Below, one piece after another: positions 1 through 64,000 of a stretch of DNA of 64,000 nt. A program made the translations under genes and the position numbers. The stretch is taken from positions 744,001 through 808,000 of the forward strand of contig NZ_NEVU01000001.1 in NCBI RefSeq assembly GCF_002261355.1, written 5' to 3'. The DNA is from Bordetella genomosp. 12. Its GTDB lineage: Bacteria; Pseudomonadota; Gammaproteobacteria; Burkholderiales; Burkholderiaceae_B. The stretch's first letter is position 1. Each line of letters starts with the position of its first letter. Under the pieces are notes generated by a model. The model saw only the letters and a list, made by a program, of their open reading frames with translations. It ran no database searches and was not told the origin of the DNA.

Positions 1-380
1 TGAATCTGTCGGTCACGCCTTGCTGGCGGCGCATCCAGAAGCTCAAGGACGATGGCGTCATCGCCCGCAACGCCATTTTGCTCGACCCCGCCGCGCTGGG
101 CCTGAACCTCACGGTGTTCGTCACCATCAAGACCAGCCAGCACAATGCAAAATGGACGCACGCGCTCATCAGCGCGGTGATGGCCTTGCCCAATGTGGTG
201 GAGTTTCATCGCATGGCCGGCGACATCGATTACCTGCTGAAGGTCGTGGTCGAAGACATGGCGGCCTACGATCGCTTTTACCGCCGCCTGATCGAGGCCG
301 TGGATTTGCTGGATGTCAGCGCCAGTTTCTCGATGGAAGTCATCAAAAGCACGACGGAGCTGCCCTTGCCGGGCATGTAA
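1..380 (+). CDS. Lrp/AsnC family transcriptional regulator (5' end missing)
   Basis: The reading frame is open from base 3 to the stop at 378-380, so the gene begins before the window. What remains is about 125 residues: the end of the winged-helix recognition region (VTPCWRRIQKL, then a DGVI turn) and the whole C-terminal RAM/AsnC effector domain, which carries PNVVEFHRMAGDIDYLL, typical of the family. Such proteins bind DNA as multimers and usually sense amino acids. The missing start prevents any call on regulation or target. The family call is firm; the specific regulon is unknown. Confidence 0.85.
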   Translation, partial: NLSVTPCWRRIQKLKDDGVIARNAILLDPAALGLNLTVFVTIKTSQHNAKWTHALISAVMALPNVVEFHRMAGDIDYLLKVVVEDMAAYDRFYRRLIEAVDLLDVSASFSMEVIKSTTELPLPGM

Positions 381-540
381 GCCGGGCATGGAGAAATTTT
401 TTTCAGCCAGGGCAGCTAGCGCGGATGAGATTTTTATTTCAGTGGCTTGCTGCCGGCGCAGGTGGCAATGCATTTGCGCGGGTGCCGGCTTAGCATATCT
501 CCCATCCTGAATCGGCTGCCGCCGTCACGCACTTCCCGCC

Positions 541-1137
541 ATGATGTTTCCGTCCTCGGCCCTTTGCGCCGAACCTGCTTCCGTCGACGATCTGCTGCTC
601 GGCTGGAATCGCACCGACGACCTTTGGGTATTTGCCTACGGATCGCTCATCTGGCGGCCGAACTTCAACTGGCTCGAACGCCGTCTGGCCACCGTCCGGG
701 GCTACCACCGCTCGCTTTGCCTGTGGTCACACGACCACCGGGGGTCGCCGGATCTGCCGGGCCTGGTCTTCGGTCTGGATCGCGGCGGCTGTTGCCGGGG
801 CGTGGCCTATCGCATCGCGGCCGCCGAGGTGCCCGACACGTTCCAGATGCTGTGGGCGCGCGAGATGCGGCGCGGCGCTTATGTGCCGCGTTGGCTGAGT
901 TGCGAGACCGACGGGCAGGCGGTGCGCGGGCTGGTGTTTCTGCTCAACCGGCGTTGCGGCGATTACGCGCGCGACTTATCCGATGACCAATTGCTGGATT
1001 CGGTGCGGCGCGCCGTGGGCCAATCCGGCCGTTGCCTGGACTACGTCGTGCAGACCGAGCAGGCGCTGCGCGAAAGCGGCATCGATGATGGGCGCCTGGG
1101 CGCCTTGGTGCGCAAGCTGGTGCAGGCGGCGGGCTGA
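541..1137 (+). CDS. ChaC-like gamma-glutamylcyclotransferase
   Basis: A 198-residue protein with the gamma-glutamylcyclotransferase fold. The substrate-binding YGSL motif lies at about residue 31 in FAYGSLIWRP, and the likely catalytic Glu is in the WAREM segment near residue 108. ChaC enzymes cleave glutathione to 5-oxoproline and Cys-Gly in the cytoplasm. Length fits the bacterial ChaC group. The start chosen is the first ATG of a double ATG; no strong ribosome binding site is seen. It stands alone between the Lrp-type regulator and pagP, which converges on it. Confidence 0.85.
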   Translation: MMFPSSALCAEPASVDDLLLGWNRTDDLWVFAYGSLIWRPNFNWLERRLATVRGYHRSLCLWSHDHRGSPDLPGLVFGLDRGGCCRGVAYRIAAAEVPDTFQMLWAREMRRGAYVPRWLSCETDGQAVRGLVFLLNRRCGDYARDLSDDQLLDSVRRAVGQSGRCLDYVVQTEQALRESGIDDGRLGALVRKLVQAAG

Positions 1138-1149
1138 GCCCGCCGGCGC

Positions 1150-1701
1150 TCAGAAGTGCCAGCGCCCGAAGACGAACAGCACGTTGCCGTTGCCTTTGCC
1201 GCCGGGGATGTAGGTGGCATAGAGCATGGCGTCTTTATAGCCGGCGCCCACCAGCGGCAGGATGCCCGGAAAGGGCACGTAGCTCATGATGTCGTGCCGG
1301 GCCGTCATGAAGACGGTGTAGCCGGCGCCCAGGCGGAAGTTTTCGCTCACCTTGCCTATCTTGAGAAAACCATAGCCCGCGATGGGTTCGACCTTGCGGT
1401 GCGAGTCCAGAAACGCCATCGCGTACAGGCCTTGCCAGTCGCCATCTTCGTCGTAGATGCTGCGGCCCCAGCCGCCGCCCCAGGCCTTCTCGTTGAAGGA
1501 CCGGATCTTGGAGGCGCTGTACATCGAGCGGTTGTGCCAGGCGTAACCCGAGACATAAAGGTCGTCGCCGCCCTCGGTCCAGATCTGGTCCAGGCGTTGA
1601 CAGGCGGATTGCGCCCAGGAGGGCAGGCTTTCACAGGCGTGGGAGAGGGCAGGCAGGCAGAGCGCAAGCCCGGCCAGAGAGCGGCGAAACACGGTTGACA
1701 C
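1150..1701 (-). CDS. pagP: PagP, lipid A palmitoyltransferase
   Basis: An outer-membrane beta-barrel enzyme that transfers a palmitate from phospholipid to lipid A. The mature part shows the family signatures WHNR (about residue 55) and LDSHRK (about residue 97), which hold the His and Asp-Ser catalytic residues, and ends in an aromatic C-terminus (FGRWHF) typical of barrel proteins. The frame is open far upstream; I chose the GTG at 1699-1701 because it gives an ordinary signal peptide (FRRSLAGLALCLPALSHA) and a total of 183 residues, close to other PagP proteins. A GTG at 1690-1692 is the alternative. Confidence 0.9.
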   Translation of the reverse strand: MSTVFRRSLAGLALCLPALSHACESLPSWAQSACQRLDQIWTEGGDDLYVSGYAWHNRSMYSASKIRSFNEKAWGGGWGRSIYDEDGDWQGLYAMAFLDSHRKVEPIAGYGFLKIGKVSENFRLGAGYTVFMTARHDIMSYVPFPGILPLVGAGYKDAMLYATYIPGGKGNGNVLFVFGRWHF

Positions 1702-1778
1702 GGCGGCAGTACACCAAACAGATGACAAAATTGCTGCAGCCAATGTACACCGATTACGCCGTTTCTCCTGTCGCGTTT

Positions 1779-3251
1779 TTACAGCAAAAAGATGGTTGCC
1801 AAACCGAGGAAAATAAAGAAACCCAGCGAGTCGGTCGCGAAGGTCAGCAGCACGGAAGAGCCGATGGCCGGGTCTTTGCCGAAGCGGGCGCGCACCATGG
1901 GCACGAGCACGCCCACGCCGGCGCCAACCAGCATGTTGCAGATCATGGCCGCCATCATGACCAGCGCGATGGACAGCGAGCCGGAGATGGCCCAGGCGAA
2001 AGCGGCGGCGACCACGCTGCCGCACAGCCCCACCAGCAAGGTCACCAGCATTTCGCGTTTGACCAACTGCCAGATGTTGCGGCCCGTGATCCGGCCAACC
2101 GCCAGGGCGCGGATGATCATGGTCATGGTCTGGTTGCCCGAGTTGCCGCCGATGCCGGCGACGATGGACATCAGAAAGGCCAGGATCACGATATGGCTAA
2201 CCGTGCCCTCGAAGCGTGACGCCACGAAGGACGCCGTGGCCGCCGTACAGAGATTGAACAGCAGCCAGGGCGCGCGGTTGCGCAGGGCCATGGACACCGG
2301 CGCGAAGATGTCTTCTTCCTGCAGACCGGCGCGCGAGAGGGCCTGTTCCTGGGAGTCTTCGCGCATCACATCGACCACATCGGCGATGGTGACGCGGCCG
2401 ATCAGCCGGCCCTGGTCGTCGGTGACGGGGGCGGACACCAGGTCATAGCGTTCGAAGGCGCCGGCCGCATCGGCGTCGGAGTCCAGCGGGCCGAGCGTGA
2501 GATAGTCGGTGTTCATGACCGAACGCACCTCGATGTCGGGTTCGCTGACCAGCAACACCGCGATCGGCAATACGCCTTGCAGCTTGTCCTGGCGATCGAC
2601 CACGAAGATCTGGTCGGTGTGGTCGGGCAGTTCGTGCAGGCGGCGCAAATAGCGCAGCACCACTTCGAGCGAGACGTCCTCGCGCACCCGGACCATTTCG
2701 AAGTCCATGATGGCGCCGACGCTATCCTCGGGATAGCCCATTGCCTCCAGCAGTTGCGCGCGCTCTTCCTCGGTGAGGCCTTTCTGGACTTCGGCCACCA
2801 CATCGGGCGGCAGGTCGGGCGCCAGATCGGCCAGCTCATCGGCATCCATATTGCCGGTGGCGGCCACGAGATCCTGGCGGTCCATCGCCTCGATCAGCGA
2901 CTCACGGACCCAGTCCTCGACTTCCAGCAGCACGTCGGCGTCGTGCTCGGGGCTGACCAGATGCCAGACCTGCTGGCGCTCGTCCTTGGGCAGCGACTCG
3001 AGGATGAAGGCGATATCGGCCGGATGCAGGCGGTTGATCAACGTCTGCAGTTCTGCCTGCTGCTGGCGGTGGACGAGGTCTTCGACCAGGTCTGCCTTGC
3101 GGTCGCCCTGTTCCTGGCGATGCACCAGGTCAGAGACGAGCTGCTGGCGCCGCAGGCATTCCTGGACTTCTTCCAGGGCGTGCTGGGCGTCTTCGGGATC
3201 CAGGCGGCGAGGCGTCGCGGGAGGCTTTTGCGCGGCGGCGGACTGCGTCAT
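1779..3251 (-). CDS. mgtE: MgtE-family magnesium transporter
   Basis: A 490-residue MgtE protein: an N-terminal superhelical MgtE_N domain (about 60-165), a pair of CBS domains (about 170-300) that sense cytoplasmic Mg2+, and five membrane helices from about residue 315 to the end. The pore signature GGNSGNQT is present in the second membrane helix region. It forms a homodimeric channel for Mg2+ uptake in the inner membrane, gated by its own cytosolic domain. It is probably monocistronic; pagP lies 77 bases downstream on the same strand. Confidence 0.95.
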   Translation of the reverse strand: MTQSAAAQKPPATPRRLDPEDAQHALEEVQECLRRQQLVSDLVHRQEQGDRKADLVEDLVHRQQQAELQTLINRLHPADIAFILESLPKDERQQVWHLVSPEHDADVLLEVEDWVRESLIEAMDRQDLVAATGNMDADELADLAPDLPPDVVAEVQKGLTEEERAQLLEAMGYPEDSVGAIMDFEMVRVREDVSLEVVLRYLRRLHELPDHTDQIFVVDRQDKLQGVLPIAVLLVSEPDIEVRSVMNTDYLTLGPLDSDADAAGAFERYDLVSAPVTDDQGRLIGRVTIADVVDVMREDSQEQALSRAGLQEEDIFAPVSMALRNRAPWLLFNLCTAATASFVASRFEGTVSHIVILAFLMSIVAGIGGNSGNQTMTMIIRALAVGRITGRNIWQLVKREMLVTLLVGLCGSVVAAAFAWAISGSLSIALVMMAAMICNMLVGAGVGVLVPMVRARFGKDPAIGSSVLLTFATDSLGFFIFLGLATIFLL

Positions 3252-3262
3252 GCGAATCGGGC

Positions 3263-3667
3263 TCAGAGAGTGGGCAGCGGGCGGCTACGTCGGGCTTCGT
3301 CGGTGGCGACGTAGGTAAGCGTGGCGTCGGTGACTTTGACGATCTCGGCGTCCAGGCGCTGCCGCTGAGCGTAGACCTCGACCTCGACGGTCACGGAGGT
3401 GCTGCCCGTTTTGACGACTTCGGCGTAGAAGCTGAGCAAATCACCGACGAAGACCGGTTTTTTGAACTGAAACGCATTGACCGCGACGGTGGCCACACGG
3501 CCGGCGGCGCGGCGCGCGGCCGGGATGGAACCCGCGATGTCGACTTGAGACATGATCCAGCCGCCAAAGACATCCCCGTGGATGTTGGCGTCGGCCGGCA
3601 TCGGCATGACGCGCAATACGGGCTCTCGGCCGGCGGGCAGGGTGGTGAACTGAGGTTTGGTCGTCAT
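3263..3667 (-). CDS. YciA-like acyl-CoA thioesterase (hotdog fold)
   Basis: A 134-residue single hotdog-domain protein. The family core HGDVFGGWIMSQVD (about residues 29-42) includes the conserved Asp, and VNAFQFKKPVFVGD follows. Such enzymes hydrolyse short to medium acyl-CoA in the cytoplasm. The frame stays open for a further 384 bases upstream, but the ATG at 3665-3667 has a good AGGAG site and starts the recognised domain. It ends 11 bases before mgtE starts on the same strand, so the two may be co-transcribed. Confidence 0.88.
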   Translation of the reverse strand: MTTKPQFTTLPAGREPVLRVMPMPADANIHGDVFGGWIMSQVDIAGSIPAARRAAGRVATVAVNAFQFKKPVFVGDLLSFYAEVVKTGSTSVTVEVEVYAQRQRLDAEIVKVTDATLTYVATDEARRSRPLPTL

Positions 3668-3747
3668 GGCCGGCTCCTGATGGCGAACCGACCGATTATG
3701 CAGGAAAAACGTGACCCGGGCGTGCTGGCCGCCGCCCGGGCGCGCGT

Positions 3748-4785
3748 TCAGACGGCCAGTTTGACGATGGCGTAGCCGCCGAACAGCAACCAGATATACA
3801 GAATGAAACCCAGCGCCATGACGCGCGGGCCGGCTTTGCGGATCTGGGCGAAGCGGGTTTCGATGCCCAGGGCCGTCATGGCCATGGTGAGCACGAAGAT
3901 GTCCAGGCGGCGGATCGCGGTGATGGCTTCGGCCGGCAGGATATTCAGCGAGTTGATGATGGCCAGCACCAGAAAGCCCACCGCGAACCAGGGCACGGGC
4001 AGGCGGCCGCCGCCTTGCGCATCGGTGTTGCCGCGCCCGCCGCGCAACCACATGCCCAGAACCAGCAGCACCGGCACCAGCAGGGCCACGCGGGTCATTT
4101 TCACGATGGTGGCGACTTCGGTCGTGGCCGGGTCGATATTGCTGGCCGCGCCGACGACCTGGGCCACTTCATGGATCGTGCCGCCGATGTAGATGCCCAG
4201 GGCCTGGGTATCGAGATCGAGCCAGCCCGCGTGGTAGGCGACCGGGTAGAGAAACATCGACAGCGTGCCGAACAGCACCACGGTGGCCACGGCCACGGCG
4301 CTCTTGTGGGGGGCGGCGCGCAGCGTGGGCTCGAAGGCCAGCACGGCGGCCGCGCCGCAGATCGCGCTGCCTGCCGAGGTCAGCATGGCGGTATCGCGAT
4401 CCAGCCCCAGCAGCCGCTGGCCGACTAAGGTGCCGATCACCAGGGTGCCCACGACCACCGCCACTGAGACGACCAGACCCGGCAGGCCGACCGCCATGAT
4501 CTGCTGGATGCTGATGTTCAGCCCGTAGAAGGCCACCGCAATGCGCAGCAGGCGGCGCGCGGTGAAATTGACGCCCACCCCCCAGTCGGCGGGCATGGTG
4601 CCGCGCAGAAAGTTGCCGTAGAGCATGCCACAGACAATGCCCACGACCAGGGGCGAGAAGCCGAGTTGCTTGATGGCCGGGATGTCGGCCAGTTGGACGA
4701 CGGCGCCGGCCATCAGGGCGACAAAGAGCACGCCGTTGAGTTTGTCGCGCCAGGGAGTGGGGGTGGGTAGGGCTGCGGTAGTCAT
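3748..4785 (-). CDS. YeiH/UPF0324-family membrane transporter (putative sulfate exporter)
   Basis: A 345-residue polytopic protein with about ten hydrophobic helices and the UPF0324 signatures GTLVGQRLLGLDRDTAMLT, SAICGAAAVLA and GGTIHEVAQVVGA. Family members are often labelled putative sulfate exporters; the substrate is not proven by sequence. It is divergent from a LysR-type regulator across about 100 AT-rich bases, the same arrangement as E. coli yeiE-yeiH, which suggests that regulator controls it. Confidence 0.85.
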   Translation of the reverse strand: MTTAALPTPTPWRDKLNGVLFVALMAGAVVQLADIPAIKQLGFSPLVVGIVCGMLYGNFLRGTMPADWGVGVNFTARRLLRIAVAFYGLNISIQQIMAVGLPGLVVSVAVVVGTLVIGTLVGQRLLGLDRDTAMLTSAGSAICGAAAVLAFEPTLRAAPHKSAVAVATVVLFGTLSMFLYPVAYHAGWLDLDTQALGIYIGGTIHEVAQVVGAASNIDPATTEVATIVKMTRVALLVPVLLVLGMWLRGGRGNTDAQGGGRLPVPWFAVGFLVLAIINSLNILPAEAITAIRRLDIFVLTMAMTALGIETRFAQIRKAGPRVMALGFILYIWLLFGGYAIVKLAV

Positions 4786-4889
4786 GGATCAGGGATAACT
4801 AAATAACTGGAAGAAATATTAAGCGCTTGCGAACTATCTGAAAAATCTTTATTTTCTATATGTAATATAAGAATTTCCGATGGTTTGCC
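4786..4889. promoter_or_regulatory. Divergent promoter region between YeiH-like and LysR-type genes
   Basis: These 104 bases are markedly AT-richer than the genes on either side and must hold both start regions of a divergent LysR-target pair. An imperfect dyad of the T-N11-A kind is visible around 4818-4836. No single -35/-10 pair stands out, so the exact promoters are not assigned. Confidence 0.5.
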
Positions 4890-5768
4890 ATGACACCCGA
4901 ACAGCTTCTGAGCTTTGCCTGCGTGGCCGATGCGGGCAACATCAGCCGCGCCGCGCAGCAACTGCATCTGTCGCAACCTGCCCTGTCGGGGCAGTTGCGC
5001 ATGTTGCAGGAGTGGTTTGGCGAGCCGCTTTACCGGCGCAGCGGCCACGGCATCGCCCTGACCGAGGCCGGCGAGCGGCTGGCCGGTCATGCGCGGCAGT
5101 TACGCCAGGTCTATGGCCAGGCACGCGCCATGCGGGATGCCTGGCGCGGGCTGGAGACCGGTTCGCTGCGCCTGGGCGGCAGCACCACCCCTGCGAGCTA
5201 TCTCTTGCCCGCCCTGGTGGCGCAGTTCCGCGCGGAGTTTCCGGCCATCAGTCTGCATCTGTCGGATGGCAACACGCGGCAGATCGTCGAGCGCCTGCCT
5301 ACGCTGGATCTGGCGTTCATCGAGGGCGAGGTGCCGGCGGGGCTGCCGGCCGACACCGAGGTCCATGCCTGGCGGCGCGATGAGGTCGTGGCGATCGTGC
5401 GCGCGGACCATGCGCTGGCGCGCCAGGGCACGGTGAGCCTGGCCGAGCTGGCGGCGTTGCCGCTGGTCATGCGCGAACCGGGCTCGGGCGTGCGGCGCCT
5501 GGTGGAGCAGGCTTTCGAGCAGGCCGCGCTGCCGGTGGTTGCCGGGCTGGAGCTGGCCGGCGTGGAAGGCGTCAAGCAGGCGGTGCGCGCAGGGCTGGGC
5601 GCGGGTTTCGTGTCGGTGATGTCCATGCGCCATGAAGACGGCAGCCTGGCTGCCTTGCGCCTGGCGCCGCAGGCGCTGACCCGCACCTTGAGCATTCTGG
5701 TGCCGCACGCGCAGGCCTGCTCGCGCGCGGCACGCCGCTTTCTGGCCGCCTGTCAGGCAGCGGCCTGA
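4890..5768 (+). CDS. LysR-family transcriptional regulator
   Basis: A 292-residue protein with an N-terminal winged helix-turn-helix (about 1-60; AGNISRAAQQLHLSQPALS) and a C-terminal periplasmic-binding-like effector domain (about 90-290). It is divergent from the YeiH-like gene and resembles the YeiE/CysB side of the family. It probably activates its neighbour and represses itself from the shared spacer. The effector cannot be told from sequence. Confidence 0.9.
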   Translation: MTPEQLLSFACVADAGNISRAAQQLHLSQPALSGQLRMLQEWFGEPLYRRSGHGIALTEAGERLAGHARQLRQVYGQARAMRDAWRGLETGSLRLGGSTTPASYLLPALVAQFRAEFPAISLHLSDGNTRQIVERLPTLDLAFIEGEVPAGLPADTEVHAWRRDEVVAIVRADHALARQGTVSLAELAALPLVMREPGSGVRRLVEQAFEQAALPVVAGLELAGVEGVKQAVRAGLGAGFVSVMSMRHEDGSLAALRLAPQALTRTLSILVPHAQACSRAARRFLAACQAAA

Positions 5769-5775
5769 GGCGGCA

Positions 5776-6975
5776 TCAGGCGGGTTGCGCCAGCCACTTC
5801 AGCGCCAACTGGCTCCAGTAGGTGGCGCCCAGCGGGATAAGCTCATCGTTGAAGTCGTAGCTGCCGTTATGCAGCATGCAGGGGCCGGCGCCGTGGCCGG
5901 CGTCGCGGTGGTCGCCGCTGCCGTTGCCGATCCAGACATAGCAGCCGGGCTTGGCCTGGAGCATGAAGGCGAAATCCTCCGCGCCCATGGTGGGCGTGAC
6001 CTGGTCGAACACATTGTCGGCGCCGACGATGTCGCGCATGACGCCCACCGCGAACGCCGTTTCCGCGACGTGGTTGATGGTCGGCGGATAGTTGCGCGTG
6101 AACTCGAACTCCAGATCGCAGTTCATGGCCGCGCAGGTGTGGCGCGAGATTTCTTCCATGCGGCGCTCGATCAGATCCAGCGTTTCGTGCGTGAAAGTGC
6201 GCACGGTGCCGCGCATGACGGCGTCGTTGGGCACGACGTTGTCGGCGCTGCCGGTGTGGATCTGCGTAATGGACAGCACCGCGGCCTCGAGCGGCGCGCG
6301 GTTGCGGGTGATGATGGTTTGCAGGCTTTGCGCCAGTTGCACCGCGGTCATGACCGGATCCACGCCCAGGTGCGGCATGCCGGCATGCGTGCCCTTGCCG
6401 GTGATGCGGATGATGAACTCGTTGGACGAGGCCATGATGGGGCCGGGCGTGACGCCGAACTGGCCGGCGCGCATGCCGGGCCAATTGTGCATGCCGAACA
6501 CCGCATCCATCGGAAAGCGCGTGAACAGACCGTCATCGACCATGCGCTTGGCGCCGCCGCCGCCTTCTTCGGCCGGTTGGAAGATCACATACACCGTACC
6601 GGCAAAATCGCGGTGTTGCGACAGATAGCGCGCCGCGCCCAGCAGCATGGCGGTATGGCCGTCATGGCCGCAGGCGTGCATCTTGCCCGCGTGCTGGCTG
6701 GCGTGCGCGAAGGTGTTGATCTCCTGCATGGGCAGGGCGTCCAGGTCGGCGCGCAAACCGACCGCGCGCGGGCCGGCCTGCTTGCCCTTGATGATGCCGA
6801 CCACGCCCGTGCCGCCCAGGCCGCGGTCGACCTCGATGCCCCATTCCTGCAGGCGCTGCGCCACCAGATCGGCGGTGCGAAACTCCTCGAACGCGAGTTC
6901 GGGGTGGGCATGGATATCACGTCGCAGGGCGGCGATCTCTTCGCGCCAGGCCAGGATGGGTTCGAGGATCTTCAT
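5776..6975 (-). CDS. M20-family amidohydrolase (hippurate hydrolase-like)
   Basis: A 399-residue metallopeptidase-family amidohydrolase. Metal-ligand motifs are intact: HACGHDGHTAMLLGAARYL near residue 105, EEGGGGAKRMVDDG near 140, and MGAEDFAF near 330. The family removes acyl groups from N-acyl amino acids such as hippurate. The ATG at 6973-6975 starts at the true N-terminus (MKILEPILAWREEI); the open frame upstream is a high-GC extension. It is divergent from the acyl-CoA ligase gene. Confidence 0.92.
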   Translation of the reverse strand: MKILEPILAWREEIAALRRDIHAHPELAFEEFRTADLVAQRLQEWGIEVDRGLGGTGVVGIIKGKQAGPRAVGLRADLDALPMQEINTFAHASQHAGKMHACGHDGHTAMLLGAARYLSQHRDFAGTVYVIFQPAEEGGGGAKRMVDDGLFTRFPMDAVFGMHNWPGMRAGQFGVTPGPIMASSNEFIIRITGKGTHAGMPHLGVDPVMTAVQLAQSLQTIITRNRAPLEAAVLSITQIHTGSADNVVPNDAVMRGTVRTFTHETLDLIERRMEEISRHTCAAMNCDLEFEFTRNYPPTINHVAETAFAVGVMRDIVGADNVFDQVTPTMGAEDFAFMLQAKPGCYVWIGNGSGDHRDAGHGAGPCMLHNGSYDFNDELIPLGATYWSQLALKWLAQPA

Positions 6976-7053
6976 GCGGAAATCTCTATGTATGAGCAGG
7001 GACTTTTGAAGGGTATCATCAAATAAAAAACAAATTGAATGGAGGCAAACACC

Positions 7054-8739
7054 ATGCAGCGACCCTGGCTCGCACATTATCCGCAAGGCGTGCCCGCCGA
7101 GATTTCCACCGCGCCTTATTCCTCGCTGACGGACTTGCTGGATCAGGCCTGCAAGCGCCACGCGAGCCGCATTGCCTGCACCGCCATGGGCAGCGATATC
7201 CGGTTCGAGCAATTGGACCAATGGGGGCGGGCTTTTGCCGGCTGGCTGCAGGCCCGCGGGCTGGCGCGGGGCAGCAGGGTGGCGCTGATGATGCCCAACG
7301 TGCCCGCGTATCTGGTGGCCCTGCTGGGTTGTCTGCGCGCCGGCATGGTGGTGGTCAACGTCAATCCGCTCTACAAACCCGACGAATTGCAGCGGCAGTT
7401 GCTCGACTGCGGCGCCGAAACCATCGTCATTCTGGAAAATTTCGCGGCCACCTTGCAGGCCGTGGCCGAGCGCGGCGCGCTCAAGCATGTGGTCGTGGTG
7501 GGGCCGGGAGATCTGCTCGGCGGCCTGAAGGCGCCGTTGGTGAACTTCGCGGCGCGGCACATCAAAAAGCTGGTGCCGGCCTGGCGCATCGAGGGCGCCT
7601 GGCCCTGGATGCGCGTCATGCAGGAGGGCGCGCGGGCGCCCTTTGCCGCGCCGTCGTTGAGCATGAACGACCTGGCCGTGCTGCAGTACACGGGCGGCAC
7701 CACGGGCGTGCCCAAGGGCGCCATGCTCACCCATGGCAATCTGGTGGCCAATATCCTGCAGGTGGGCGCGGTGGCGCGTCCGGTGCTCGGAGAGTCGGGC
7801 GGCCCGCAGCTAACGATGCTGAGCGCCTTGCCGCTGTACCACGTGTTTGCGCTCACGGTCTGCGGGCTGTTCGGCATGCATGCCGGCATGCGCAATCTGT
7901 TGATCATCAACCCGCGCGACCAGGCCTCGCTGATCGCCGCCTGGAAGCGCGTGCCGGTCAATGTGTTTCCGGGCGTCAATACGCTGTTCAACGCGCTGGT
8001 GGACAACCCGGACTTCGCCGGCCTGGACTTCTCGGGCTTGCGCCTGACCTTGGGCGGGGGCATGGCCGTGCAGCCTTCGGTCGCCGAGCGCTGGCTCAAG
8101 ATCACCGGCCACCCGCTGATCGAGGGCTATGGGCTGTCCGAAACCTCGCCGGTGGCGACGGTCAACCCCACCGATTCGGCGGCCTATTCCGGTGCGATCG
8201 GCTTGCCGCTGCCCTCGACGGATGTGGCCATCCTCGACGATGCCGGCCAGGAGGTGCCGCTGGGCGAACGCGGCGAAGTCGCCATCCGCGGCCCGCAGGT
8301 CATGGCCGGGTATTGGCAAAAGCCGCAAGAGACCGCGCTGGTCATGACGGCCGATGGGTTCTTTCGCAGCGGCGACATCGGGATCATGGACGAACGCGGT
8401 TTTACCCGCATCGTGGATCGCAAGAAAGACATGATCGCGGTCTCGGGCTTTAAGGTTTATCCCAACGAGGTCGAAGCCGTGATCGCGGCCTACCCCGGCG
8501 TGCGCGAGTGCGCGGTGGTCGGCGTGCCCGATGGGCATTCCGGCGAGGCGGTGCGCGCCTATGTGGTCCGGCGCGACCCCGCCGTGACGGAAGCCGAAAT
8601 CCTGAAATGGTGCGAAGGCAAACTCACCGGCTACAAGCGGCCGCGGGCGATCATCTTCCGGGACGAGCTGCCCAAGAGCAATGTGGGCAAAATCCTGCGC
8701 CGCGAATTGCGCGACGAGGCGACGGACAGCAAGGCCTGA
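7054..8739 (+). CDS. Long-chain fatty acid-CoA ligase (AMP-forming)
   Basis: About 561 residues with the full ANL-superfamily motif set: the P-loop YTGGTTGVPKGAM, GYGLSETSP, the SGDIG hinge region, the linker VDRKKDMIAVSGFKVYP and the C-terminal catalytic Lys in PKSNVGKILRREL. It activates fatty acids to acyl-AMP and then acyl-CoA and resembles FadD. I start at the ATG at 7054 because the upstream in-frame ATG at 7039 overlaps the GGAGG ribosome binding site that serves it. Chain-length preference is not visible. Confidence 0.9.
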   Translation: MQRPWLAHYPQGVPAEISTAPYSSLTDLLDQACKRHASRIACTAMGSDIRFEQLDQWGRAFAGWLQARGLARGSRVALMMPNVPAYLVALLGCLRAGMVVVNVNPLYKPDELQRQLLDCGAETIVILENFAATLQAVAERGALKHVVVVGPGDLLGGLKAPLVNFAARHIKKLVPAWRIEGAWPWMRVMQEGARAPFAAPSLSMNDLAVLQYTGGTTGVPKGAMLTHGNLVANILQVGAVARPVLGESGGPQLTMLSALPLYHVFALTVCGLFGMHAGMRNLLIINPRDQASLIAAWKRVPVNVFPGVNTLFNALVDNPDFAGLDFSGLRLTLGGGMAVQPSVAERWLKITGHPLIEGYGLSETSPVATVNPTDSAAYSGAIGLPLPSTDVAILDDAGQEVPLGERGEVAIRGPQVMAGYWQKPQETALVMTADGFFRSGDIGIMDERGFTRIVDRKKDMIAVSGFKVYPNEVEAVIAAYPGVRECAVVGVPDGHSGEAVRAYVVRRDPAVTEAEILKWCEGKLTGYKRPRAIIFRDELPKSNVGKILRRELRDEATDSKA

Positions 8740-8753
8740 GGGGATGCGGCCCA

Positions 8754-8771
8754 GCGGCCCTGCGGGGCCGC
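8754..8771. terminator. Hairpin between convergent genes
   Basis: A 7-bp GC stem (GCGGCCC with GGGCCGC) and a four-base loop lie between the ends of the acyl-CoA ligase gene and the convergent inositol-phosphatase-family gene. There is no T-run, so it may act weakly or in both directions. Confidence 0.4.
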
Positions 8772-8780
8772 GCGGCGGCT

Positions 8781-9653
8781 TCAGGCCGGACGTTTCAGGT
8801 GGGGCGTGACCATGGCGTGCAAGGCGTCGTAGACGGCCGGGTTGCCCGAGACCAGGCGGCCGGCAATCGGCCAGGGCGCCTGGCGGTCCATGTCGCGACA
8901 GACGCCGCCGGCTTCGCGCACGAGCAGGGTGCCCGCGGCAACGTCCCAGGGGGCGAGGCCCATTTCCCAGTAGCCGTCATACCGCCCACACGCCACCCAG
9001 GCCAGATCCAGCGCGGCGGCGCCCATGCGCCGCACGCCGCGGGCGCGCGCGATGGCGTCGCCCAGCATGGGCATGTATTCAGGGGCAAAGGAAAAATCCC
9101 GGAACGGAAAGCCCGTGGCCAGCACCGAGTCTTCCAGGCGCGGCGTGCGCGAGCAGGCGATGCGCCGTCCATTGAGCCACGAACCGATGCCGTAGACGCC
9201 CGCGAAGAGTTCTTCGCGGTTCGGGTCGTAGACCACGCCCACTACGGGCGTGTCTTCCGTAAGCGGGGCGCCCGGCGAGGCCTGCGTGCCGGCATGCGCG
9301 ACCAGGGCGATGGAGACCGCGTAATGCGGAATGCCGCTCAGGAAGTTGGTGGTGCCGTCCAGCGGATCGATATACCAGGTGGCCGGGCCTTGTGCCTGGC
9401 CGCCGGTTTCCTCGGCGACAATACCGTAGGCCGGGCTGCGCTCGCGCAGGACTTCCAGGATGGCGGCTTCGGCTTCGCGGTCGGCCTGGGAGACCAGATC
9501 GTTGCGCGCTTTGTGATCGATGATCAGATCGCTGCGATGATGCGCATATGACTGCAGGATGGCCGCGCCCGCGTGGGCCGCGCTGACCGCGATGTCGATG
9601 GCGGCGCCGAGATCAAGCACCGCTTTGGAGGAGAGATTCTCTGAGCTTTGCAT
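8781..9653 (-). CDS. Inositol monophosphatase-family phosphatase (SuhB/CysQ-like)
   Basis: A 290-residue Mg2+-dependent phosphatase. The metal-binding motifs are present: an EE pair in GIVAEETGG near residue 82, DPLDGTTNF near residue 97, and APWDVAAGTLLVREAGG near residue 230. Family members dephosphorylate inositol phosphate or related small molecules. The context (divergent from mnmC) gives no substrate clue, so the specific name is left open. Confidence 0.9.
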   Translation of the reverse strand: MQSSENLSSKAVLDLGAAIDIAVSAAHAGAAILQSYAHHRSDLIIDHKARNDLVSQADREAEAAILEVLRERSPAYGIVAEETGGQAQGPATWYIDPLDGTTNFLSGIPHYAVSIALVAHAGTQASPGAPLTEDTPVVGVVYDPNREELFAGVYGIGSWLNGRRIACSRTPRLEDSVLATGFPFRDFSFAPEYMPMLGDAIARARGVRRMGAAALDLAWVACGRYDGYWEMGLAPWDVAAGTLLVREAGGVCRDMDRQAPWPIAGRLVSGNPAVYDALHAMVTPHLKRPA

Positions 9654-9768
9654 GAGTCGAGTGTAAGCCCAGGCTCCGCGGAGGCTGTTTTTTCACGACA
9701 ATTTAATCTTTCGGCGTGGCTTGAGGCCAACGCCTCCCTGACTGGCGGGCCGATAACCCGCGACGCTT

Positions 9769-11610
9769 ATGGCTTTCGCTTACACCCCTCTGAAACCCGC
9801 GCACGCCGATCTGGACGAGGACGGGCGTCTGTTCAGCCGCCGTTATGGCGATGTCTACAACGGCCCGACCGACGCCCTGGGGCAGGCGCGGACGGTGTTT
9901 CTGGGCGGCAATGACCTGCCGCGCCGCTGGCAGGGGCGCGAGGCCTTCACGGTCTGCGAAACCGGGTTCGGGCTGGGCACCAACTTTCTCGCGCTATGGC
10001 AGGCGTGGCGCGAAGACCCGGCGCGCTGCGGCCGCTTGCACATGATTTCGATCGAAGGGCATCCGTTTTCGCGCGAAGCGTATCGCGAGCTGTGGCCCCG
10101 GCATGTCCCCGAGCCGCTGCGCGGGTTGGCGCGCGAACTCGCCGCGCAATGGCCGGCGCTCCTGCCTGGCATGCATCGTCTGGAGTTCGAGTCCGGCGCG
10201 GTCACGCTGACGCTGGCATGGGGCGGGATCGAGCAGATGGCGCCGCGCTTGTCGGGCTGCGTGGACGCTTTTTTTCTCGACGGCTTTGCGCCCAAGGTCA
10301 ACCCGGCCATGTGGGAGCCCGCGCTGCTGCGCCGCGTGCTGCGGCTGGGCAGCGCTGACGCGACGCTGGCCACCTGGTGCAGCGCGGGTTTCGTGCGCCG
10401 TGCCTTGCAGGACGCCGGCTATGCGGTCGAGCGGGTGCAGGGCTTTGGCGGCAAGCGTCATGTCACGGTGGGCCGCCGTTCGGCCTGGGCGCACAAGTTC
10501 GCGCCCCGGCCCGTGGCCGCGCCGCGCGCGCCCATCGTGGTGGTGGGGGCGGGGCTGGCGGGCGCCGGCGTGGCCCACGCCCTGGCGCTGCGCGGGCTCG
10601 CCGTGCAGGTCGTGGCCGAGCGCGCGCCCGCGCATGGCGGGCATCTGGCCGCCGCATTGACGCCGGTCGTGGCGCGCGACGACAACCCGCGCGCCAGGCT
10701 GGCGCGCGCGGGCAGCCAGCGGGCATTGCGCCGCTGGGCGGACATACCGGCCGTGCGCCGGGTGGGCACCTTGCATTTGGAGCGCGATGCGGGGCGCACC
10801 GCCGCCTTGGCCGAGACCTTGCGCATCCTGGCCTTGCCGCCCGAGTGGGTGCGCGAAGTCGATGGCGAGCAAGCCTCGGCGTTGGCGGGCTTGGCCGTGG
10901 CGCGCGGCGGGCTGTTCTTCGGCGATGGGCTGCTGGTGCAGCCCCAGCCGCTCATCGAGCGTTTGCTGGGCACACCGGGCATCGTGCGCATCGAGGGCCG
11001 CGTGGCGCGGCTGGCGCAGGCGGGCGCGGCCTGGCAGGCGCTGGATGAGGGCGGCGGCGTCCTGGCCGAGGGCGGGCACATCGTGCTGGCCAATGCGCAG
11101 GGCGCACAGGCCGTGCTGCAGGCCAGCGGTTTACTGGACGCGCTGCCCCGGCTGGCCCAGATGCATGCCTTGGCCGGCGAGGTCACGCACGTGCCCGCGG
11201 CCGCCTTGGCGGGCGGGCCGCGTTGCGTCGTGGCGGGGGAGGGTTACTTACTGCCGGCCGTGGCGGGCTGGTGCGTGGCGGGCAGCACCTATGTGCATGG
11301 CGCCACGGCGAGCGCGGTCAGCGCGCAGGGCCAGCACACCAATCTGGGCAAGGCGGCCGGGCTGCTGGGCGCTGCGGTCGCCGTGGCCGGCGGCGAGCTG
11401 CCCGGCTGGGCCGGGTGGCGCGCCGTGCTGCCGGGCCGCTTGCCCGCCGTGGGCGCGTTGCCGCAGGCCCCGGGCATCCTTCTCGCTACCGGTTATGCCT
11501 CGCGCGGGCTGAGTTGGTCGGCACTGGCCGGCGATATTCTTGCGGCCGGATTGTGCGGCGAACCGGCTCCGCTGGAAGCGGATCTGCTGGCGGCCATCGC
11601 GCCGCGTTGA
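9769..11610 (+). CDS. mnmC: MnmC, bifunctional tRNA mnm5s2U methyltransferase/oxidoreductase
   Basis: A 613-residue two-domain protein. The N-terminal methyltransferase (about 1-240) carries [17 protein letters not shown] and [14 protein letters not shown]. The C-terminal FAD-dependent oxidase (about 255-610) begins with the dinucleotide-binding [16 protein letters not shown]. Together they convert cmnm5s2U to nm5s2U and then mnm5s2U at the tRNA wobble position. Length and domain order match the bifunctional form. Start is the ATG directly before [10 protein letters not shown]. Confidence 0.95.
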
Positions 11611-11855
11611 ATGGCGATATGTCGTTATTTAGGGAAATTTGAGGGCTGTTAGGGGTTTTTTATTCGATTTTTATCCCGGGGCAGGGCTGCTCGGCGTAGA
11701 GTGAATGCGCACTTGCAACGCCGCACGCCGGCGGAGGATGGCGCCCGCTTTGCCTGTCGCTTCGAAGGCAAAACAGGGACCGAGTTTATTTCGGGGGCCA
11801 AATCCGTCAAAATAACGACTTTTATTGGTTTTTGGCTAAAGCCGGGGGATGCTCT

Positions 11856-14081
11856 GTGCCGCCGAAGTACGACTTTGCTCATACTAATCAACTCGATACC
11901 GTCGAGTTGCTGACATCCCGCCCCAGCCGCATCGACTTTGACGCCGGTGGCGGGCTGCATATGGTGGTCGAGGCCCATGCGCCGGGCGTGTTCCGCGTGC
12001 GTTGTGGCGAGGCTGGCCTGTTGACGGATGACAAGCCCAGCGCGCGTGCGCGCGCGGTGGCTGAGATGCTGCTCGCCCGTCAGGAGGCGGTCGGCGAGGC
12101 GACGATCGCCCCGCGCGATGACGCGCAGGGCTGGCGCATCACGCAGGGCGACGTGGCGCTCGAACTGCGTACCGATCCGCTGCAATTGACCTTGTATCGC
12201 GGCGACGCCGACGTGCTCACGTCGTCCTTGTCGCCGCACAATCCGCCGTTTGGTCACAATGCGCTGGACGAGGTGGACGAGGCCGTCTGGACCGCTGCTT
12301 TCGCGCTGCGCGAGGGCGAGCCCGTCTATGGCCTGGGCGAAACCCCGGGCGACCTGAATCGCCGCGAAGAATCGGTGGTTTCGGATGACCCCGAGCACCG
12401 TGCCCTGCCGCTGGCCTGGAGCCCGCGCGGCTGGGGCATCTACGTCAATACGGCACGCCGCGTCGAGCACACTGTGGGCGTGGCCCCGGACGACAGCAGC
12501 TATGTGTTGACGCTGGATGATCCGGTGCTCGATGTCTTTCTGTTTGCCGGCGATCCCCCGGAAATCCTCAACCAGTATTCGGCGCTGACGGGCCGCGCCG
12601 GTCAGCCGGTGCTCTGGGCCATGGGGGCCTGGCTGCAGCAGGTGGCGGGCCAGATGCCTACCGACACCGCCGCGCTGGTCGAAACGTTCCGCACGCAACA
12701 GATCGCGCTGGACGCCGTGACGCTGGCGCTGCCGGCGGCCTGGGGCTTTCAGGCCGACAAGTCGGCCGTCGAATGGGATGCCCAGCGCTTTCCGGATGCG
12801 CGCCAGATGCTGGCGCTGTTTCACAAATTGCATGTCCACGTAGCGGGCCAGGGTTTTCCGGCCGTGCTCAAGCACACCCCGCTGTTCGAGGAGCTCGAAG
12901 ACCGGGGCTGGCTGCTGACGCGCGACGACGGCAGCGCGCAGATCTTCGACGGCAACGACGCCACGGCGGGCCAGCCCTATGGCCTGCTGGATCTGACCTA
13001 CCGTGATGCCTACGCGCTGTGGGTCGAGCGTCATCGCCAATTGGTCGATGATGGCCTGGATGCGCCGGCTTGCAATGCGCAGATCGCCATCCCCGACGGG
13101 GTGTCGGCGCGCAACGGCGAGACCGGCCCGGCCCTGCGCACGATTTATCCGTTGTTGGCGCGGCGCGCCTTGTTCGATGCCGTGGCCGGCCACAAAGTGC
13201 CGCCCGAAGGGGTGGTGCCCAGCACCGATCTGTTCCCGGCCGCGCAGCGCCTGCCCTGGCAGAACGGGCCGCAGGTCAGCAATGACTGGGCCGGTCTGCA
13301 GCACACCTTGCGCACGGCACTGTCCATCGGGGCAAGCGGCCTGCCGGTTCAGGTGCACAACCTGGGTTCGGCCTCGGCCAGCCTGGAAGGCATGACGCCC
13401 GAGCTTTATGTGCGCTGGCTGGCGGCCAATGTGTTCTCCGCCAACTTCAGCTTCCAGGGCGTGCCGGGGCTGTTGCCTTGGGACTTCGGGCCGGAAATCC
13501 TGGCGCACGTGCAGACCTGGATGCAATGGCGTTATCGCCTCATCCCCTATGTGTTGGGGGCGATCGAGGATGCCGCGCGCACCGGCTTGCCGGTGCAGCG
13601 CTCAATGGCCATGTCCTTCCCCAACGACGCCGAGGCGCATGCCTGGGATCTGCAGTACCTGCTCGGGCCGGCCTTGCTGGTGGCGCCCATTCTGGAGCCG
13701 GGGCAGCAGGGGCGCGTCTATCTGCCCAAGGGCGAAGCCTGGTGGGATCTGAACACCGGGCATCGCTATGAGGGCGGCACGACCTGGACGCTGGACTGTG
13801 ACCTGGGCCAGTTCCCGGTCTTTGGCCGCGAAGGGCATATGCTCTGCCTGGGCCCCCAGGCCCAGCATACGGGCGAGTTCAATTCGGCCCGTATCCTCGA
13901 CGAGGTATGGATGTTCGGCATGCCGGTGCACAACCCGGTCGTCATGCGGAATAAAATCCGCGTGATGCAGATGCAGGGTTCCAGCTACATCAAGGGGCTG
14001 GAGGGTCTGCGCATCCTGCCCTCCGAAGGCCTGGAAGTGAAGCGGCGCGGCGCAGAAGTGCGCATCTCCCGAGCTCGCTGA
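11856..14081 (+). CDS. Glycoside hydrolase family 31-like protein, probably catalytically inactive
   Basis: About 741 residues with an N-terminal beta-sandwich (1-230), a TIM barrel (about 240-560) and C-terminal beta domains; LRTALSIGASG, the region after PELYVRWLAANVFSA, and LLGPALLVAPI match GH31 alpha-glucosidases and alpha-xylosidases. By eye, the usual nucleophile segment (KTDFGE or WTDMNE) reads PACNAQI, placing Asn407 at the Asp, and the acid/base Asp segment reads NGPQ, placing Gln473 there. It may therefore bind sugar without cleaving it. Start is the GTG at 11856 behind GGGGGA; a TTG at 11832 is the alternative. The 245 bases before it show no gene. Confidence 0.75.
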   Translation: MPPKYDFAHTNQLDTVELLTSRPSRIDFDAGGGLHMVVEAHAPGVFRVRCGEAGLLTDDKPSARARAVAEMLLARQEAVGEATIAPRDDAQGWRITQGDVALELRTDPLQLTLYRGDADVLTSSLSPHNPPFGHNALDEVDEAVWTAAFALREGEPVYGLGETPGDLNRREESVVSDDPEHRALPLAWSPRGWGIYVNTARRVEHTVGVAPDDSSYVLTLDDPVLDVFLFAGDPPEILNQYSALTGRAGQPVLWAMGAWLQQVAGQMPTDTAALVETFRTQQIALDAVTLALPAAWGFQADKSAVEWDAQRFPDARQMLALFHKLHVHVAGQGFPAVLKHTPLFEELEDRGWLLTRDDGSAQIFDGNDATAGQPYGLLDLTYRDAYALWVERHRQLVDDGLDAPACNAQIAIPDGVSARNGETGPALRTIYPLLARRALFDAVAGHKVPPEGVVPSTDLFPAAQRLPWQNGPQVSNDWAGLQHTLRTALSIGASGLPVQVHNLGSASASLEGMTPELYVRWLAANVFSANFSFQGVPGLLPWDFGPEILAHVQTWMQWRYRLIPYVLGAIEDAARTGLPVQRSMAMSFPNDAEAHAWDLQYLLGPALLVAPILEPGQQGRVYLPKGEAWWDLNTGHRYEGGTTWTLDCDLGQFPVFGREGHMLCLGPQAQHTGEFNSARILDEVWMFGMPVHNPVVMRNKIRVMQMQGSSYIKGLEGLRILPSEGLEVKRRGAEVRISRAR

Positions 14082-14126
14082 TACCGTGCCGGCCGGCGGC
14101 CGGCACGTCTCCGAGGTTTCCTCCCG

Positions 14127-14170
14127 ACCCGATCCGCGCTGGCGCGTGGTTCGGGTTTGCGTCCTTTTAT
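14127..14170 (+). terminator. Hairpin and T-rich tail after the GH31-like gene
   Basis: ACCCGA at 14127-14132 pairs with TCGGGT at 14151-14156 around an imperfect GC-rich inner stem, followed by a T-rich stretch. A second strong palindrome (GTGCCGGCC/GGCCGGCAC) lies at 14086-14106. Together they probably separate the GH31-like gene from metN. Confidence 0.5.
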
Positions 14171-14243
14171 ATAACTGTCGGTTATTAAAAGAGGAATAAA
14201 CAGTCGTTCTCTTTAGAAGGGCGGCAAGACAAAATCACATGCC

Positions 14244-15332
14244 ATGATTCATATTCAACACCTATCCAAGACCTATGCCACGCCGCATGGCCGCTTCGAG
14301 GCCTTGCGCGGCATCGAACTGCTGATCGAGCAGGGCGAGGTCTTCGGCATCATTGGTCCCAGCGGGGCGGGCAAGAGCACGCTGGTCCAGTGCATCAACC
14401 TGCTGGAGCGCCCCGACCAGGGCAGCATCAGCATCGGCGGCCAGGAACTGACCGGCCTGTCCGAAGCGCAGTTGCGCGCCCAGCGGCGCCGCATCGGCAT
14501 GGTCTTCCAGGGCTTCAATCTGCTGTCGCGCCGCACCGTGTACGGCAATGTCGCGCTGCCGCTGGAGATCGCCGGCGTGCCGCGCCAGGAGATCCCGGCC
14601 AAGGTCGAGCGCCTGCTGGCGCTGGTGGGCCTGGAGCACCTGCGCGACCGCTATCCGAGCCAGATTTCCGGCGGCCAGAAGCAACGCGTGGGGATTGCGC
14701 GGGCGCTGGCCAATGATCCGGACGTGCTGTTGAGCGACGAGGCCACCTCGGCGCTGGACCCCGAAACCACGCACAACATCCTGGCGCTGCTGCGCGACAT
14801 CAATCGCAAGACCGGCGTGACCGTCGTGATGATCACCCACCAGATGGAAGTCGTGCGCGAGATCTGCGACCGCGTGGCGGTGCTCTCGCACGGGCAGGTC
14901 GTCGAGATGGGCCGTACCCAGGACGTGTTCGCCTCGCCCAAGCATGACGTCACCCGCGCCATGGTGTCGGCGGCAACCGCCTCCGAGCTGAGCCAGGGCA
15001 CCCTGGCCGCGGTGCGCGAACGCATCGCCGCGCAGGCCGCGGCCCAGCCGGGCCGCGCCGCACGCCTGTGGCGCTTGTCGCTCACGGGCAAACATGCCGG
15101 CGGTGCGCTGATTTCCGATCTGGCGCGCGACCACGCCCTGGACATCAGCCTGATTCAGGCGCGCGTGGATGACATCCAGGGCGTGGCCGTCGGCACGTTG
15201 TTCGTCTTGGCGCAAGGCGCGCCACAGGCCATCGAGGGCGCTTTGGCGGCCCTGGCCGCCCATGACATCACCATAGAAGAAATTGCACATGAGTCCGCAA
15301 CTGATCGATCTGCTTATCACGTCGCTGCTTGA
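14244..15332 (+). CDS. metN: MetN, methionine ABC transporter ATP-binding protein
   Basis: A 362-residue ABC ATPase with Walker A GPSGAGKST (about residues 38-46), signature ISGGQKQR, Walker B VLLSDEATSALDP and the H-loop ITHQMEV. The C-terminal about 90 residues form the NIL domain that binds methionine and inhibits transport when the internal pool is full. It is the first gene of metNIQ; its 3' end overlaps metI by 44 bases, so translation is coupled. Confidence 0.94.
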   Translation: MIHIQHLSKTYATPHGRFEALRGIELLIEQGEVFGIIGPSGAGKSTLVQCINLLERPDQGSISIGGQELTGLSEAQLRAQRRRIGMVFQGFNLLSRRTVYGNVALPLEIAGVPRQEIPAKVERLLALVGLEHLRDRYPSQISGGQKQRVGIARALANDPDVLLSDEATSALDPETTHNILALLRDINRKTGVTVVMITHQMEVVREICDRVAVLSHGQVVEMGRTQDVFASPKHDVTRAMVSAATASELSQGTLAAVRERIAAQAAAQPGRAARLWRLSLTGKHAGGALISDLARDHALDISLIQARVDDIQGVAVGTLFVLAQGAPQAIEGALAALAAHDITIEEIAHESATDRSAYHVAA

Positions 15333-15942
15333 GACCCTGTTGATGGTCGGCGTGGCGGGCGGCATCGCCGTGCTGGTCGGCATCCCCCTGGGGGTCACCC
15401 TGATCGTCACCAGCCGGGGCGCGCTGCTGCAGAACCAGGCGGTCAACCATGTGCTGGGCATCATCATCAATGCCACGCGCTCGGTGCCGTTCGTCATCCT
15501 GATGGTGGCCATCATCCCGTTTACGCGCTGGGTGGCGCAGACCTCCATCGGCACCGCCGCGGCCATCGTGCCCTTGTCGGTGGCGGCCATTCCTTTCATG
15601 GCGCGCATTGCAGAAAACGCCATGCGCGAGGTCGACCCAGGCCTGATCACGGCGGCGCGCGCCATGGGCGCCAGCCCCATGCAGATCATCTGCAAGGTCC
15701 TGCTGCCCGAGGCGCTGCCCGGCCTGATCGCCGCGACCATCGTCACCATCGTCAGCCTGATCGGTTACTCGGCCATGGCCGGGGCCATCGGCGGCGGCGG
15801 TCTGGGCGACCTGGGCATCCGTTATGGCTATCAGCGTTTTCTGCCCGAGGTCATGCTGGCCGTGGTGCTGGTGCTGATCGTTCTCGTGCAGGCCGTACAG
15901 AGTTTTGGTGATTGGCTGGTGCGGCGCCTGTCGCACCGCTGA
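15289..15942 (+). CDS. metI: MetI, methionine ABC transporter permease
   Basis: A 217-residue inner-membrane permease with about five helices and the EAA loop (ITAARAMGASPMQIICKVLLPEALPG) that contacts MetN. The ATG at 15289 has an AGAAGA site; the in-frame TTG two codons upstream is less likely. It lies between metN (overlapping) and metQ, as in other metNIQ operons. Confidence 0.94.
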   Translation: MSPQLIDLLITSLLETLLMVGVAGGIAVLVGIPLGVTLIVTSRGALLQNQAVNHVLGIIINATRSVPFVILMVAIIPFTRWVAQTSIGTAAAIVPLSVAAIPFMARIAENAMREVDPGLITAARAMGASPMQIICKVLLPEALPGLIAATIVTIVSLIGYSAMAGAIGGGGLGDLGIRYGYQRFLPEVMLAVVLVLIVLVQAVQSFGDWLVRRLSHR

Positions 15943-15982
15943 TCACGGTTTTCCCCCTTCATTTACCGGAACCCATCGCAAC

Positions 15983-16780
15983 ATGAGCAACACGTTTCTG
16001 AAGTCGCTGGCCGCCCTTGCCCTGGGCGCCGCCGTGCTGGCCCAGCCGGCCCTGGCGCAAAACAAACCCCTGAAGATTGGCGTCACCGCCGGGCCGCACG
16101 CCCAGATCTTCGAGGTCGTCAAGGAAGAGGCCGCCAAACAGGGTCTGCAACTGCAGGTCATCGAGTTCACCGACTACGTCCAGCCCAACGTGGCCCTGGC
16201 CGCCGGCGACCTGGATGCCAACAGCTACCAGCACCAGCCGTATCTGGACAACGCCAATGCCGACCGTAAATACGGCCTGGCCAGCGTCGCCAAAACGGTG
16301 ATCTTCCCCATCGGCATTTACAGCAAGAAGATCAAATCGCTGGACCAGTTGCCCAATGGCGCGCGCATCGGCATCCCCAACGACCCGACCAATGGCGGCC
16401 GTGCCTTGCTGCTGCTGCAGTCCAAGGGGCTGATCAAGCTGCGCCCCGAGGCCGGCCTGAAGGCGACCCCCATCGACGTGGTCGAGAACCCCAAGAAGCT
16501 GCGCTTCATCGAACTGGACGCCGCCCAATTGCCGCGCTCGCTGGATGACACCGACGCCTCCGCCGTGAACACCAACTTCGCGCTGGAAGCCGGCCTGGAT
16601 CCGGCCAAGGACGCCATCGCCCAGGAAGCGCCGGACTCGCCGTATGCCAACGTGCTGGTCGTGCGTGGCGCGGACAAGGATCGCCCCGAGATCAAAAAGC
16701 TCGTGAGCGTCTACCAAAGCGATGCCACCAAGCAGTTCATCCTGAAGAAGTACAAGGGCGCGGTCATCCCCGCCTGGTAA
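15983..16780 (+). CDS. metQ: MetQ-type methionine substrate-binding protein (non-lipidated form)
   Basis: A 265-residue NLPA/MetQ-family binding protein, third gene of the metNIQ operon. It starts with a normal Sec signal (LKSLAALALGAAVLAQPALA) ending in ALA-Q rather than a lipobox Cys, so the mature protein should be soluble in the periplasm instead of anchored. The domain core (KIGVTAGPHAQIFEVV, LAAGDLDANSYQHQPYLD, IPNDPTNGGRALLLLQ) is intact. The ATG at 15983 is chosen because the upstream open frame lacks signal-peptide character. Confidence 0.93.
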   Translation: MSNTFLKSLAALALGAAVLAQPALAQNKPLKIGVTAGPHAQIFEVVKEEAAKQGLQLQVIEFTDYVQPNVALAAGDLDANSYQHQPYLDNANADRKYGLASVAKTVIFPIGIYSKKIKSLDQLPNGARIGIPNDPTNGGRALLLLQSKGLIKLRPEAGLKATPIDVVENPKKLRFIELDAAQLPRSLDDTDASAVNTNFALEAGLDPAKDAIAQEAPDSPYANVLVVRGADKDRPEIKKLVSVYQSDATKQFILKKYKGAVIPAW

Positions 16781-16796
16781 TCAGTCAACGCTTTCT

Positions 16797-16825
16797 TTGA
16801 CAAAGCAGACGACTTAAGTCATAAT
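16797..16825 (+). promoter_or_regulatory. Sigma-70 promoter of tRNA-Lys(TTT)
   Basis: A consensus -35 TTGACA (16797-16802), a 17-base spacer and a -10 CATAAT (16820-16825) sit 14 bases before the tRNA, right for initiation near 16832. Confidence 0.85.
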
Positions 16826-16839
16826 TTCGGGCTTCGGTC

Positions 16840-16915
16840 GGGTCGTTAGCTCAGTCGGTAGAGCAGCGGACTTTTAATCCGTTGGTCGCGCGTTCGAGTC
16901 GCGCACGACCCACCA
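16840..16915 (+). tRNA. tRNA-Lys, anticodon TTT
   Basis: A complete 76-nt cloverleaf: acceptor GGGTCGT pairing with ACGACCC, D-loop with AGCTCAGTCGGTAGAG, anticodon loop CTTTTAA (anticodon TTT), TTCGAGTC in the T arm, and an encoded CCA end at 16913-16915. It lies just before the capsule locus. Confidence 0.97.
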
Positions 16916-16950
16916 CCAAATACCGCCGCGAAGTTTCTTTGCGGCTTGCA

Positions 16951-16981
16951 AAACGCCACACATCACCTGTGTGGCGTTTTT
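16951..16981 (+). terminator. Rho-independent terminator after tRNA-Lys(TTT)
   Basis: An 11-bp perfect stem, AACGCCACACA with TGTGTGGCGTT, with a short loop and a run of five T. It should end the tRNA transcript. Confidence 0.9.
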
Positions 16982-17539
16982 GCTTTGGCGCGGCGCTTTT
17001 GCGCACGGCAGGGCAGGGGCAGAGCGGGGGTGCGCAGAGGGCCATCGGGCCCAGGCCGGTCTGGCGCGCCAAGCCGGGTCGGGGGGCGGGAGCAACAACG
17101 CAGCACCTTGGTCCGCGTTGCCAGAGCCAAGACCCCGCATGCACCGCTCGAGCCCGATTTAATGAAAACGGGGTCGATCAGTGCTTTGCGATTTACTCAG
17201 CGAATATCGTCAAATTCGCTTTGTCACTAAATAAGAAGTTGCAATTCTTTATAAAGAAAAAGAAATCTTGCGCGCCCTGCATTACAATGCGCCTTCCTCG
17301 CGTCCTAGAGCGTCGGATTGCCCGAGGAAATTCCGCTAATAGCAGGTAAATCAGGCCCTTAGGCGCGCGCTATACGCTGTGCAATATTTCAAAGAACTAC
17401 GATTCTTATTTGAATATTTTCGTCCCCGTATTAGATACGGCTTGGACGGTGCCGGTGTATGCAGTGCAATTCATGCGGTCTTCCCGTTATTTAGCCGTCC
17501 CCCCGATTGGGTGTAAGCAGACACGAACGGGATGGGGGC
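16982..17539. other. Intergenic region upstream of the capsule plus-strand arm
   Basis: About 560 bases without a credible gene. The first part is GC-rich; from about 17160 it becomes clearly AT-rich up to the SDR gene, so the capsule promoter is expected here. A perfect 15-base dyad (CCGTAT, TAG, ATACGG) lies at 17426-17440 and could be an operator. No JUMPstart/ops motif was seen. Confidence 0.5.
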
Positions 17540-18334
17540 ATGAAGAATCCGAGCGGTGCCCGGCAGGGGGCGCCAGACAGCGTGTTGATCACGGGGGCGA
17601 CCGGCGGCATAGGAGCTGCCCTCGCGCGTGAGTACGCGCAATCCGGGGTCCGCACCCTCATCCTGCAAGGCCGCAACCAGGCCCGGCTCCAGGAACTGGC
17701 CGCCGAATGCACGGCGCTCGGCGTGCGGGTAGAGACCCAGGCGCTGGACGTGCGCGATCACGAAGCGCTGACCCAATGGCTGCTTGAACTCAGCGCCCGC
17801 GTCGACCTGGATCTCGTGGTTGCCAACGCGGGCGTCAACATCGATGTCGGCCCCGACAATGCCGGAGAAAACTGGGCTGACGTGCAGCGCCTGCTCGAGG
17901 TCAACGTCCGCGGCGTGTTTGCCACCGTGCATGGCGTGCTGCCCGGTATGCGCTCGCGCCGCTCGGGCCAGATTGCCCTGATCAGTTCCCTGGCCGCCTG
18001 GCGCGGCCTGCCCGAGACCCCCAGCTACAGCGCCAGCAAGGCAGCCGTCAAAGTCTATGGCGAAGCCCTGCGCGACAATCTCGCGGGCGAAGGCGTACGC
18101 GTCAACGTAGTCATGCCTGGGTATGTCGAATCGCAAATGTGTTTTGACATGCCGGGGCCCAAACCCTTTCTCTGGAGCGCACCCAAAGCCGCGAACGTCA
18201 TCCGGCGCGGGTTGCTGGCCAACAAAGCGCGGATCAGCTTCCCCTTCCCGCTGAACCTCGGCTGCTTTCTGCTCTCCATCATCCATCCGGCCGTATCGGG
18301 CTGGATCCTGCGCAGAATGGGCTACGGTGCTTGA
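17540..18334 (+). CDS. Short-chain dehydrogenase/reductase of the capsule locus (WcbP-like)
   Basis: A 264-residue classical SDR: cofactor motif TGATGGIGAALA (about residues 18-29), NAG motif in VVANAGVNID (about 95), catalytic Ser in LISSLAAW and YSASK (Tyr/Lys) near residue 165. The substrate is unknown. It is the first gene of the plus-strand capsule arm and its stop overlaps the start of the next gene (GTGCTTGA), so the two are co-translated. An SDR next to a sulfatase-fold gene also occurs in the Burkholderia capsule I locus (wcbP-wcbQ). It is GC-rich, like the conserved flank. Confidence 0.85.
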   Translation: MKNPSGARQGAPDSVLITGATGGIGAALAREYAQSGVRTLILQGRNQARLQELAAECTALGVRVETQALDVRDHEALTQWLLELSARVDLDLVVANAGVNIDVGPDNAGENWADVQRLLEVNVRGVFATVHGVLPGMRSRRSGQIALISSLAAWRGLPETPSYSASKAAVKVYGEALRDNLAGEGVRVNVVMPGYVESQMCFDMPGPKPFLWSAPKAANVIRRGLLANKARISFPFPLNLGCFLLSIIHPAVSGWILRRMGYGA

Positions 18335-19889
18335 CGCATTCTGGCTCCCTCTGCTGCCGCCCATGGCGATTGGCCTGCTGCTGAGCTGGGCCATGGAAGG
18401 CTTGCTCCTGCCGCGCCCCGCCGCGCCCTGGCAGCGGCCGTGGCCGGCCAACCTGACGCATCTGGCGGTGTGGCTCGTGGGCTTTGGCCTGGAGCTTGCC
18501 CTGTTTCGCCGGCCTTACTTTGCCGTCGCCAACCTCGTGGCGATACAGCTGGTGATCGTTCTGGTCAGCCGCGCCAAGTACCAGGCCCTGCGAGAACCCT
18601 TCGTTTACCCCGATTTCGAATACTTTACCGACGCAATAAAACATCCTCGGCTCTACCTGCCGTTCTTCGGCGTCTGGAATGCGCTGGCCGCCGCGGCGGG
18701 CTACGGCGTCGCCCTCTGGCTGGGCCTGACGTTTGAAGCGTCCATCATTGCCGATACGAACCTCATGGAGGGATCGGTATTGCACCCCGTGGCCGACCCC
18801 CTGCCGTTCTATCTGGCCGTCGCGCTGCTCTGCGTGGCGGGGGTGATGATCGCCCGCTGGGCGGGCAGCAAGCTGGTGGTCAACTTCGACGCGGATGACG
18901 ATTTGCGGCGGCTGGGTTTGATCGCGGCATTGTGGGCTTATGCCAGAGCAGAGCGGCAACCCTTGATATCCCTGGACGCGATATCGCCTTTTAGCAAGGT
19001 GAATCGCGAGGGGCTGCCCGAAGCCTTGCCCGACCTGGTCTGCATCCAGAGCGAGTCATTCTTCGACGTGCGCCGCGCCTTCCCCATTGTCAAAAAAGAC
19101 GTCCTGGCCAACTTCGACGCGCTCTGCGCGGAATCCATGGCCTATGGCGAGCTCGACGTGGCGGCCAGAGGCGCCAACACCGTGCGCACGGAATTTGCGT
19201 TCCTATCGGGGCTTGATCCCAAGGTACTGGGCGTCCACCGTTTCAATCCGTACCGCAAACTGGCCAGGCGGCAGAGCGTGCCGACGCTGGCGTCCTACCT
19301 GAAGGCCTTGGGCTACCGGACCGTATGCGTTCACCCCTACCACGGCAGCTTCTATCGCCGCGATGAAGTGCTGCCCAAGCTGGGCTTTGAAGAATTCATC
19401 GACATCCGCGCCTTCGACCGAAGCGATCTCGAAGGCGCCTACGTGGGTGATATTGCCTTGGGGAAGTTTGTCTCCAAGCTCATCGCCGACGAGGATACGC
19501 GTCCTTTGTATGTGCACGTCATCACCATGGAGAATCATGGGCCGTTGCATTGGGAGACGGTTGATGAGGGGGATGTGGCTTCGGTATTGAAGCAGTGTAT
19601 GCCTTTGGGTTGCGAGGAGCTTGTGGCATATACGCGCCACTTGCGCAACGCAGACGAAATGTTTGGAGCGATGAGGGCTGCGCTGCGGCATCAGTCTCAG
19701 AGGGCCTTGTTGTGTGCGTTCGGGGACCATGTCCCCGCGATGTCGAGAACTTATGGAGTCCTTGGCTTACCTGCATCTGAGACGGATTATTTTATTTGGC
19801 AAGACCGGAACGCAGATCACTGTTATCACGCGAGTCAAGCAGTGGCTAATCTAGCGAAAATGTTGTTAAGCAGTGTAGAGGTAATTTAG
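18327..19889 (+). CDS. Sulfatase-fold (LTA synthase-like) membrane protein, capsule locus (WcbQ-like)
   Basis: A 520-residue protein: about four to five membrane helices in the first 200 residues, then an alkaline-phosphatase/sulfatase-fold domain from about 225 with IQSESFFDVRRAFP, the GANTVRTEFAFLSG segment holding the likely catalytic Thr, VHPYHGSFYRRDEVLPKLGF and a C-terminal FGDHVPA metal motif. Related enzymes transfer phospho-alcohol groups onto surface glycans; whether this one decorates the capsule or its lipid is not shown. It starts at GTG inside the SDR stop. The 5' part is GC-rich and the last about 130 codons switch to AT-rich codon choice, marking the left edge of the variable cassette. 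Confidence 0.78.
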   Translation: MLDAFWLPLLPPMAIGLLLSWAMEGLLLPRPAAPWQRPWPANLTHLAVWLVGFGLELALFRRPYFAVANLVAIQLVIVLVSRAKYQALREPFVYPDFEYFTDAIKHPRLYLPFFGVWNALAAAAGYGVALWLGLTFEASIIADTNLMEGSVLHPVADPLPFYLAVALLCVAGVMIARWAGSKLVVNFDADDDLRRLGLIAALWAYARAERQPLISLDAISPFSKVNREGLPEALPDLVCIQSESFFDVRRAFPIVKKDVLANFDALCAESMAYGELDVAARGANTVRTEFAFLSGLDPKVLGVHRFNPYRKLARRQSVPTLASYLKALGYRTVCVHPYHGSFYRRDEVLPKLGFEEFIDIRAFDRSDLEGAYVGDIALGKFVSKLIADEDTRPLYVHVITMENHGPLHWETVDEGDVASVLKQCMPLGCEELVAYTRHLRNADEMFGAMRAALRHQSQRALLCAFGDHVPAMSRTYGVLGLPASETDYFIWQDRNADHCYHASQAVANLAKMLLSSVEVI

Positions 19890-19964
19890 AAAAGAGACTA
19901 TATAAATAGGATCTCTAAAATATTTTAGCTGGATAAATTAAGTTCAGAAAATAGCACTGCTGAC

Positions 19965-21095
19965 ATGTTGGCATATTTTGAAAATATGAAAAATAAAGTT
20001 GAGTTTCTTAGTAAAAAATGGCTACTAATATGGGTCGTGGTCATTCCTTTGTTGGTAGCAGCAGCCTACTACACGTTCTTTGCACAGGATCGATATGTAA
20101 GCAGTGCACAGGTCGTGGTGCGCCAGAGCGGGCGCAATGAAGTTCCTCAAGTACCCGGGTTAGCCAGCGTCCTTGGCGGAATAAACCCCGTTTCTCGAGA
20201 AGAGACTCTGTACCTGAGAGAGTTTCTGACTTCGCAAGATATGCTCAACGTACTTCAAAAGAATTTAGATTGGGCTAGTCAATACGCGACGAATATGCGG
20301 GACCCGTTGTACTGGCTTGCTAAAGATGCTCCGGAGGAAGATGTCCTGCGATACTTCCGTAGAGTGGTGACCGCACATTTCGATGAGCAAACGGGGCTAT
20401 TGGCCGTCAGCGTAGAGGCGTTTAATCCTGAATTTGCTCAGAAGACATTGGCCCTTATCCTTGCTGAGAGTGAGCGTTTCGTTAACGAAATCTCTCATCG
20501 GATGGCAAGGGATCAAATGGCCTTTGCCCAGGCAGAACTTCAAGGGGCTCGAAAAACCTACGAGAACCGTAGAGAAGAGCTTATTGAATTCCAAAGTAAT
20601 AATAATTTGTTGGATGCGGAAGCAACGGCCAAAGCACGGGCGGAGGTTATCGCAGAGTTGGAAGGGGCGCTCACTAAAGAGAAAGCTCGATTAAAGGCAC
20701 TTCAAGCTAGTTTGGCACCCGACACGCCGCAGGTACGTCAGCAGATGACACATATCCGCGCAATGGAGCAGCAACTTACAGCTGAAACCCAACGGCTGGT
20801 GTCTCAGAATGGTGCGGACAAGCTTAATGTGGTGGCTTCTCGCTACAGAAATCTGACAATCGACGCACATATTGCTGAAGAGGCTTATAAATTTGCAGTG
20901 GGTTCAGTGGAAACGGCTCGTGTAGAGGCTAGCAAAAAGCTTCGCAGTCTAGTGACCGTTGTTACGCCGAACATGCCGGATAAGCCGCTATATCCGGAGC
21001 GAATTTATATCTTGATTACGTTAGCTTTGGGCCTATTGTTGCTATACGGAATTGTGCGCTTCGTCATAGCGACAATCCAGGACCACCGAGATTAA
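19965..21095 (+). CDS. kpsE: KpsE/Wzc-N-like capsule export polysaccharide co-polymerase
   Basis: A 376-residue inner-membrane protein with one helix near each end (about 18-38 and 345-368) and a long periplasmic part that is largely coiled coil (about 175-290). The C-terminal PNMPDKPLYPER proline-rich segment before the second helix is typical of the KpsE/BexC/CtrB group of ABC-dependent capsule export. It bridges KpsMT to the outer-membrane channel. Gene order kpsE-kpsD-kpsM-kpsT follows with short gaps. It is clearly AT-richer than the flanking chromosome. Confidence 0.88.
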   Translation: MLAYFENMKNKVEFLSKKWLLIWVVVIPLLVAAAYYTFFAQDRYVSSAQVVVRQSGRNEVPQVPGLASVLGGINPVSREETLYLREFLTSQDMLNVLQKNLDWASQYATNMRDPLYWLAKDAPEEDVLRYFRRVVTAHFDEQTGLLAVSVEAFNPEFAQKTLALILAESERFVNEISHRMARDQMAFAQAELQGARKTYENRREELIEFQSNNNLLDAEATAKARAEVIAELEGALTKEKARLKALQASLAPDTPQVRQQMTHIRAMEQQLTAETQRLVSQNGADKLNVVASRYRNLTIDAHIAEEAYKFAVGSVETARVEASKKLRSLVTVVTPNMPDKPLYPERIYILITLALGLLLLYGIVRFVIATIQDHRD

Positions 21096-21117
21096 CCGGC
21101 GATAAGATATAAACATC

Positions 21118-22215
21118 ATGAACATTAGTTTACTTATTCGGGGCGCAATATTAAGTGCCCCATTGCTGTTGGCCGGGTGTGGGTCCCTGTTGTCTTCTGC
21201 AGGGCCTTCGCGGAATGCAGTGCTAAATAATGAGGAAGCCCAAAACTACACGCTCGTGGATTTGACTGCTCAGACGATCGCGCCTTATATGCGTGCGAAA
21301 GAAAATGGGCTCACCTCCGCTGTAGCTTTGCCTGAGGTCCCTGAGGTTCGTCTAGTGCCGGGCGATGTGCTGCGAATAATGGTGGCAGATAGTGCTAGGG
21401 ACGGAAGCATTTTTGCCCCTCTGGCCACTGGAGGGACGATTTTCGACACTGTGCGCGTTGATAGTAAAGGCGACATCTCTTTGCCATACATTGGCCGATT
21501 GATGGTCACAAGGTTGACGCCGACCGAAGTAGAGCAGCAGATACGGGCTCGATTGAAGGGCATCACTACCGATGTGCAGGTTAGGGTCAGCCTGACCGGA
21601 GATTTGTCCGGATCTGTGTTAGTGGCTGGCGCGGTGAAAGCTCCTGGACGCTTTTCTGCATTGCAAGGTCCGCTGACGCTTTTGGACGCCATAAATCGAG
21701 CTGGCGGCCCGATGCTAGAGCCGCATCTGATAAGAGTAGTTATCCGTACTGGCGAAAAATCTTACGAATTCAATTATCAAGATCTCTTATCCGGGAAAAA
21801 TCAACTGGTTCCCCCAGGTGCCGAAGTGGTTCTAGAACGTGATCGTAAGCGATTTGTCGCCATGGGCGCGGTTGGCGATCCCGGGCTACACGATCTCCCG
21901 TCTAATAACCCTAGCCTCCTGGAGGTATTGGGGAGCGTGAAGGGACTGAGCGAGTCGAGCGCAGATGCTTCTGGCGTATTTATCTTCCGATTGGTGGACG
22001 AAGTCGATAGCACGACGGGAGAGTCAAAACCTCGTGCAGAGGTTTTTCGTCTGAACATGAAGGAGCCAGCTGCGATCTTTCTTGCACGGCAGTTTCTGGT
22101 CCAGCCTGAGGATGCAATTTACGTTACCAACGCCGCCGTCTACGAATGGCAAAAAATTATCACACCGATAGTCCAGGTAATGGTACTCGGCCGTGCCATC
22201 AACGCCACATTCTGA
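21118..22215 (+). CDS. Outer-membrane polysaccharide export lipoprotein (KpsD/CtrA/Wza family)
   Basis: A 365-residue lipoprotein: signal peptide with lipobox LLAGC near residue 20, a Poly_export domain (about 75-165; VRLVPGDVLRIMVADS) and SLBB-type domains (about 165-330; VLVAGAVKAPGRFS). It forms the outer-membrane pore for capsule chains. It lies 22 bases after the kpsE-like gene and 6 before kpsM, within one export operon. Length is close to CtrA/Wza, shorter than E. coli KpsD, so I leave the symbol open. Confidence 0.88.
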   Translation: MNISLLIRGAILSAPLLLAGCGSLLSSAGPSRNAVLNNEEAQNYTLVDLTAQTIAPYMRAKENGLTSAVALPEVPEVRLVPGDVLRIMVADSARDGSIFAPLATGGTIFDTVRVDSKGDISLPYIGRLMVTRLTPTEVEQQIRARLKGITTDVQVRVSLTGDLSGSVLVAGAVKAPGRFSALQGPLTLLDAINRAGGPMLEPHLIRVVIRTGEKSYEFNYQDLLSGKNQLVPPGAEVVLERDRKRFVAMGAVGDPGLHDLPSNNPSLLEVLGSVKGLSESSADASGVFIFRLVDEVDSTTGESKPRAEVFRLNMKEPAAIFLARQFLVQPEDAIYVTNAAVYEWQKIITPIVQVMVLGRAINATF

Positions 22216-22221
22216 GGCTAG

Positions 22222-23016
22222 GTGAGTGGCATGATTAAGCGATCGTCATTCAATATAGTGCGAGCTGTTATTTTTGCACTTGTGCTTCGAGAAATGCGAG
22301 GACGGTTTGGAGCGCGTAGAGCCGGAATGTTTTGGTTCTTTTTTGAACCCATAGCTCACGTGCTTGTAGTCATGTCTTTGTATTCCTTGCTTAGGGGAAG
22401 GCAAGTTCCAGGCTTGGACTTTCCTGTCTACTTGATTTCCGGAATAGTTCCATTCCTTATGTTTAAGAACATCATGTTGAAGGGGATGGAAGCTGTAAAT
22501 GCAAACAAAGCACTTTTCGCGTATAAGCAAATAAAACCTTTCGACACTATCGTTGCCAGGACCATTGTTGAGTTTACCCTAATGGGTTGCGTCTATATTG
22601 TGGTTATGGGCGGTTTGGGTTTTTGGGGAGGATTTGATGTTTCGCTTGCTGATCCTCTCCGATGGTTGGCTGTGTTGGCAATCGGCGTCGGCTTCTCGTT
22701 CGGTATGGCGTTAATTCTCTGTGTCGTAGTGGACGCGATGCCAGAGCTAAAGATCTTCATACGGCTCCTGTTCATGCCGCTGTATTTTATTTCCGGAGTG
22801 ATTATCCCTGTGTGGTTGATACCTTCGGAAATGTTGAAGTTTCTGCTGTGGAATCCGCTGCTGCACATAATTGATGAAATGCGGCAAAGCATGTTTTTGC
22901 ACTACCATGCTGCCGCAGGTATCAATTTATACTACCCGTTCTTCTGCACTTTAGTGGTTCTGTTCATAGGCATGGCGCTATATCGCGCAAGACGAACGAA
23001 TCTGGTGGCCATATGA
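22222..23016 (+). CDS. kpsM: KpsM, capsule ABC transporter permease
   Basis: A 264-residue ABC-2 type permease with six predicted helices; the ALVLREMRGRFGARRAGMFW entry segment and the PLYFISGVIIP segment match KpsM/BexB/CtrC. It exports lipid-linked capsule across the inner membrane together with KpsT. A GTG at 22222 and an ATG at 22231 are both possible starts. Its stop overlaps the kpsT start (ATGA), showing translational coupling. Confidence 0.92.
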   Translation: MSGMIKRSSFNIVRAVIFALVLREMRGRFGARRAGMFWFFFEPIAHVLVVMSLYSLLRGRQVPGLDFPVYLISGIVPFLMFKNIMLKGMEAVNANKALFAYKQIKPFDTIVARTIVEFTLMGCVYIVVMGGLGFWGGFDVSLADPLRWLAVLAIGVGFSFGMALILCVVVDAMPELKIFIRLLFMPLYFISGVIIPVWLIPSEMLKFLLWNPLLHIIDEMRQSMFLHYHAAAGINLYYPFFCTLVVLFIGMALYRARRTNLVAI

Positions 23017-23669
23017 TTGAACTTCGGGATGTTACTAAGTCATATAGAACGACAAAGGGGCGCAAGTACGTATTTAGGAACTTGAATTTTTCTATTCCTG
23101 ACGGGAAAAACGTTGCCATCATCGGCAGAAATGGGGCTGGAAAATCGACAATGATGCGCCTCCTGGCTGGGTTGGACTCCCCGGACAGTGGGCGCGTCAT
23201 TACTCCAGATAGCATCTCGTGGCCGGTTGGGTTGAGTGGAGGCTTTCAAGGCTCGTTGACCGGAAGGGAGAACGTCAAGTTCGTTGCTCGGGTGTACGGA
23301 GCAGACCGTGAGCGCATGAAATCAATCATAAAGTATGTCGAGGATTTCGCGGAGATCGGCGAGTATTTCGATCAACCAGTAAAAACATACTCATCCGGCA
23401 TGCGTGGAAGAGTCGCTTTCGGACTGAGCCTGGCTTTCGACTTTGATTACTATTTGGTCGATGAGGCTATGTCTGTCGGGGACCAGAAATTTAAAAGTCG
23501 GGCGACGGACGAGTTTAAGAAAAAAATTGGAAAAGCAAATATTATTCTCGTCACTCACGGAATGACGCAGGTAAAAACAATGTGCGATGTTGTTCTGGTG
23601 TTGGAGAAGGGGGAGCTAAGACGGTTCGATGATGTGGATGAGGGCATTGCCTATTATAAGAATCTTTAA
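23013..23669 (+). CDS. kpsT: KpsT, capsule ABC transporter ATP-binding protein
   Basis: A 218-residue ATPase with Walker A GRNGAGKSTM (about residues 39-48), the short signature YSSGMRGRVAFGLS, and Walker B YLVDEAMSVGD. The length and the SSGM signature are those of polysaccharide exporters without the extra carbohydrate-binding domain found in O-antigen Wzt. It starts inside the kpsM stop. Confidence 0.93.
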   Translation: MIELRDVTKSYRTTKGRKYVFRNLNFSIPDGKNVAIIGRNGAGKSTMMRLLAGLDSPDSGRVITPDSISWPVGLSGGFQGSLTGRENVKFVARVYGADRERMKSIIKYVEDFAEIGEYFDQPVKTYSSGMRGRVAFGLSLAFDFDYYLVDEAMSVGDQKFKSRATDEFKKKIGKANIILVTHGMTQVKTMCDVVLVLEKGELRRFDDVDEGIAYYKNL

Positions 23670-23726
23670 TAACGGAAATTTGTATAGGCCAAGGTAAGAA
23701 CTTATAGCTGAGTAGATGCCAAAGTA

Positions 23727-26700
23727 ATGTCTGAATATCAGAGAAAAAATATAATGTCGGGTTCGTCTAGCGTTGTCAATCGTGCATCATTTGCGCGTCG
23801 ATCCATAAATCTTGGATCGGATGCCTTACGCACGGTATTGAGTCCTTTGTGTATTTGGCGTAGGACGGCTTGGGTGTTCAACGTTGCAAAGTGGAAGCGG
23901 CCACTATTGCGCAGATATTTCTCTGGTTACAACCTAAAATTTCTTGCATTTAAAGACGACGTATATGCAAAGGAACGGTGGATTCGAATGTCACGCCGGC
24001 CGTTGTTTGTGATATGGGGTAGGACTATTCCCGAGCGAATTGAAGAGTTCGCCACAGAATTCGAGATTCCCATTCACCACGTTGAAGATGGATTTATGCG
24101 CTCGATAGGGCTTGGTGCATCGCACGTGTTGCCATACTCCCTATGTTATGACAAAAGCGGACTTTATTATGACTCGGGAAAACCGTCTGATCTCGAGTCT
24201 ATTTTGCTCCGCTATAATTTCCAATACCATCCGCACGTAATGAACACGGCTCGAAAATGCCTCGAGTCGATCAGGCAGTTGCGGTTGTCAAAATATAATG
24301 AAGCTAGAACAGATCTCGCCTCTGTTCTCTATGGCCCAAAGATACGTACTCGAATACTAGTCATTGGGCAGGTCGAAGATGACCAGTCGTTGCTTCATGG
24401 ATGCGCTCGCATCATGAGTAATGCAGAGCTGATTAAGTTGGCTGCAGAGGAAAATCCCGAGGCACAGATTATATATAAGCCGCATCCCGATGTGCAGGCT
24501 GGCCTCAGGCAAGAAATGTCTAATACCAGTGCCCTTGCACACCTTGTAGAAATTTTGAGAGTGCCACTCTCCCTGATTGACGCACTGCAAGGAGTTGATC
24601 GGGTCTATACGATGACCTCCCTAGCAGGATTCGAGGCAGCTATCCACGGAGTGCCGGTTACGACTTTAGGTGCTCCATTCTATTCCGGTTGGGGATTTAC
24701 CGATGACCGGCAGTTAGTTGCCAGGCGTGATCGCACCTTGACCGTGGAGGAGGTATTCGCAGCGGCGTATATCCTTTATCCCAGATATAGAGATCCGATA
24801 ACGTATAGAAAAATGACGTTGCCGAGAGTGATCGAGGAATTCAAAGAGCAGTTAGAGTCAATAGAGGTCGTTACGCCTCAAAAAGCTTTGCGGAGATTGG
24901 CCCCATACAATCTTGTTACAAGGCATCCCGTGGATGCTAGATTGCTATATAACTCTACGGCACAACACATAGCGTTAGTCACTGATTCGCGGAGTAGTTG
25001 GCTGGTGGCGCAAGGTTTAGTCCAATCTGGTAAGCGCGTTTCGATAATCGCTGCTCGAGATACCTTGGCCAACGATGAGTCGTTGACGGTCAGCACTGAT
25101 GCTGCGGATACTGTTTCTGTGACTTCAATTCACAAGAAATATAGTGTCGCTATGTCAGAGTCAGAACGCAATGCGGTAAAACTGGCAAGTACATTTTCAG
25201 ACAGTTTGCGCTTAGCGTTGACTGAGGTAGCCGGAGAGCATCTTTCTGCGGAGATTGTAGAGGCATTGTCCTTTGGGCTAGAGGACTACATATATTATGA
25301 AGCCTTGCGATTCTACGGGGTTAAGCAGTCTTTGGAGGAGTACGACAGCGTCGCAATGATATTTGACGATTCTGAATCAAACCTAGATTTAATAAAATCG
25401 TATATTTTCCATGGACAGGCGAAGTCTATGTTAGGGAAGATATTCTTGGTTTCTACCATTGGTGGGACTAAGCAAATATTAGTAGACAATGCAACGTTGC
25501 CATTGGCTCCTGTCGCAAAACCGCAAGATATATCAGAGCTAAGGACTACTTTTTCAAGGTTCTGGTGGAGCCTCCAGAAGGCCAGTTATGACGACTATTC
25601 TACATACGGTCCACACGTTGCTATATGTGGAAACGTAAGTGGTATGAACTATGCTTATTCACCTGCGTCATTAAAAATAGTAGATACGGTCGATAAGCGT
25701 TCTTCCTTGCCAATGCTTTACTATAGTTCCTCGCTTCTTCCGGTGGTTGGGCAAGAGGAGGTAAAGACCATTTCTTTGCTGGAAGATCTTAGTAAGCGGT
25801 GCGCCGTCTATAACGGGAATATTCTTAGTTTTAAATCAAAGTACCCACCAGAAATATTAGATTATTCTAGTTTTTTCTCCGGCCCATTCTTTGATCGATT
25901 CCAGGAGTTAGTTCGTCAAAGATTGCCAGAGGGCTTTATAGATATATTCCGGGGAAGAATTCTAAAATATTGTGAGTCTTTGTTCGCGCAGACTATCTTT
26001 GCTGCTGAGGCGGGGCACGCAATGGATCGCGCGGTTCTTTACGCCACCTCAATGGACCGTAGCCATATTTCTAGAATACTTGCGGCTGTCGCCCGCAAGA
26101 AGAAGGTCCCGAGTATCGGCATACAACCTCAGATTATTTCGAAATCGTCACGATATAAAGCGCCTGCCGTGGACTGCATGGGGGTTATTGATACATCACA
26201 AGTAACTACTTTTGTGGATTTGGGAGCAGATCCGACTAAGTTGCTACCGATTGGCTCGGTGAACATATCAGAACGCCTGCGTACTATGGATGAGGCCGTG
26301 CAACGCTTCGGTTCAACTCCTCCAAGAGGAAGCATTCTCTTTGCAATGCAGCACTCTACGTCTTTTGAAATGCTGGCGACAGCGCAGGCATTAAAGGATA
26401 TTTGTAGTCGATACGGATTTACTCTCATAGTAAAGCCACATCCGCATCAAGAGTTTCCTGTTCTAAATAAAGTACGGTCGATTTTCGGGGATAGTAGCTT
26501 CGTTCGGGTCCTTGGGAGGGATAGCGATACCTATGATGCTGTCGCCCGCTCTCAGTTGATCGTTGGACTTTTCAGTAGTGTACTTTTTGAGGGTGCACTT
26601 TACGGTAAGGATGTTGTGGTTTCCGCATTTAGAGATCTTGATCCGTCTATAGATTTCTCCAGATTAGGTCTTGCAGTCAAGGCGCACAATCCGGAGACCT

Positions 26701-26864
26701 TAGAGCTAGCGATTGTGGAACTGATACGGGGCGGGGATCTCGCGCGCACATTGCTAGAGTCCCGGAATGCATATTTAGATTTAAATCCACAACTAAAGAG
26801 ACCTTACGATGCTAAGTCTGTGGAAAACTTTATCGCATCACGGTTGCCAAAAGCAGGCCTATAA
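23727..26864 (+). CDS. Large capsule glycosyltransferase: KpsC-like domain fused to a second GT-B-like domain
   Basis: A 1045-residue cytoplasmic protein. Residues about 85-390 match one KpsC-type Kdo transferase module: EDGFMRSIGLG near 119, KPHPDVQ near 251, TMTSLAGFEA near 295 and YSGWG near 318. Residues about 400-700 hold a divergent segment with a Rossmann-like start (ALVTDSRSSWLVAQGL). The C-terminal part (about 860-1040) repeats a GT-B acceptor pattern with KPHPHQEF near 902 and GLFSSVLFEGALYGKDVV near 947. Besides KpsC/KpsS it is the only transferase in the locus, so it is the likely chain-building enzyme, using CMP-legionaminic acid and/or CMP-Kdo. Function is inferred from context; the domain resemblance is direct. 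Confidence 0.72.
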   Translation: MSEYQRKNIMSGSSSVVNRASFARRSINLGSDALRTVLSPLCIWRRTAWVFNVAKWKRPLLRRYFSGYNLKFLAFKDDVYAKERWIRMSRRPLFVIWGRTIPERIEEFATEFEIPIHHVEDGFMRSIGLGASHVLPYSLCYDKSGLYYDSGKPSDLESILLRYNFQYHPHVMNTARKCLESIRQLRLSKYNEARTDLASVLYGPKIRTRILVIGQVEDDQSLLHGCARIMSNAELIKLAAEENPEAQIIYKPHPDVQAGLRQEMSNTSALAHLVEILRVPLSLIDALQGVDRVYTMTSLAGFEAAIHGVPVTTLGAPFYSGWGFTDDRQLVARRDRTLTVEEVFAAAYILYPRYRDPITYRKMTLPRVIEEFKEQLESIEVVTPQKALRRLAPYNLVTRHPVDARLLYNSTAQHIALVTDSRSSWLVAQGLVQSGKRVSIIAARDTLANDESLTVSTDAADTVSVTSIHKKYSVAMSESERNAVKLASTFSDSLRLALTEVAGEHLSAEIVEALSFGLEDYIYYEALRFYGVKQSLEEYDSVAMIFDDSESNLDLIKSYIFHGQAKSMLGKIFLVSTIGGTKQILVDNATLPLAPVAKPQDISELRTTFSRFWWSLQKASYDDYSTYGPHVAICGNVSGMNYAYSPASLKIVDTVDKRSSLPMLYYSSSLLPVVGQEEVKTISLLEDLSKRCAVYNGNILSFKSKYPPEILDYSSFFSGPFFDRFQELVRQRLPEGFIDIFRGRILKYCESLFAQTIFAAEAGHAMDRAVLYATSMDRSHISRILAAVARKKKVPSIGIQPQIISKSSRYKAPAVDCMGVIDTSQVTTFVDLGADPTKLLPIGSVNISERLRTMDEAVQRFGSTPPRGSILFAMQHSTSFEMLATAQALKDICSRYGFTLIVKPHPHQEFPVLNKVRSIFGDSSFVRVLGRDSDTYDAVARSQLIVGLFSSVLFEGALYGKDVVVSAFRDLDPSIDFSRLGLAVKAHNPETLELAIVELIRGGDLARTLLESRNAYLDLNPQLKRPYDAKSVENFIASRLPKAGL

Positions 26865-26880
26865 TTTTAAAAGGTAGAAA

Positions 26881-27861
26881 ATGAAAAACGTTCTTGTAAC
26901 TGGCGCTGATGGTTTTATTGGATCTCATCTCACAGAAATGCTCGTAAGAGAGGGATATAAAGTAAAAGCGCTGTCTCAGTACAATTCATTCAATAACTGG
27001 GGCTGGCTTGAGGATATTGAAGATTTGCAACAAGTGGAGGTTTTGACGGGCGATGTCCGCGATCCCCATTATTGTAAGCACATCATGCGGGATGTCGATA
27101 CGGTTTTTCATTTGGCCGCATTGATCGCGATCCCGTACTCATACGTAGCTCCTGATAGTTACGTAGATACCAATGTGAAAGGCACGCTAAATATCTGCCA
27201 AGCCGCCAAAGAATTGGGTGGAATAAGAGTTATTCATACTTCGACTAGTGAAGTATATGGTACGGCAAGATATGTACCAATTGATGAGAAGCATCCGCTG
27301 CAGCCTCAATCGCCTTACAGTGCATCAAAGATTGGGGCAGATGCAATGGCGATGAGTTTTTATAACGCTTTCAATTTGCCTTTGACAATCGCAAGGCCGT
27401 TTAACACGTATGGGCCTAGGCAGTCTGCGAGAGCTGTTATCCCGACAATTATTAGCCAGATTGCTAGTGGTAAGAAACAGATTAAGCTTGGGGACGTCTC
27501 GCCAACCAGGGACTTCAATTATGTAGCGGACACTTGCCGTGGGTTTCTTCAGCTAGCCAAGTGCGATGCTGCAATTGGCCAGACCGTGAATATAGGCTCC
27601 AACTACGAGATATCTGTTGGTGATACATTGTTGCTAATTCGAGATATTATGAATAGCGACGTAGAGTTTATTACGGACGACGCCAGGTTACGCCCTGAGA
27701 AATCTGAGGTGTTCCGGCTTTGGTGCGATAACTCGCTAATCAATTCTTTGACGGGATTTCAGCCTGCTTACTCTATTAATGAGGGCCTGAAAGAAACCGT
27801 GGATTGGTTTGTTAAACCAGAGAACCTGGCCAAGTATAAATCCGATATCTATAACGTTTAA
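26881..27861 (+). CDS. legB: LegB-like nucleotide-sugar 4,6-dehydratase
   Basis: A 326-residue extended SDR: NAD motif GADGFIGSHL (about residues 8-17), TSTSEVYG with the catalytic Thr and acids near 121, and YSASK near 145. It should convert GDP-N-acetylglucosamine to the 4-keto-6-deoxy sugar, the first step to legionaminic acid. An AAGGTAG site precedes the ATG. Next come the aminotransferase, synthase, hydrolase and CMP-transferase of the same pathway, which supports LegB over other 4,6-dehydratases. Confidence 0.85.
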   Translation: MKNVLVTGADGFIGSHLTEMLVREGYKVKALSQYNSFNNWGWLEDIEDLQQVEVLTGDVRDPHYCKHIMRDVDTVFHLAALIAIPYSYVAPDSYVDTNVKGTLNICQAAKELGGIRVIHTSTSEVYGTARYVPIDEKHPLQPQSPYSASKIGADAMAMSFYNAFNLPLTIARPFNTYGPRQSARAVIPTIISQIASGKKQIKLGDVSPTRDFNYVADTCRGFLQLAKCDAAIGQTVNIGSNYEISVGDTLLLIRDIMNSDVEFITDDARLRPEKSEVFRLWCDNSLINSLTGFQPAYSINEGLKETVDWFVKPENLAKYKSDIYNV

Positions 27862-27865
27862 TGCC

Positions 27866-29008
27866 ATGATAGATTCGATCATTGATTTCGTGCGAGATAC
27901 GTACAAGACGAATGACTTCATCCCTTTGCACGCGCCCGTATTCGGAGGAAATGAGAAGGGCTATGTGCTAGATACAATCGACTCGACCTTCGTATCTAGC
28001 GTTGGTGCTTATGTAGATCGATTCGAGCGGGATACTGCCACTTATACGGGCGCAGCGAGAGCTGTAGCTACGGTGAATGGTACAGCTGCTCTTCATATGG
28101 CTTTGCTATTGGCCGGAGTTGAGCGCGGTGACCTGGTTATAACCCAAGCGCTTACTTTCGTTGCCACATGTAATGCTATTGCATATTGTGGAGCGAATCC
28201 GGTTTTTGTTGATGTCGATCGCGAAACCCTCGGGATGTCGCCGTCCGCATTGAATGCTTGGTTGCAGGAGCATGCGGTTATGGACGGAGACTCAGGCATA
28301 TGCCGGCGGCGAGGGAGTGGTGAAGCTATTAGAGCCTGCGTCCCCATGCACACTTTCGGGCATCCCGCGGATATTGACGGTCTGCTAGAGGTTTGCGCCA
28401 CTTGGGGCTTGGCAATGATCGAAGATGCGGCGGAGTCGTTAGGTAGCCGATACAAACATAAGCACACCGGCACCTTTGGAACGATTGGCGTTTTGAGTTT
28501 TAACGGAAATAAGATAATTACTACTGGTGGCGGTGGGATGTTGCTCACTAGCGAAGTTTTGGGGGCTAGAGCGAAGCATCTTACTACGACCGCTAAAATC
28601 GCCCATCCATATAATTACGTTCACGATGAGCTTGGTTTCAATTACCGCTTGCCAAATATCAATGCAGCTCTTGGCTGCGCTCAACTAGAGCAGTTGGAAA
28701 GCTTCGTCGCAAGGAAGCGTGAGCTTGCTGCAGGATATGAGGCTTTGTTCAAGAATTCGGGAAGCTATGCATTCGTTAAAGAGCCTGCAGATTGTCGGTC
28801 TAATTATTGGCTAAACGCGGTTATTTGTGATAGCGCTTTGGCGAGAGAAGATTTGTTGCAGAAGACTAATCAAGCAGGCGTGATGACGCGTCCTATCTGG
28901 GCGTTAATGTCTGATCTTCCGATGTACAAGAATAGTGAGAAGGGCGATCTATCAAACTCTCGTTGGTTGGAACAACGAGTTGTCAATCTTCCAAGCAGTT
29001 TTTTCTAA
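27866..29008 (+). CDS. legC: LegC-like PLP-dependent sugar aminotransferase
   Basis: A 380-residue DegT/DnrJ/EryC1/StrS aminotransferase. The opening FIPLHAPVFGGNEKGYV and DSTFVSSVGAYVDRFE are typical of LegC and its relatives; the PLP pocket shows EDAAESLGS near 186 and the catalytic Lys in FNGNKIITTGGGG near 210. It should add the 4-amino group to the LegB product. Start is the ATG at 27866, five bases after the legB stop; the longer frame from 27809 runs inside legB. Confidence 0.86.
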   Translation: MIDSIIDFVRDTYKTNDFIPLHAPVFGGNEKGYVLDTIDSTFVSSVGAYVDRFERDTATYTGAARAVATVNGTAALHMALLLAGVERGDLVITQALTFVATCNAIAYCGANPVFVDVDRETLGMSPSALNAWLQEHAVMDGDSGICRRRGSGEAIRACVPMHTFGHPADIDGLLEVCATWGLAMIEDAAESLGSRYKHKHTGTFGTIGVLSFNGNKIITTGGGGMLLTSEVLGARAKHLTTTAKIAHPYNYVHDELGFNYRLPNINAALGCAQLEQLESFVARKRELAAGYEALFKNSGSYAFVKEPADCRSNYWLNAVICDSALAREDLLQKTNQAGVMTRPIWALMSDLPMYKNSEKGDLSNSRWLEQRVVNLPSSFF

Positions 29009-29144
29009 AATTTAATTTAATTGGTTTATTCGGTCTGAATGTAAGTAAGCTGAGTTTTAACCAATTGGTGCCGGGTCCTTGATCTACGGTCTGCGATGCG
29101 TGCTTGTATCGTAGTTCTTGAGGGTTCTGCAAATAGGGGTTTAG

Positions 29145-30146
29145 ATGAGTGTCGTTATTATTGCTGAGGCAGGTGTCAACCATAACGGTGATATCGAACT
29201 CGCGAAACAACTAGTTCGTGAGGCCGCTCGGGCCGGCGCTGATTATGTTAAGTTTCAGAGCTTCATTACAGAGGATGTAATTTCACCTGCAGCTCCTAAA
29301 GCGCAGTACCAAGTTCGAGCAACGGGTGGTGATGAGTCCCAATATGACATGGTTAGAAAGCTAGAGCTTTCGAAAGAAGATCATGTTTCTCTTGTTAAAG
29401 AATGCGACGCACACGGAATCAAGTTCTTTTCGACGGCCTTCGACCCTCGTAGCTTCGATATGCTAGTCAGCTTAGGGGTCGAGATGGTGAAGGTGCCATC
29501 CGGAGAGTTAACTAATAAACCGTTTCTAAAGTATATGGCAAAACTTGGCCTGCCCTTGATTTTGTCAACAGGAATGGCAGATCTTGGTGATATAGAGGCA
29601 GCACTTCGAGTTATAGAAGAGGCGGGCACACCCAGGTCCAGGGTTACGATTCTTCATTGCACGACAGAGTATCCAGCGCCAATGGCAGACGTTAATTTGC
29701 GTGCGATGCGGACACTTAAGCATGCATTTGGAACGCCAGTTGGTTATTCAGACCATACGGAAGGCATAGAGGTCGCTATAGCTGCTGTCGCATTGGGAGC
29801 AGTGGTTATTGAGAAGCATTTTACTTTGTCGAAGGACCTACCTGGACCAGATCACAAGGCAAGTTTAGAGCCGGTGGAGTTGTCGGCAATGGTTCGATCT
29901 ATTCGCAACATTGAGCTCGCACGCGGAGATGGACTAAAACGGCCCACCGACGTCGAGCTTAAGAATCGGATAGTTGCGAGGCGTTCAATTGTTGCGTCTC
30001 GGGATATTCAATCCGGAGAGATATTTACAGCGGATTGTTTAGCAACAAAGCGACCCGGTAATGGTATTTCTCCCATGCGTTGGGATGAAGTTATAGGCAC
30101 GATTGCGAAACGCAGTTTTAGAGCTGATGAGTTGATTGAACTATGA
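29145..30146 (+). CDS. legI: LegI/NeuB-like legionaminic acid synthase
   Basis: A 333-residue NeuB-family enzyme: a TIM barrel (about 1-270) with EAGVNHNGDIELAKQLV, KVPSGELTN and HCTTEYPAP, and a C-terminal SAF/antifreeze-like domain (about 278-333). It condenses phosphoenolpyruvate with a 6-deoxy diamino-hexose to give the nine-carbon sugar. It follows a 136-base spacer in which I see no gene, and overlaps the next gene by four bases (ATGA). Legionaminic rather than sialic acid is inferred from legB/legC/ptmE nearby. Confidence 0.87.
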   Translation: MSVVIIAEAGVNHNGDIELAKQLVREAARAGADYVKFQSFITEDVISPAAPKAQYQVRATGGDESQYDMVRKLELSKEDHVSLVKECDAHGIKFFSTAFDPRSFDMLVSLGVEMVKVPSGELTNKPFLKYMAKLGLPLILSTGMADLGDIEAALRVIEEAGTPRSRVTILHCTTEYPAPMADVNLRAMRTLKHAFGTPVGYSDHTEGIEVAIAAVALGAVVIEKHFTLSKDLPGPDHKASLEPVELSAMVRSIRNIELARGDGLKRPTDVELKNRIVARRSIVASRDIQSGEIFTADCLATKRPGNGISPMRWDEVIGTIAKRSFRADELIEL

Positions 30147-31315
30147 AACGCAAAGTTTGCGTCGTTACCGCCACTCGCGCTGAGTATGGTTTGGTGAAGT
30201 GGTTGATGCGCGACATTGCGGCTAGTAGCAGTATGCAGCTTCAGATACTGGTGACGGGTGCCCACTTGTCGCCGGAGTTTGGGAGCACATACCGGGAGAT
30301 CGAGGCCGACGGTTTTAGTATTGACGCGAAAGTTGAGATGCTTCTCAGCGCCGACAGCCATACTGCAATAAGTAAGTCCATGGGGCTTGGTCTCATGGGC
30401 GTGGCGGATGCACTCGAACGCTTAAACCCAGATATTATCGTTATATTGGGAGATCGATATGAGATGCTTTCCGTTGCCTCTGCTGCGCTAATCGCAAAAA
30501 TTCCGGTTGCTCATTTACACGGCGGAGAGACGACGGAAGGGGCTTTTGACGAGGCGATTCGTCATGCCGTAACGAAGATGTCGCATTTGCATTTTACCGG
30601 CACAGAGGAGTATCGACGGCGCGTTATTCAGTTGGGCGAAGCACCGGACCGTGTCCATATGGTTGGGGGGCTCGGTATAGATGCCATTAGGCGTGTATCC
30701 CTGCTCTCCAAAGCAGATCTCGAGGTGGCCTTGGGATTTAAGTTTCATCAGAGAAACTTGCTCGTGACATTTCACCCAGTCACGTTAGCGCAAGCGAGTT
30801 CGGAAGGGCAGATGGCAGAAATGCTCGCCGCTTTGGAAAGTCTTTCTGACACTGGACTAATTTTTACGATGCCAAATGCGGACACCGGCGGCCGAGCCTT
30901 GGCATCACAGGTAAGTGCATTTGTTGCTCGAAATCCAAATAGAGCGATTGTCTTTTCTTCTCTAGGACAACTGCGATATCTGTCCTGCTTGCAGTTCGTC
31001 GATGGCGTAGTCGGCAACTCGTCGAGCGGAATTGCGGAGGCTCCGACATTCAAGATCGGTACGTTGAATATCGGCGATCGTCAGAAGGGACGGCTTGCAT
31101 CCAGTAGTGTGATTAACTGCGAACCGACGCGTGAGTCAATTTTAGAAGGCTTACGTTATTTGTTCAGCGATGAGTTCAAAGCAATAGCGTCTGATACTGT
31201 CAATCCTTACGGGGACGGGGGGGCAAGTAAGCGCGTCGCGGCGGTTCTTGATAGTGTCTGCTTGGAAAACTTAGTCGCTAAGAAATTCTACGATGTGAAT
31301 TTTGATCCGAGGTGA
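30143..31315 (+). CDS. legG: LegG/NeuC-like UDP-sugar hydrolyzing 2-epimerase
   Basis: A 390-residue GT-B-fold hydrolyzing 2-epimerase. Family motifs: TATRAEYGL near residue 7, GDRYEML near 99, HLHGGETTEGAFDEAIRHA near 121, and SSSGIAEAPTF near 292. It removes the nucleotide and inverts C2, giving the 2,4-diacetamido-trideoxy-mannose used by LegI. It is translationally coupled to legI by ATGA. Confidence 0.87.
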   Translation: MKRKVCVVTATRAEYGLVKWLMRDIAASSSMQLQILVTGAHLSPEFGSTYREIEADGFSIDAKVEMLLSADSHTAISKSMGLGLMGVADALERLNPDIIVILGDRYEMLSVASAALIAKIPVAHLHGGETTEGAFDEAIRHAVTKMSHLHFTGTEEYRRRVIQLGEAPDRVHMVGGLGIDAIRRVSLLSKADLEVALGFKFHQRNLLVTFHPVTLAQASSEGQMAEMLAALESLSDTGLIFTMPNADTGGRALASQVSAFVARNPNRAIVFSSLGQLRYLSCLQFVDGVVGNSSSGIAEAPTFKIGTLNIGDRQKGRLASSSVINCEPTRESILEGLRYLFSDEFKAIASDTVNPYGDGGASKRVAAVLDSVCLENLVAKKFYDVNFDPR

Positions 31316-31318
31316 TAT

Positions 31319-32371
31319 ATGAGTAACTGGCAGCAGTGTGTCGTCGACCAAGCGGCTACGTTGGGTCAAGCCATTTCGATTATTGATAAATCAGGTCTGC
31401 AGATCGGTTTGATCACGGATTCTAATGGGCGCCTCGTCGGAACGTTGACCGACGGGGACGTACGGAGAGCTTTGCTGCGGCGCGCGTCTCTAGACGCGCC
31501 CGTCTTCGAAGTGATGGGTTCTTCACCGCATGTTGCAATGGCGGATTGGAGCACAGAGCGGGTGCGCCATGTGATGGAGCAACATCGCCTCTCTCATGTA
31601 CCGCTGGTGGACGCAGAAGGACGTCTAGTTGGTCTCACAACGCTCCATGATCTACTCAAGAAAGAGTATCGTCAGAATCCTGTCTTCCTGATGGCAGGGG
31701 GCTTCGGGAAGCGCCTACATCCGCTGACAACAAAGTGCCCAAAACCGCTTTTGAAAGTTGGCGATAAACCTATTCTCGAGATTATTCTCGATAGTTTTAT
31801 TGCTGCAGGATTTCAAAGGTATTATATTTCTACCCATTATCTTCCCGAGATGATTCGGGATTATTTTGGCGACGGTTCAAAATGGGACGTGAATATTAGT
31901 TATGTTCACGAGGAAGAACCTTTGGGCACAGGGGGGGCATTGGGTCTATTGCCTCATGATGAGATTAAAGATCCCCTCGTTATGATGAATGGTGACCTAT
32001 TGTCTAATCTGAATTTTAGAGGGTTACTGGACTTTCATGAGGAGCACGGATGCCAAGCTACGATGTGCGTGCGTGAATATGAGCATCAGATACCTTACGG
32101 AGTGATCGAGAGCGAAGGGCACCTCGTCCGCTCTATGGTAGAAAAACCTACTCAGAAATTTTTCGTGAACGCCGGTGTCTACGCGCTGTCGCCTGATTTG
32201 ATACGCAGTGTTAAACCCGGTACACGCGTTGATATGCCGACATTGCTCGAACAGTCAATAGGGTTTGGCGGGAAAGTTGCGTCGTTTCCCGTTCACGAAT
32301 ATTGGCTCGATATTGGTCGCATGGAAGATTTTAAACGTGCTCAGACCGAGTTCGGGAATCTTTGGAAATGA
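31319..32371 (+). CDS. ptmE: PtmE-like CBS-nucleotidyltransferase (glucosamine-1-phosphate guanylyltransferase)
   Basis: A 350-residue fusion of two CBS domains (about 8-118) and a sugar-phosphate nucleotidyltransferase (about 121-350) with the P-loop MAGGFGKRLHPLTTKCPKPL and metal-binding MNGDLLSN. This architecture is that of Campylobacter PtmE, which makes the GDP-activated amino sugar feeding the legionaminic acid route. Its presence points to the GDP-linked pathway. It sits three bases after legG and overlaps legF by four bases. Confidence 0.82.
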   Translation: MSNWQQCVVDQAATLGQAISIIDKSGLQIGLITDSNGRLVGTLTDGDVRRALLRRASLDAPVFEVMGSSPHVAMADWSTERVRHVMEQHRLSHVPLVDAEGRLVGLTTLHDLLKKEYRQNPVFLMAGGFGKRLHPLTTKCPKPLLKVGDKPILEIILDSFIAAGFQRYYISTHYLPEMIRDYFGDGSKWDVNISYVHEEEPLGTGGALGLLPHDEIKDPLVMMNGDLLSNLNFRGLLDFHEEHGCQATMCVREYEHQIPYGVIESEGHLVRSMVEKPTQKFFVNAGVYALSPDLIRSVKPGTRVDMPTLLEQSIGFGGKVASFPVHEYWLDIGRMEDFKRAQTEFGNLWK

Positions 32372-33090
32372 GCGAGCGTATCCTAGCTTTGGTTCCTGCT
32401 CGAGGTGGGTCGAAGCGTGTGCCACGGAAGAATGTGTTGCCGTTGGCTGGATTGCCATTGATTGCTTGGACCTTGCTAGCGGCGCAATCAAGCGCTCGTT
32501 GCACAGACGTTGTCGTTTCGACCGACGATCTTGAGATTGCTGATGTCGCCAAGCAGTGGGGCGGGGCGGTTCTTGGCCTACGTCCTTCCGCGTTATCGGG
32601 GGATACGGCTGGAAGCGTAGATGTTGCTTTGTTTGAGCTCGAACGATTTGAAGAACAATATGGCGCCGTCGACGCATTGGTGCTGCTTCAACCGACATCT
32701 CCTTTTCGATCTTCAGAGTCAATTGACCATGCAGTGGAAACGTTCTTTGCTCACGGCGGATTGAAACCCGTTGTTACTCTGACGCCCGCTCCCGTCCACC
32801 CAGCGTGGATGTTTAGAGTTTTCGGTGAGCGTGTAGATCCTGTATTGGGTTGGGATAAGTTATCAGGGCGAAGCCAAGACCTTGAGCCAGTTTGGATGCT
32901 CAACGGAGCCGTTTACGTAATTAGTCCTTCACGTTTGAGAGCTGATAGAAGATTCTTGTCCGAAGACTTCGTACCTGCAAAGATGTCGAGTGCCAGCGAG
33001 TCAGTTGATATTGATACATGGAGTGACTGGCACTTCGCGGAGGAGCTCGTTCGAAAGGGAGAGGTCATTCGGCCTCGCTCTTTAGGATGA
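32368..33090 (+). CDS. legF: LegF-like CMP-legionaminic acid synthetase
   Basis: A 240-residue CMP-NeuNAc-synthetase-family cytidylyltransferase with ALVPARGGSKRVPRKN (residues about 7-22), LLQPTSPFRSSESID and DIDTWSDW at the C-terminus. It activates the nine-carbon sugar with CTP, giving the donor for the transferases. Start is the ATG overlapping the ptmE stop. It ends the plus-strand arm; the next gene converges from the other strand. Confidence 0.87.
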   Translation: MSERILALVPARGGSKRVPRKNVLPLAGLPLIAWTLLAAQSSARCTDVVVSTDDLEIADVAKQWGGAVLGLRPSALSGDTAGSVDVALFELERFEEQYGAVDALVLLQPTSPFRSSESIDHAVETFFAHGGLKPVVTLTPAPVHPAWMFRVFGERVDPVLGWDKLSGRSQDLEPVWMLNGAVYVISPSRLRADRRFLSEDFVPAKMSSASESVDIDTWSDWHFAEELVRKGEVIRPRSLG

Positions 33091-33119
33091 GTGTTTTGCG
33101 GCGGCTCTCAAATTAATGG

Positions 33120-33815
33120 TTAGCTGGATTTGCTGAGCGGCCGTGCCGGATTGCCTACAACTGTAGTGAAGGGTGGGACATCTTTTGTTACTACCGCTCC
33201 CATTCCAACTATCGCTCCTTGCCCTATTGTTAGCGGTTTTTCAGGTGTCCCTTGTTTGATGATGGCGCCTGTTCCGATATAGGCATGATCATGAATGTGG
33301 ACATTTCCGTTGCAGTGCACATTGGGGGCGAATGTTACGTAGTCGCCGATTATGCTGTCATGCGCTACATATGAGTAAATGTTGGCGTGAAAGTGTTTTC
33401 CTATTTTTGTATTTGAAGTTATTGTTGTGAAGGCGCAAATTATGGCTCCGCCAGCAATTTCATTGCAGTCATAAATAACTGATTGATGCGATACGAGATT
33501 GATTGGCGTCGCTCCGGATGCTATGCATTTGTTTGCCACTTTTTCGCGTAGTTTTGAGTCTGCGATGCAGATGCTGAAGCTTCGTTCGGAGCAGTTTATT
33601 TTAAAAAAAGCATCTTCGCTTATTGTTGGGTAGGAGTTTATTTCGGTGGTTGTGGGTGTTAGCTCAACGAAATACGCCTCGTATGCGCTGTTTGGATCTT
33701 CATTTTGGCAGTGTTCGATGTGTTTTTTTAGCAAAGGCATTATTTCCCTTGCAAAGCCTCCAGACCCGAATAAGCCAAATATTTTTTTTTGAATTTGATT
33801 TTCTGTATTATTCAT
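33120..33815 (-). CDS. NeuD/PglD/LegH-like N-acyltransferase (left-handed beta-helix)
   Basis: A 231-residue protein: an N-terminal Rossmann-like domain (FGLFGSGGFAREIMPLL) and a C-terminal hexapeptide-repeat helix (about 110-225) with VAHDSIIGDYVTFAPNVHCN. Such enzymes acylate the 4-amino group of bacterial amino sugars, the only leg step not encoded on the plus strand, so it is the best LegH candidate. It is unusual in lying on the opposite strand, after kpsS. AT-rich, like the cassette. An O-acetylating role (NeuD type) is the alternative. Confidence 0.75.
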   Translation of the reverse strand: MNNTENQIQKKIFGLFGSGGFAREIMPLLKKHIEHCQNEDPNSAYEAYFVELTPTTTEINSYPTISEDAFFKINCSERSFSICIADSKLREKVANKCIASGATPINLVSHQSVIYDCNEIAGGAIICAFTTITSNTKIGKHFHANIYSYVAHDSIIGDYVTFAPNVHCNGNVHIHDHAYIGTGAIIKQGTPEKPLTIGQGAIVGMGAVVTKDVPPFTTVVGNPARPLSKSS

Positions 33816-33850
33816 TTTTGTAAATCCGTAGTTTTAGTTGCTGGTTGGCT

Positions 33851-35061
33851 TTAGTCTGGTCGCGTTATTATATTCGTAGCGTGCTTTATTGCCAAAATAA
33901 TTCCGTTGTTGGAGTAGAATCCTCCGTTTATTTGGGTGTGCGCGATTACTACGCTGCGAAACTCTTTCATTAGACGGCCACTGGGTTTGGGGGGGGTGGC
34001 CCAGAAACTGTCGATTTCACCCTGAAATGTCAGCCCTTGAAGATCGTATACCGCTTTGCCCAATACTTTAGTCGCTTTGCCGTGAATCAGCGCGGAGGCG
34101 CCGACGGTACTGTTCACCGTAACCACACCCTGTGTGGCGCTCAGTAGGGCTGGCAGATTTCCGCTCTCCAAATAAAACACCCGGTCGGAGATACCTAGCA
34201 GCGCCGCTTGTTCGTTCATCACGCGTTCGTATGGCACCAGACCAGGGTCCAAAGGATGGATCTTGACGGCCAGGCGGGTATTGGCCGGCGCGTGGGCCGC
34301 AAAGGAGCGCATCGTGGCGATCATCGCTTCGAGCATACTGCCGAACGGCGAGTGATGGACGATTTGCGCGTCGGTGTTTAGTTGTAGAGGCAGTAAGAAG
34401 AAGGGCACATCGGGAGACTCGGCGATCAGCATGTTCTCGGTGCGGCGGGTTCTGCGGGTTGTGTATTGCAGGCGCAGGCCTCTACGAGCATATCCGAGGT
34501 ATTCCGTTACCGGGCTATAGGGTACGTGGCTTTGAACGCCGCGGTGAAGGATAGGGTTGAGCCCCGCCCAAAAGTTGTAGCCGACATCGTAGGCCGCCCG
34601 TTTCCAGAAAGGATTTGAGAACGGGAGCCCTTTCTGGTCGTGGGAGATTTTTTTCGCTTCTTCTCGATACCACTCGGGGTCTTTGGGCAGTCGAGAGTTA
34701 CCGTTGACGCCATCTCGCTCAAGCGTAATCCAATGTGGTCGGAAATATCCTTCCTCGAACACATGTACTCGGACCCCTCGGGACTTGGCGATTTCGATGG
34801 CCGGGCGATGGACCGGCCGGCAATCCCCAAACAGAATCAGATCCGATATCTGGTGCCGCTCATAATGCTGGCGGTAAAAGTCAGGCAGGTCATCCATCGG
34901 ACCGCGGTAGGAGGTGGCATTGCCACCACTCCAGTACAGCCGATCGCCTGCGCTGAAATTCACCTTCTGCACGTGGTGTCCGAGGTTTCTCAGTGCATAT
35001 CCAAGACGCGGAAAAAACGGTGAGCAGACACCCTGGAGGAAGAGGAAGCGTTGAGAACGGC

Positions 35062-35065
<4 letters not shown>
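33851..35065 (-). CDS. kpsS: KpsS, capsule linker Kdo transferase
   Basis: A 404-residue KpsS-family protein: LFLQGVCSPFFPRLGYAL at the N-terminus, VFEEGYFRPHWITLERDGVN near residue 120, KIHPLDPG near 265 and a VTVNSTVGASALIHGK acceptor segment near 315. KpsS adds the first beta-Kdo to phosphatidylglycerol. The ATG at 35063-35065 overlaps the kpsC stop (ATGA). The 5' half is GC-rich while the last about 60 codons are AT-rich, matching the right edge of the variable cassette. Confidence 0.93.
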
Positions 35066-39417
<4,352 letters not shown>

Positions 39418-42400
39418 TTACTGAATCATACGCTGCGGGCCTTCGGCCTCGCCGCTTTTGAGGTCGGCGACGAAGGCGTTGATGGCGGTGGGAGAGACGT
39501 CGGCGGCATGATCCGCAACCAGTTTTTCCACGGTGGACGCGACATGGTCGCCGCCGCTGTCGGCGGTTTCGCCGCGCAGCAGCAGAATGAGGCGGCTGGC
39601 CAGCTTGTTGACCGTGGGGCTTTCGGACAGCGCCATGACGGGCAGGCGGATGCCGAAGCGGTTTTCCAGGGCGACGATGAGCTCCACGCCCATCAGCGAG
39701 TCCAGCCCCATGTCGTAGATCGAGCGCTCGGGGTCGATTTTGTCGGCCGATACACGCAGGATCTCGCCGATTTCCGCCTTGAGCATGTCGCCGAAGGCGG
39801 CGTGCAGGGCGGGTTCGTCCAGGGTGGCCAGCAAGTGGGCGATGTCGTTGCCCTGCTCGCCCTCGTGCTCGCTATCGCCCGCCCGGCGGGCCAGCCCGCT
39901 GAACTTGGGCGCCTGGGACGAGGGCAGGAAACGGTTCAAGGCATGCCAGTCCAGTTCCAGCACGCCCAGGCCGTTGCGGTGCGTCAGCAAGAGGCTCTCC
40001 AGCGCGGCCAGGGCCACGCTGGACGGCAGGGCCGAGCCGCCCATGCGGGTTTGCAGGGCATCGCGGATTTTTTCGTTGCGGGCCAGAAAACCGACATCGT
40101 CGATGGCGCCCCAACGCACGCAGGTCGCCGGCAGGCCGATTGCGCGCCGGTGCATGGCCAGGGCTTCGAGCCACATATTGGCCGCGACGTAGTTGCTTTG
40201 TCCCGGGTTGCCGAACAGCGTGGTGGCCGACGAATAGTAGACGCAGAAATCCAGTTCGGTTTCGCGCGTGAGCGTATGCAGGTGGTAGGCGCCCAGCACC
40301 TTGGCGGACAGGGTGCGTTCGATCTGAGCGGCGTTGGCGTTGCGCGCCAGGCCGTCGTCGATGACCACGGCCGCGTGCACCAGGCCGCGCAAGGGCGGCA
40401 TGCTGCGGCGCGTGTGCGCCAGCAATTCCAGCAGTGCCTTGCGGTCGGTGACATCGCAGGCCGCTGCATGGACCTGTACGCCCGCTGCCTTGAAAGCGGC
40501 CAGCGCCTCTTTGGCGTGGTCGTCGTGCGGGCCGCGGCGGCTGATGAGGATGAGGTGGCGCGCGCCTTTTTCGACCAGCCATTGCGCGGTGCGCAGGCCG
40601 AAGCCGCCCAGGCCGCCGGTGACCAGATAGCTGGCGTCGGCGGTCAGCCTCAGGGGCGGGGGCGCAGTGCCGGCCGGGCGGTGCAGGCGCCGGATGCCGT
40701 GGCGGTAGGTGACCACGATCTTGCCGATCTGGCGCGCCTGCTGCATATAGCGGAAAGCATCCACCACCTCGTTGGCGTCGAACACGGTGTAGGGCAGGGG
40801 ATGCAGCGCGCCATCGGAGAACAACTGCATCATTTCGCCAAACAGGCGCCGCGTGAGGTCGGGGCGCTCGTTCATCAGTTGGTCGGCGTCGATGCCGAAA
40901 TAGCTGATGTTGTTGCGGAAAGGGCGCAAGCCGATGCGCGTGTTTTCGTAAAAATCCCGCTTGCCCAGCTCCAGGAAGCGGCCGAACGGGCGCAATACCT
41001 GCAGGTTGCGGTTGATGGCTTCGCCGGCCAGGGAGTTGAGCACGACGTCCACACCCACGCCGCCGGTGTCGGCGAGGATTTCATCGGCATAAGCCAGTGA
41101 GCGCGAGTCGTAGACCTTGCTCACGCCCATCATGCGCAGGAAGTCGCGTTTTTCTTCCGAGCCGGCCGTGGCGTAGATGTCCGCGCCCAGCCATTGCGCC
41201 AGTTGGATGGCGGCGATGCCGACACCGCCGGCCGCGCCATGGATGAGGATTTTTTCGCCTTCTTGCAGGTGCGCCAGATGATGCAGGGCGTAGTACACCG
41301 TGAAGAAGGTGCTGGGCAGGGTGGCCGCGGCTTCGAACGAGAAGTTGGCGGGGATGCGCGAGATGGCGCTGGCGCGTGTGAGCACGCGGTCGCCAAAGCT
41401 GGCCGGGCCGAAGCCCACGACCGCATCACCCGCGCGGTAGTCCGTCACGGCCGAGCCGACGCGGCTGACCACGCCGGAGAACTCCAGCCCTAGCGTCGGG
41501 CCGGCAAAGCCGTTTTCGATGGCCTCGTCCGATAGCAGGCCCAGGGAGTACATCACGTCGCGGAAGTTCAGGCCGGTGGCATGAATGCGGACTTCGATCT
41601 GATCGTCGGCGGGCTCGGGGGCGGCATAGCTTTCCCAGCGCAGGTTGCGCAATTGGCCGGGGAAGGTGAACCCCAGGCGGCAGGCGTTGTCCGCCGCCGC
41701 GCCCGCGCTGTCCGGCCGTGGGCGCTCGACCACGCGCAGGCGCGGGGCATGGCGCTCGCCACCGGCGCCGAAAAGCACCTCGTCTTCGGCGTCGGGGTAG
41801 CGGATTTCACGCGCCAGCGCGGCCACCGCGGCGGCCGAGTGCGGCAGGTCCGCCAGCCTGATGCGGTAGTTGGACGCTTCGTTGGCCAGTGTGCGGCCAT
41901 AGCCCCAGACGGCCGCGTCGCCGATGGCCGGGTCTTGCGGTTGGCCGCCGCCCATGGACACGCCGGCATTGCGGGTGACGATCCAGACCGTGGCCGCCGC
42001 GCCGCTGCGTTCGCAGGCTTGAATCAGGCCGGCCGCCAGGGCGCAGCGCGCGATCTGCGCCTGCAGGCGGCTGGCGTCGTCGGCGCTGTCGGCTCCCCAG
42101 CCGTCGAGCAGCAGGATGTCGTGCAGCGGGCCGTGCCGGTTCAGGGCGTCCTGTATGAGCGCGTCCAGTTGGGCGGCATGGGTGCCGGTGGCCAGCATGC
42201 TGTGCTGGCCTTGGAACTGCAACTCGGCGTGCAGCGCCTGGCCGAGCCCGAGATCCGGCCCGCTGGCGCTGGCCAGGATGAGCTGTGAGCGCGCCTCGGT
42301 CGCGGGCGCGGCAGGCGCGGCCTGGGGCAGGCTGGCCAGCAGCAGATACGCGCCCGTGTAGGGGCTGCCGGTGAGTTCGATTTCCGGTTCGCAGGCCAGG

Positions 42401-45400
42401 CCTTGCTCCTGCAGCCATTGCTGCCAGCGGCTGGCCGGCGGCAGGGCGGTCAGGTTGTCGCTGCCTTGCCACCACTCGGGGCGGCCGCCGAACACGAAGT
42501 CCAGCCATTGCGAGGGGTGCGTGCCGCGCAGCAGCAGCTTGCCATCCGGTTTGAGGCTGGCGCGCGCGTAAGCCAGCGCCTGCAGGCAGGTTTGCTGGGT
42601 GTCGAACTCGCAGTGCACGATGATCAGGTCGTAGCGCGCTTGCGCCTGCGCGCCCGCGTCGTCGCCGAGCAAGACCGCCCCGGCATCCGGGTAGCTGTCC
42701 AGCAGTGCGTGGCGCGCGTCTTCGACGGCCTGGCTGTCCGGGGAGGCGTAGCAGTAGTCGGCCACGCCGAAGTCCAGGGCCGCGCAGCAGGCCGGGCCGA
42801 CGATGGGCGCGCCTTGAGCGATCTCCAGGATGGCCAGGCGTTGTCCGCTGGCCAGCCGCGCCACGGCGCGGCGCGCGGCCTGCGCCAGCACGGCCGCCAA
42901 CTGCTGGCCGAGTTCGGCGCCCAGCAGCAGGCGGCTGATCGCGGTGGGCGTGACCGCGCGCGGGATGACCGCGTCGATGTCGGTCTTGCCCTGCAGCAGC
43001 GCGGGCAGATGCAGGCCGACGCGGCCGGCGGCGTAGATCGCCGGGAAGTAATCGGGGTACTCGCGCAGCAGGCTGTTCCAGATGTCGGCCGCGGTGGGCT
43101 GGCCTTCCTCATCAGCCGCGAGCGTCCAGCCGGTGGGCGCGCTTTGCGCAAAGCCGGCCGCGACGCAACGCTGCAATAGATGTTCGAGCAGCGCGGCGGT
43201 TTGGGGCGACCGGCGCAGGCGGCGCTCGACCAGCGCGGCCGACAGCGTCGGCCCGCCGGCGGTCTGGGCGCGCAAGGCCTCCAGCGCCAGCCGGTCGCAC
43301 AGGCTTTCGAGCAAGGGGTCGACCTCTTGCGCGTAACGCTCGCCGCCGCGCGAGGCGGTCGTCTCGAGCATGCGTTCGATGTCGCGCACCAGCGCTGCGG
43401 TGTGCAGCGGGTTGTCCGTTGCCGGCGCCAGCGGGTGGGGGCGGGGCGTGAGCACGCAATCGACAAAGTCGAGATGCTCGCCCGCGCCTTTGCTCAGGCG
43501 GATGCTGCGAAAGCGCGCTTCGCGCACGCTGGCCAGCGCCCGACCCTGGGCATCGAAGAGCTCGAAATCCGCGGTCAGGGAGTGCGGCGCGCGTTGGCGC
43601 AGGCGCGCACGGGCATATTTGGGTTGTCCCTGCCCGGCGTGCAGGCAAAGGCGGCCGATCTTGGACGGCACGAAGGCGATGCCCTGGCCGATGGCCGGGT
43701 CGTCCTTGAGCAACTGGATGATGAGCTGGAAACTGCAATCCAGCAGCGCCGGATGCAGATGCATCCGGCTCAGTTCGTCGTCCAGGCAGGCATCGGGCTG
43801 CAGCACCGCGAGCACGCTGCCGGCCGACTCGTGCCAGCCGTGCGCGATGGCGCGAAAGGCCGGGCCGTAGTCCAGGCCGACGGCGCGCGTCAGGCGCTCG
43901 TGCGCATCGTGGTCGAAGTCGGGCGCGCGGGAGGGCAAGGCCAACGGCGTGATCTGGGCCAGGCCGATGGGGCCGGCTTCTTGACGGATGCGGCCGGTGG
44001 CGTGCGGCGTCCAGGGTTCTTCGCTGCCCTGCTCGCGCGACTGGATACGAAAACGCCCATCGGCCTCGTCCAGTTCGAAGCGCAGGCGCTTGCTGGGCGC
44101 CGCGCCGAGCAGCAGCGGGGCGCGGATTTCCAGTTCTTCGATATCGGCGTGGTGCCCGGGGCGCCATTGCAGGGCCGCGGCCAGGGCCAGCTCGGCAAAG
44201 CCCGTGCCGGGAAACACCGTGGCTTCGCCCACGACGTGGTCGGCAAGCGAGGGCTGCTGCAAGGTGTCCAGCTGGTTTTCCCACAACCCTTGCTGCTGCG
44301 GATGGCGGTAGCCCAGCAGCGGATGCACACGCTTGCGCGTCAGCAGCATGGGCGACTCGGGCGTGACGGCATGCCAATGGCGTTCGCGCTGCCAGGGGTA
44401 GGCGGGCAGGTCGGTGTGTTCGCCCGTCCAGGGAAAGAGCGCCTGCCAGTTGACGTCGGCGCCGCTCAGAATCAACTGCCCGGCGACATCGTGGATTTTT
44501 TCGGGATCGTCGCTGCCGCGCGAGGCAGTGATCAGGATGCGGCCATTCGTGCCGGCCGTATGCAGCGCGTCTTTGAGATAGCCGCGCAGCACGGGATGGG
44601 GGCCTATCTCCACGAAGACATTCAGGCCGTCGGCGATGGCCGAAGCGCTGGCGGGCTCGAAGAGCACGGGCAGGCGCACGTTGCGCCACCAGTAGGCGGC
44701 GTTGAGCGTGCGCCCCGGTTCGACCTGGCCGCTGACGGAGGAATAGAAGGGGATGTCCGCATCGCGCGGCGTGATGCCGGCCAGCGATTGCTGGATACCG
44801 CCTTCGATGGGATCCATCGCCGCGCTGTGAAAGGCATAGTCCAGGTTCAGGCGCCGGTGGAAGATGCTGCGCTCGCTGAGCACGGCTTCGAGCGCGTCGA
44901 GCAGCGCCGGGTCTCCGGCGACCGTGGCGCCCCGATAACTATTGGCGCCAGCCAGGGACAGGCCGCGTCCCAGTTTGAGCTCGGCGATCAGCGCGTCGGT
45001 CTCGGCGGCGCTGATGCCGACGGCCGTCATGCGCCCTTTGCCCTTGGTCAGGCCCTGCAGCCGGCTGCGATGGTAGATGACGCGCACCGCGTCGGGCAGC
45101 GAGAGCGCGCCGCAGGCCCACACGGCCGCGACTTCGCCCACGCTGTGGCCCATGGTCGCCACCGGGACGACGCCGCGTTGCGCCAGCATGCGGGTGATGC
45201 CGACCTGCAGCGCAAACAGCGTGGGCTGAGCGATTTCGGTGAAGTCGTAGCGCTCGTTGGCGCTGTGGCTGCTCAGCTCGGCGGCCGGAGAGAAGTCCGC
45301 GTACTCCGAGAACAAGGCGTCGACCTCGTGCACCGCCGAGGCAAAGACGGGATCGGCCATGAGGCGCTTGCCCATGCCGGCCCATTGCGAGCCATTGCCC

Positions 45401-47004
45401 GAGTAGACGAAGACCGGGCCTCGCGCCTGCGCTTGCAGGGTTTCGGTGGCGACCCGGTATTTGGCGGCCGTGCCGTCGGCCAGCGATTGCAGGTCGTCGG
45501 CCGCGCCTTGCCGGTCGCTGGCGAACACCAGCGCGCGATGCGCATGCCAATCGCGGCGCAAGGCGGCGTGATAGGCCAGGTCGTACAGCGGGTGGCCGTG
45601 GTCCTGGCGCAAACGCCGGGCCATGGCCGCTGCCGCATCCCGCAAGGCGGCCTGCGTTTTGCCGCTGACGATCAGCGGCACGGGCGCATTCTTGACCAGC
45701 TTGGTGGCAGGGGGCTCGGCCACGGCCGGGGGGCTTTCGAGAATGACGTGCGCATTGGCGCCGCCAAAGCCGAACGAGTTCACGCCGATGGTGAGCTTGC
45801 CCGACGGTTTGAGCGGCCGGTTCTGCGTGGTGACTTCGATGTTCCAGTCTTTGAACGCAATATTCGGATTGAGATTGCGCACGCCGATGGTCGCCGGCAC
45901 CAGCCGGTGATTCAGGGCATAGATGGCCTTGACCAGGCCAGCCACGCCCGAGGCCGGTTCGAGGTGGCCGAGATTGCTTTTGACCGAACCGATGGGCAGG
46001 GGCTGGGTGGCGGCGCGGCGTTTGCCCAGGGCCGCGCCGATGGCGCGGGTTTCGATGGGGTCGCCGACCGAGGTGCCCGTGCCGTGGGCTTCGAGGTAAT
46101 CCAGGTCGGCGGGCGAGATGCCCGCCTGGGCGTACACATGGCGCAGCAGCTCGGCCTGGGCCTCGGCGCTGGGCACGGTCAGGCCGGCCTTGCGGCCGTC
46201 GGTGTTCACGCCGGTGGCTGCCACCACGGCCAGGATGCGATCGCCATCGGCCAGGGCCTTGTCATAGTCCTTGAGCAGGAAAATCCCGCCGCCTTCGGAA
46301 CGCACATAGCCGTCGCCCGACGCGTCGAACACATTGCACTGCCCGCTGGGCGAGAGCATGGACGCTTTGGAAAACGTGATGAAACCGTAGGGGTGCAGAT
46401 GCAGGCTGATGCCGCCGGTCAGGGCGTGGCTGCACTCCCCGCTCTGGATGGCGCGGCAGGCCTGATGAAAGGCCACCATCGACGACGAGCACGCCGTATC
46501 CAGCGCGATGCTGGGGCCGCGCAGATCGAAGAAGTACGACAGCCGGTTGGCGGCGATGCTGGCGGTGTTGCCAGTCGCGGTGGAGGCGTCGATCGCGCCG
46601 AGGTCTTCGGAGATGCGATAGGCGTAGTCCGCGCTGGAAATACCGATATAGACGCCGCAGTCGGAGCCGCGCAGGGCGGTGGGCTTGACGCCGGCGTTCT
46701 CCAGGGCCTCCCAGCTCATCTCCAGCAACAGGCGCTGCTGCGGATCCATGAGCGAGGCTTCGCGTGGCGAAATGCCAAAAAAATCGGCGTCGAACTGCGA
46801 GACATCGCCCAGCGAGCCCGCTGCCCGCGTGTAGGCCGTGCCGGGATGGTTCTTGTCCGGATGCAGATAGGCATCGTCGGACCAGCGGGTGGCGTCGACC
46901 TCGGTGATGAGGTTCTTGCCGTCGAGCAGGTCAGACCAATAGTGCTCGGTGCTGGTCCCCGGGAAGCGGAAGGCCAGGCCTATGATCGCTACGCGTTTTG
47001 TCAT
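39418..47004 (-). CDS. Fully reducing type I polyketide/fatty-acid synthase (WcbR-like)
   Basis: A 2528-residue single-module enzyme. Domains: KS (about 1-430, DTACSSS with Cys172), AT (about 535-850, GHSVGE with Ser621), DH (about 890-1190, HVVGEATVFP and DCSFQ), a methyltransferase-like part (about 1290-1480) whose SAM motif reads LEIAQGAP and looks degenerate, ER (about 1730-2050, HGAAGGVGIAAIQLA), KR (about 2120-2310, GGLGGFG and NYVAAN) and ACP (about 2400-2480, GLDSLMG with Ser2436). It has no thioesterase, so release needs a partner, most likely the adjacent oxoamine synthase. Start is the ATG before TKRVAIIGLAFRFPG. First gene of the minus-strand capsule arm; resembles WcbR of Burkholderia capsule I. 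Confidence 0.9.
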   Translation of the reverse strand: MTKRVAIIGLAFRFPGTSTEHYWSDLLDGKNLITEVDATRWSDDAYLHPDKNHPGTAYTRAAGSLGDVSQFDADFFGISPREASLMDPQQRLLLEMSWEALENAGVKPTALRGSDCGVYIGISSADYAYRISEDLGAIDASTATGNTASIAANRLSYFFDLRGPSIALDTACSSSMVAFHQACRAIQSGECSHALTGGISLHLHPYGFITFSKASMLSPSGQCNVFDASGDGYVRSEGGGIFLLKDYDKALADGDRILAVVAATGVNTDGRKAGLTVPSAEAQAELLRHVYAQAGISPADLDYLEAHGTGTSVGDPIETRAIGAALGKRRAATQPLPIGSVKSNLGHLEPASGVAGLVKAIYALNHRLVPATIGVRNLNPNIAFKDWNIEVTTQNRPLKPSGKLTIGVNSFGFGGANAHVILESPPAVAEPPATKLVKNAPVPLIVSGKTQAALRDAAAAMARRLRQDHGHPLYDLAYHAALRRDWHAHRALVFASDRQGAADDLQSLADGTAAKYRVATETLQAQARGPVFVYSGNGSQWAGMGKRLMADPVFASAVHEVDALFSEYADFSPAAELSSHSANERYDFTEIAQPTLFALQVGITRMLAQRGVVPVATMGHSVGEVAAVWACGALSLPDAVRVIYHRSRLQGLTKGKGRMTAVGISAAETDALIAELKLGRGLSLAGANSYRGATVAGDPALLDALEAVLSERSIFHRRLNLDYAFHSAAMDPIEGGIQQSLAGITPRDADIPFYSSVSGQVEPGRTLNAAYWWRNVRLPVLFEPASASAIADGLNVFVEIGPHPVLRGYLKDALHTAGTNGRILITASRGSDDPEKIHDVAGQLILSGADVNWQALFPWTGEHTDLPAYPWQRERHWHAVTPESPMLLTRKRVHPLLGYRHPQQQGLWENQLDTLQQPSLADHVVGEATVFPGTGFAELALAAALQWRPGHHADIEELEIRAPLLLGAAPSKRLRFELDEADGRFRIQSREQGSEEPWTPHATGRIRQEAGPIGLAQITPLALPSRAPDFDHDAHERLTRAVGLDYGPAFRAIAHGWHESAGSVLAVLQPDACLDDELSRMHLHPALLDCSFQLIIQLLKDDPAIGQGIAFVPSKIGRLCLHAGQGQPKYARARLRQRAPHSLTADFELFDAQGRALASVREARFRSIRLSKGAGEHLDFVDCVLTPRPHPLAPATDNPLHTAALVRDIERMLETTASRGGERYAQEVDPLLESLCDRLALEALRAQTAGGPTLSAALVERRLRRSPQTAALLEHLLQRCVAAGFAQSAPTGWTLAADEEGQPTAADIWNSLLREYPDYFPAIYAAGRVGLHLPALLQGKTDIDAVIPRAVTPTAISRLLLGAELGQQLAAVLAQAARRAVARLASGQRLAILEIAQGAPIVGPACCAALDFGVADYCYASPDSQAVEDARHALLDSYPDAGAVLLGDDAGAQAQARYDLIIVHCEFDTQQTCLQALAYARASLKPDGKLLLRGTHPSQWLDFVFGGRPEWWQGSDNLTALPPASRWQQWLQEQGLACEPEIELTGSPYTGAYLLLASLPQAAPAAPATEARSQLILASASGPDLGLGQALHAELQFQGQHSMLATGTHAAQLDALIQDALNRHGPLHDILLLDGWGADSADDASRLQAQIARCALAAGLIQACERSGAAATVWIVTRNAGVSMGGGQPQDPAIGDAAVWGYGRTLANEASNYRIRLADLPHSAAAVAALAREIRYPDAEDEVLFGAGGERHAPRLRVVERPRPDSAGAAADNACRLGFTFPGQLRNLRWESYAAPEPADDQIEVRIHATGLNFRDVMYSLGLLSDEAIENGFAGPTLGLEFSGVVSRVGSAVTDYRAGDAVVGFGPASFGDRVLTRASAISRIPANFSFEAAATLPSTFFTVYYALHHLAHLQEGEKILIHGAAGGVGIAAIQLAQWLGADIYATAGSEEKRDFLRMMGVSKVYDSRSLAYADEILADTGGVGVDVVLNSLAGEAINRNLQVLRPFGRFLELGKRDFYENTRIGLRPFRNNISYFGIDADQLMNERPDLTRRLFGEMMQLFSDGALHPLPYTVFDANEVVDAFRYMQQARQIGKIVVTYRHGIRRLHRPAGTAPPPLRLTADASYLVTGGLGGFGLRTAQWLVEKGARHLILISRRGPHDDHAKEALAAFKAAGVQVHAAACDVTDRKALLELLAHTRRSMPPLRGLVHAAVVIDDGLARNANAAQIERTLSAKVLGAYHLHTLTRETELDFCVYYSSATTLFGNPGQSNYVAANMWLEALAMHRRAIGLPATCVRWGAIDDVGFLARNEKIRDALQTRMGGSALPSSVALAALESLLLTHRNGLGVLELDWHALNRFLPSSQAPKFSGLARRAGDSEHEGEQGNDIAHLLATLDEPALHAAFGDMLKAEIGEILRVSADKIDPERSIYDMGLDSLMGVELIVALENRFGIRLPVMALSESPTVNKLASRLILLLRGETADSGGDHVASTVEKLVADHAADVSPTAINAFVADLKSGEAEGPQRMIQ

Positions 47005-47712
47005 GTAAGGTCTTTCCTGCCCAGGCGAAGCCGGCCAGCTTGCGCAAACGCGCGCGGCCGGGCCGCGGACGTCAGGTCCGCTTGGATGAGAACGCGCGCA
47101 CGACGCCGCACCGGCTGGGGGCCGGCGTCGATAGGCTGCGGGCGACATTGACGCGCGGCGAGCGGCATCAATGTAGGGGCCTGGTAATTCGAGGGGCGGT
47201 CATGCCGCCGGCGGCCTGGCGTTGAGAGCGCAAGGCATGCCATCTGCCGCAGGCGGCCAGGGCCGCCGCGCCAGACGCAGTGTGTGGATTCATATGGTGT
47301 TGGCTGAAGCACCCGTCCAGTTTGCGGCTGGATCGTCACTGGTATTGCGCCAATACGGAGTTTCAGCATGGCTCGTCACATCCGCAGGAGTTTACTGCAT
47401 TATGCGCAGTGATCCTGCCCAGGCTGCGTCAAACGTTGCCAGGGTTTATTCCGTTTGGAATCGGATCACGCAAGATGTTGCTCGGCAATATTGTCCTGGA
47501 TTGTGGTTTCTCTCGTCTTACCTAAAACGGGTGAGGCTGCTGGAGATAAATATGGGAACCAATTGCAGGCTCGCCTTGCATTTATCCGGAGGCGGCGCAA
47601 GAGTATCCTCAGCCCGATTTTCTCAGGCTACTCCCGGTGAAAAAAAAGCACAATTTGTTTCTGCGCCGCATCGCAGTCGTTTTTTACTTAGAAATTTGCG
47701 AATAATTTCATA
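47005..47712. other. Intergenic region upstream of the PKS gene
   Basis: About 700 bases without a convincing gene. Bases 47005-47300 are GC-rich; 47330-47710 are more AT-rich than the surroundings. The open frames here have no recognisable domains. The PKS/kpsCS promoter must lie here; I cannot place a -35/-10 pair with confidence. Confidence 0.5.
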
Positions 47713-47738
47713 CCGCCCGGCGTAATTTGGCCGGGCGG
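47713..47738 (-). terminator. Hairpin after hutF
   Basis: A perfect 9-bp stem (CCGCCCGGC with GCCGGGCGG) and eight-base loop, just past the hutF stop on the minus strand and followed there by an AT-rich stretch. Confidence 0.65.
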
Positions 47739-47744
47739 CAGAAA

Positions 47745-49124
47745 TCAGTCTGCGAGCAGGCGGCGGCGGGCGGCGATGAAGGCCTGGGCGGCCTCGGCTG
47801 CCAGGACGTGGCGGCCGTCGCAGACGTGCTGGCGCCCGCCGGTCCAGGCCGAGCGCAGGGCGTTGCCGCGGCTGGCGGCAAAGACGTGGGAGGCGAGCAT
47901 CTGGTCCGGCGACAGACCCGCCAGGGCCGGCTGGCGCTCGTCCAGCGTGAAGAAGTCCGCCAGCCCCCCGACCCGCAATTGCGCGCTGCCCGGTCGGCCG
48001 GACGCTTGTGCACCGCCCTCCAGCGCTTGCTGCATCAACGTCTGCGCCACTTGCGGGCTGTCGGGCAGCGCACCGACATTGCGCTGCCGCGTGGCCAGGC
48101 GCTGGCTGTACTCGAGCATGAGGATTTCTTCGGCAGCATCCACGCAGATATGGCTGTCCGATCCCAGCCCCCAGCGTCCGCCGGCATCGCGCCAGGCCCC
48201 GAACGGGAAAATGCCATCGCCGAGGTTGGCTTCCGTGGTGGGGCACAGGCCGGCCACCGCGCCGCTGGCGGCCGCCGCGCGGATTTCTTCCGCGTCCAGG
48301 TGGGTGGCATGCACCAGGCACCAGCGCGCATCCACCGGGGCGTGATCGAGCAGCCAGGCCACCGGACGCTGCCCGCTCCAGGCCAGGCAGTCTTCCACCT
48401 CCTTGACCTGCTCGGCAATGTGGATGTGGACCGGCGCGCCGGGGGCGATGCGCTGCAGCCCGGCCAGTGCGGCGCTCAGGCTGTCCGGCGGGACGGCACG
48501 CAGGGAGTGCGGCGCCAGCCCCAGCAAGGCATCCTGCGCATCGCATTGCGGCTTGAGGCGCTCCAGCAGGCGCAGCATGGCGTCGGTGCTGCGGATGAAG
48601 CGGCGCTGCCCGTCATGAGGGGCTTGCCCGCCAAAGCCGGCGGTCTGGTAGAGCACCGGCAGCAGGGTCAGGCGCATGCCGCTGCGGCGGGCCGCGGCCA
48701 GCAGGGCCTGGCTGAGCGTGGCGTCGTCGGCATAGGGGCGGCCGTCGGCGTCATGGTGCACGTAATGGAACTCGCAGGTGCTGCCATAGCCGGCCTGCAG
48801 CATTTCCACATAGAGCCAGGTGGCGATGTCCTCCAGGGATTGCGGATCCAGCCGGTTGGCGAACTGATACATCAGGGTGCGCCAGCTCCAGAAGCTGTCG
48901 CGCGCCTGGCCGCGGTACTCGGTCAGCCCGGCCAGCGCTCGTTGAAAAGCGTGCGAATGCAGGTTGGGCATGGCGGGCAGCAGCGGCCCATCGGCGCGTG
49001 GCGTGGCGCCCGCGCTCACGCCCGCTTGCACCGAGGTCAACCGGCCCGCGGCGTCCCATTCCAGGCGTACGTCCCGGGCCCAGCCGTCGGGCAGCAAGGC
49101 GTGTGCGGCGAACAGGGCGTTCAT
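47745..49124 (-). CDS. hutF: HutF, formimidoylglutamate deiminase
   Basis: A 459-residue amidohydrolase-superfamily enzyme: metal site NLHSHAFQRALAGL near residue 50, GLAPHSLRAVP near 202, HIHIAEQ near 232, LVHATHLD near 270 and GSDSHICVDAAEE near 320. It converts N-formimidoyl-glutamate to N-formyl-glutamate and ammonia in histidine breakdown. Start is the ATG overlapping the hutD stop; the frame extending further upstream lies inside hutD. No other hut genes are in the window. Confidence 0.93.
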   Translation of the reverse strand: MNALFAAHALLPDGWARDVRLEWDAAGRLTSVQAGVSAGATPRADGPLLPAMPNLHSHAFQRALAGLTEYRGQARDSFWSWRTLMYQFANRLDPQSLEDIATWLYVEMLQAGYGSTCEFHYVHHDADGRPYADDATLSQALLAAARRSGMRLTLLPVLYQTAGFGGQAPHDGQRRFIRSTDAMLRLLERLKPQCDAQDALLGLAPHSLRAVPPDSLSAALAGLQRIAPGAPVHIHIAEQVKEVEDCLAWSGQRPVAWLLDHAPVDARWCLVHATHLDAEEIRAAAASGAVAGLCPTTEANLGDGIFPFGAWRDAGGRWGLGSDSHICVDAAEEILMLEYSQRLATRQRNVGALPDSPQVAQTLMQQALEGGAQASGRPGSAQLRVGGLADFFTLDERQPALAGLSPDQMLASHVFAASRGNALRSAWTGGRQHVCDGRHVLAAEAAQAFIAARRRLLAD

Positions 49125-49708
49125 GCCGAGGCTCCCGCGACGCGGATCAGGCGCACCGCGATGAGAGCGGCGTCCGGGGATGCGGGGGCCAGCGCCACGC
49201 AAACCGCGCGGGCCGTCCAATAGGCGCCTTGCCCGGCCTGCAGCGCGGCGGTGTCATTGACGGCCCAACTGCCGCCGCAGGCATAGAGCAGCCCGCCGTC
49301 GCAGGCCGCCAGCGTCGCGGCCGAGCGCAGGATGCTGACCTCGGCCTGCCAGCCCTGGCGGCGCGTCATCACATTGAAGTCGCGGGTGTGCCCGCCCAGC
49401 AGCGTGGACACAATGGGCGCTTCGCCGGCGAAGGCAAAGGGCGCCAGCGGGGTGTCCAGACGATGGTCGAGCTGGCCGTCCGCGGTAGAGAGGCGCACGC
49501 CGTCGCCGTCGAGCAGGGTGATGACGCGGTCGACACCCGGAAACGCGGAGAACGGGCCGTCGGCCGCGATGTCGGCGATGCTGATCCGCCAGGCGAAGTT
49601 GTCCATGGCCGCGCCGGCCGGAAAGCAGGCCAGTTCGCGCGTGGTGCCGCCGCCGTTGCGCCAGGGGGTGGCGGCGACGGTGGCCGTGTCAAAGAAGTGG
49701 AGCGTCAT
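49121..49708 (-). CDS. hutD: HutD/Ves-family protein
   Basis: A 195-residue bicupin of the HutD family: TPWRNGGGTTRELACFP near residue 12, FAWRISIADIAADGPFSAFPGVDR near 36 and DFNVMTRRQGW near 105. HutD is linked to control of histidine utilisation, perhaps by binding formimidoylglutamate. It precedes hutF with an ATGA overlap, so the two form one unit. Start at the ATG before TLHFFDTATV. Confidence 0.9.
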   Translation of the reverse strand: MTLHFFDTATVAATPWRNGGGTTRELACFPAGAAMDNFAWRISIADIAADGPFSAFPGVDRVITLLDGDGVRLSTADGQLDHRLDTPLAPFAFAGEAPIVSTLLGGHTRDFNVMTRRQGWQAEVSILRSAATLAACDGGLLYACGGSWAVNDTAALQAGQGAYWTARAVCVALAPASPDAALIAVRLIRVAGASA

Positions 49709-49828
49709 GCTGAGGCTGTCTTGGAAGATGACTGAGATGGCCTCCATCATAGGCAGACCCGGGCCCGCGCTGCGGGCAACCGGGAAGCCTGGGCGCTTCG
49801 TTCTCAGTTTTCGGGAAAACGCGGGCCG

Positions 49829-50632
49829 TTAGCGTAGCGCCATTACGACAAAGACGAGCATCAGCAAGCCCACGTAGATGCGGGCATGCAGGCGGTCCGG
49901 GATGCGTCCGGCCAGTGGCGCCGACAGGCGGATGCCGGCGTAGGCGCTGAGCGTCAGTACCGCGAAGGCGCGCAGGTCCACATAGCCGGCATGCCAGGGC
50001 CCGACCGGGCCTCCCTGCCGCCAGGCCAGCAACACATAGGCCAACGTGCCGACGACGGCGACGGGCAGGCTCAAGGGGTTGGCCATGGCGCTCGAGGACG
50101 CCATGTCCAGTCCGCGGCGGCGCATCAGGGGGACGGTCATGACACTGCCGCCCACCCCCAGAAAGCTCGCGATCGCCCCGATGCCTATCCCCGTGCCGGC
50201 CGTGGCCGCCACGCCCAGGGGGCGGCCTTGCCCGCCGTTCAGAAAGCCCTTGCGCAACAGGCAATCGCCGATCGTGATGCCCAGGTAGACCAGAAACGCC
50301 GCGCGCAGCAATCCGCCCGGGGCCCGCACGGCCAGTGCCGCGCCCAGCAGCGCGCCCAGGGCGATATAGCCGGCCAGCGGCCAGAGCCAGCGCCACTGCA
50401 GCAGATGCGCCCGCCGCCGGGTCGCCAGGCCGGCCGATACCATCATCACGCAGGTCGAAGTCGCCACCGCGATATGCATGGCCGCCGTGGCCTCGGGGCT
50501 GCCCGGCGGATGCGTGGCCAGCAGGCCTTGATAGAGCAAGGGCACGACCACGAAGCCGCCGCCAAAGCCGAACAGCAGGGTGGTCACGCCCGCCAGCACA
50601 CCGAAAAACGCCAAAATGAGATAAAAGGCCAT
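49829..50632 (-). CDS. TSUP-family (sulfite exporter TauE/SafE-like) membrane transporter
   Basis: A 267-residue protein with eight or so membrane helices and a duplicated glycine-rich pattern (LFGFGGGFVVVPLL in the first half, FLGVGGSVMTVPLMRRRG in the second), typical of TSUP transporters of sulfur-containing anions. The substrate is not known. Divergent from an AraC-family regulator across about 85 bases, which probably controls it. Confidence 0.87.
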   Translation of the reverse strand: MAFYLILAFFGVLAGVTTLLFGFGGGFVVVPLLYQGLLATHPPGSPEATAAMHIAVATSTCVMMVSAGLATRRRAHLLQWRWLWPLAGYIALGALLGAALAVRAPGGLLRAAFLVYLGITIGDCLLRKGFLNGGQGRPLGVAATAGTGIGIGAIASFLGVGGSVMTVPLMRRRGLDMASSSAMANPLSLPVAVVGTLAYVLLAWRQGGPVGPWHAGYVDLRAFAVLTLSAYAGIRLSAPLAGRIPDRLHARIYVGLLMLVFVVMALR

Positions 50633-50717
50633 GCCCGCTCCTGTCTTGCTGGCGACGATACGCCGGGGCGCTTTGGCGTACATTCGAATTTCTGCCAGAT
50701 TTATTTGAGTTTCAGAC

Positions 50718-51527
50718 ATGCGGAACGTGAGCATCGCCGAGATCGAATCTACGCCGCGTCCGCTGGTGGCCATCGGCACCGACTACCCCGACGGCCAATT
50801 GCTGGACTGGCACTGCCATCGGCGCGCGCAGTTGCTTTACGGCGCCACCGGCCTGATGCAGGTGGCCGCCGGGCAGGGCGCCTGGGTGGTGCCCAGCGGG
50901 CAGGCGTTGTGGATTCCCGCGGGCGTGGCGCATCGGGTGCGCATGCTCGGCGTGAGCACGCGCAGCGTCTATCTGGAGTCCGCGTGCGCCCCGCGGCACA
51001 CGGCGGACTGCGAAGTGCTGGAGGTCAGCCCCTTGCTGCGGCAATTGTTGCTGGAGGCGGTGGACATGCCCTTGCTGTACGACGCGGCCGGGCGCGACGG
51101 CGCCCTGGTGGCGCTGCTGCTGCACGAGGTGGCGCGCGCGCCCAGTCTGCCGCTGCATATTCCGCTGCCGCAGGACGATGCGCGGCTGCACGCCGCCTGC
51201 CTGGCCTTTATGCGCGCACCACGCATCGACGAGCGTCCTGCGGCCTGGGCGCAGCGCCTCAACCTGAGCGAGCGCACCTTGCTGCGGCGTTTTCGCCGCG
51301 CCACCGGCATGTCGTTCGCGCAATGGCGGCAGCGCGCCTGCCTGGGCCAGGCGCTGGCCGAACTGGCGCGCGGCGCGGGGGTGACGACCGTGGCGCTGGA
51401 CCTGGGTTACGACAGCCCGGCGGCGTTCTCCACCATGGTGCGGCGCGCGCTGGGCCGCCCGCCGTCTTCGCTGGCGCGGGGTGCGCGTCCCTTTGTCGCG
51501 GGTCAGAACGAAGCGGGCTTTCTATAA
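50718..51527 (+). CDS. AraC-family transcriptional regulator
   Basis: A 269-residue regulator: an N-terminal cupin-type sensor (about 15-120; WHCHRRAQLLYGATG) and a C-terminal double helix-turn-helix (about 165-265; NLSERTLLRRFRRATGMSF and VALDLGYDSPAAFSTMVRR). It is divergent from the TSUP transporter gene and is its likely regulator. The inducer is unknown. Confidence 0.9.
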   Translation: MRNVSIAEIESTPRPLVAIGTDYPDGQLLDWHCHRRAQLLYGATGLMQVAAGQGAWVVPSGQALWIPAGVAHRVRMLGVSTRSVYLESACAPRHTADCEVLEVSPLLRQLLLEAVDMPLLYDAAGRDGALVALLLHEVARAPSLPLHIPLPQDDARLHAACLAFMRAPRIDERPAAWAQRLNLSERTLLRRFRRATGMSFAQWRQRACLGQALAELARGAGVTTVALDLGYDSPAAFSTMVRRALGRPPSSLARGARPFVAGQNEAGFL

Positions 51528-51561
51528 TCCGCCCATTGTTGCTTTCCTTGAGTCATCCGTC

Positions 51562-52134
51562 ATGCCCGAGTCCCGCATCGACCCTCGTCCCTTCTGGCGC
51601 AAACATTTGCTGGCCATTGTCCTGGTGGTGATCACGTCGGGGCTGGCGCTGGCCTTCACGGCCAACTGGGTGCTGCGGGAGAGCAGCCCGGAATTCAGCG
51701 TGCAGGTCGATACGCCGCCGGGCCAGTCGCGCGCGATCACGCTGGCCGACGGCACGGAGATCATCGCCGGCGGCGATACCGAGTTGGGCGTGGCGGTCTA
51801 TCCGCGCCGCCGGGATGTCACGCTGGCGCACGGGCAGGTCTATTTCCGCGTGGTTTACAAGTTCCGCACCAATCTGAACGTGCTTATGGGCGTCAATGAA
51901 GTGAATGTGCTGGCCTCGGCCATGGCCACGCCCGACACGATCTTCGATGTCAGCCTCGATGCCGAGCGTTTGATCGTGCGGGTCAAGCAGGGCGAGGTGA
52001 AAGTGCGCACGCAATCGGCCGGCCCGCGCGAATTCGTCGAGTTGTCGGCCGGCCAGGCCGTGGAAGTCGACCTGAAGAAAATGCGCCACGACGTGCGCAC
52101 GATCGACCCCGCGAGCGTGGGCCAGGGCCGCTGA
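51562..52134 (+). CDS. Membrane-anchored FecR-domain-like protein
   Basis: A 190-residue protein with one membrane helix (about 15-37, HLLAIVLVVITSGLALAF) and a periplasmic beta-rich domain (ITLADGTEIIAGGDTELGVAVYP, then VRVKQGEVKVRT and LSAGQAVEVD) that resembles FecR domains. Unlike true FecR anti-sigma regulators it has no cytoplasmic anti-sigma segment and no sigma factor or TonB receptor is adjacent, so its role is unclear. Start is the ATG before PESRIDPRPF; the longer frame overlaps the AraC gene. Confidence 0.7.
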   Translation: MPESRIDPRPFWRKHLLAIVLVVITSGLALAFTANWVLRESSPEFSVQVDTPPGQSRAITLADGTEIIAGGDTELGVAVYPRRRDVTLAHGQVYFRVVYKFRTNLNVLMGVNEVNVLASAMATPDTIFDVSLDAERLIVRVKQGEVKVRTQSAGPREFVELSAGQAVEVDLKKMRHDVRTIDPASVGQGR

Positions 52135-52135
52135 G

Positions 52136-52594
52136 CTAGGCGGCGCGCGGCTGATCGGACGGCGTCGAGGGCCCTTGGGGGTCGTTCTCGGCGTCAGGCC
52201 GCGCACCCAGCGGCGCCAGTCCCAGTTGCGCGCGCAGCCGCTGGCAATCCGGATTGGGGCTGCCATCGGCTTGCCACATTTCGAACTCCCGGCAGGGCGT
52301 GGAGCGGTTTTCGTAGATGGCGCAGTGGATGCCGGGCTGGCCCAGCTCCCCGCGCAGCGAGATGCAGCGGCCCGAGCCCTGCTCCGTGCCTTTCATACAG
52401 ACGCGCGAGGGGCTGATCTGAGTGACGAGCGCTTCGGGCACCAGCCCGCCGTGCACATCCACCTCTCCAAAATAGAAAGACACGCGGAAGTGCGCGCAAC
52501 AAGCGCCGCAGCTCAGACAGGGATTGGCGTCGGGGTGCCCGGCCAGATCGGCCAGGGAAACTATCGTGGTGGGGTCGTGGGTGAGTCGCGTCAT
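52136..52594 (-). CDS. YkgJ-family Fe/Zn cluster-binding protein
   Basis: A 152-residue cysteine-cluster protein: CLSCGACCAHFRVSF near residue 28, then single Cys residues in RVCMKG, GRCISL, HCAIYE and TPCREF, the spacing of the YkgJ/CxxCxxCC family. Function is not known in detail. It converges with the FecR-like gene, one base apart. Start at the ATG before TRLTHDPTTI. Confidence 0.87.
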   Translation of the reverse strand: MTRLTHDPTTIVSLADLAGHPDANPCLSCGACCAHFRVSFYFGEVDVHGGLVPEALVTQISPSRVCMKGTEQGSGRCISLRGELGQPGIHCAIYENRSTPCREFEMWQADGSPNPDCQRLRAQLGLAPLGARPDAENDPQGPSTPSDQPRAA

Positions 52595-52728
52595 GGCGAG
52601 ATCCGTGCAGGTCGGCCGGGCGCCGCTGGCTCGCCGACGCGCAATATTAGCAGGGCGCGGCACGCCGGATTGCCGGCTTTGGCCATCCCCGTCAGAATGA
52701 GCGGTCCGCCATCCTGATCAACGCCAAC

Positions 52729-53331
52729 ATGCCCGCTCGCCACGACTTTCCCGACGGCAAAACCCGCTGCAGCTGGGTCGACCACTCCGCCATTTATTGC
52801 GCCTACCATGACCAGGAATGGGGGCGGCCCAGCGCCGACGACCGCCATCTGTTCGAACAGATCTGCCTGGAGGGCATGCAATCGGGGTTGAGCTGGCGCA
52901 CCATTCTGAATAAGCGCGAGGGCTACCGGCAGGCCTTCGCCGGTTTCGATATCGACAAAATCGTGCATTTCGGCCCGCAGGATGTCGAGCGGCTGGTGCA
53001 GGACGCGGGCATTGTCCGGCATCGGGGCAAGATCGAGGCCATCATCAACAACGCGGCGCGGGCGCGGGAAATGCGCGAGCGTGAAGGCTCGCTCGCGGCG
53101 TTCTTCTGGCGTTTCGAGGGGCCGGACAGGCCCCTGACCGATGGCGCGCCGACCCCGGAGGCCATCGCCTTGTCCAAGGCCCTGAAAAAGCTCGGCTGGT
53201 CTTTCGTCGGGCCGACGACGGTCTACGCCTTCATGCAATCCATCGGCATGGTCAATGATCATCACGCCGATTGCTATGCGCAGAGTCAATGCGCGCAAGC
53301 GCGCCGACAGTTCCAACGCCCGGCTGCGTGA
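52729..53331 (+). CDS. tag: Tag, DNA-3-methyladenine glycosylase I
   Basis: A 200-residue enzyme with the family signatures TRCSWV, YHDQEWGRP, EGMQSGLSWRTILNKREGYR and the C-terminal FVGPTTVYAFMQSIGMVNDH. The Cys and His residues of the zinc snap are present. It removes 3-methyladenine from DNA during base-excision repair. It lies alone on the plus strand between the YkgJ-like and AsmA genes. Confidence 0.94.
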   Translation: MPARHDFPDGKTRCSWVDHSAIYCAYHDQEWGRPSADDRHLFEQICLEGMQSGLSWRTILNKREGYRQAFAGFDIDKIVHFGPQDVERLVQDAGIVRHRGKIEAIINNAARAREMREREGSLAAFFWRFEGPDRPLTDGAPTPEAIALSKALKKLGWSFVGPTTVYAFMQSIGMVNDHHADCYAQSQCAQARRQFQRPAA

Positions 53332-53457
53332 CGACTGTTTGCGCTTTGTATCTTGACGCTGCATCGGGGTTTATCCCGCGCGTCGACTGAGATACCCTGA
53401 ACGGGAGGCTGCCGGGGGCGAGGTGCTTCCGGCGGCGCGATCCAAGGCGCATACACA

Positions 53458-55536
53458 ATGACAACCCGGCGCAAGATCCTCGTCGCTATCCTCGTGGTAC
53501 TGCTGGCTTTGCCGGTGGTGGCCGTGGTCGTGATCAGCAATCTGGACTGGAACCGCTTCAAGCCGACCATCAATGAAAAGGTGTCGGCGGCCATCGGCAG
53601 GCCGTTCGCCATCGAAGGCGACCTGAGCGTCCAATGGGCGCGCCAGGCGGAAGAAACCGGGTGGCGGTCGTGGCTGCCGTGGCCGCGCATTTCGGCCTCC
53701 GACATCACCATTGCCAATGCGCCCTGGGGCCAGGCCCCCGCGCTGGCCACGCTGGAGCGGGCGAGCTTCACGCTGTCGCCCTTGCCTTTGCTGGCCCGCC
53801 GCGTCGTCATCCGCCAGGTGCAACTGACGCATCCCAGCGCCAACCTGGAGCGCCAGGCCGACGGCCAGGCCAATTGGGTCTTTGTCATGCCGGATACCGG
53901 CAAGCCGTCGCCCTGGACCATCGACCTCAACGAAATCGGCTTCGACCAGGGCCGGGTGAGCTATCAGGACGCGCTGCTCAAGGCCGACCTCGAACTGTTG
54001 GTCGACCCGCTGGGCAAGCCGGTGCCCTTTGCCGAACTGGCTGGCAATGCGCTGGCCAAAAAAGACGCCCCGGCCGCCGAACCCGCCACCCAAGCTCAAC
54101 CGGCCGATTACGTCTTTGGCTGGAAGGTCAAGGGCAAGTACAAAGATCTGCCCGTGCAGGGCGAGGGCAAGGTGGGCGGCATGCTGGCGTTGCGCGATGC
54201 CTCGCAACCATTTCCGTTGCAGGCCGAGGTCAGCACCGGTTCGACCAAGGCCTCCGTCGTCGGGACGCTGACCGATCCGCTGCAACTGGGCGCACTGGAT
54301 TTGCGCCTGAAGTTGTCAGGCGCATCCATGGCCAATCTGCATACCCTGACGGGTGTCACCCTGCCCGATACCCCGCCTTATTCCACGGACGGCCACCTTG
54401 AAGCCCGGCTGCACGAAGCCGGCGGCCCGGTGTTTCATTACCGGGACTTCAACGGCAAGGTGGGCAACAGCGACCTGCACGGCGACATCAGCTTCGCCAT
54501 GCAGCCCCCGCGGCCCAAACTCACCGGCAAGCTCTCCTCCAACCAATTGCGCATGGCCGACCTGGGCCCACTGGTGGGCGTGCAATCCGGGGCGGGCACC
54601 ACCGCCAAAAGCATCAAGGCCGAGGGCGAAAAAACCCAGGCCCAGCCAGCCGACAAAGTCCTGCCGGTGCAAGAGTTCCGCACCGACCGCTGGCGTGACA
54701 TGGACGCCGACATCAAGCTGGCCGCCGCGCGCATCATCCATGGCGAGACCTTGCCGCTGAGCAACCTGGACGTCGGCGTCGTCCTGCAGGACGGCCAACT
54801 GACCCTCGACCCGCTGCGCTTTAACATGGCGGGTGGGCGCCTGAACGGCAAACTCAACCTCGACGGCTCCACCTCGCCCATGGCGGGCCGCATCAACATG
54901 GCGGCGCGTGGCCTGCAGCTCAAGCAACTGTTTCCCAAGATGCAGTCCATGGAGCGCACCCTGGGCGAACTCAATGGCGACGCCACCCTCTCCGGCAGCG
55001 GCAACTCCGTCGCCGCCTTGCTCGGCTCGGCCAACGGCAACACGCAACTGCTGATCAATGAAGGCGTCATCAGCCGCGCCCTCATGGAACTTGCGGGCCT
55101 GAACGTCGGCAACTACGTAGTCAGCAAACTGTTTGGCGACGACGAAGTCAAGATCAACTGCGGCGCGGCCGACCTGCAGATGAAGGCTGGCGTCATGGAC
55201 ACGCGCCTGTTCGTCTTCGACACCGAAAACGCCATCATCTCCATCGACGGCAGCATCAACTTCCGCACCGAAGCCATGGACCTCGACATCTCGCCGGAGA
55301 GCAAGGGCTTTCGCCTGTTCTCGCTGCGCTCGCCCCTTTATGTGCGCGGCACCTTCAAGCATCCGGACACCGGCGTCCACGTCCTGCCCCTGGCCGCGCG
55401 CGGCGCCGGCGCCGTGGCCCTGGGCGTACTCCTGACCCCCGCCGCCGGCCTGCTGGCCCTGATCGTGCCCAGCTCCCCCCAGGAGAACCAATGCAGCGAA
55501 CTCTTCCAACGTCTGAAACAGCCCGCCAAGAAGTAA
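53458..55536 (+). CDS. AsmA-family protein
   Basis: A 692-residue protein with an N-terminal membrane helix (ILVAILVVLLALPVVAVVVI, about 6-25), then WNRFKPTINEKVSAAIGRPFAIEGDL and a long beta-rich periplasmic part ending in the AsmA C-terminal domain with VRGTFKHPDTGVHVLPLAARG. AsmA-like proteins help move phospholipid to the outer membrane. A hairpin and a tRNA gene follow. Confidence 0.9.
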   Translation: MTTRRKILVAILVVLLALPVVAVVVISNLDWNRFKPTINEKVSAAIGRPFAIEGDLSVQWARQAEETGWRSWLPWPRISASDITIANAPWGQAPALATLERASFTLSPLPLLARRVVIRQVQLTHPSANLERQADGQANWVFVMPDTGKPSPWTIDLNEIGFDQGRVSYQDALLKADLELLVDPLGKPVPFAELAGNALAKKDAPAAEPATQAQPADYVFGWKVKGKYKDLPVQGEGKVGGMLALRDASQPFPLQAEVSTGSTKASVVGTLTDPLQLGALDLRLKLSGASMANLHTLTGVTLPDTPPYSTDGHLEARLHEAGGPVFHYRDFNGKVGNSDLHGDISFAMQPPRPKLTGKLSSNQLRMADLGPLVGVQSGAGTTAKSIKAEGEKTQAQPADKVLPVQEFRTDRWRDMDADIKLAAARIIHGETLPLSNLDVGVVLQDGQLTLDPLRFNMAGGRLNGKLNLDGSTSPMAGRINMAARGLQLKQLFPKMQSMERTLGELNGDATLSGSGNSVAALLGSANGNTQLLINEGVISRALMELAGLNVGNYVVSKLFGDDEVKINCGAADLQMKAGVMDTRLFVFDTENAIISIDGSINFRTEAMDLDISPESKGFRLFSLRSPLYVRGTFKHPDTGVHVLPLAARGAGAVALGVLLTPAAGLLALIVPSSPQENQCSELFQRLKQPAKK

Positions 55537-55559
55537 GGCCGGCAGGGCCCCGCGCAACC

Positions 55560-55590
55560 TTTTTGGGCTTGAGTTGGACAAGCCCAAAAA
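55560..55590. terminator. Hairpin after the AsmA gene
   Basis: A perfect 12-bp dyad (TTTTTGGGCTTG at 55560-55571, CAAGCCCAAAAA at 55579-55590) with a seven-base loop. The A/T tails could make it work in both directions; it overlaps the -35 box of the tRNA promoter. Confidence 0.65.
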
Positions 55591-55602
55591 ACTATGTATA
55601 AT
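55574..55602 (+). promoter_or_regulatory. Promoter of tRNA-Lys(CTT)
   Basis: A -35 TTGGAC (55574-55579), 17-base spacer and perfect -10 TATAAT (55597-55602). The start of transcription would lie about 100 bases before the tRNA, giving a long leader. Confidence 0.75.
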
Positions 55603-55711
55603 TCGGCCTCTCGCAATTGCAGCGGTTCTGCAGCGAAATAAGGCCAGCGTCTCAAAACCTTCGGGTCATGAATTGCTGGCACATTTCCTCGGTGATAACA
55701 CTGCATGCGCC

Positions 55712-55787
55712 GGGCTGTTAGCTCAGTTGGTAGAGCAGCGGACTCTTAATCCGTAGGTCGAGTGTTCGAGCCACTCACAGCCCACCA
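55712..55787 (+). tRNA. tRNA-Lys, anticodon CTT
   Basis: A complete 76-nt cloverleaf: acceptor GGGCTGT pairing with ACAGCCC, anticodon loop CTCTTAA (anticodon CTT), TTCGAGCC in the T arm and an encoded CCA at 55785-55787. The accessory island begins directly after it, so its 3' end is a probable integration site, though no integrase is in the window. Confidence 0.97.
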
Positions 55788-55813
55788 GAATTCTCTAGTA
55801 GTATCAAGCGCTT

Positions 55814-55839
55814 AGCCCACCGGAAACGGTGGGCTTTTT
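55814..55839 (+). terminator. Rho-independent terminator after tRNA-Lys(CTT)
   Basis: A 9-bp stem (AGCCCACCG with CGGTGGGCT), GAAA tetraloop and T-run; a strong intrinsic terminator. Confidence 0.92.
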
Positions 55840-56283
55840 GCTTTCAGGGAATTTTGACCGCACTTCTAACGCACTCCGGTGTTTTTGCGGACTCTGGCAG
55901 CGACCTTCGAGCGCTGTTACAGAAAAAATTTCTGCCTCCATTTGCTGGTAGTTTTCGGCGAAACGGGGCCCCGCGAAGCAAGGGCCCTCCCGCGTTGGCG
56001 CTTATACCTCAATCCTCAAATTGTGAGATAAGCAGCGTGGCTAACATTCAGAAGCGCGGTGAATACCAAGACATCCTTTACAGGCGTTACGACTTCTGCT
56101 TGGCCTAGTGCATATGTCACTTGCGCCTCGGTGTAACGAGACTCCTTCATCGCGTCTTGCTCATTCTTCAAAAGAGCCTGAGGCGACCTTACTCTAGTTT
56201 TGACTTACCCACGTTTTTTGGGAGAACGTCAGAACGACCAAACGGTTCCCTTTAAGTGCCTGCGCTCTCGCACACTTCCGGCC
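55840..56283. other. Unassigned start of the accessory island
   Basis: About 440 bases with only short open frames that I cannot match to any family. Base composition drops from the core chromosome here. No integrase fragment or direct repeat of the tRNA end was recognised. Confidence 0.4.
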
Positions 56284-56472
56284 ATGCAGAGCATGGACGA
56301 CAAGCAGGCATTCGCCGCCCGCCTCAGGCTGGCGCTGAAGCGCAGTCCGAAGCTCATAGAGTCTGCGACTCGGTTGGCTGTGCAGTTCAGTCTGCGGCAC
56401 CCAGATGCCGCGATGGCGATATATGGAATCGATAGCGCAACCTTATATGTTGTAACTAGACACATAATATGA
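56284..56472 (+). pseudogene. Truncated helix-turn-helix regulator fragment
   Basis: Residues MDDKQAFAARLRLALKRSP and LAVQFSLRHP look like the N-terminus of a small Cro/CI-type repressor common in betaproteobacterial phage regions. After RHP the frame turns into unrelated residues and stops, so the DNA-binding helices are missing. It ends 12 bases before the retron RNA, as if the retron had replaced its 3' part. The start could be the ATG at 56284 or 56293. Confidence 0.5.
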
Positions 56473-56484
56473 TAGTCTGTAGTC

Positions 56485-56496
56485 GGCCTACAGGCA
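56485..56496 (+). repeat. Retron inverted repeat a1
   Basis: A 12-base repeat that is the exact reverse complement of 56611-56622; together they form the closing stem of the msr-msd transcript. Confidence 0.85.
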
Positions 56497-56610
56497 GATT
56501 TTTTGCCATCGTTTCGTGGCATGTGACAGTAATGGCAGGTGCATTGCTCCTGTCGGTCCCATTAAGCCTCATGAGTCCATCATGTGGTGTCTGCGCATAG
56601 CGCATAGGAG

Positions 56611-56622
56611 TGCCTGTAGGCC
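56611..56622 (+). repeat. Retron inverted repeat a2
   Basis: The exact reverse complement of a1 (56485-56496). It sits between the msd and the RT start codon, as in other retrons. Confidence 0.85.
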
Positions 56623-56639
56623 ACCCTCACGGATCAAAG

Positions 56640-58373
56640 ATGACGCAGTTACAGAAGCTGAAGGAAGCTAAAAACCTTCATGATGTGGCGACGCTGCTAA
56701 ATTTCAAACCAAATAAGTTGTCCTACTTGCTGTACATAGCAGAGGATGAGGAAAAGTATAAAACGTTTGAAATAGCTAAAAGAAGTGGTGGCACACGCTC
56801 GATTGCTGCCCCCGACCCCAGACTAAAACAGCTTCAGCGCAACCTGTCTGTCTTGTTGCTCAACTGTCTGGATGAGTTGCGAGAAAAAAAGCTATATAAA
56901 GACGATATGGCGCATGGTTTCCTAAGGAAAAAAGGAATCGTAACTAACGCGGTGACGCACCGTGCCAAGCGCTTTGTGTTCAACATTGATATATCTGATT
57001 TTTTCGGTTCGATAAACTTTGGTCGGCTAAGAGGGTTTTTAATTAAGGACGATCGGTTCGAGTTGAATCCGAATGTGGCGACTATCCTGGCGCAGATTGC
57101 CTGCAGAAACCACACCCTGCCGCAGGGTAGTCCATGCTCCCCAGTAATATCTAATCTCATAGGCCACATTCTAGACGTGCGGCTTGCTGGGTTAGCTGCG
57201 AAAAATGGATGTCGCTATTCCCGCTATGCGGATGATATTACTTTTTCCACCAACAAAAAAGAATTTCCACAAGCCATTGCTATGCGAGAGCCAGACTCTC
57301 ATGCTTGGGTTGTTGGGGCCGAGCTTGAGGTTGTCCTTAGTGCAAATAATTATTCATTAAATACTAAGAAAACTCGAATGCAATACTGCGATTCGCGTCA
57401 AACTGTCACGGGGTTGGTCGTTAATCGGAAAGTTAACGTGCGTAGCGAGTATCGTCGTAGAGTCCGTGCGATGGTGCATCGACTATTTACGACCGGCCAG
57501 TTTGCAGTTCCGAGTACTAAAGTGGCCGCGACAGCAGCAGGCGCTGTGTCAAGTGAGGAGCCGGGCTCGCTCCCCCAATTGCATGGCATGTTGGGTTTTA
57601 TAGATGGAGTGGATCAATACAACATCCGAAAGCACGGGTTAAGGCTCGAAGAGCTTTCCGAGAAAGAAAAAACTTACAGGAAATTTTTGCTGTATAAGGA
57701 CTTTTTTCTAGCCGAGAGACCGGTAGTGCTTTGCGAGGGTAAGACAGATATTATTTATCTGAAGAATGCTGTGCGGCAACTGGCTGCTAAGTACCCTAAG
57801 CTGGGTGAGCAGACCGGCGAGAATAAATTTCAACACAACGTACGTTTTTATAAGTTTGCAGACTCTAGTACAGGAAGAATTCTTGGGCTAAGCGGTGGGG
57901 GCGGAGATTTTCAAAAATTTGCTCATGCCTATTTGTCTGAGGTTGGACAGTTTCCCACGCACCCTATTGCCGGATTAAAACATCCGGTAATTATTATGAT
58001 GGATAATGATTCGGGGGCTAATGCGGTCTGTAGCTATGCACTAAAGAGGACAAAAATTTCTGTCGATAGGGGTGGTGATTTTTTTCGCTTGGGCGAGAAT
58101 CTCTACTTGGTCTTGACGCCGTTTTTGCATGGCGAAAAACCATCGACAATTGAGGATTTTTTTGACGATGCAGTGAAATTGCGAACGGTCGAAGGCAAGG
58201 CATTTGACCCGGGCGATGAGCACGACACAGGTACTCATTATGGTAAGGCAATCTTTGCTAAAGAAGTCGTTGAGAAATATGCCGACGAGATAGACTTCAA
58301 TGCTTTTAGGGGAATTCTATCGAGGATAGAGGGTGTGATGAGCGACTACTATGCATCGCGGTTGGCATTGTAG
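56640..58373 (+). CDS. Retron reverse transcriptase fused to a TOPRIM domain (type I-C, Ec67/Eco2-like)
   Basis: A 577-residue protein. The RT part (about 20-300) has the retron NAxxH motif (NAVTH at 103-107), the following FNIDISDFFGSI, YADD at 196-199 and VTG at 256-258. The C-terminal part (about 355-577) is TOPRIM-like: VVLCEGKTD with Glu366, then IIMMDNDSG with Asp455 and Asp457. RT-TOPRIM fusion and length match retron Ec67, whose TOPRIM acts as the toxic effector released when phage disturb the RT-msDNA complex. The ATG at 56640 lies after a2; a GTG at 56610 would overlap the RNA. AT-richer than the core genome. Confidence 0.9.
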   Translation: MTQLQKLKEAKNLHDVATLLNFKPNKLSYLLYIAEDEEKYKTFEIAKRSGGTRSIAAPDPRLKQLQRNLSVLLLNCLDELREKKLYKDDMAHGFLRKKGIVTNAVTHRAKRFVFNIDISDFFGSINFGRLRGFLIKDDRFELNPNVATILAQIACRNHTLPQGSPCSPVISNLIGHILDVRLAGLAAKNGCRYSRYADDITFSTNKKEFPQAIAMREPDSHAWVVGAELEVVLSANNYSLNTKKTRMQYCDSRQTVTGLVVNRKVNVRSEYRRRVRAMVHRLFTTGQFAVPSTKVAATAAGAVSSEEPGSLPQLHGMLGFIDGVDQYNIRKHGLRLEELSEKEKTYRKFLLYKDFFLAERPVVLCEGKTDIIYLKNAVRQLAAKYPKLGEQTGENKFQHNVRFYKFADSSTGRILGLSGGGGDFQKFAHAYLSEVGQFPTHPIAGLKHPVIIMMDNDSGANAVCSYALKRTKISVDRGGDFFRLGENLYLVLTPFLHGEKPSTIEDFFDDAVKLRTVEGKAFDPGDEHDTGTHYGKAIFAKEVVEKYADEIDFNAFRGILSRIEGVMSDYYASRLAL

Positions 58374-58395
58374 ATTTTCAATTGTTAAGTGCAAT

Positions 58396-59592
58396 CCGTA
58401 AGCTCCCCCTTCAGGTAGACACCAATCGGTAGAATTTTGGAGCCTCCCTGAGTCGGAGATTCCCTTGAAGAAAAGCAAATTTACCGAGAGCCAGATCGTT
58501 GCTGTGCTGGAGAAAGGCGAAGCCGGCATGCCGGTCGCCGAGTTGTGCCGTAAGCATGGCATCCGCAACGCCACGTATGACCTTTGGAAGAGCAAGTTCT
58601 CCGGCGTGCAAGTTTCCGAGTTGCAACGGCTACGCGAGCTGGAAACTGAAAACGCCAAGCTCAAACGCATGTTTTCCGACTTGGCACAGGAATGCTGCGA
58701 TCAAGGATGTCTTGAATCGAAAATCTTGACGCCGTCGGCCAGGCGCGAAGTGATGGAACAGCCGGTACAAGCCAAGCTCTCAATCACGCGCGCCTGTCAG
58801 ATTGCCGGCCTATCGCGGGCGGCGTACTTCAAGAAACCAATGCCGGCATCTGAGCGGGATGCCCAAGTTATTTATGCTCTCAATGCTATTGAGACTCGGC
58901 ATGGGCGCTGGGGATTCTGGAAGTGTTTTACCCGGCTGCAGCTCGGCGGCCGTGGCTGGAACAAAAAGCGCGTTCATCGGGTGTACTGCGACATGGGTGT
59001 GAATTCGCCTCGACGCTGCAAAAAACGGCTAACCGACCGGCTGCGACAGCCACTGGATCTGGCCACAGAGCCTAATCGTTGTTGGGCGCTCGACTTCATG
59101 CACGACGCTCTTTACTGCGGCCGACGGTTTCGAACTCTGAACGTGATCGAGGAGGCGAACCGGGAGTGCTTGGCCATCGAGGTAGGCGTGCCCATCCCTT
59201 TGGCACGCCTGATTCGAGTCTTGGGCCGATTGATCGCCTGCTATGGGTCGCCTACCGCAATACGCCTGGATAATGGTCCGGAGATGATCTCAGAAGCCTT
59301 TACCGAATGGGCTGGCGCAAAGGGCATAGCGATCCGCTGTATCCAGCCTGGCAAGCCAAATCAGAATGCCTTCATCGAGCGCTTTAATCGAACGTATCGA
59401 ACCGAGGTGCTCGACGCGCACCTGTTCGCCAATCTTGAGCAGGTCCAAGCGATTACCGATCAATGGCTGGTCGATTACAACCAGTACCGCCCACACGAAT
59501 CGCGGGGTGGCCTCCCGGTGGTGCAATTCATGCCTCGGTTAACCCTCGCTCCGATCGTCTATCAGACGGTGTCTACTTGACAGGGGCTTACG
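58396..59592 (+). mobile_element. IS3-family insertion sequence (IS407-like group)
   Basis: One transposase gene between imperfect ends: left near 58397 (CGTAAGC, then GTAGACACC at 58416-58424), right near 59592 (GGTGTCTAC at 59568-59576, then GCTTACG). The inner GTAGACACC block is shared exactly in inverted order. No clear target duplication is seen, so the boundaries are approximate. It separates the retron from the broken restriction-modification operon. Confidence 0.8.
58465..59580 (+). CDS. IS3-family transposase, OrfA and OrfB in one frame
   Basis: 371 residues: an OrfA-like helix-turn-helix and leucine-zipper part (1-85; KFTESQIVAVL, ELETENAKLKRMFSDLA) joined to an OrfB-like DDE integrase with the catalytic residues in WALDFMHD, RLDNGPE and NAFIERFNRTYR. 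Starts at TTG behind GGAG. The usual OrfA tail (AAIKDVLNRKS) is visible in the next frame at 58694-58726, so a small two-base deletion near 58690 has fused OrfA and OrfB in one frame instead of by programmed frameshift. Confidence 0.88.
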   Translation: MKKSKFTESQIVAVLEKGEAGMPVAELCRKHGIRNATYDLWKSKFSGVQVSELQRLRELETENAKLKRMFSDLAQECCDQGCLESKILTPSARREVMEQPVQAKLSITRACQIAGLSRAAYFKKPMPASERDAQVIYALNAIETRHGRWGFWKCFTRLQLGGRGWNKKRVHRVYCDMGVNSPRRCKKRLTDRLRQPLDLATEPNRCWALDFMHDALYCGRRFRTLNVIEEANRECLAIEVGVPIPLARLIRVLGRLIACYGSPTAIRLDNGPEMISEAFTEWAGAKGIAIRCIQPGKPNQNAFIERFNRTYRTEVLDAHLFANLEQVQAITDQWLVDYNQYRPHESRGGLPVVQFMPRLTLAPIVYQTVST

Positions 59593-59642
59593 CTATTATC
59601 TGAGGTTAGTGCGATGATCAGCGATGGGATAAAGGAGCCCCG

Positions 59643-60846
59643 GTGAGCGATACGTCAGCCCAACCCCAGCATAAGTCAGCCCAACACCAGCATAAACAAG
59701 AGGCGGTACAACGGCCTGACGTAGGTGTCCAGAACCAGTTCAGCATCAAAAGGCCGAACCGGGTCTATAGCTACGACTCCAGGCTGGACCCGGCGCTGTC
59801 GTGGGATGGGAATCGTGAGCGCGAGCTTGGCGAGTGGCTGATTGGCGTGGTTGTCCGCTGTGCGGAGGAAGGCGAAGCGGCGGTTTTTCAGTCGCCGCAA
59901 GTCTGGAAAGGAGGTGGGGTTCAAGTGCAGTCTTTCCAGGCTGCAGCACATTTGTTGCAGACCCTCTCTCAACCCTTCCTGACCTGGGCTGGCACAACTG
60001 AACGGCATCAACTCGGCGAGCCAACCATCCCGCTGTTCGTGCATGAACGGCATTCGACCAAAGCCATCCTACACGGCATCAAGAACCGCAGGGCTAAAAG
60101 TACCATCCTTGACCTGTGTGGCGACTCGCAACTGGACATGACCTACCGACTTGATGCCTATGAGCACAAGGGGCAGTGGCAGAACCGCATGATTCTGGGC
60201 GATAGCCTGCAGGTCATGAATTCTATGCAGCAGTTTGAAACTTTGGACGGCCAGATGCAGATGGTCTATATAGATCCTGCATACGGGGTGAGGTTCGGCT
60301 CGAATTTTCAGCCGTTCGTACGGAAGCGCGATGTAAAGGACGGCGCGGATAACGAGATGACCCGCGAGCCGGAAATGGTCAAAACCTATTGTGACACTTG
60401 GGAGCTACGACAAAATCCATCACTTCCGTGAAATAATAGACGAGGTATTTGACGCTAAAAAATTTATATCCCTGGCCACCTTTCAACCGACATCGGGATT
60501 TGCAACTTGTGCCATCGCTACGCTCGTTAATTATTTGCTTTGGTATGCAAAGGATGCGGAGAGGCTGAAGAGGGAAAAATTATTTGAAAAACAGCCTATC
60601 TTGCTGGGTGCTGGGCACTGACGATGACCCCTCGGTTTTTTCTATGCCTCGCAGGTGTTTTGCCCTAAAACCAGCACCTGGGACAATCTGAAAAACTCTC
60701 TCAGGGCTGATTGCGATGAGTCGGTGTGGTCGCACTTGGCAGGCACCACGAGCGAGCCGTTTGTCTTTGGGGCGCGTCATCGCATCGCGGTCAAGGTGAT
60801 TGATGAACGTGGCAACGAGTTGATGCGTATTGTGGAGATAGCGTAA
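59643..60846 (+). pseudogene. Broken adenine-specific DNA methyltransferase (type III Mod-like)
   Basis: The first frame (59643-60431) carries the N-terminal part with motif IV VYIDPAYGVRFGSNFQPF and EPEMVKTYCDTWEL, then goes out of frame. A second frame resumes with HFREIIDEVFDAKKFISL and NYLLWYAKDAERLK (to 60621), and a third (about 60640-60846) keeps the C-terminus SVWSHLAGTTSEPF and AVKVIDERGNEL. Large internal parts are missing, so it cannot methylate. Its last stop overlaps the ATPase start (TAATG), the order of a coupled restriction-modification operon. Confidence 0.78.
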
Positions 60847-62066
60847 TGCCCATCCTTGAAGGGATTCAAATCCAAAATTTCCGGGCCTTGCAGAACGTCA
60901 CTTTGGGTAAGACATTCGACAATGACAAAGAAGTCTTGCCGCGCCTTATGGCGGTAATCGGTCCAAATGGCTCTGGAAAATCCAGCCTGATGGATGCGTT
61001 GGGATTTGTTGGTGACTGTCTACAGGAAGGGGTGCAGGCGGCTTGCGATAAGCCGCATCGCGGCGGGTTCGAACGCTTGCGCACGCAAGGTGTGACTGAG
61101 CCAATAAAGATTGAGATTCGATATCGACAAAATTCGGACGCGCGACCGATTAGCTATTCGCTGCACATTAATTGCGATAAGCATGGTCGTGCACAGGTGG
61201 TCTATGAGCGTCTCCGTCAAAGGCGCAAGGGTCAGAGTTCAGGGTGGCCCCATTCCTTTCTGCAAATTGAAAATGGCATTGGTACCGTGTGGGCCGGGGA
61301 AGCCACAACGGAACAGGAAGGTACGCGCCATGACGATGTGAAGATGAGTGACCGTCAGGTTCTCGGTATCGCAACGCTTGGTACTTTGGCTGACCACCCT
61401 CGAATTTCCTCGTTCCGGGCTTTTTTGTCGGGATGGTACTTGTCGTACTTTGTCCCACAACTTGCTCGAACTCAGCCGATTTCTGGTGCAGAACCGCATC
61501 TGGACAGTACCGGAGAAAATTTGGCCAAGTATCTACAGTATATCGCCCGCGAAAACCCTGAAAATTTCCGATTGATGCTGAATCGTGTCGCTAAGAAAAT
61601 TCCGGGTATTACTGAAATTTCATCAGTGGAAGCGCCCGACAAGAGGCTTTTACTAGCATTTCGCTCCAAAGGATATGCAGAGCCATTTTATCAGCAGGAT
61701 ATGTCTGACGGTACGCTAAAGATGCTCGCGTATCTGCTGATGATGGAAGACCCCGACCCTGCGCCATTGATTGGTATTGAAGAGCCCGAGAACGGCCTGC
61801 ATCACCAGCTCTTGGCCGACCTTGCCACTGAATTCAAGGACTTCGCAAGAAAATCAAAGGGGCCACAGGTTCTGATTACTACGCATGCGCCGAATTTCGT
61901 CGATGCCCTATCGCCAGAAGAGGTCTGGATTCTGGACAAGGGAGAAGATGGATACAGTCGATTGACTCGCGCGGCAGACATTCCGGGAGTTCGTGCCATG
62001 TTCGAGGAGGGCATCCCGATGGGCAGCCTGTGGTTCAGCAATCATTTTGGCATCGGTAACCCATGA
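60846..62066 (+). CDS. AAA/ABC-type ATPase paired with DUF4276 (OLD/RecF-like)
   Basis: A 406-residue ATPase with Walker A GPNGSGKSS near residue 39, a coiled middle region, an SDGTLKMLAYLL signature-like segment near 290, Walker B LIGIEEPENGLH near 308 and an H-loop ITTHAPNF near 343. Family members are SMC-like nucleotide switches that act with a TOPRIM or similar effector in phage defence. Start overlaps the broken methylase stop; its end overlaps the DUF4276 start by four bases. Unlike its neighbours on both sides the frame is intact. Confidence 0.85.
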   Translation: MPILEGIQIQNFRALQNVTLGKTFDNDKEVLPRLMAVIGPNGSGKSSLMDALGFVGDCLQEGVQAACDKPHRGGFERLRTQGVTEPIKIEIRYRQNSDARPISYSLHINCDKHGRAQVVYERLRQRRKGQSSGWPHSFLQIENGIGTVWAGEATTEQEGTRHDDVKMSDRQVLGIATLGTLADHPRISSFRAFLSGWYLSYFVPQLARTQPISGAEPHLDSTGENLAKYLQYIARENPENFRLMLNRVAKKIPGITEISSVEAPDKRLLLAFRSKGYAEPFYQQDMSDGTLKMLAYLLMMEDPDPAPLIGIEEPENGLHHQLLADLATEFKDFARKSKGPQVLITTHAPNFVDALSPEEVWILDKGEDGYSRLTRAADIPGVRAMFEEGIPMGSLWFSNHFGIGNP

Positions 62067-62701
62067 GCTACTTCGAAGTGTTGGTCGAGGGCGGCTCTGA
62101 CGTGCCGACCCTTCGGGAGATTCTGACTCGCAAATTTAACCTGGAAGAAGACACGCACTTTCGGATTCATCCACACAAAGGGCGTGGAAAGTTGCCGGGA
62201 AATGTGTTGGCACAACCAGACCCGAAGCATCAAGCATTGTTGGAGCAGCTTCCTGCAAAACTGCGCGGATTTGGTCGGTATCTAGGTGATGACTCTTGCG
62301 TACTTGTTGTCCTGGACGCGGATGACACTCCCCGCGATGAGCTATTGGCCAGCCTACAAGCAATGCTGGAGCAGCTACCAACGCGGCCTCGACGGGTGCT
62401 ATTTCGTCTCGCCATAGAGGAAACCGAAAGTTGGTTCATTGCGGACGAAACTGCGATTCTTGCTGCGTTTCCGAAGGCCAAAGTGCAGAGGCTCCGCAAT
62501 ATCGAGCCAGACGCGATAGTTGGCGCATGGGAGACTTTGGCCGATGCTTTGGGGGTCAACAAGCATTTGGTGACTGGCGCGGACAAGTATGCTTGGGCGG
62601 AGGCTATTGCACCGCACCTCGACCTTGATAACCCTCGCTCACCCAGCCTCAGAGAGTTGGTTGATGGCGTTCGCCATGAAGTAGCGTTGGATGCAGTATG
62701 A
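62063..62701 (+). CDS. DUF4276 family protein (TOPRIM-like)
   Basis: A 212-residue protein. The start FEVLVEGGSDVPTLREIL holds the conserved Glu of a TOPRIM-type fold and CVLVVLDADDTPRDEL holds the acidic pair. A later segment FRLAIEETESWFIADE is typical of DUF4276. It is coupled to the ATPase by ATGA and to the next, broken gene by ATGA, so all four once formed one unit. It probably is the nucleic-acid-cutting or regulatory partner of the ATPase; this is inferred from family pairing. Confidence 0.82.
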   Translation: MSYFEVLVEGGSDVPTLREILTRKFNLEEDTHFRIHPHKGRGKLPGNVLAQPDPKHQALLEQLPAKLRGFGRYLGDDSCVLVVLDADDTPRDELLASLQAMLEQLPTRPRRVLFRLAIEETESWFIADETAILAAFPKAKVQRLRNIEPDAIVGAWETLADALGVNKHLVTGADKYAWAEAIAPHLDLDNPRSPSLRELVDGVRHEVALDAV

Positions 62702-62911
62702 GTCAAATCAAAGCTGTCGAAGCGCCCATCATCAGTTCGCTCATTCGATGAGCCGAAGTTTCACCGGCGCACGGAAGATGCGACGCGACCACAAAAGCGC
62801 GAAGGCCGTCGCCCTGCCAGCGACTTCTTTCGCGTGCCGGAACACGCCGGTCGCGGAAAGAAGGCAAAGAAGCAGACCGTACTGTTCGACCAGGATACGA
62901 AGGACATGTAA
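62698..62911 (+). pseudogene. N-terminal remnant of a helicase-type restriction endonuclease (Res-like)
   Basis: Starts with MSQIKAVEAPIISSLI in one frame, stops at 62749-62751, and continues in the next frame as DEPKFHRRTEDATRP, GRRPASDFFRVPEHAGRGKK and VLFDQDT before a stop at 62909. The pattern FDEP, then GRRP-x-YF and a basic patch, is that of the start of type III-like helicase endonucleases that follow such methylase genes. A small deletion near 62746 explains the frame change; the helicase itself is gone. Confidence 0.6.
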
Positions 62912-62976
62912 TGACTCAGCGAACGTGGCTCAGGTGATGCGGCCAAAGCGAAGAATGGCCCGGGTATTCGCGTTGT

Positions 62977-63123
62977 ATGCGTGGTAGTGGGGTGCTTTGG
63001 GAGCGTAGAGTGCCGTGGTTGATTCGGGAGCGGTACGGTATTGCAGATGGTGCGAGCGTTGAGGATTTAATTTCTGCGACTGCTATCAGTGCAGTTGAGG
63101 CTTCTGAGAAAAACAAAAAATAA
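62977..63123 (+). pseudogene. Possible C-terminal remnant of the Res-like gene
   Basis: A 48-residue frame (LWERRVPWLIRERYGI, then SVEDLISATAISAVE and a KNKK end) with good coding character but no own promoter. It may be the tail of the deleted endonuclease, mirroring the head-and-tail pattern of the broken methylase. I cannot match it to a known family. Confidence 0.35.
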
Positions 63124-63383
63124 TTTGAGCTACATAAAATATAAATTTGCTTGGTACTGTGCAATATCATAATATCTAGTTGGTTAGATGGGGGCGCTCT
63201 GTCATGTAATCTGGGAAACCTGTTCGAATTTTCTTGCCTGATGCTACGGTCTCAGGTATTCGTCACGTGGAAATGGTAAATGGAACGGAGCGGATGCTGG
63301 CCTGTCCACGTAATCGATTGGATGACTTAAAGAGTCGGCCAGAAACTGCTAAGCGTACGGCCATGGCATCGGTGTGCTAAAAA

Positions 63384-64000
63384 ATGAAATCTAAGCAAAT
63401 CTTCGGGCATGTTCCAGGCGTTTCGGTTGGAACGACTTTCGATTCTTATAAACAAATGAATCTGATTGGGGTCCACCGTTCGGCAATGGGAGGAATCTCT
63501 GGACCAGGATCTGTTGGTGCCGATTCTATTGTTATCTCGGGAGGCTACGAAGATGATGAGGATATGGGGGACGTTATTGTTTATACCGGTCAGGGAGGGC
63601 GAGATGATTCGGGTAAACATGTCAAAGACCAAGAGCTAACTCGAGGTAACTTGGCGTTAGCTGTGAGTGAAAAAGAAGGTCTGCCACTCCGTGTGATCAG
63701 GGGAAAAGACCCTAAGAGCAAATTCTCTCCCAAACATGGTTACCGATACGATGGCTTATTTACAGTCGCAAGTCATTGGCATGAAATCGGAAAAAGCGGA
63801 TTTAGAGTGTGGCGGTTTCGGCTTGAAAAGATTGATGGTGTATTCGATGTTTCGACCAAGACTGAGGCTGACGTATCTTTGGGCGCAGGTAATCCAAAGC
63901 CAGAGCGTAAGTTGGTCATCGCGCAAAGGGTAGTGCGTGATACGACGTGCTCTAAGGAAATCAAGCGACACTATGATTATCACTGTCAGGTATGCAATGT
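63384..64000 (+). CDS. SRA/YDG-domain HNH endonuclease (3' end beyond window)
   Basis: A frame open from the ATG at 63384 to the window edge, 205 residues so far. It has an SRA/YDG domain: IFGHVPGVSVGTTFDS, GVHRSAMGGISGPG, SGGYEDDEDMGDVIVYTGQGG, ELTRGNLALAVS and the YRYDGLF segment. The last visible residues RHYDYHCQVCN begin an HNH zinc-finger motif. Such proteins recognise 5-methyl- or hydroxymethylcytosine and cut modified DNA, a type IV restriction role. It is preceded by 260 bases with no gene seen. Confidence 0.85.
   Translation, partial: MKSKQIFGHVPGVSVGTTFDSYKQMNLIGVHRSAMGGISGPGSVGADSIVISGGYEDDEDMGDVIVYTGQGGRDDSGKHVKDQELTRGNLALAVSEKEGLPLRVIRGKDPKSKFSPKHGYRYDGLFTVASHWHEIGKSGFRVWRFRLEKIDGVFDVSTKTEADVSLGAGNPKPERKLVIAQRVVRDTTCSKEIKRHYDYHCQVCN

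Follow-up and report, generated by a model that had tools for sequence, protein, structure and literature searches.

An intact-looking type I-C retron of the Ec67/Eco2 family beside a tRNA-Lys gene in a Bordetella genome

Fusion of retron reverse transcriptases (RTs) to effector proteins is frequent: about 32.8% of 3395 retron RTs have been reported to carry such a fusion, and Toprim is the most prevalent effector among them (PMC12405507, the source, in excerpt, of the background given here), so RT-Toprim retrons are a common kind. The closest solved relative by sequence of the locus described below is Ec67/Eco2, a type I-C retron of E. coli (PDB 9lm3, 9i2f, 9i2g, 9s1f). In Eco2, the msd has 67 bases, dT1 of the msDNA is attached to rG15, and copying stops short of the next template base, rU51 (PMC12405507). 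H281 makes a stacking contact with the msr loop, the structure is poorly resolved at the start of the msDNA, and a loop at residues 328-342 carries D331, R332 and Y333 at the trimer interface (PMC12405507). The R332 loop is needed for defence; the loop by itself is insufficient for trimers, and the authors concluded that the msDNA mediates them (PMC12405507). No publication pairing two of the topics retron census, retron Ec67, msDNA production and Burkholderiales was found in our literature search.

Here we analysed a 64-kb window (the whole stretch of DNA under study) of Bordetella genomosp. 12, in which a sequence-only reading had described an intact and active Ec67-like retron with a complete msr-msd in a betaproteobacterial island. 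The retron locus, 56485-58373, consists of a 138-nt ncRNA followed by the gene for an RT-Toprim fusion, both on the (+) strand (Table 1). The a1 and a2 repeats enclose 114 nt, the ATG lies 17 nt past a2, and the stop codon is at 58371-58373. This ATG is the likely start, because the GTG at which the open frame begins (56610) sits at the edge of a2.

Table 1. Positions, in the window, of the features of the retron locus
Feature	Position	Strand	Basis and remarks
a1 arm of the ncRNA	56485..56496	+	GGCCTACAGGCA; perfect 12-bp inverted repeat with a2; pairs covary in relatives
a2 arm of the ncRNA	56611..56622	+	TGCCTGTAGGCC; pairs with a1; covariance model and repeat scan
Predicted branch-point guanosine with the 2',5' link to the msDNA (corresponds to Ec67 rG15)	56497	+	G in 48/48 distinct ncRNAs (window included); role taken from PMC12405507 (in excerpt)
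msr stem-loop with TTT loop	56504..56521	+	RNA fold of the window; 96.2% of cells paired in 12 sequences
Predicted msd template	56534..56609	+	landmarks transferred from Ec67; both ends inferred
Whole ncRNA (msr-msd)	56485..56622	+	covariance model R1, model positions 1-130 of 130
RT-Toprim fusion, 577 aa	56640..58373	+	PADLOC RT-Toprim_I-C, NCBIfam NF038237, PDB Ec67
Reverse transcriptase domain, residues 1 to ~360	56640..57719	+	Pfam RVT_1; NAxxH, YADD, VTG; boundary by alignment to Ec67 residues 1-368
Toprim effector domain, residues ~361-577	57720..58370	+	catalytic residues aligned with Ec67

The locus is very probably a type I-C retron of the Ec67/Eco2 family, which would form a branched msDNA of about 76 nt, assemble into a self-inhibited complex and release a Toprim RNase on a phage trigger. 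Pairing of a1 with a2 would fold the ncRNA, and the RT would prime DNA synthesis at the 2'-OH of the G following a1; the msd would then be copied into the msDNA, which would be left attached to the msr RNA. RNA, DNA and protein together would make up the inhibited complex, with the fused Toprim nuclease held off until a phage factor damages or remodels the msDNA and the Toprim domain is released. The freed Toprim would cut RNA, translation would stop, and phage growth would be blocked. Branch formation, self-inhibition, the RNase output and the nuclease trigger are carried over in this scheme from Eco2, for which the phage nuclease DenB is the likely trigger (PMC12405507, in excerpt). By the same analogy, the retron of the window is presumably expressed, makes msDNA and acts in phage defence.

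The assignment to type I-C was supported by searches with profiles and structures. PADLOC RT-Toprim_I-C was the best model (730.7 bits, 2.6e-220, matching residues 9-583 when the frame is read from the GTG, at 587 aa), NCBIfam retron_Ec67_fus (NF038237) was passed with 684.2 bits against a cut-off of 450, and in a PDB search the Ec67 chains (9lm3, 9i2f) were the only ones to align across nearly the whole protein (residues 10-580, E about 1e-117). The best PADLOC model of another type was RT-TIR_XII (348.3 bits); the RT domain of these type XII retrons is related, whereas their effector is, by the model name, TIR and not Toprim. Other retron types were rejected on their lower PADLOC and NCBIfam scores. 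Two more PADLOC I-C models, PDLC02968 (327.2 bits) and PDLC02965 (323.9 bits), scored below RT-TIR_XII, and thus the PADLOC label 'I-C' covers more than one group. The sole Pfam match in the fusion protein was RVT_1; the Toprim call therefore rests on the alignment to Ec67 together with the full-length PADLOC and NCBIfam models.

Residues were mapped by aligning the window protein with 27 relatives (28 proteins in all), numbered on the Ec67 reference L022, the protein of which matches the PDB chains over chain residues 1-586. The RT motifs that had been claimed are all present in the window protein (N103-A104-H107, Y196-A197-D198-D199 and V256-T257-G258), and so are the Glu and Asp residues of the fused Toprim domain: in addition to G367, the protein has E366, D370, D455, D457, E505 and K536, which align with Ec67 E374, D378, D460, D462, E515 and K546, respectively. 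In Ec67 numbering, N106, H110, R56, Y199, D201, D202, K245, E374, G375, D378, D460, E515 and K546 are invariant in 28/28 proteins; R247 is kept in 27/28, position 46 is Phe in 26/28, position 462 is Asp in 23/28 and Glu in 5/28, and position 281 is His in 17/28, the window protein included. S513 is variable in the family and is Thr in the window protein. The published account, in the excerpt used here, names K562 as the catalytic lysine (PMC12405507); residue 562 of the Ec67 sequence is Asp, and position 546 is Lys in 28/28, so K546 was taken as the catalytic lysine. The Toprim DxD reads DxE in L023, L026, L027, L028 and L031, which are four Bacillota plasmid records and one faecal phage record.

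The same parts could serve another output, if the Toprim domain cut DNA instead of RNA, as in Gabija. Toprim domains of related systems do cut DNA (PMC12405507, in excerpt), and what we compared are sequences; however, the Toprim of Ec67 shows RNase activity (PMC12405507), and the metal-binding residues of Ec67 are kept in the window protein except for S513. We consider a DNA-cutting Toprim unlikely and retain the RNase as the preferred output.

Upstream of the retron lies tRNA-Lys(CTT) at 55712-55787, at which 20-kb stretches of three genomes of the same genus (G839, G846 and G841) were compared with the window. For G839 and G846, similarity spans the tRNA and the left flank and ends at 55793. 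Similarity to G839 resumes about 46 kb further on in the genome of the window and about 14 kb further on in G839; with G846 and G841 it does not resume within 20 kb, short scattered matches aside. This pattern fits a putative variable region at tRNA-Lys. An integrase-driven island was rejected after a search for the Phage_integrase family (PF00589), which has seven matches in the genome, none of them on the retron's contig C3. The earlier term 'island' thus holds in the sense of a variable region beside tRNA-Lys and fails in that the contig has no Phage_integrase match. The similarity to G841, for which the left flank was outside the compared stretch, comprises the tRNA and about 115 bp after it (window 55700-55904 against G841:C1:586689-586893, 96% identical) and is followed by divergence, possibly at the edge of a hotspot. 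Between the tRNA and the retron, a 165-bp stretch (56067-56231) has a 90% identical copy at another place in the same genome (G000:C2:730444-730608).

Downstream, the frame of an IS3-family transposase (58465-59580) starts about 90 bases past the retron stop. In the next frame (59643-60431), the match to a type III methyltransferase model is limited to positions 97-236 out of 983, and the gene looks broken; short frames at 60391-60621 and 60655-60846 follow it in this broken-looking region (59643-60846). At 60846-62701, an AAA_21 ATPase (406 aa) and a DUF4276 protein (212 aa) are encoded side by side and match the PADLOC candidate defence system HEC-01 A/B with 565.7 and 229.6 bits. Before the ncRNA, no sigma-70-like site passed our promoter scan of the plus strand. 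A terminator-like hairpin at 56475-56495 overlaps a1; two such sites were found against a shuffle mean of 2.2, a chance-level number. Composed of the a1 arm and the preceding bases and followed by T's, this hairpin could compete with the a1/a2 pairing if transcription starts upstream.

These surroundings could also be read as those of a decayed retron, a member of the family by descent that is no longer expressed or active and was left stranded next to the IS3 element and the broken-looking methyltransferase gene. Such decay would be in keeping with the nearby transposase and partial methyltransferase frames, with the outcome of the promoter scan and with the scattered occurrence of the retron in the genus (three of 15 genomes), but the 577-aa frame is open and encodes all the checked catalytic residues, a1 and a2 pair perfectly, and the ncRNA is matched over its full length (below). 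We regard decay as quite improbable. The same features bear out the claim that the retron is intact, and we take it to be an intact-looking retron that appears ordinary for the Ec67/Eco2 anti-phage family apart from a missing loop.

For the ncRNA, a covariance model (R1) was built from the upstream regions of 28 relatives, with the window left out; L030, which duplicates L018, and L015, whose upstream sequence is given as N, were omitted, and the row of L006 is 2 nt short at its 5' end. R1 matched the window at 56485-56622 with 95.4 bits and an E-value of 4.7e-19, which was the sole match up to E 1, and the msr-msd is thus complete, as had been proposed. No Rfam family matched the ncRNA of the window at the gathering threshold. 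The perfect a1/a2 repeats and the msr hairpin with its TTT loop were both found as described by the sequence-only reading (Table 1). The a1/a2 pair is the sole perfect 12-bp pair with a spacer of 80-180 nt in the 64-kb window; when the 250 nt preceding the ATG were dinucleotide-shuffled, 11 of 20,000 shuffles also contained such a pair, so that the repeat by itself is suggestive, not conclusive. That the repeat and hairpins arose by chance and only the RT-Toprim gene is real, which these shuffles would allow, has a negligible probability and was rejected on the match to R1, a model that had not included the window, and the same element lies upstream of relatives in Pseudomonadota and Bacillota records.

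Folded as RNA, the whole ncRNA reached -61.3 kcal/mol (z -4.6), and none of 200 shuffles was as stable. RNAalifold on the 28 relatives gave 20 pairs, 17 of them with both sides changed in at least one sequence. In an alignment of the window with 11 relatives, on the window-derived structure, both sides changed in 15 of 25 pairs, and the covariation score of these 12 sequences (0.421) was above those of all 500 shuffles, which averaged 0.197, and of all six slides, none of which exceeded 0.143; for one covariation measure out of five, 'further pair types', 12 of the 500 shuffles did as well or better. Helix pairing in the 12 sequences was 93.8% for a1/a2 and 73.3% for the msd hairpin by the msDNA 3' end (for the msr, see Table 1). 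The a1/a2 pairing falls short of 12/12 in L001 (10), L003 (8), L013 (11), L014 (10) and L027 (11). The msd hairpin of the sequence-only reading was borne out in part. The msDNA strand of 56533-56610 (the predicted msDNA and one base at each end), folded as DNA, formed three short hairpins with -13.3 kcal/mol (z -2.1; 5 of 200 shuffles at least as stable); short hairpins are present in this weak fold, but no one clear hairpin is. A single long msd hairpin was unsupported by folding, and since the same program draws none for Ec67 either, this is a weak test of it.

The specificity of R1 was seen in 74 further loci gathered after it was built. R1 matched 34 of them (L043-L047, L050-L070, L094 and L110-L116), in which the protein match either is to Ec67 itself or runs on past the RT (L068 and L116 end at contig edges). 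In 38 of the 40 loci without an R1 match (L071-L093 and L095-L109), the protein match is limited to the RT part; contig ends truncate L098 and L102 among them, so that these two could belong to any type. L049, likewise unmatched by R1, has a protein match in the RT part only, and L048, where the relative is matched only from residue 157 on, was counted as a miss. A model from 28 sequences thus finds 34 of 35 later RT-Toprim loci, not all of them independent (six contigs were taken twice, and several carry Ec67 itself, which R1 contains), and automatic annotation of this ncRNA class would be feasible. Among 268 genomes of the window's taxonomic family, the protein (E <= 1e-60) was present in seven and the ncRNA in six, each ncRNA beside the protein; five of the six were in R1, and the sixth is the window's genome. 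The seventh protein-bearing genome (G901) has N's upstream of the gene.

The ends of the msDNA were predicted from landmarks, with the end after AA[T/C] and the start opposite the A of the GAG before a2. By this rule, the msDNA has 67 nt in Ec67 and 76 nt in the window, where the predicted msDNA is the reverse complement of 56534-56609, 5'-TCCTATGCGC...CACCTGCC-3'. As a script, the rule misplaced the msDNA end in several relatives (L002, L004, L006, L012, L024 and L025, for example), and the lengths there were therefore not used. In the set of 48 distinct ncRNAs, which includes that of the window and from which 13 of the 34 later matches were removed manually because they looked like copies, the G after a1 is followed by A in 48/48. 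Counting back from a2, A stands at the fifth base in 44 and C at the eighth in 37; the GAG before a2 is unbroken in 47, a count inflated because GAGT served to locate a2 in the first set.

The retron resembles Ec67/Eco2 in the RT-Toprim fusion with the same motifs and catalytic residues, and in the plan of the ncRNA: a1/a2, G-A after a1, an msr stem-loop, AAT followed by GGCAGG at the msd end, and GAG before a2. It differs in that the proteins are 40% identical, the DRY loop is absent and the predicted msDNA is longer; furthermore, the Ec67 copy L022 sits among phage genes, whereas the window retron lies beside tRNA-Lys. Two RT-Toprim retrons from genomes of the same genus (L010 and L011) share 57% identity, the same short loop, and a very similar msr and msd 3' hairpin with it, and differ in the middle of the msDNA, with predicted lengths of 75 and 81 nt. 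In a tree of the 28 I-C proteins, the window groups with these two genomes of its own genus (support 100/99), and the wider 10-row branch around it is weak (81/79). The Ec67 branch has 14 rows (100/99), with records from Gammaproteobacteria and Bacillota, one phage record of faecal origin and, from the window's order, two genomes (L007 and L008). As to the placement of the RT, profile scores favour I-C and gave no sign of a position outside the clade of Ec67, and this tree, built of I-C proteins only and with no outgroup, splits the window and Ec67 into different branches within I-C.

Protein matches, with the window's own genome included, were found in 7 of 268 genomes at the level of the family, 4 of 399 for the order and 2 of 369 for the class; for the phylum, 8 of 398 genomes had a match at a looser limit, two of them partial. 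Among the relatives that have names are a Betaproteobacteria MAG, Polynucleobacter, Caballeronia and a Terriglobia MAG. The label 'betaproteobacterial' agrees with named relatives; the frames of the Caballeronia and Terriglobia MAG relatives are interrupted. The genome has no second copy of protein or ncRNA at E <= 0.001. Plasmid and phage records were rejected as carriers of a close copy, since the 36 plasmid and 2 phage records at E <= 1e-30 are all below 60% identity; in viral records, a first scan gave no relative and an alignment-based scan gave distant ones.

Ec67 residues 312-352 (41 residues) correspond to 25 residues in the window protein, 16 fewer and with no counterpart of D331-R332-Y333, and the loop with these residues is thus absent. 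In an alignment of 60 rows (the 28 earlier ones and 32 new rows of at least 480 aa; L068 was dropped for length), [DE][RK]Y was observed at 331-333 in 19/60 rows (duplicates counted), each with an identity to Ec67 of about 50% or more. In the other rows the stretch is missing or loosely aligned; L019 and L020 have KY at 332-333 here, but not in the earlier alignment. On a 28-protein tree for which that stretch had been left out, a single change accounts for the pattern. As the motif is confined to rows about 50% or more identical to Ec67, the contact looks local to the relatives of Ec67. Furthermore, since the loop is insufficient and trimers are attributed to the msDNA in Eco2 (PMC12405507, in excerpt), RNA-driven assembly without the loop is plausible.

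Our analysis adds to type I-C a complete, divergent member with a predicted msDNA of 76 nt. The comparison also helps to sort the general parts of the solved Eco2 complex (R56, K245, R247 and F46) from those that are not general (H281 and the DRY loop). We tentatively suggest, as a possibility that we would not yet favour, that Ec67 is the exception: a large part of type I-C, this retron included, may build the inhibited complex in the absence of the R332 loop, on which defence by Eco2 depends, so that assembly would be through RNA only or would involve another number of subunits, and the start of the msDNA, whose bases lie opposite GC..A.GA of the RNA and are conserved in the family, may be an element that is bound by the protein or sensed.
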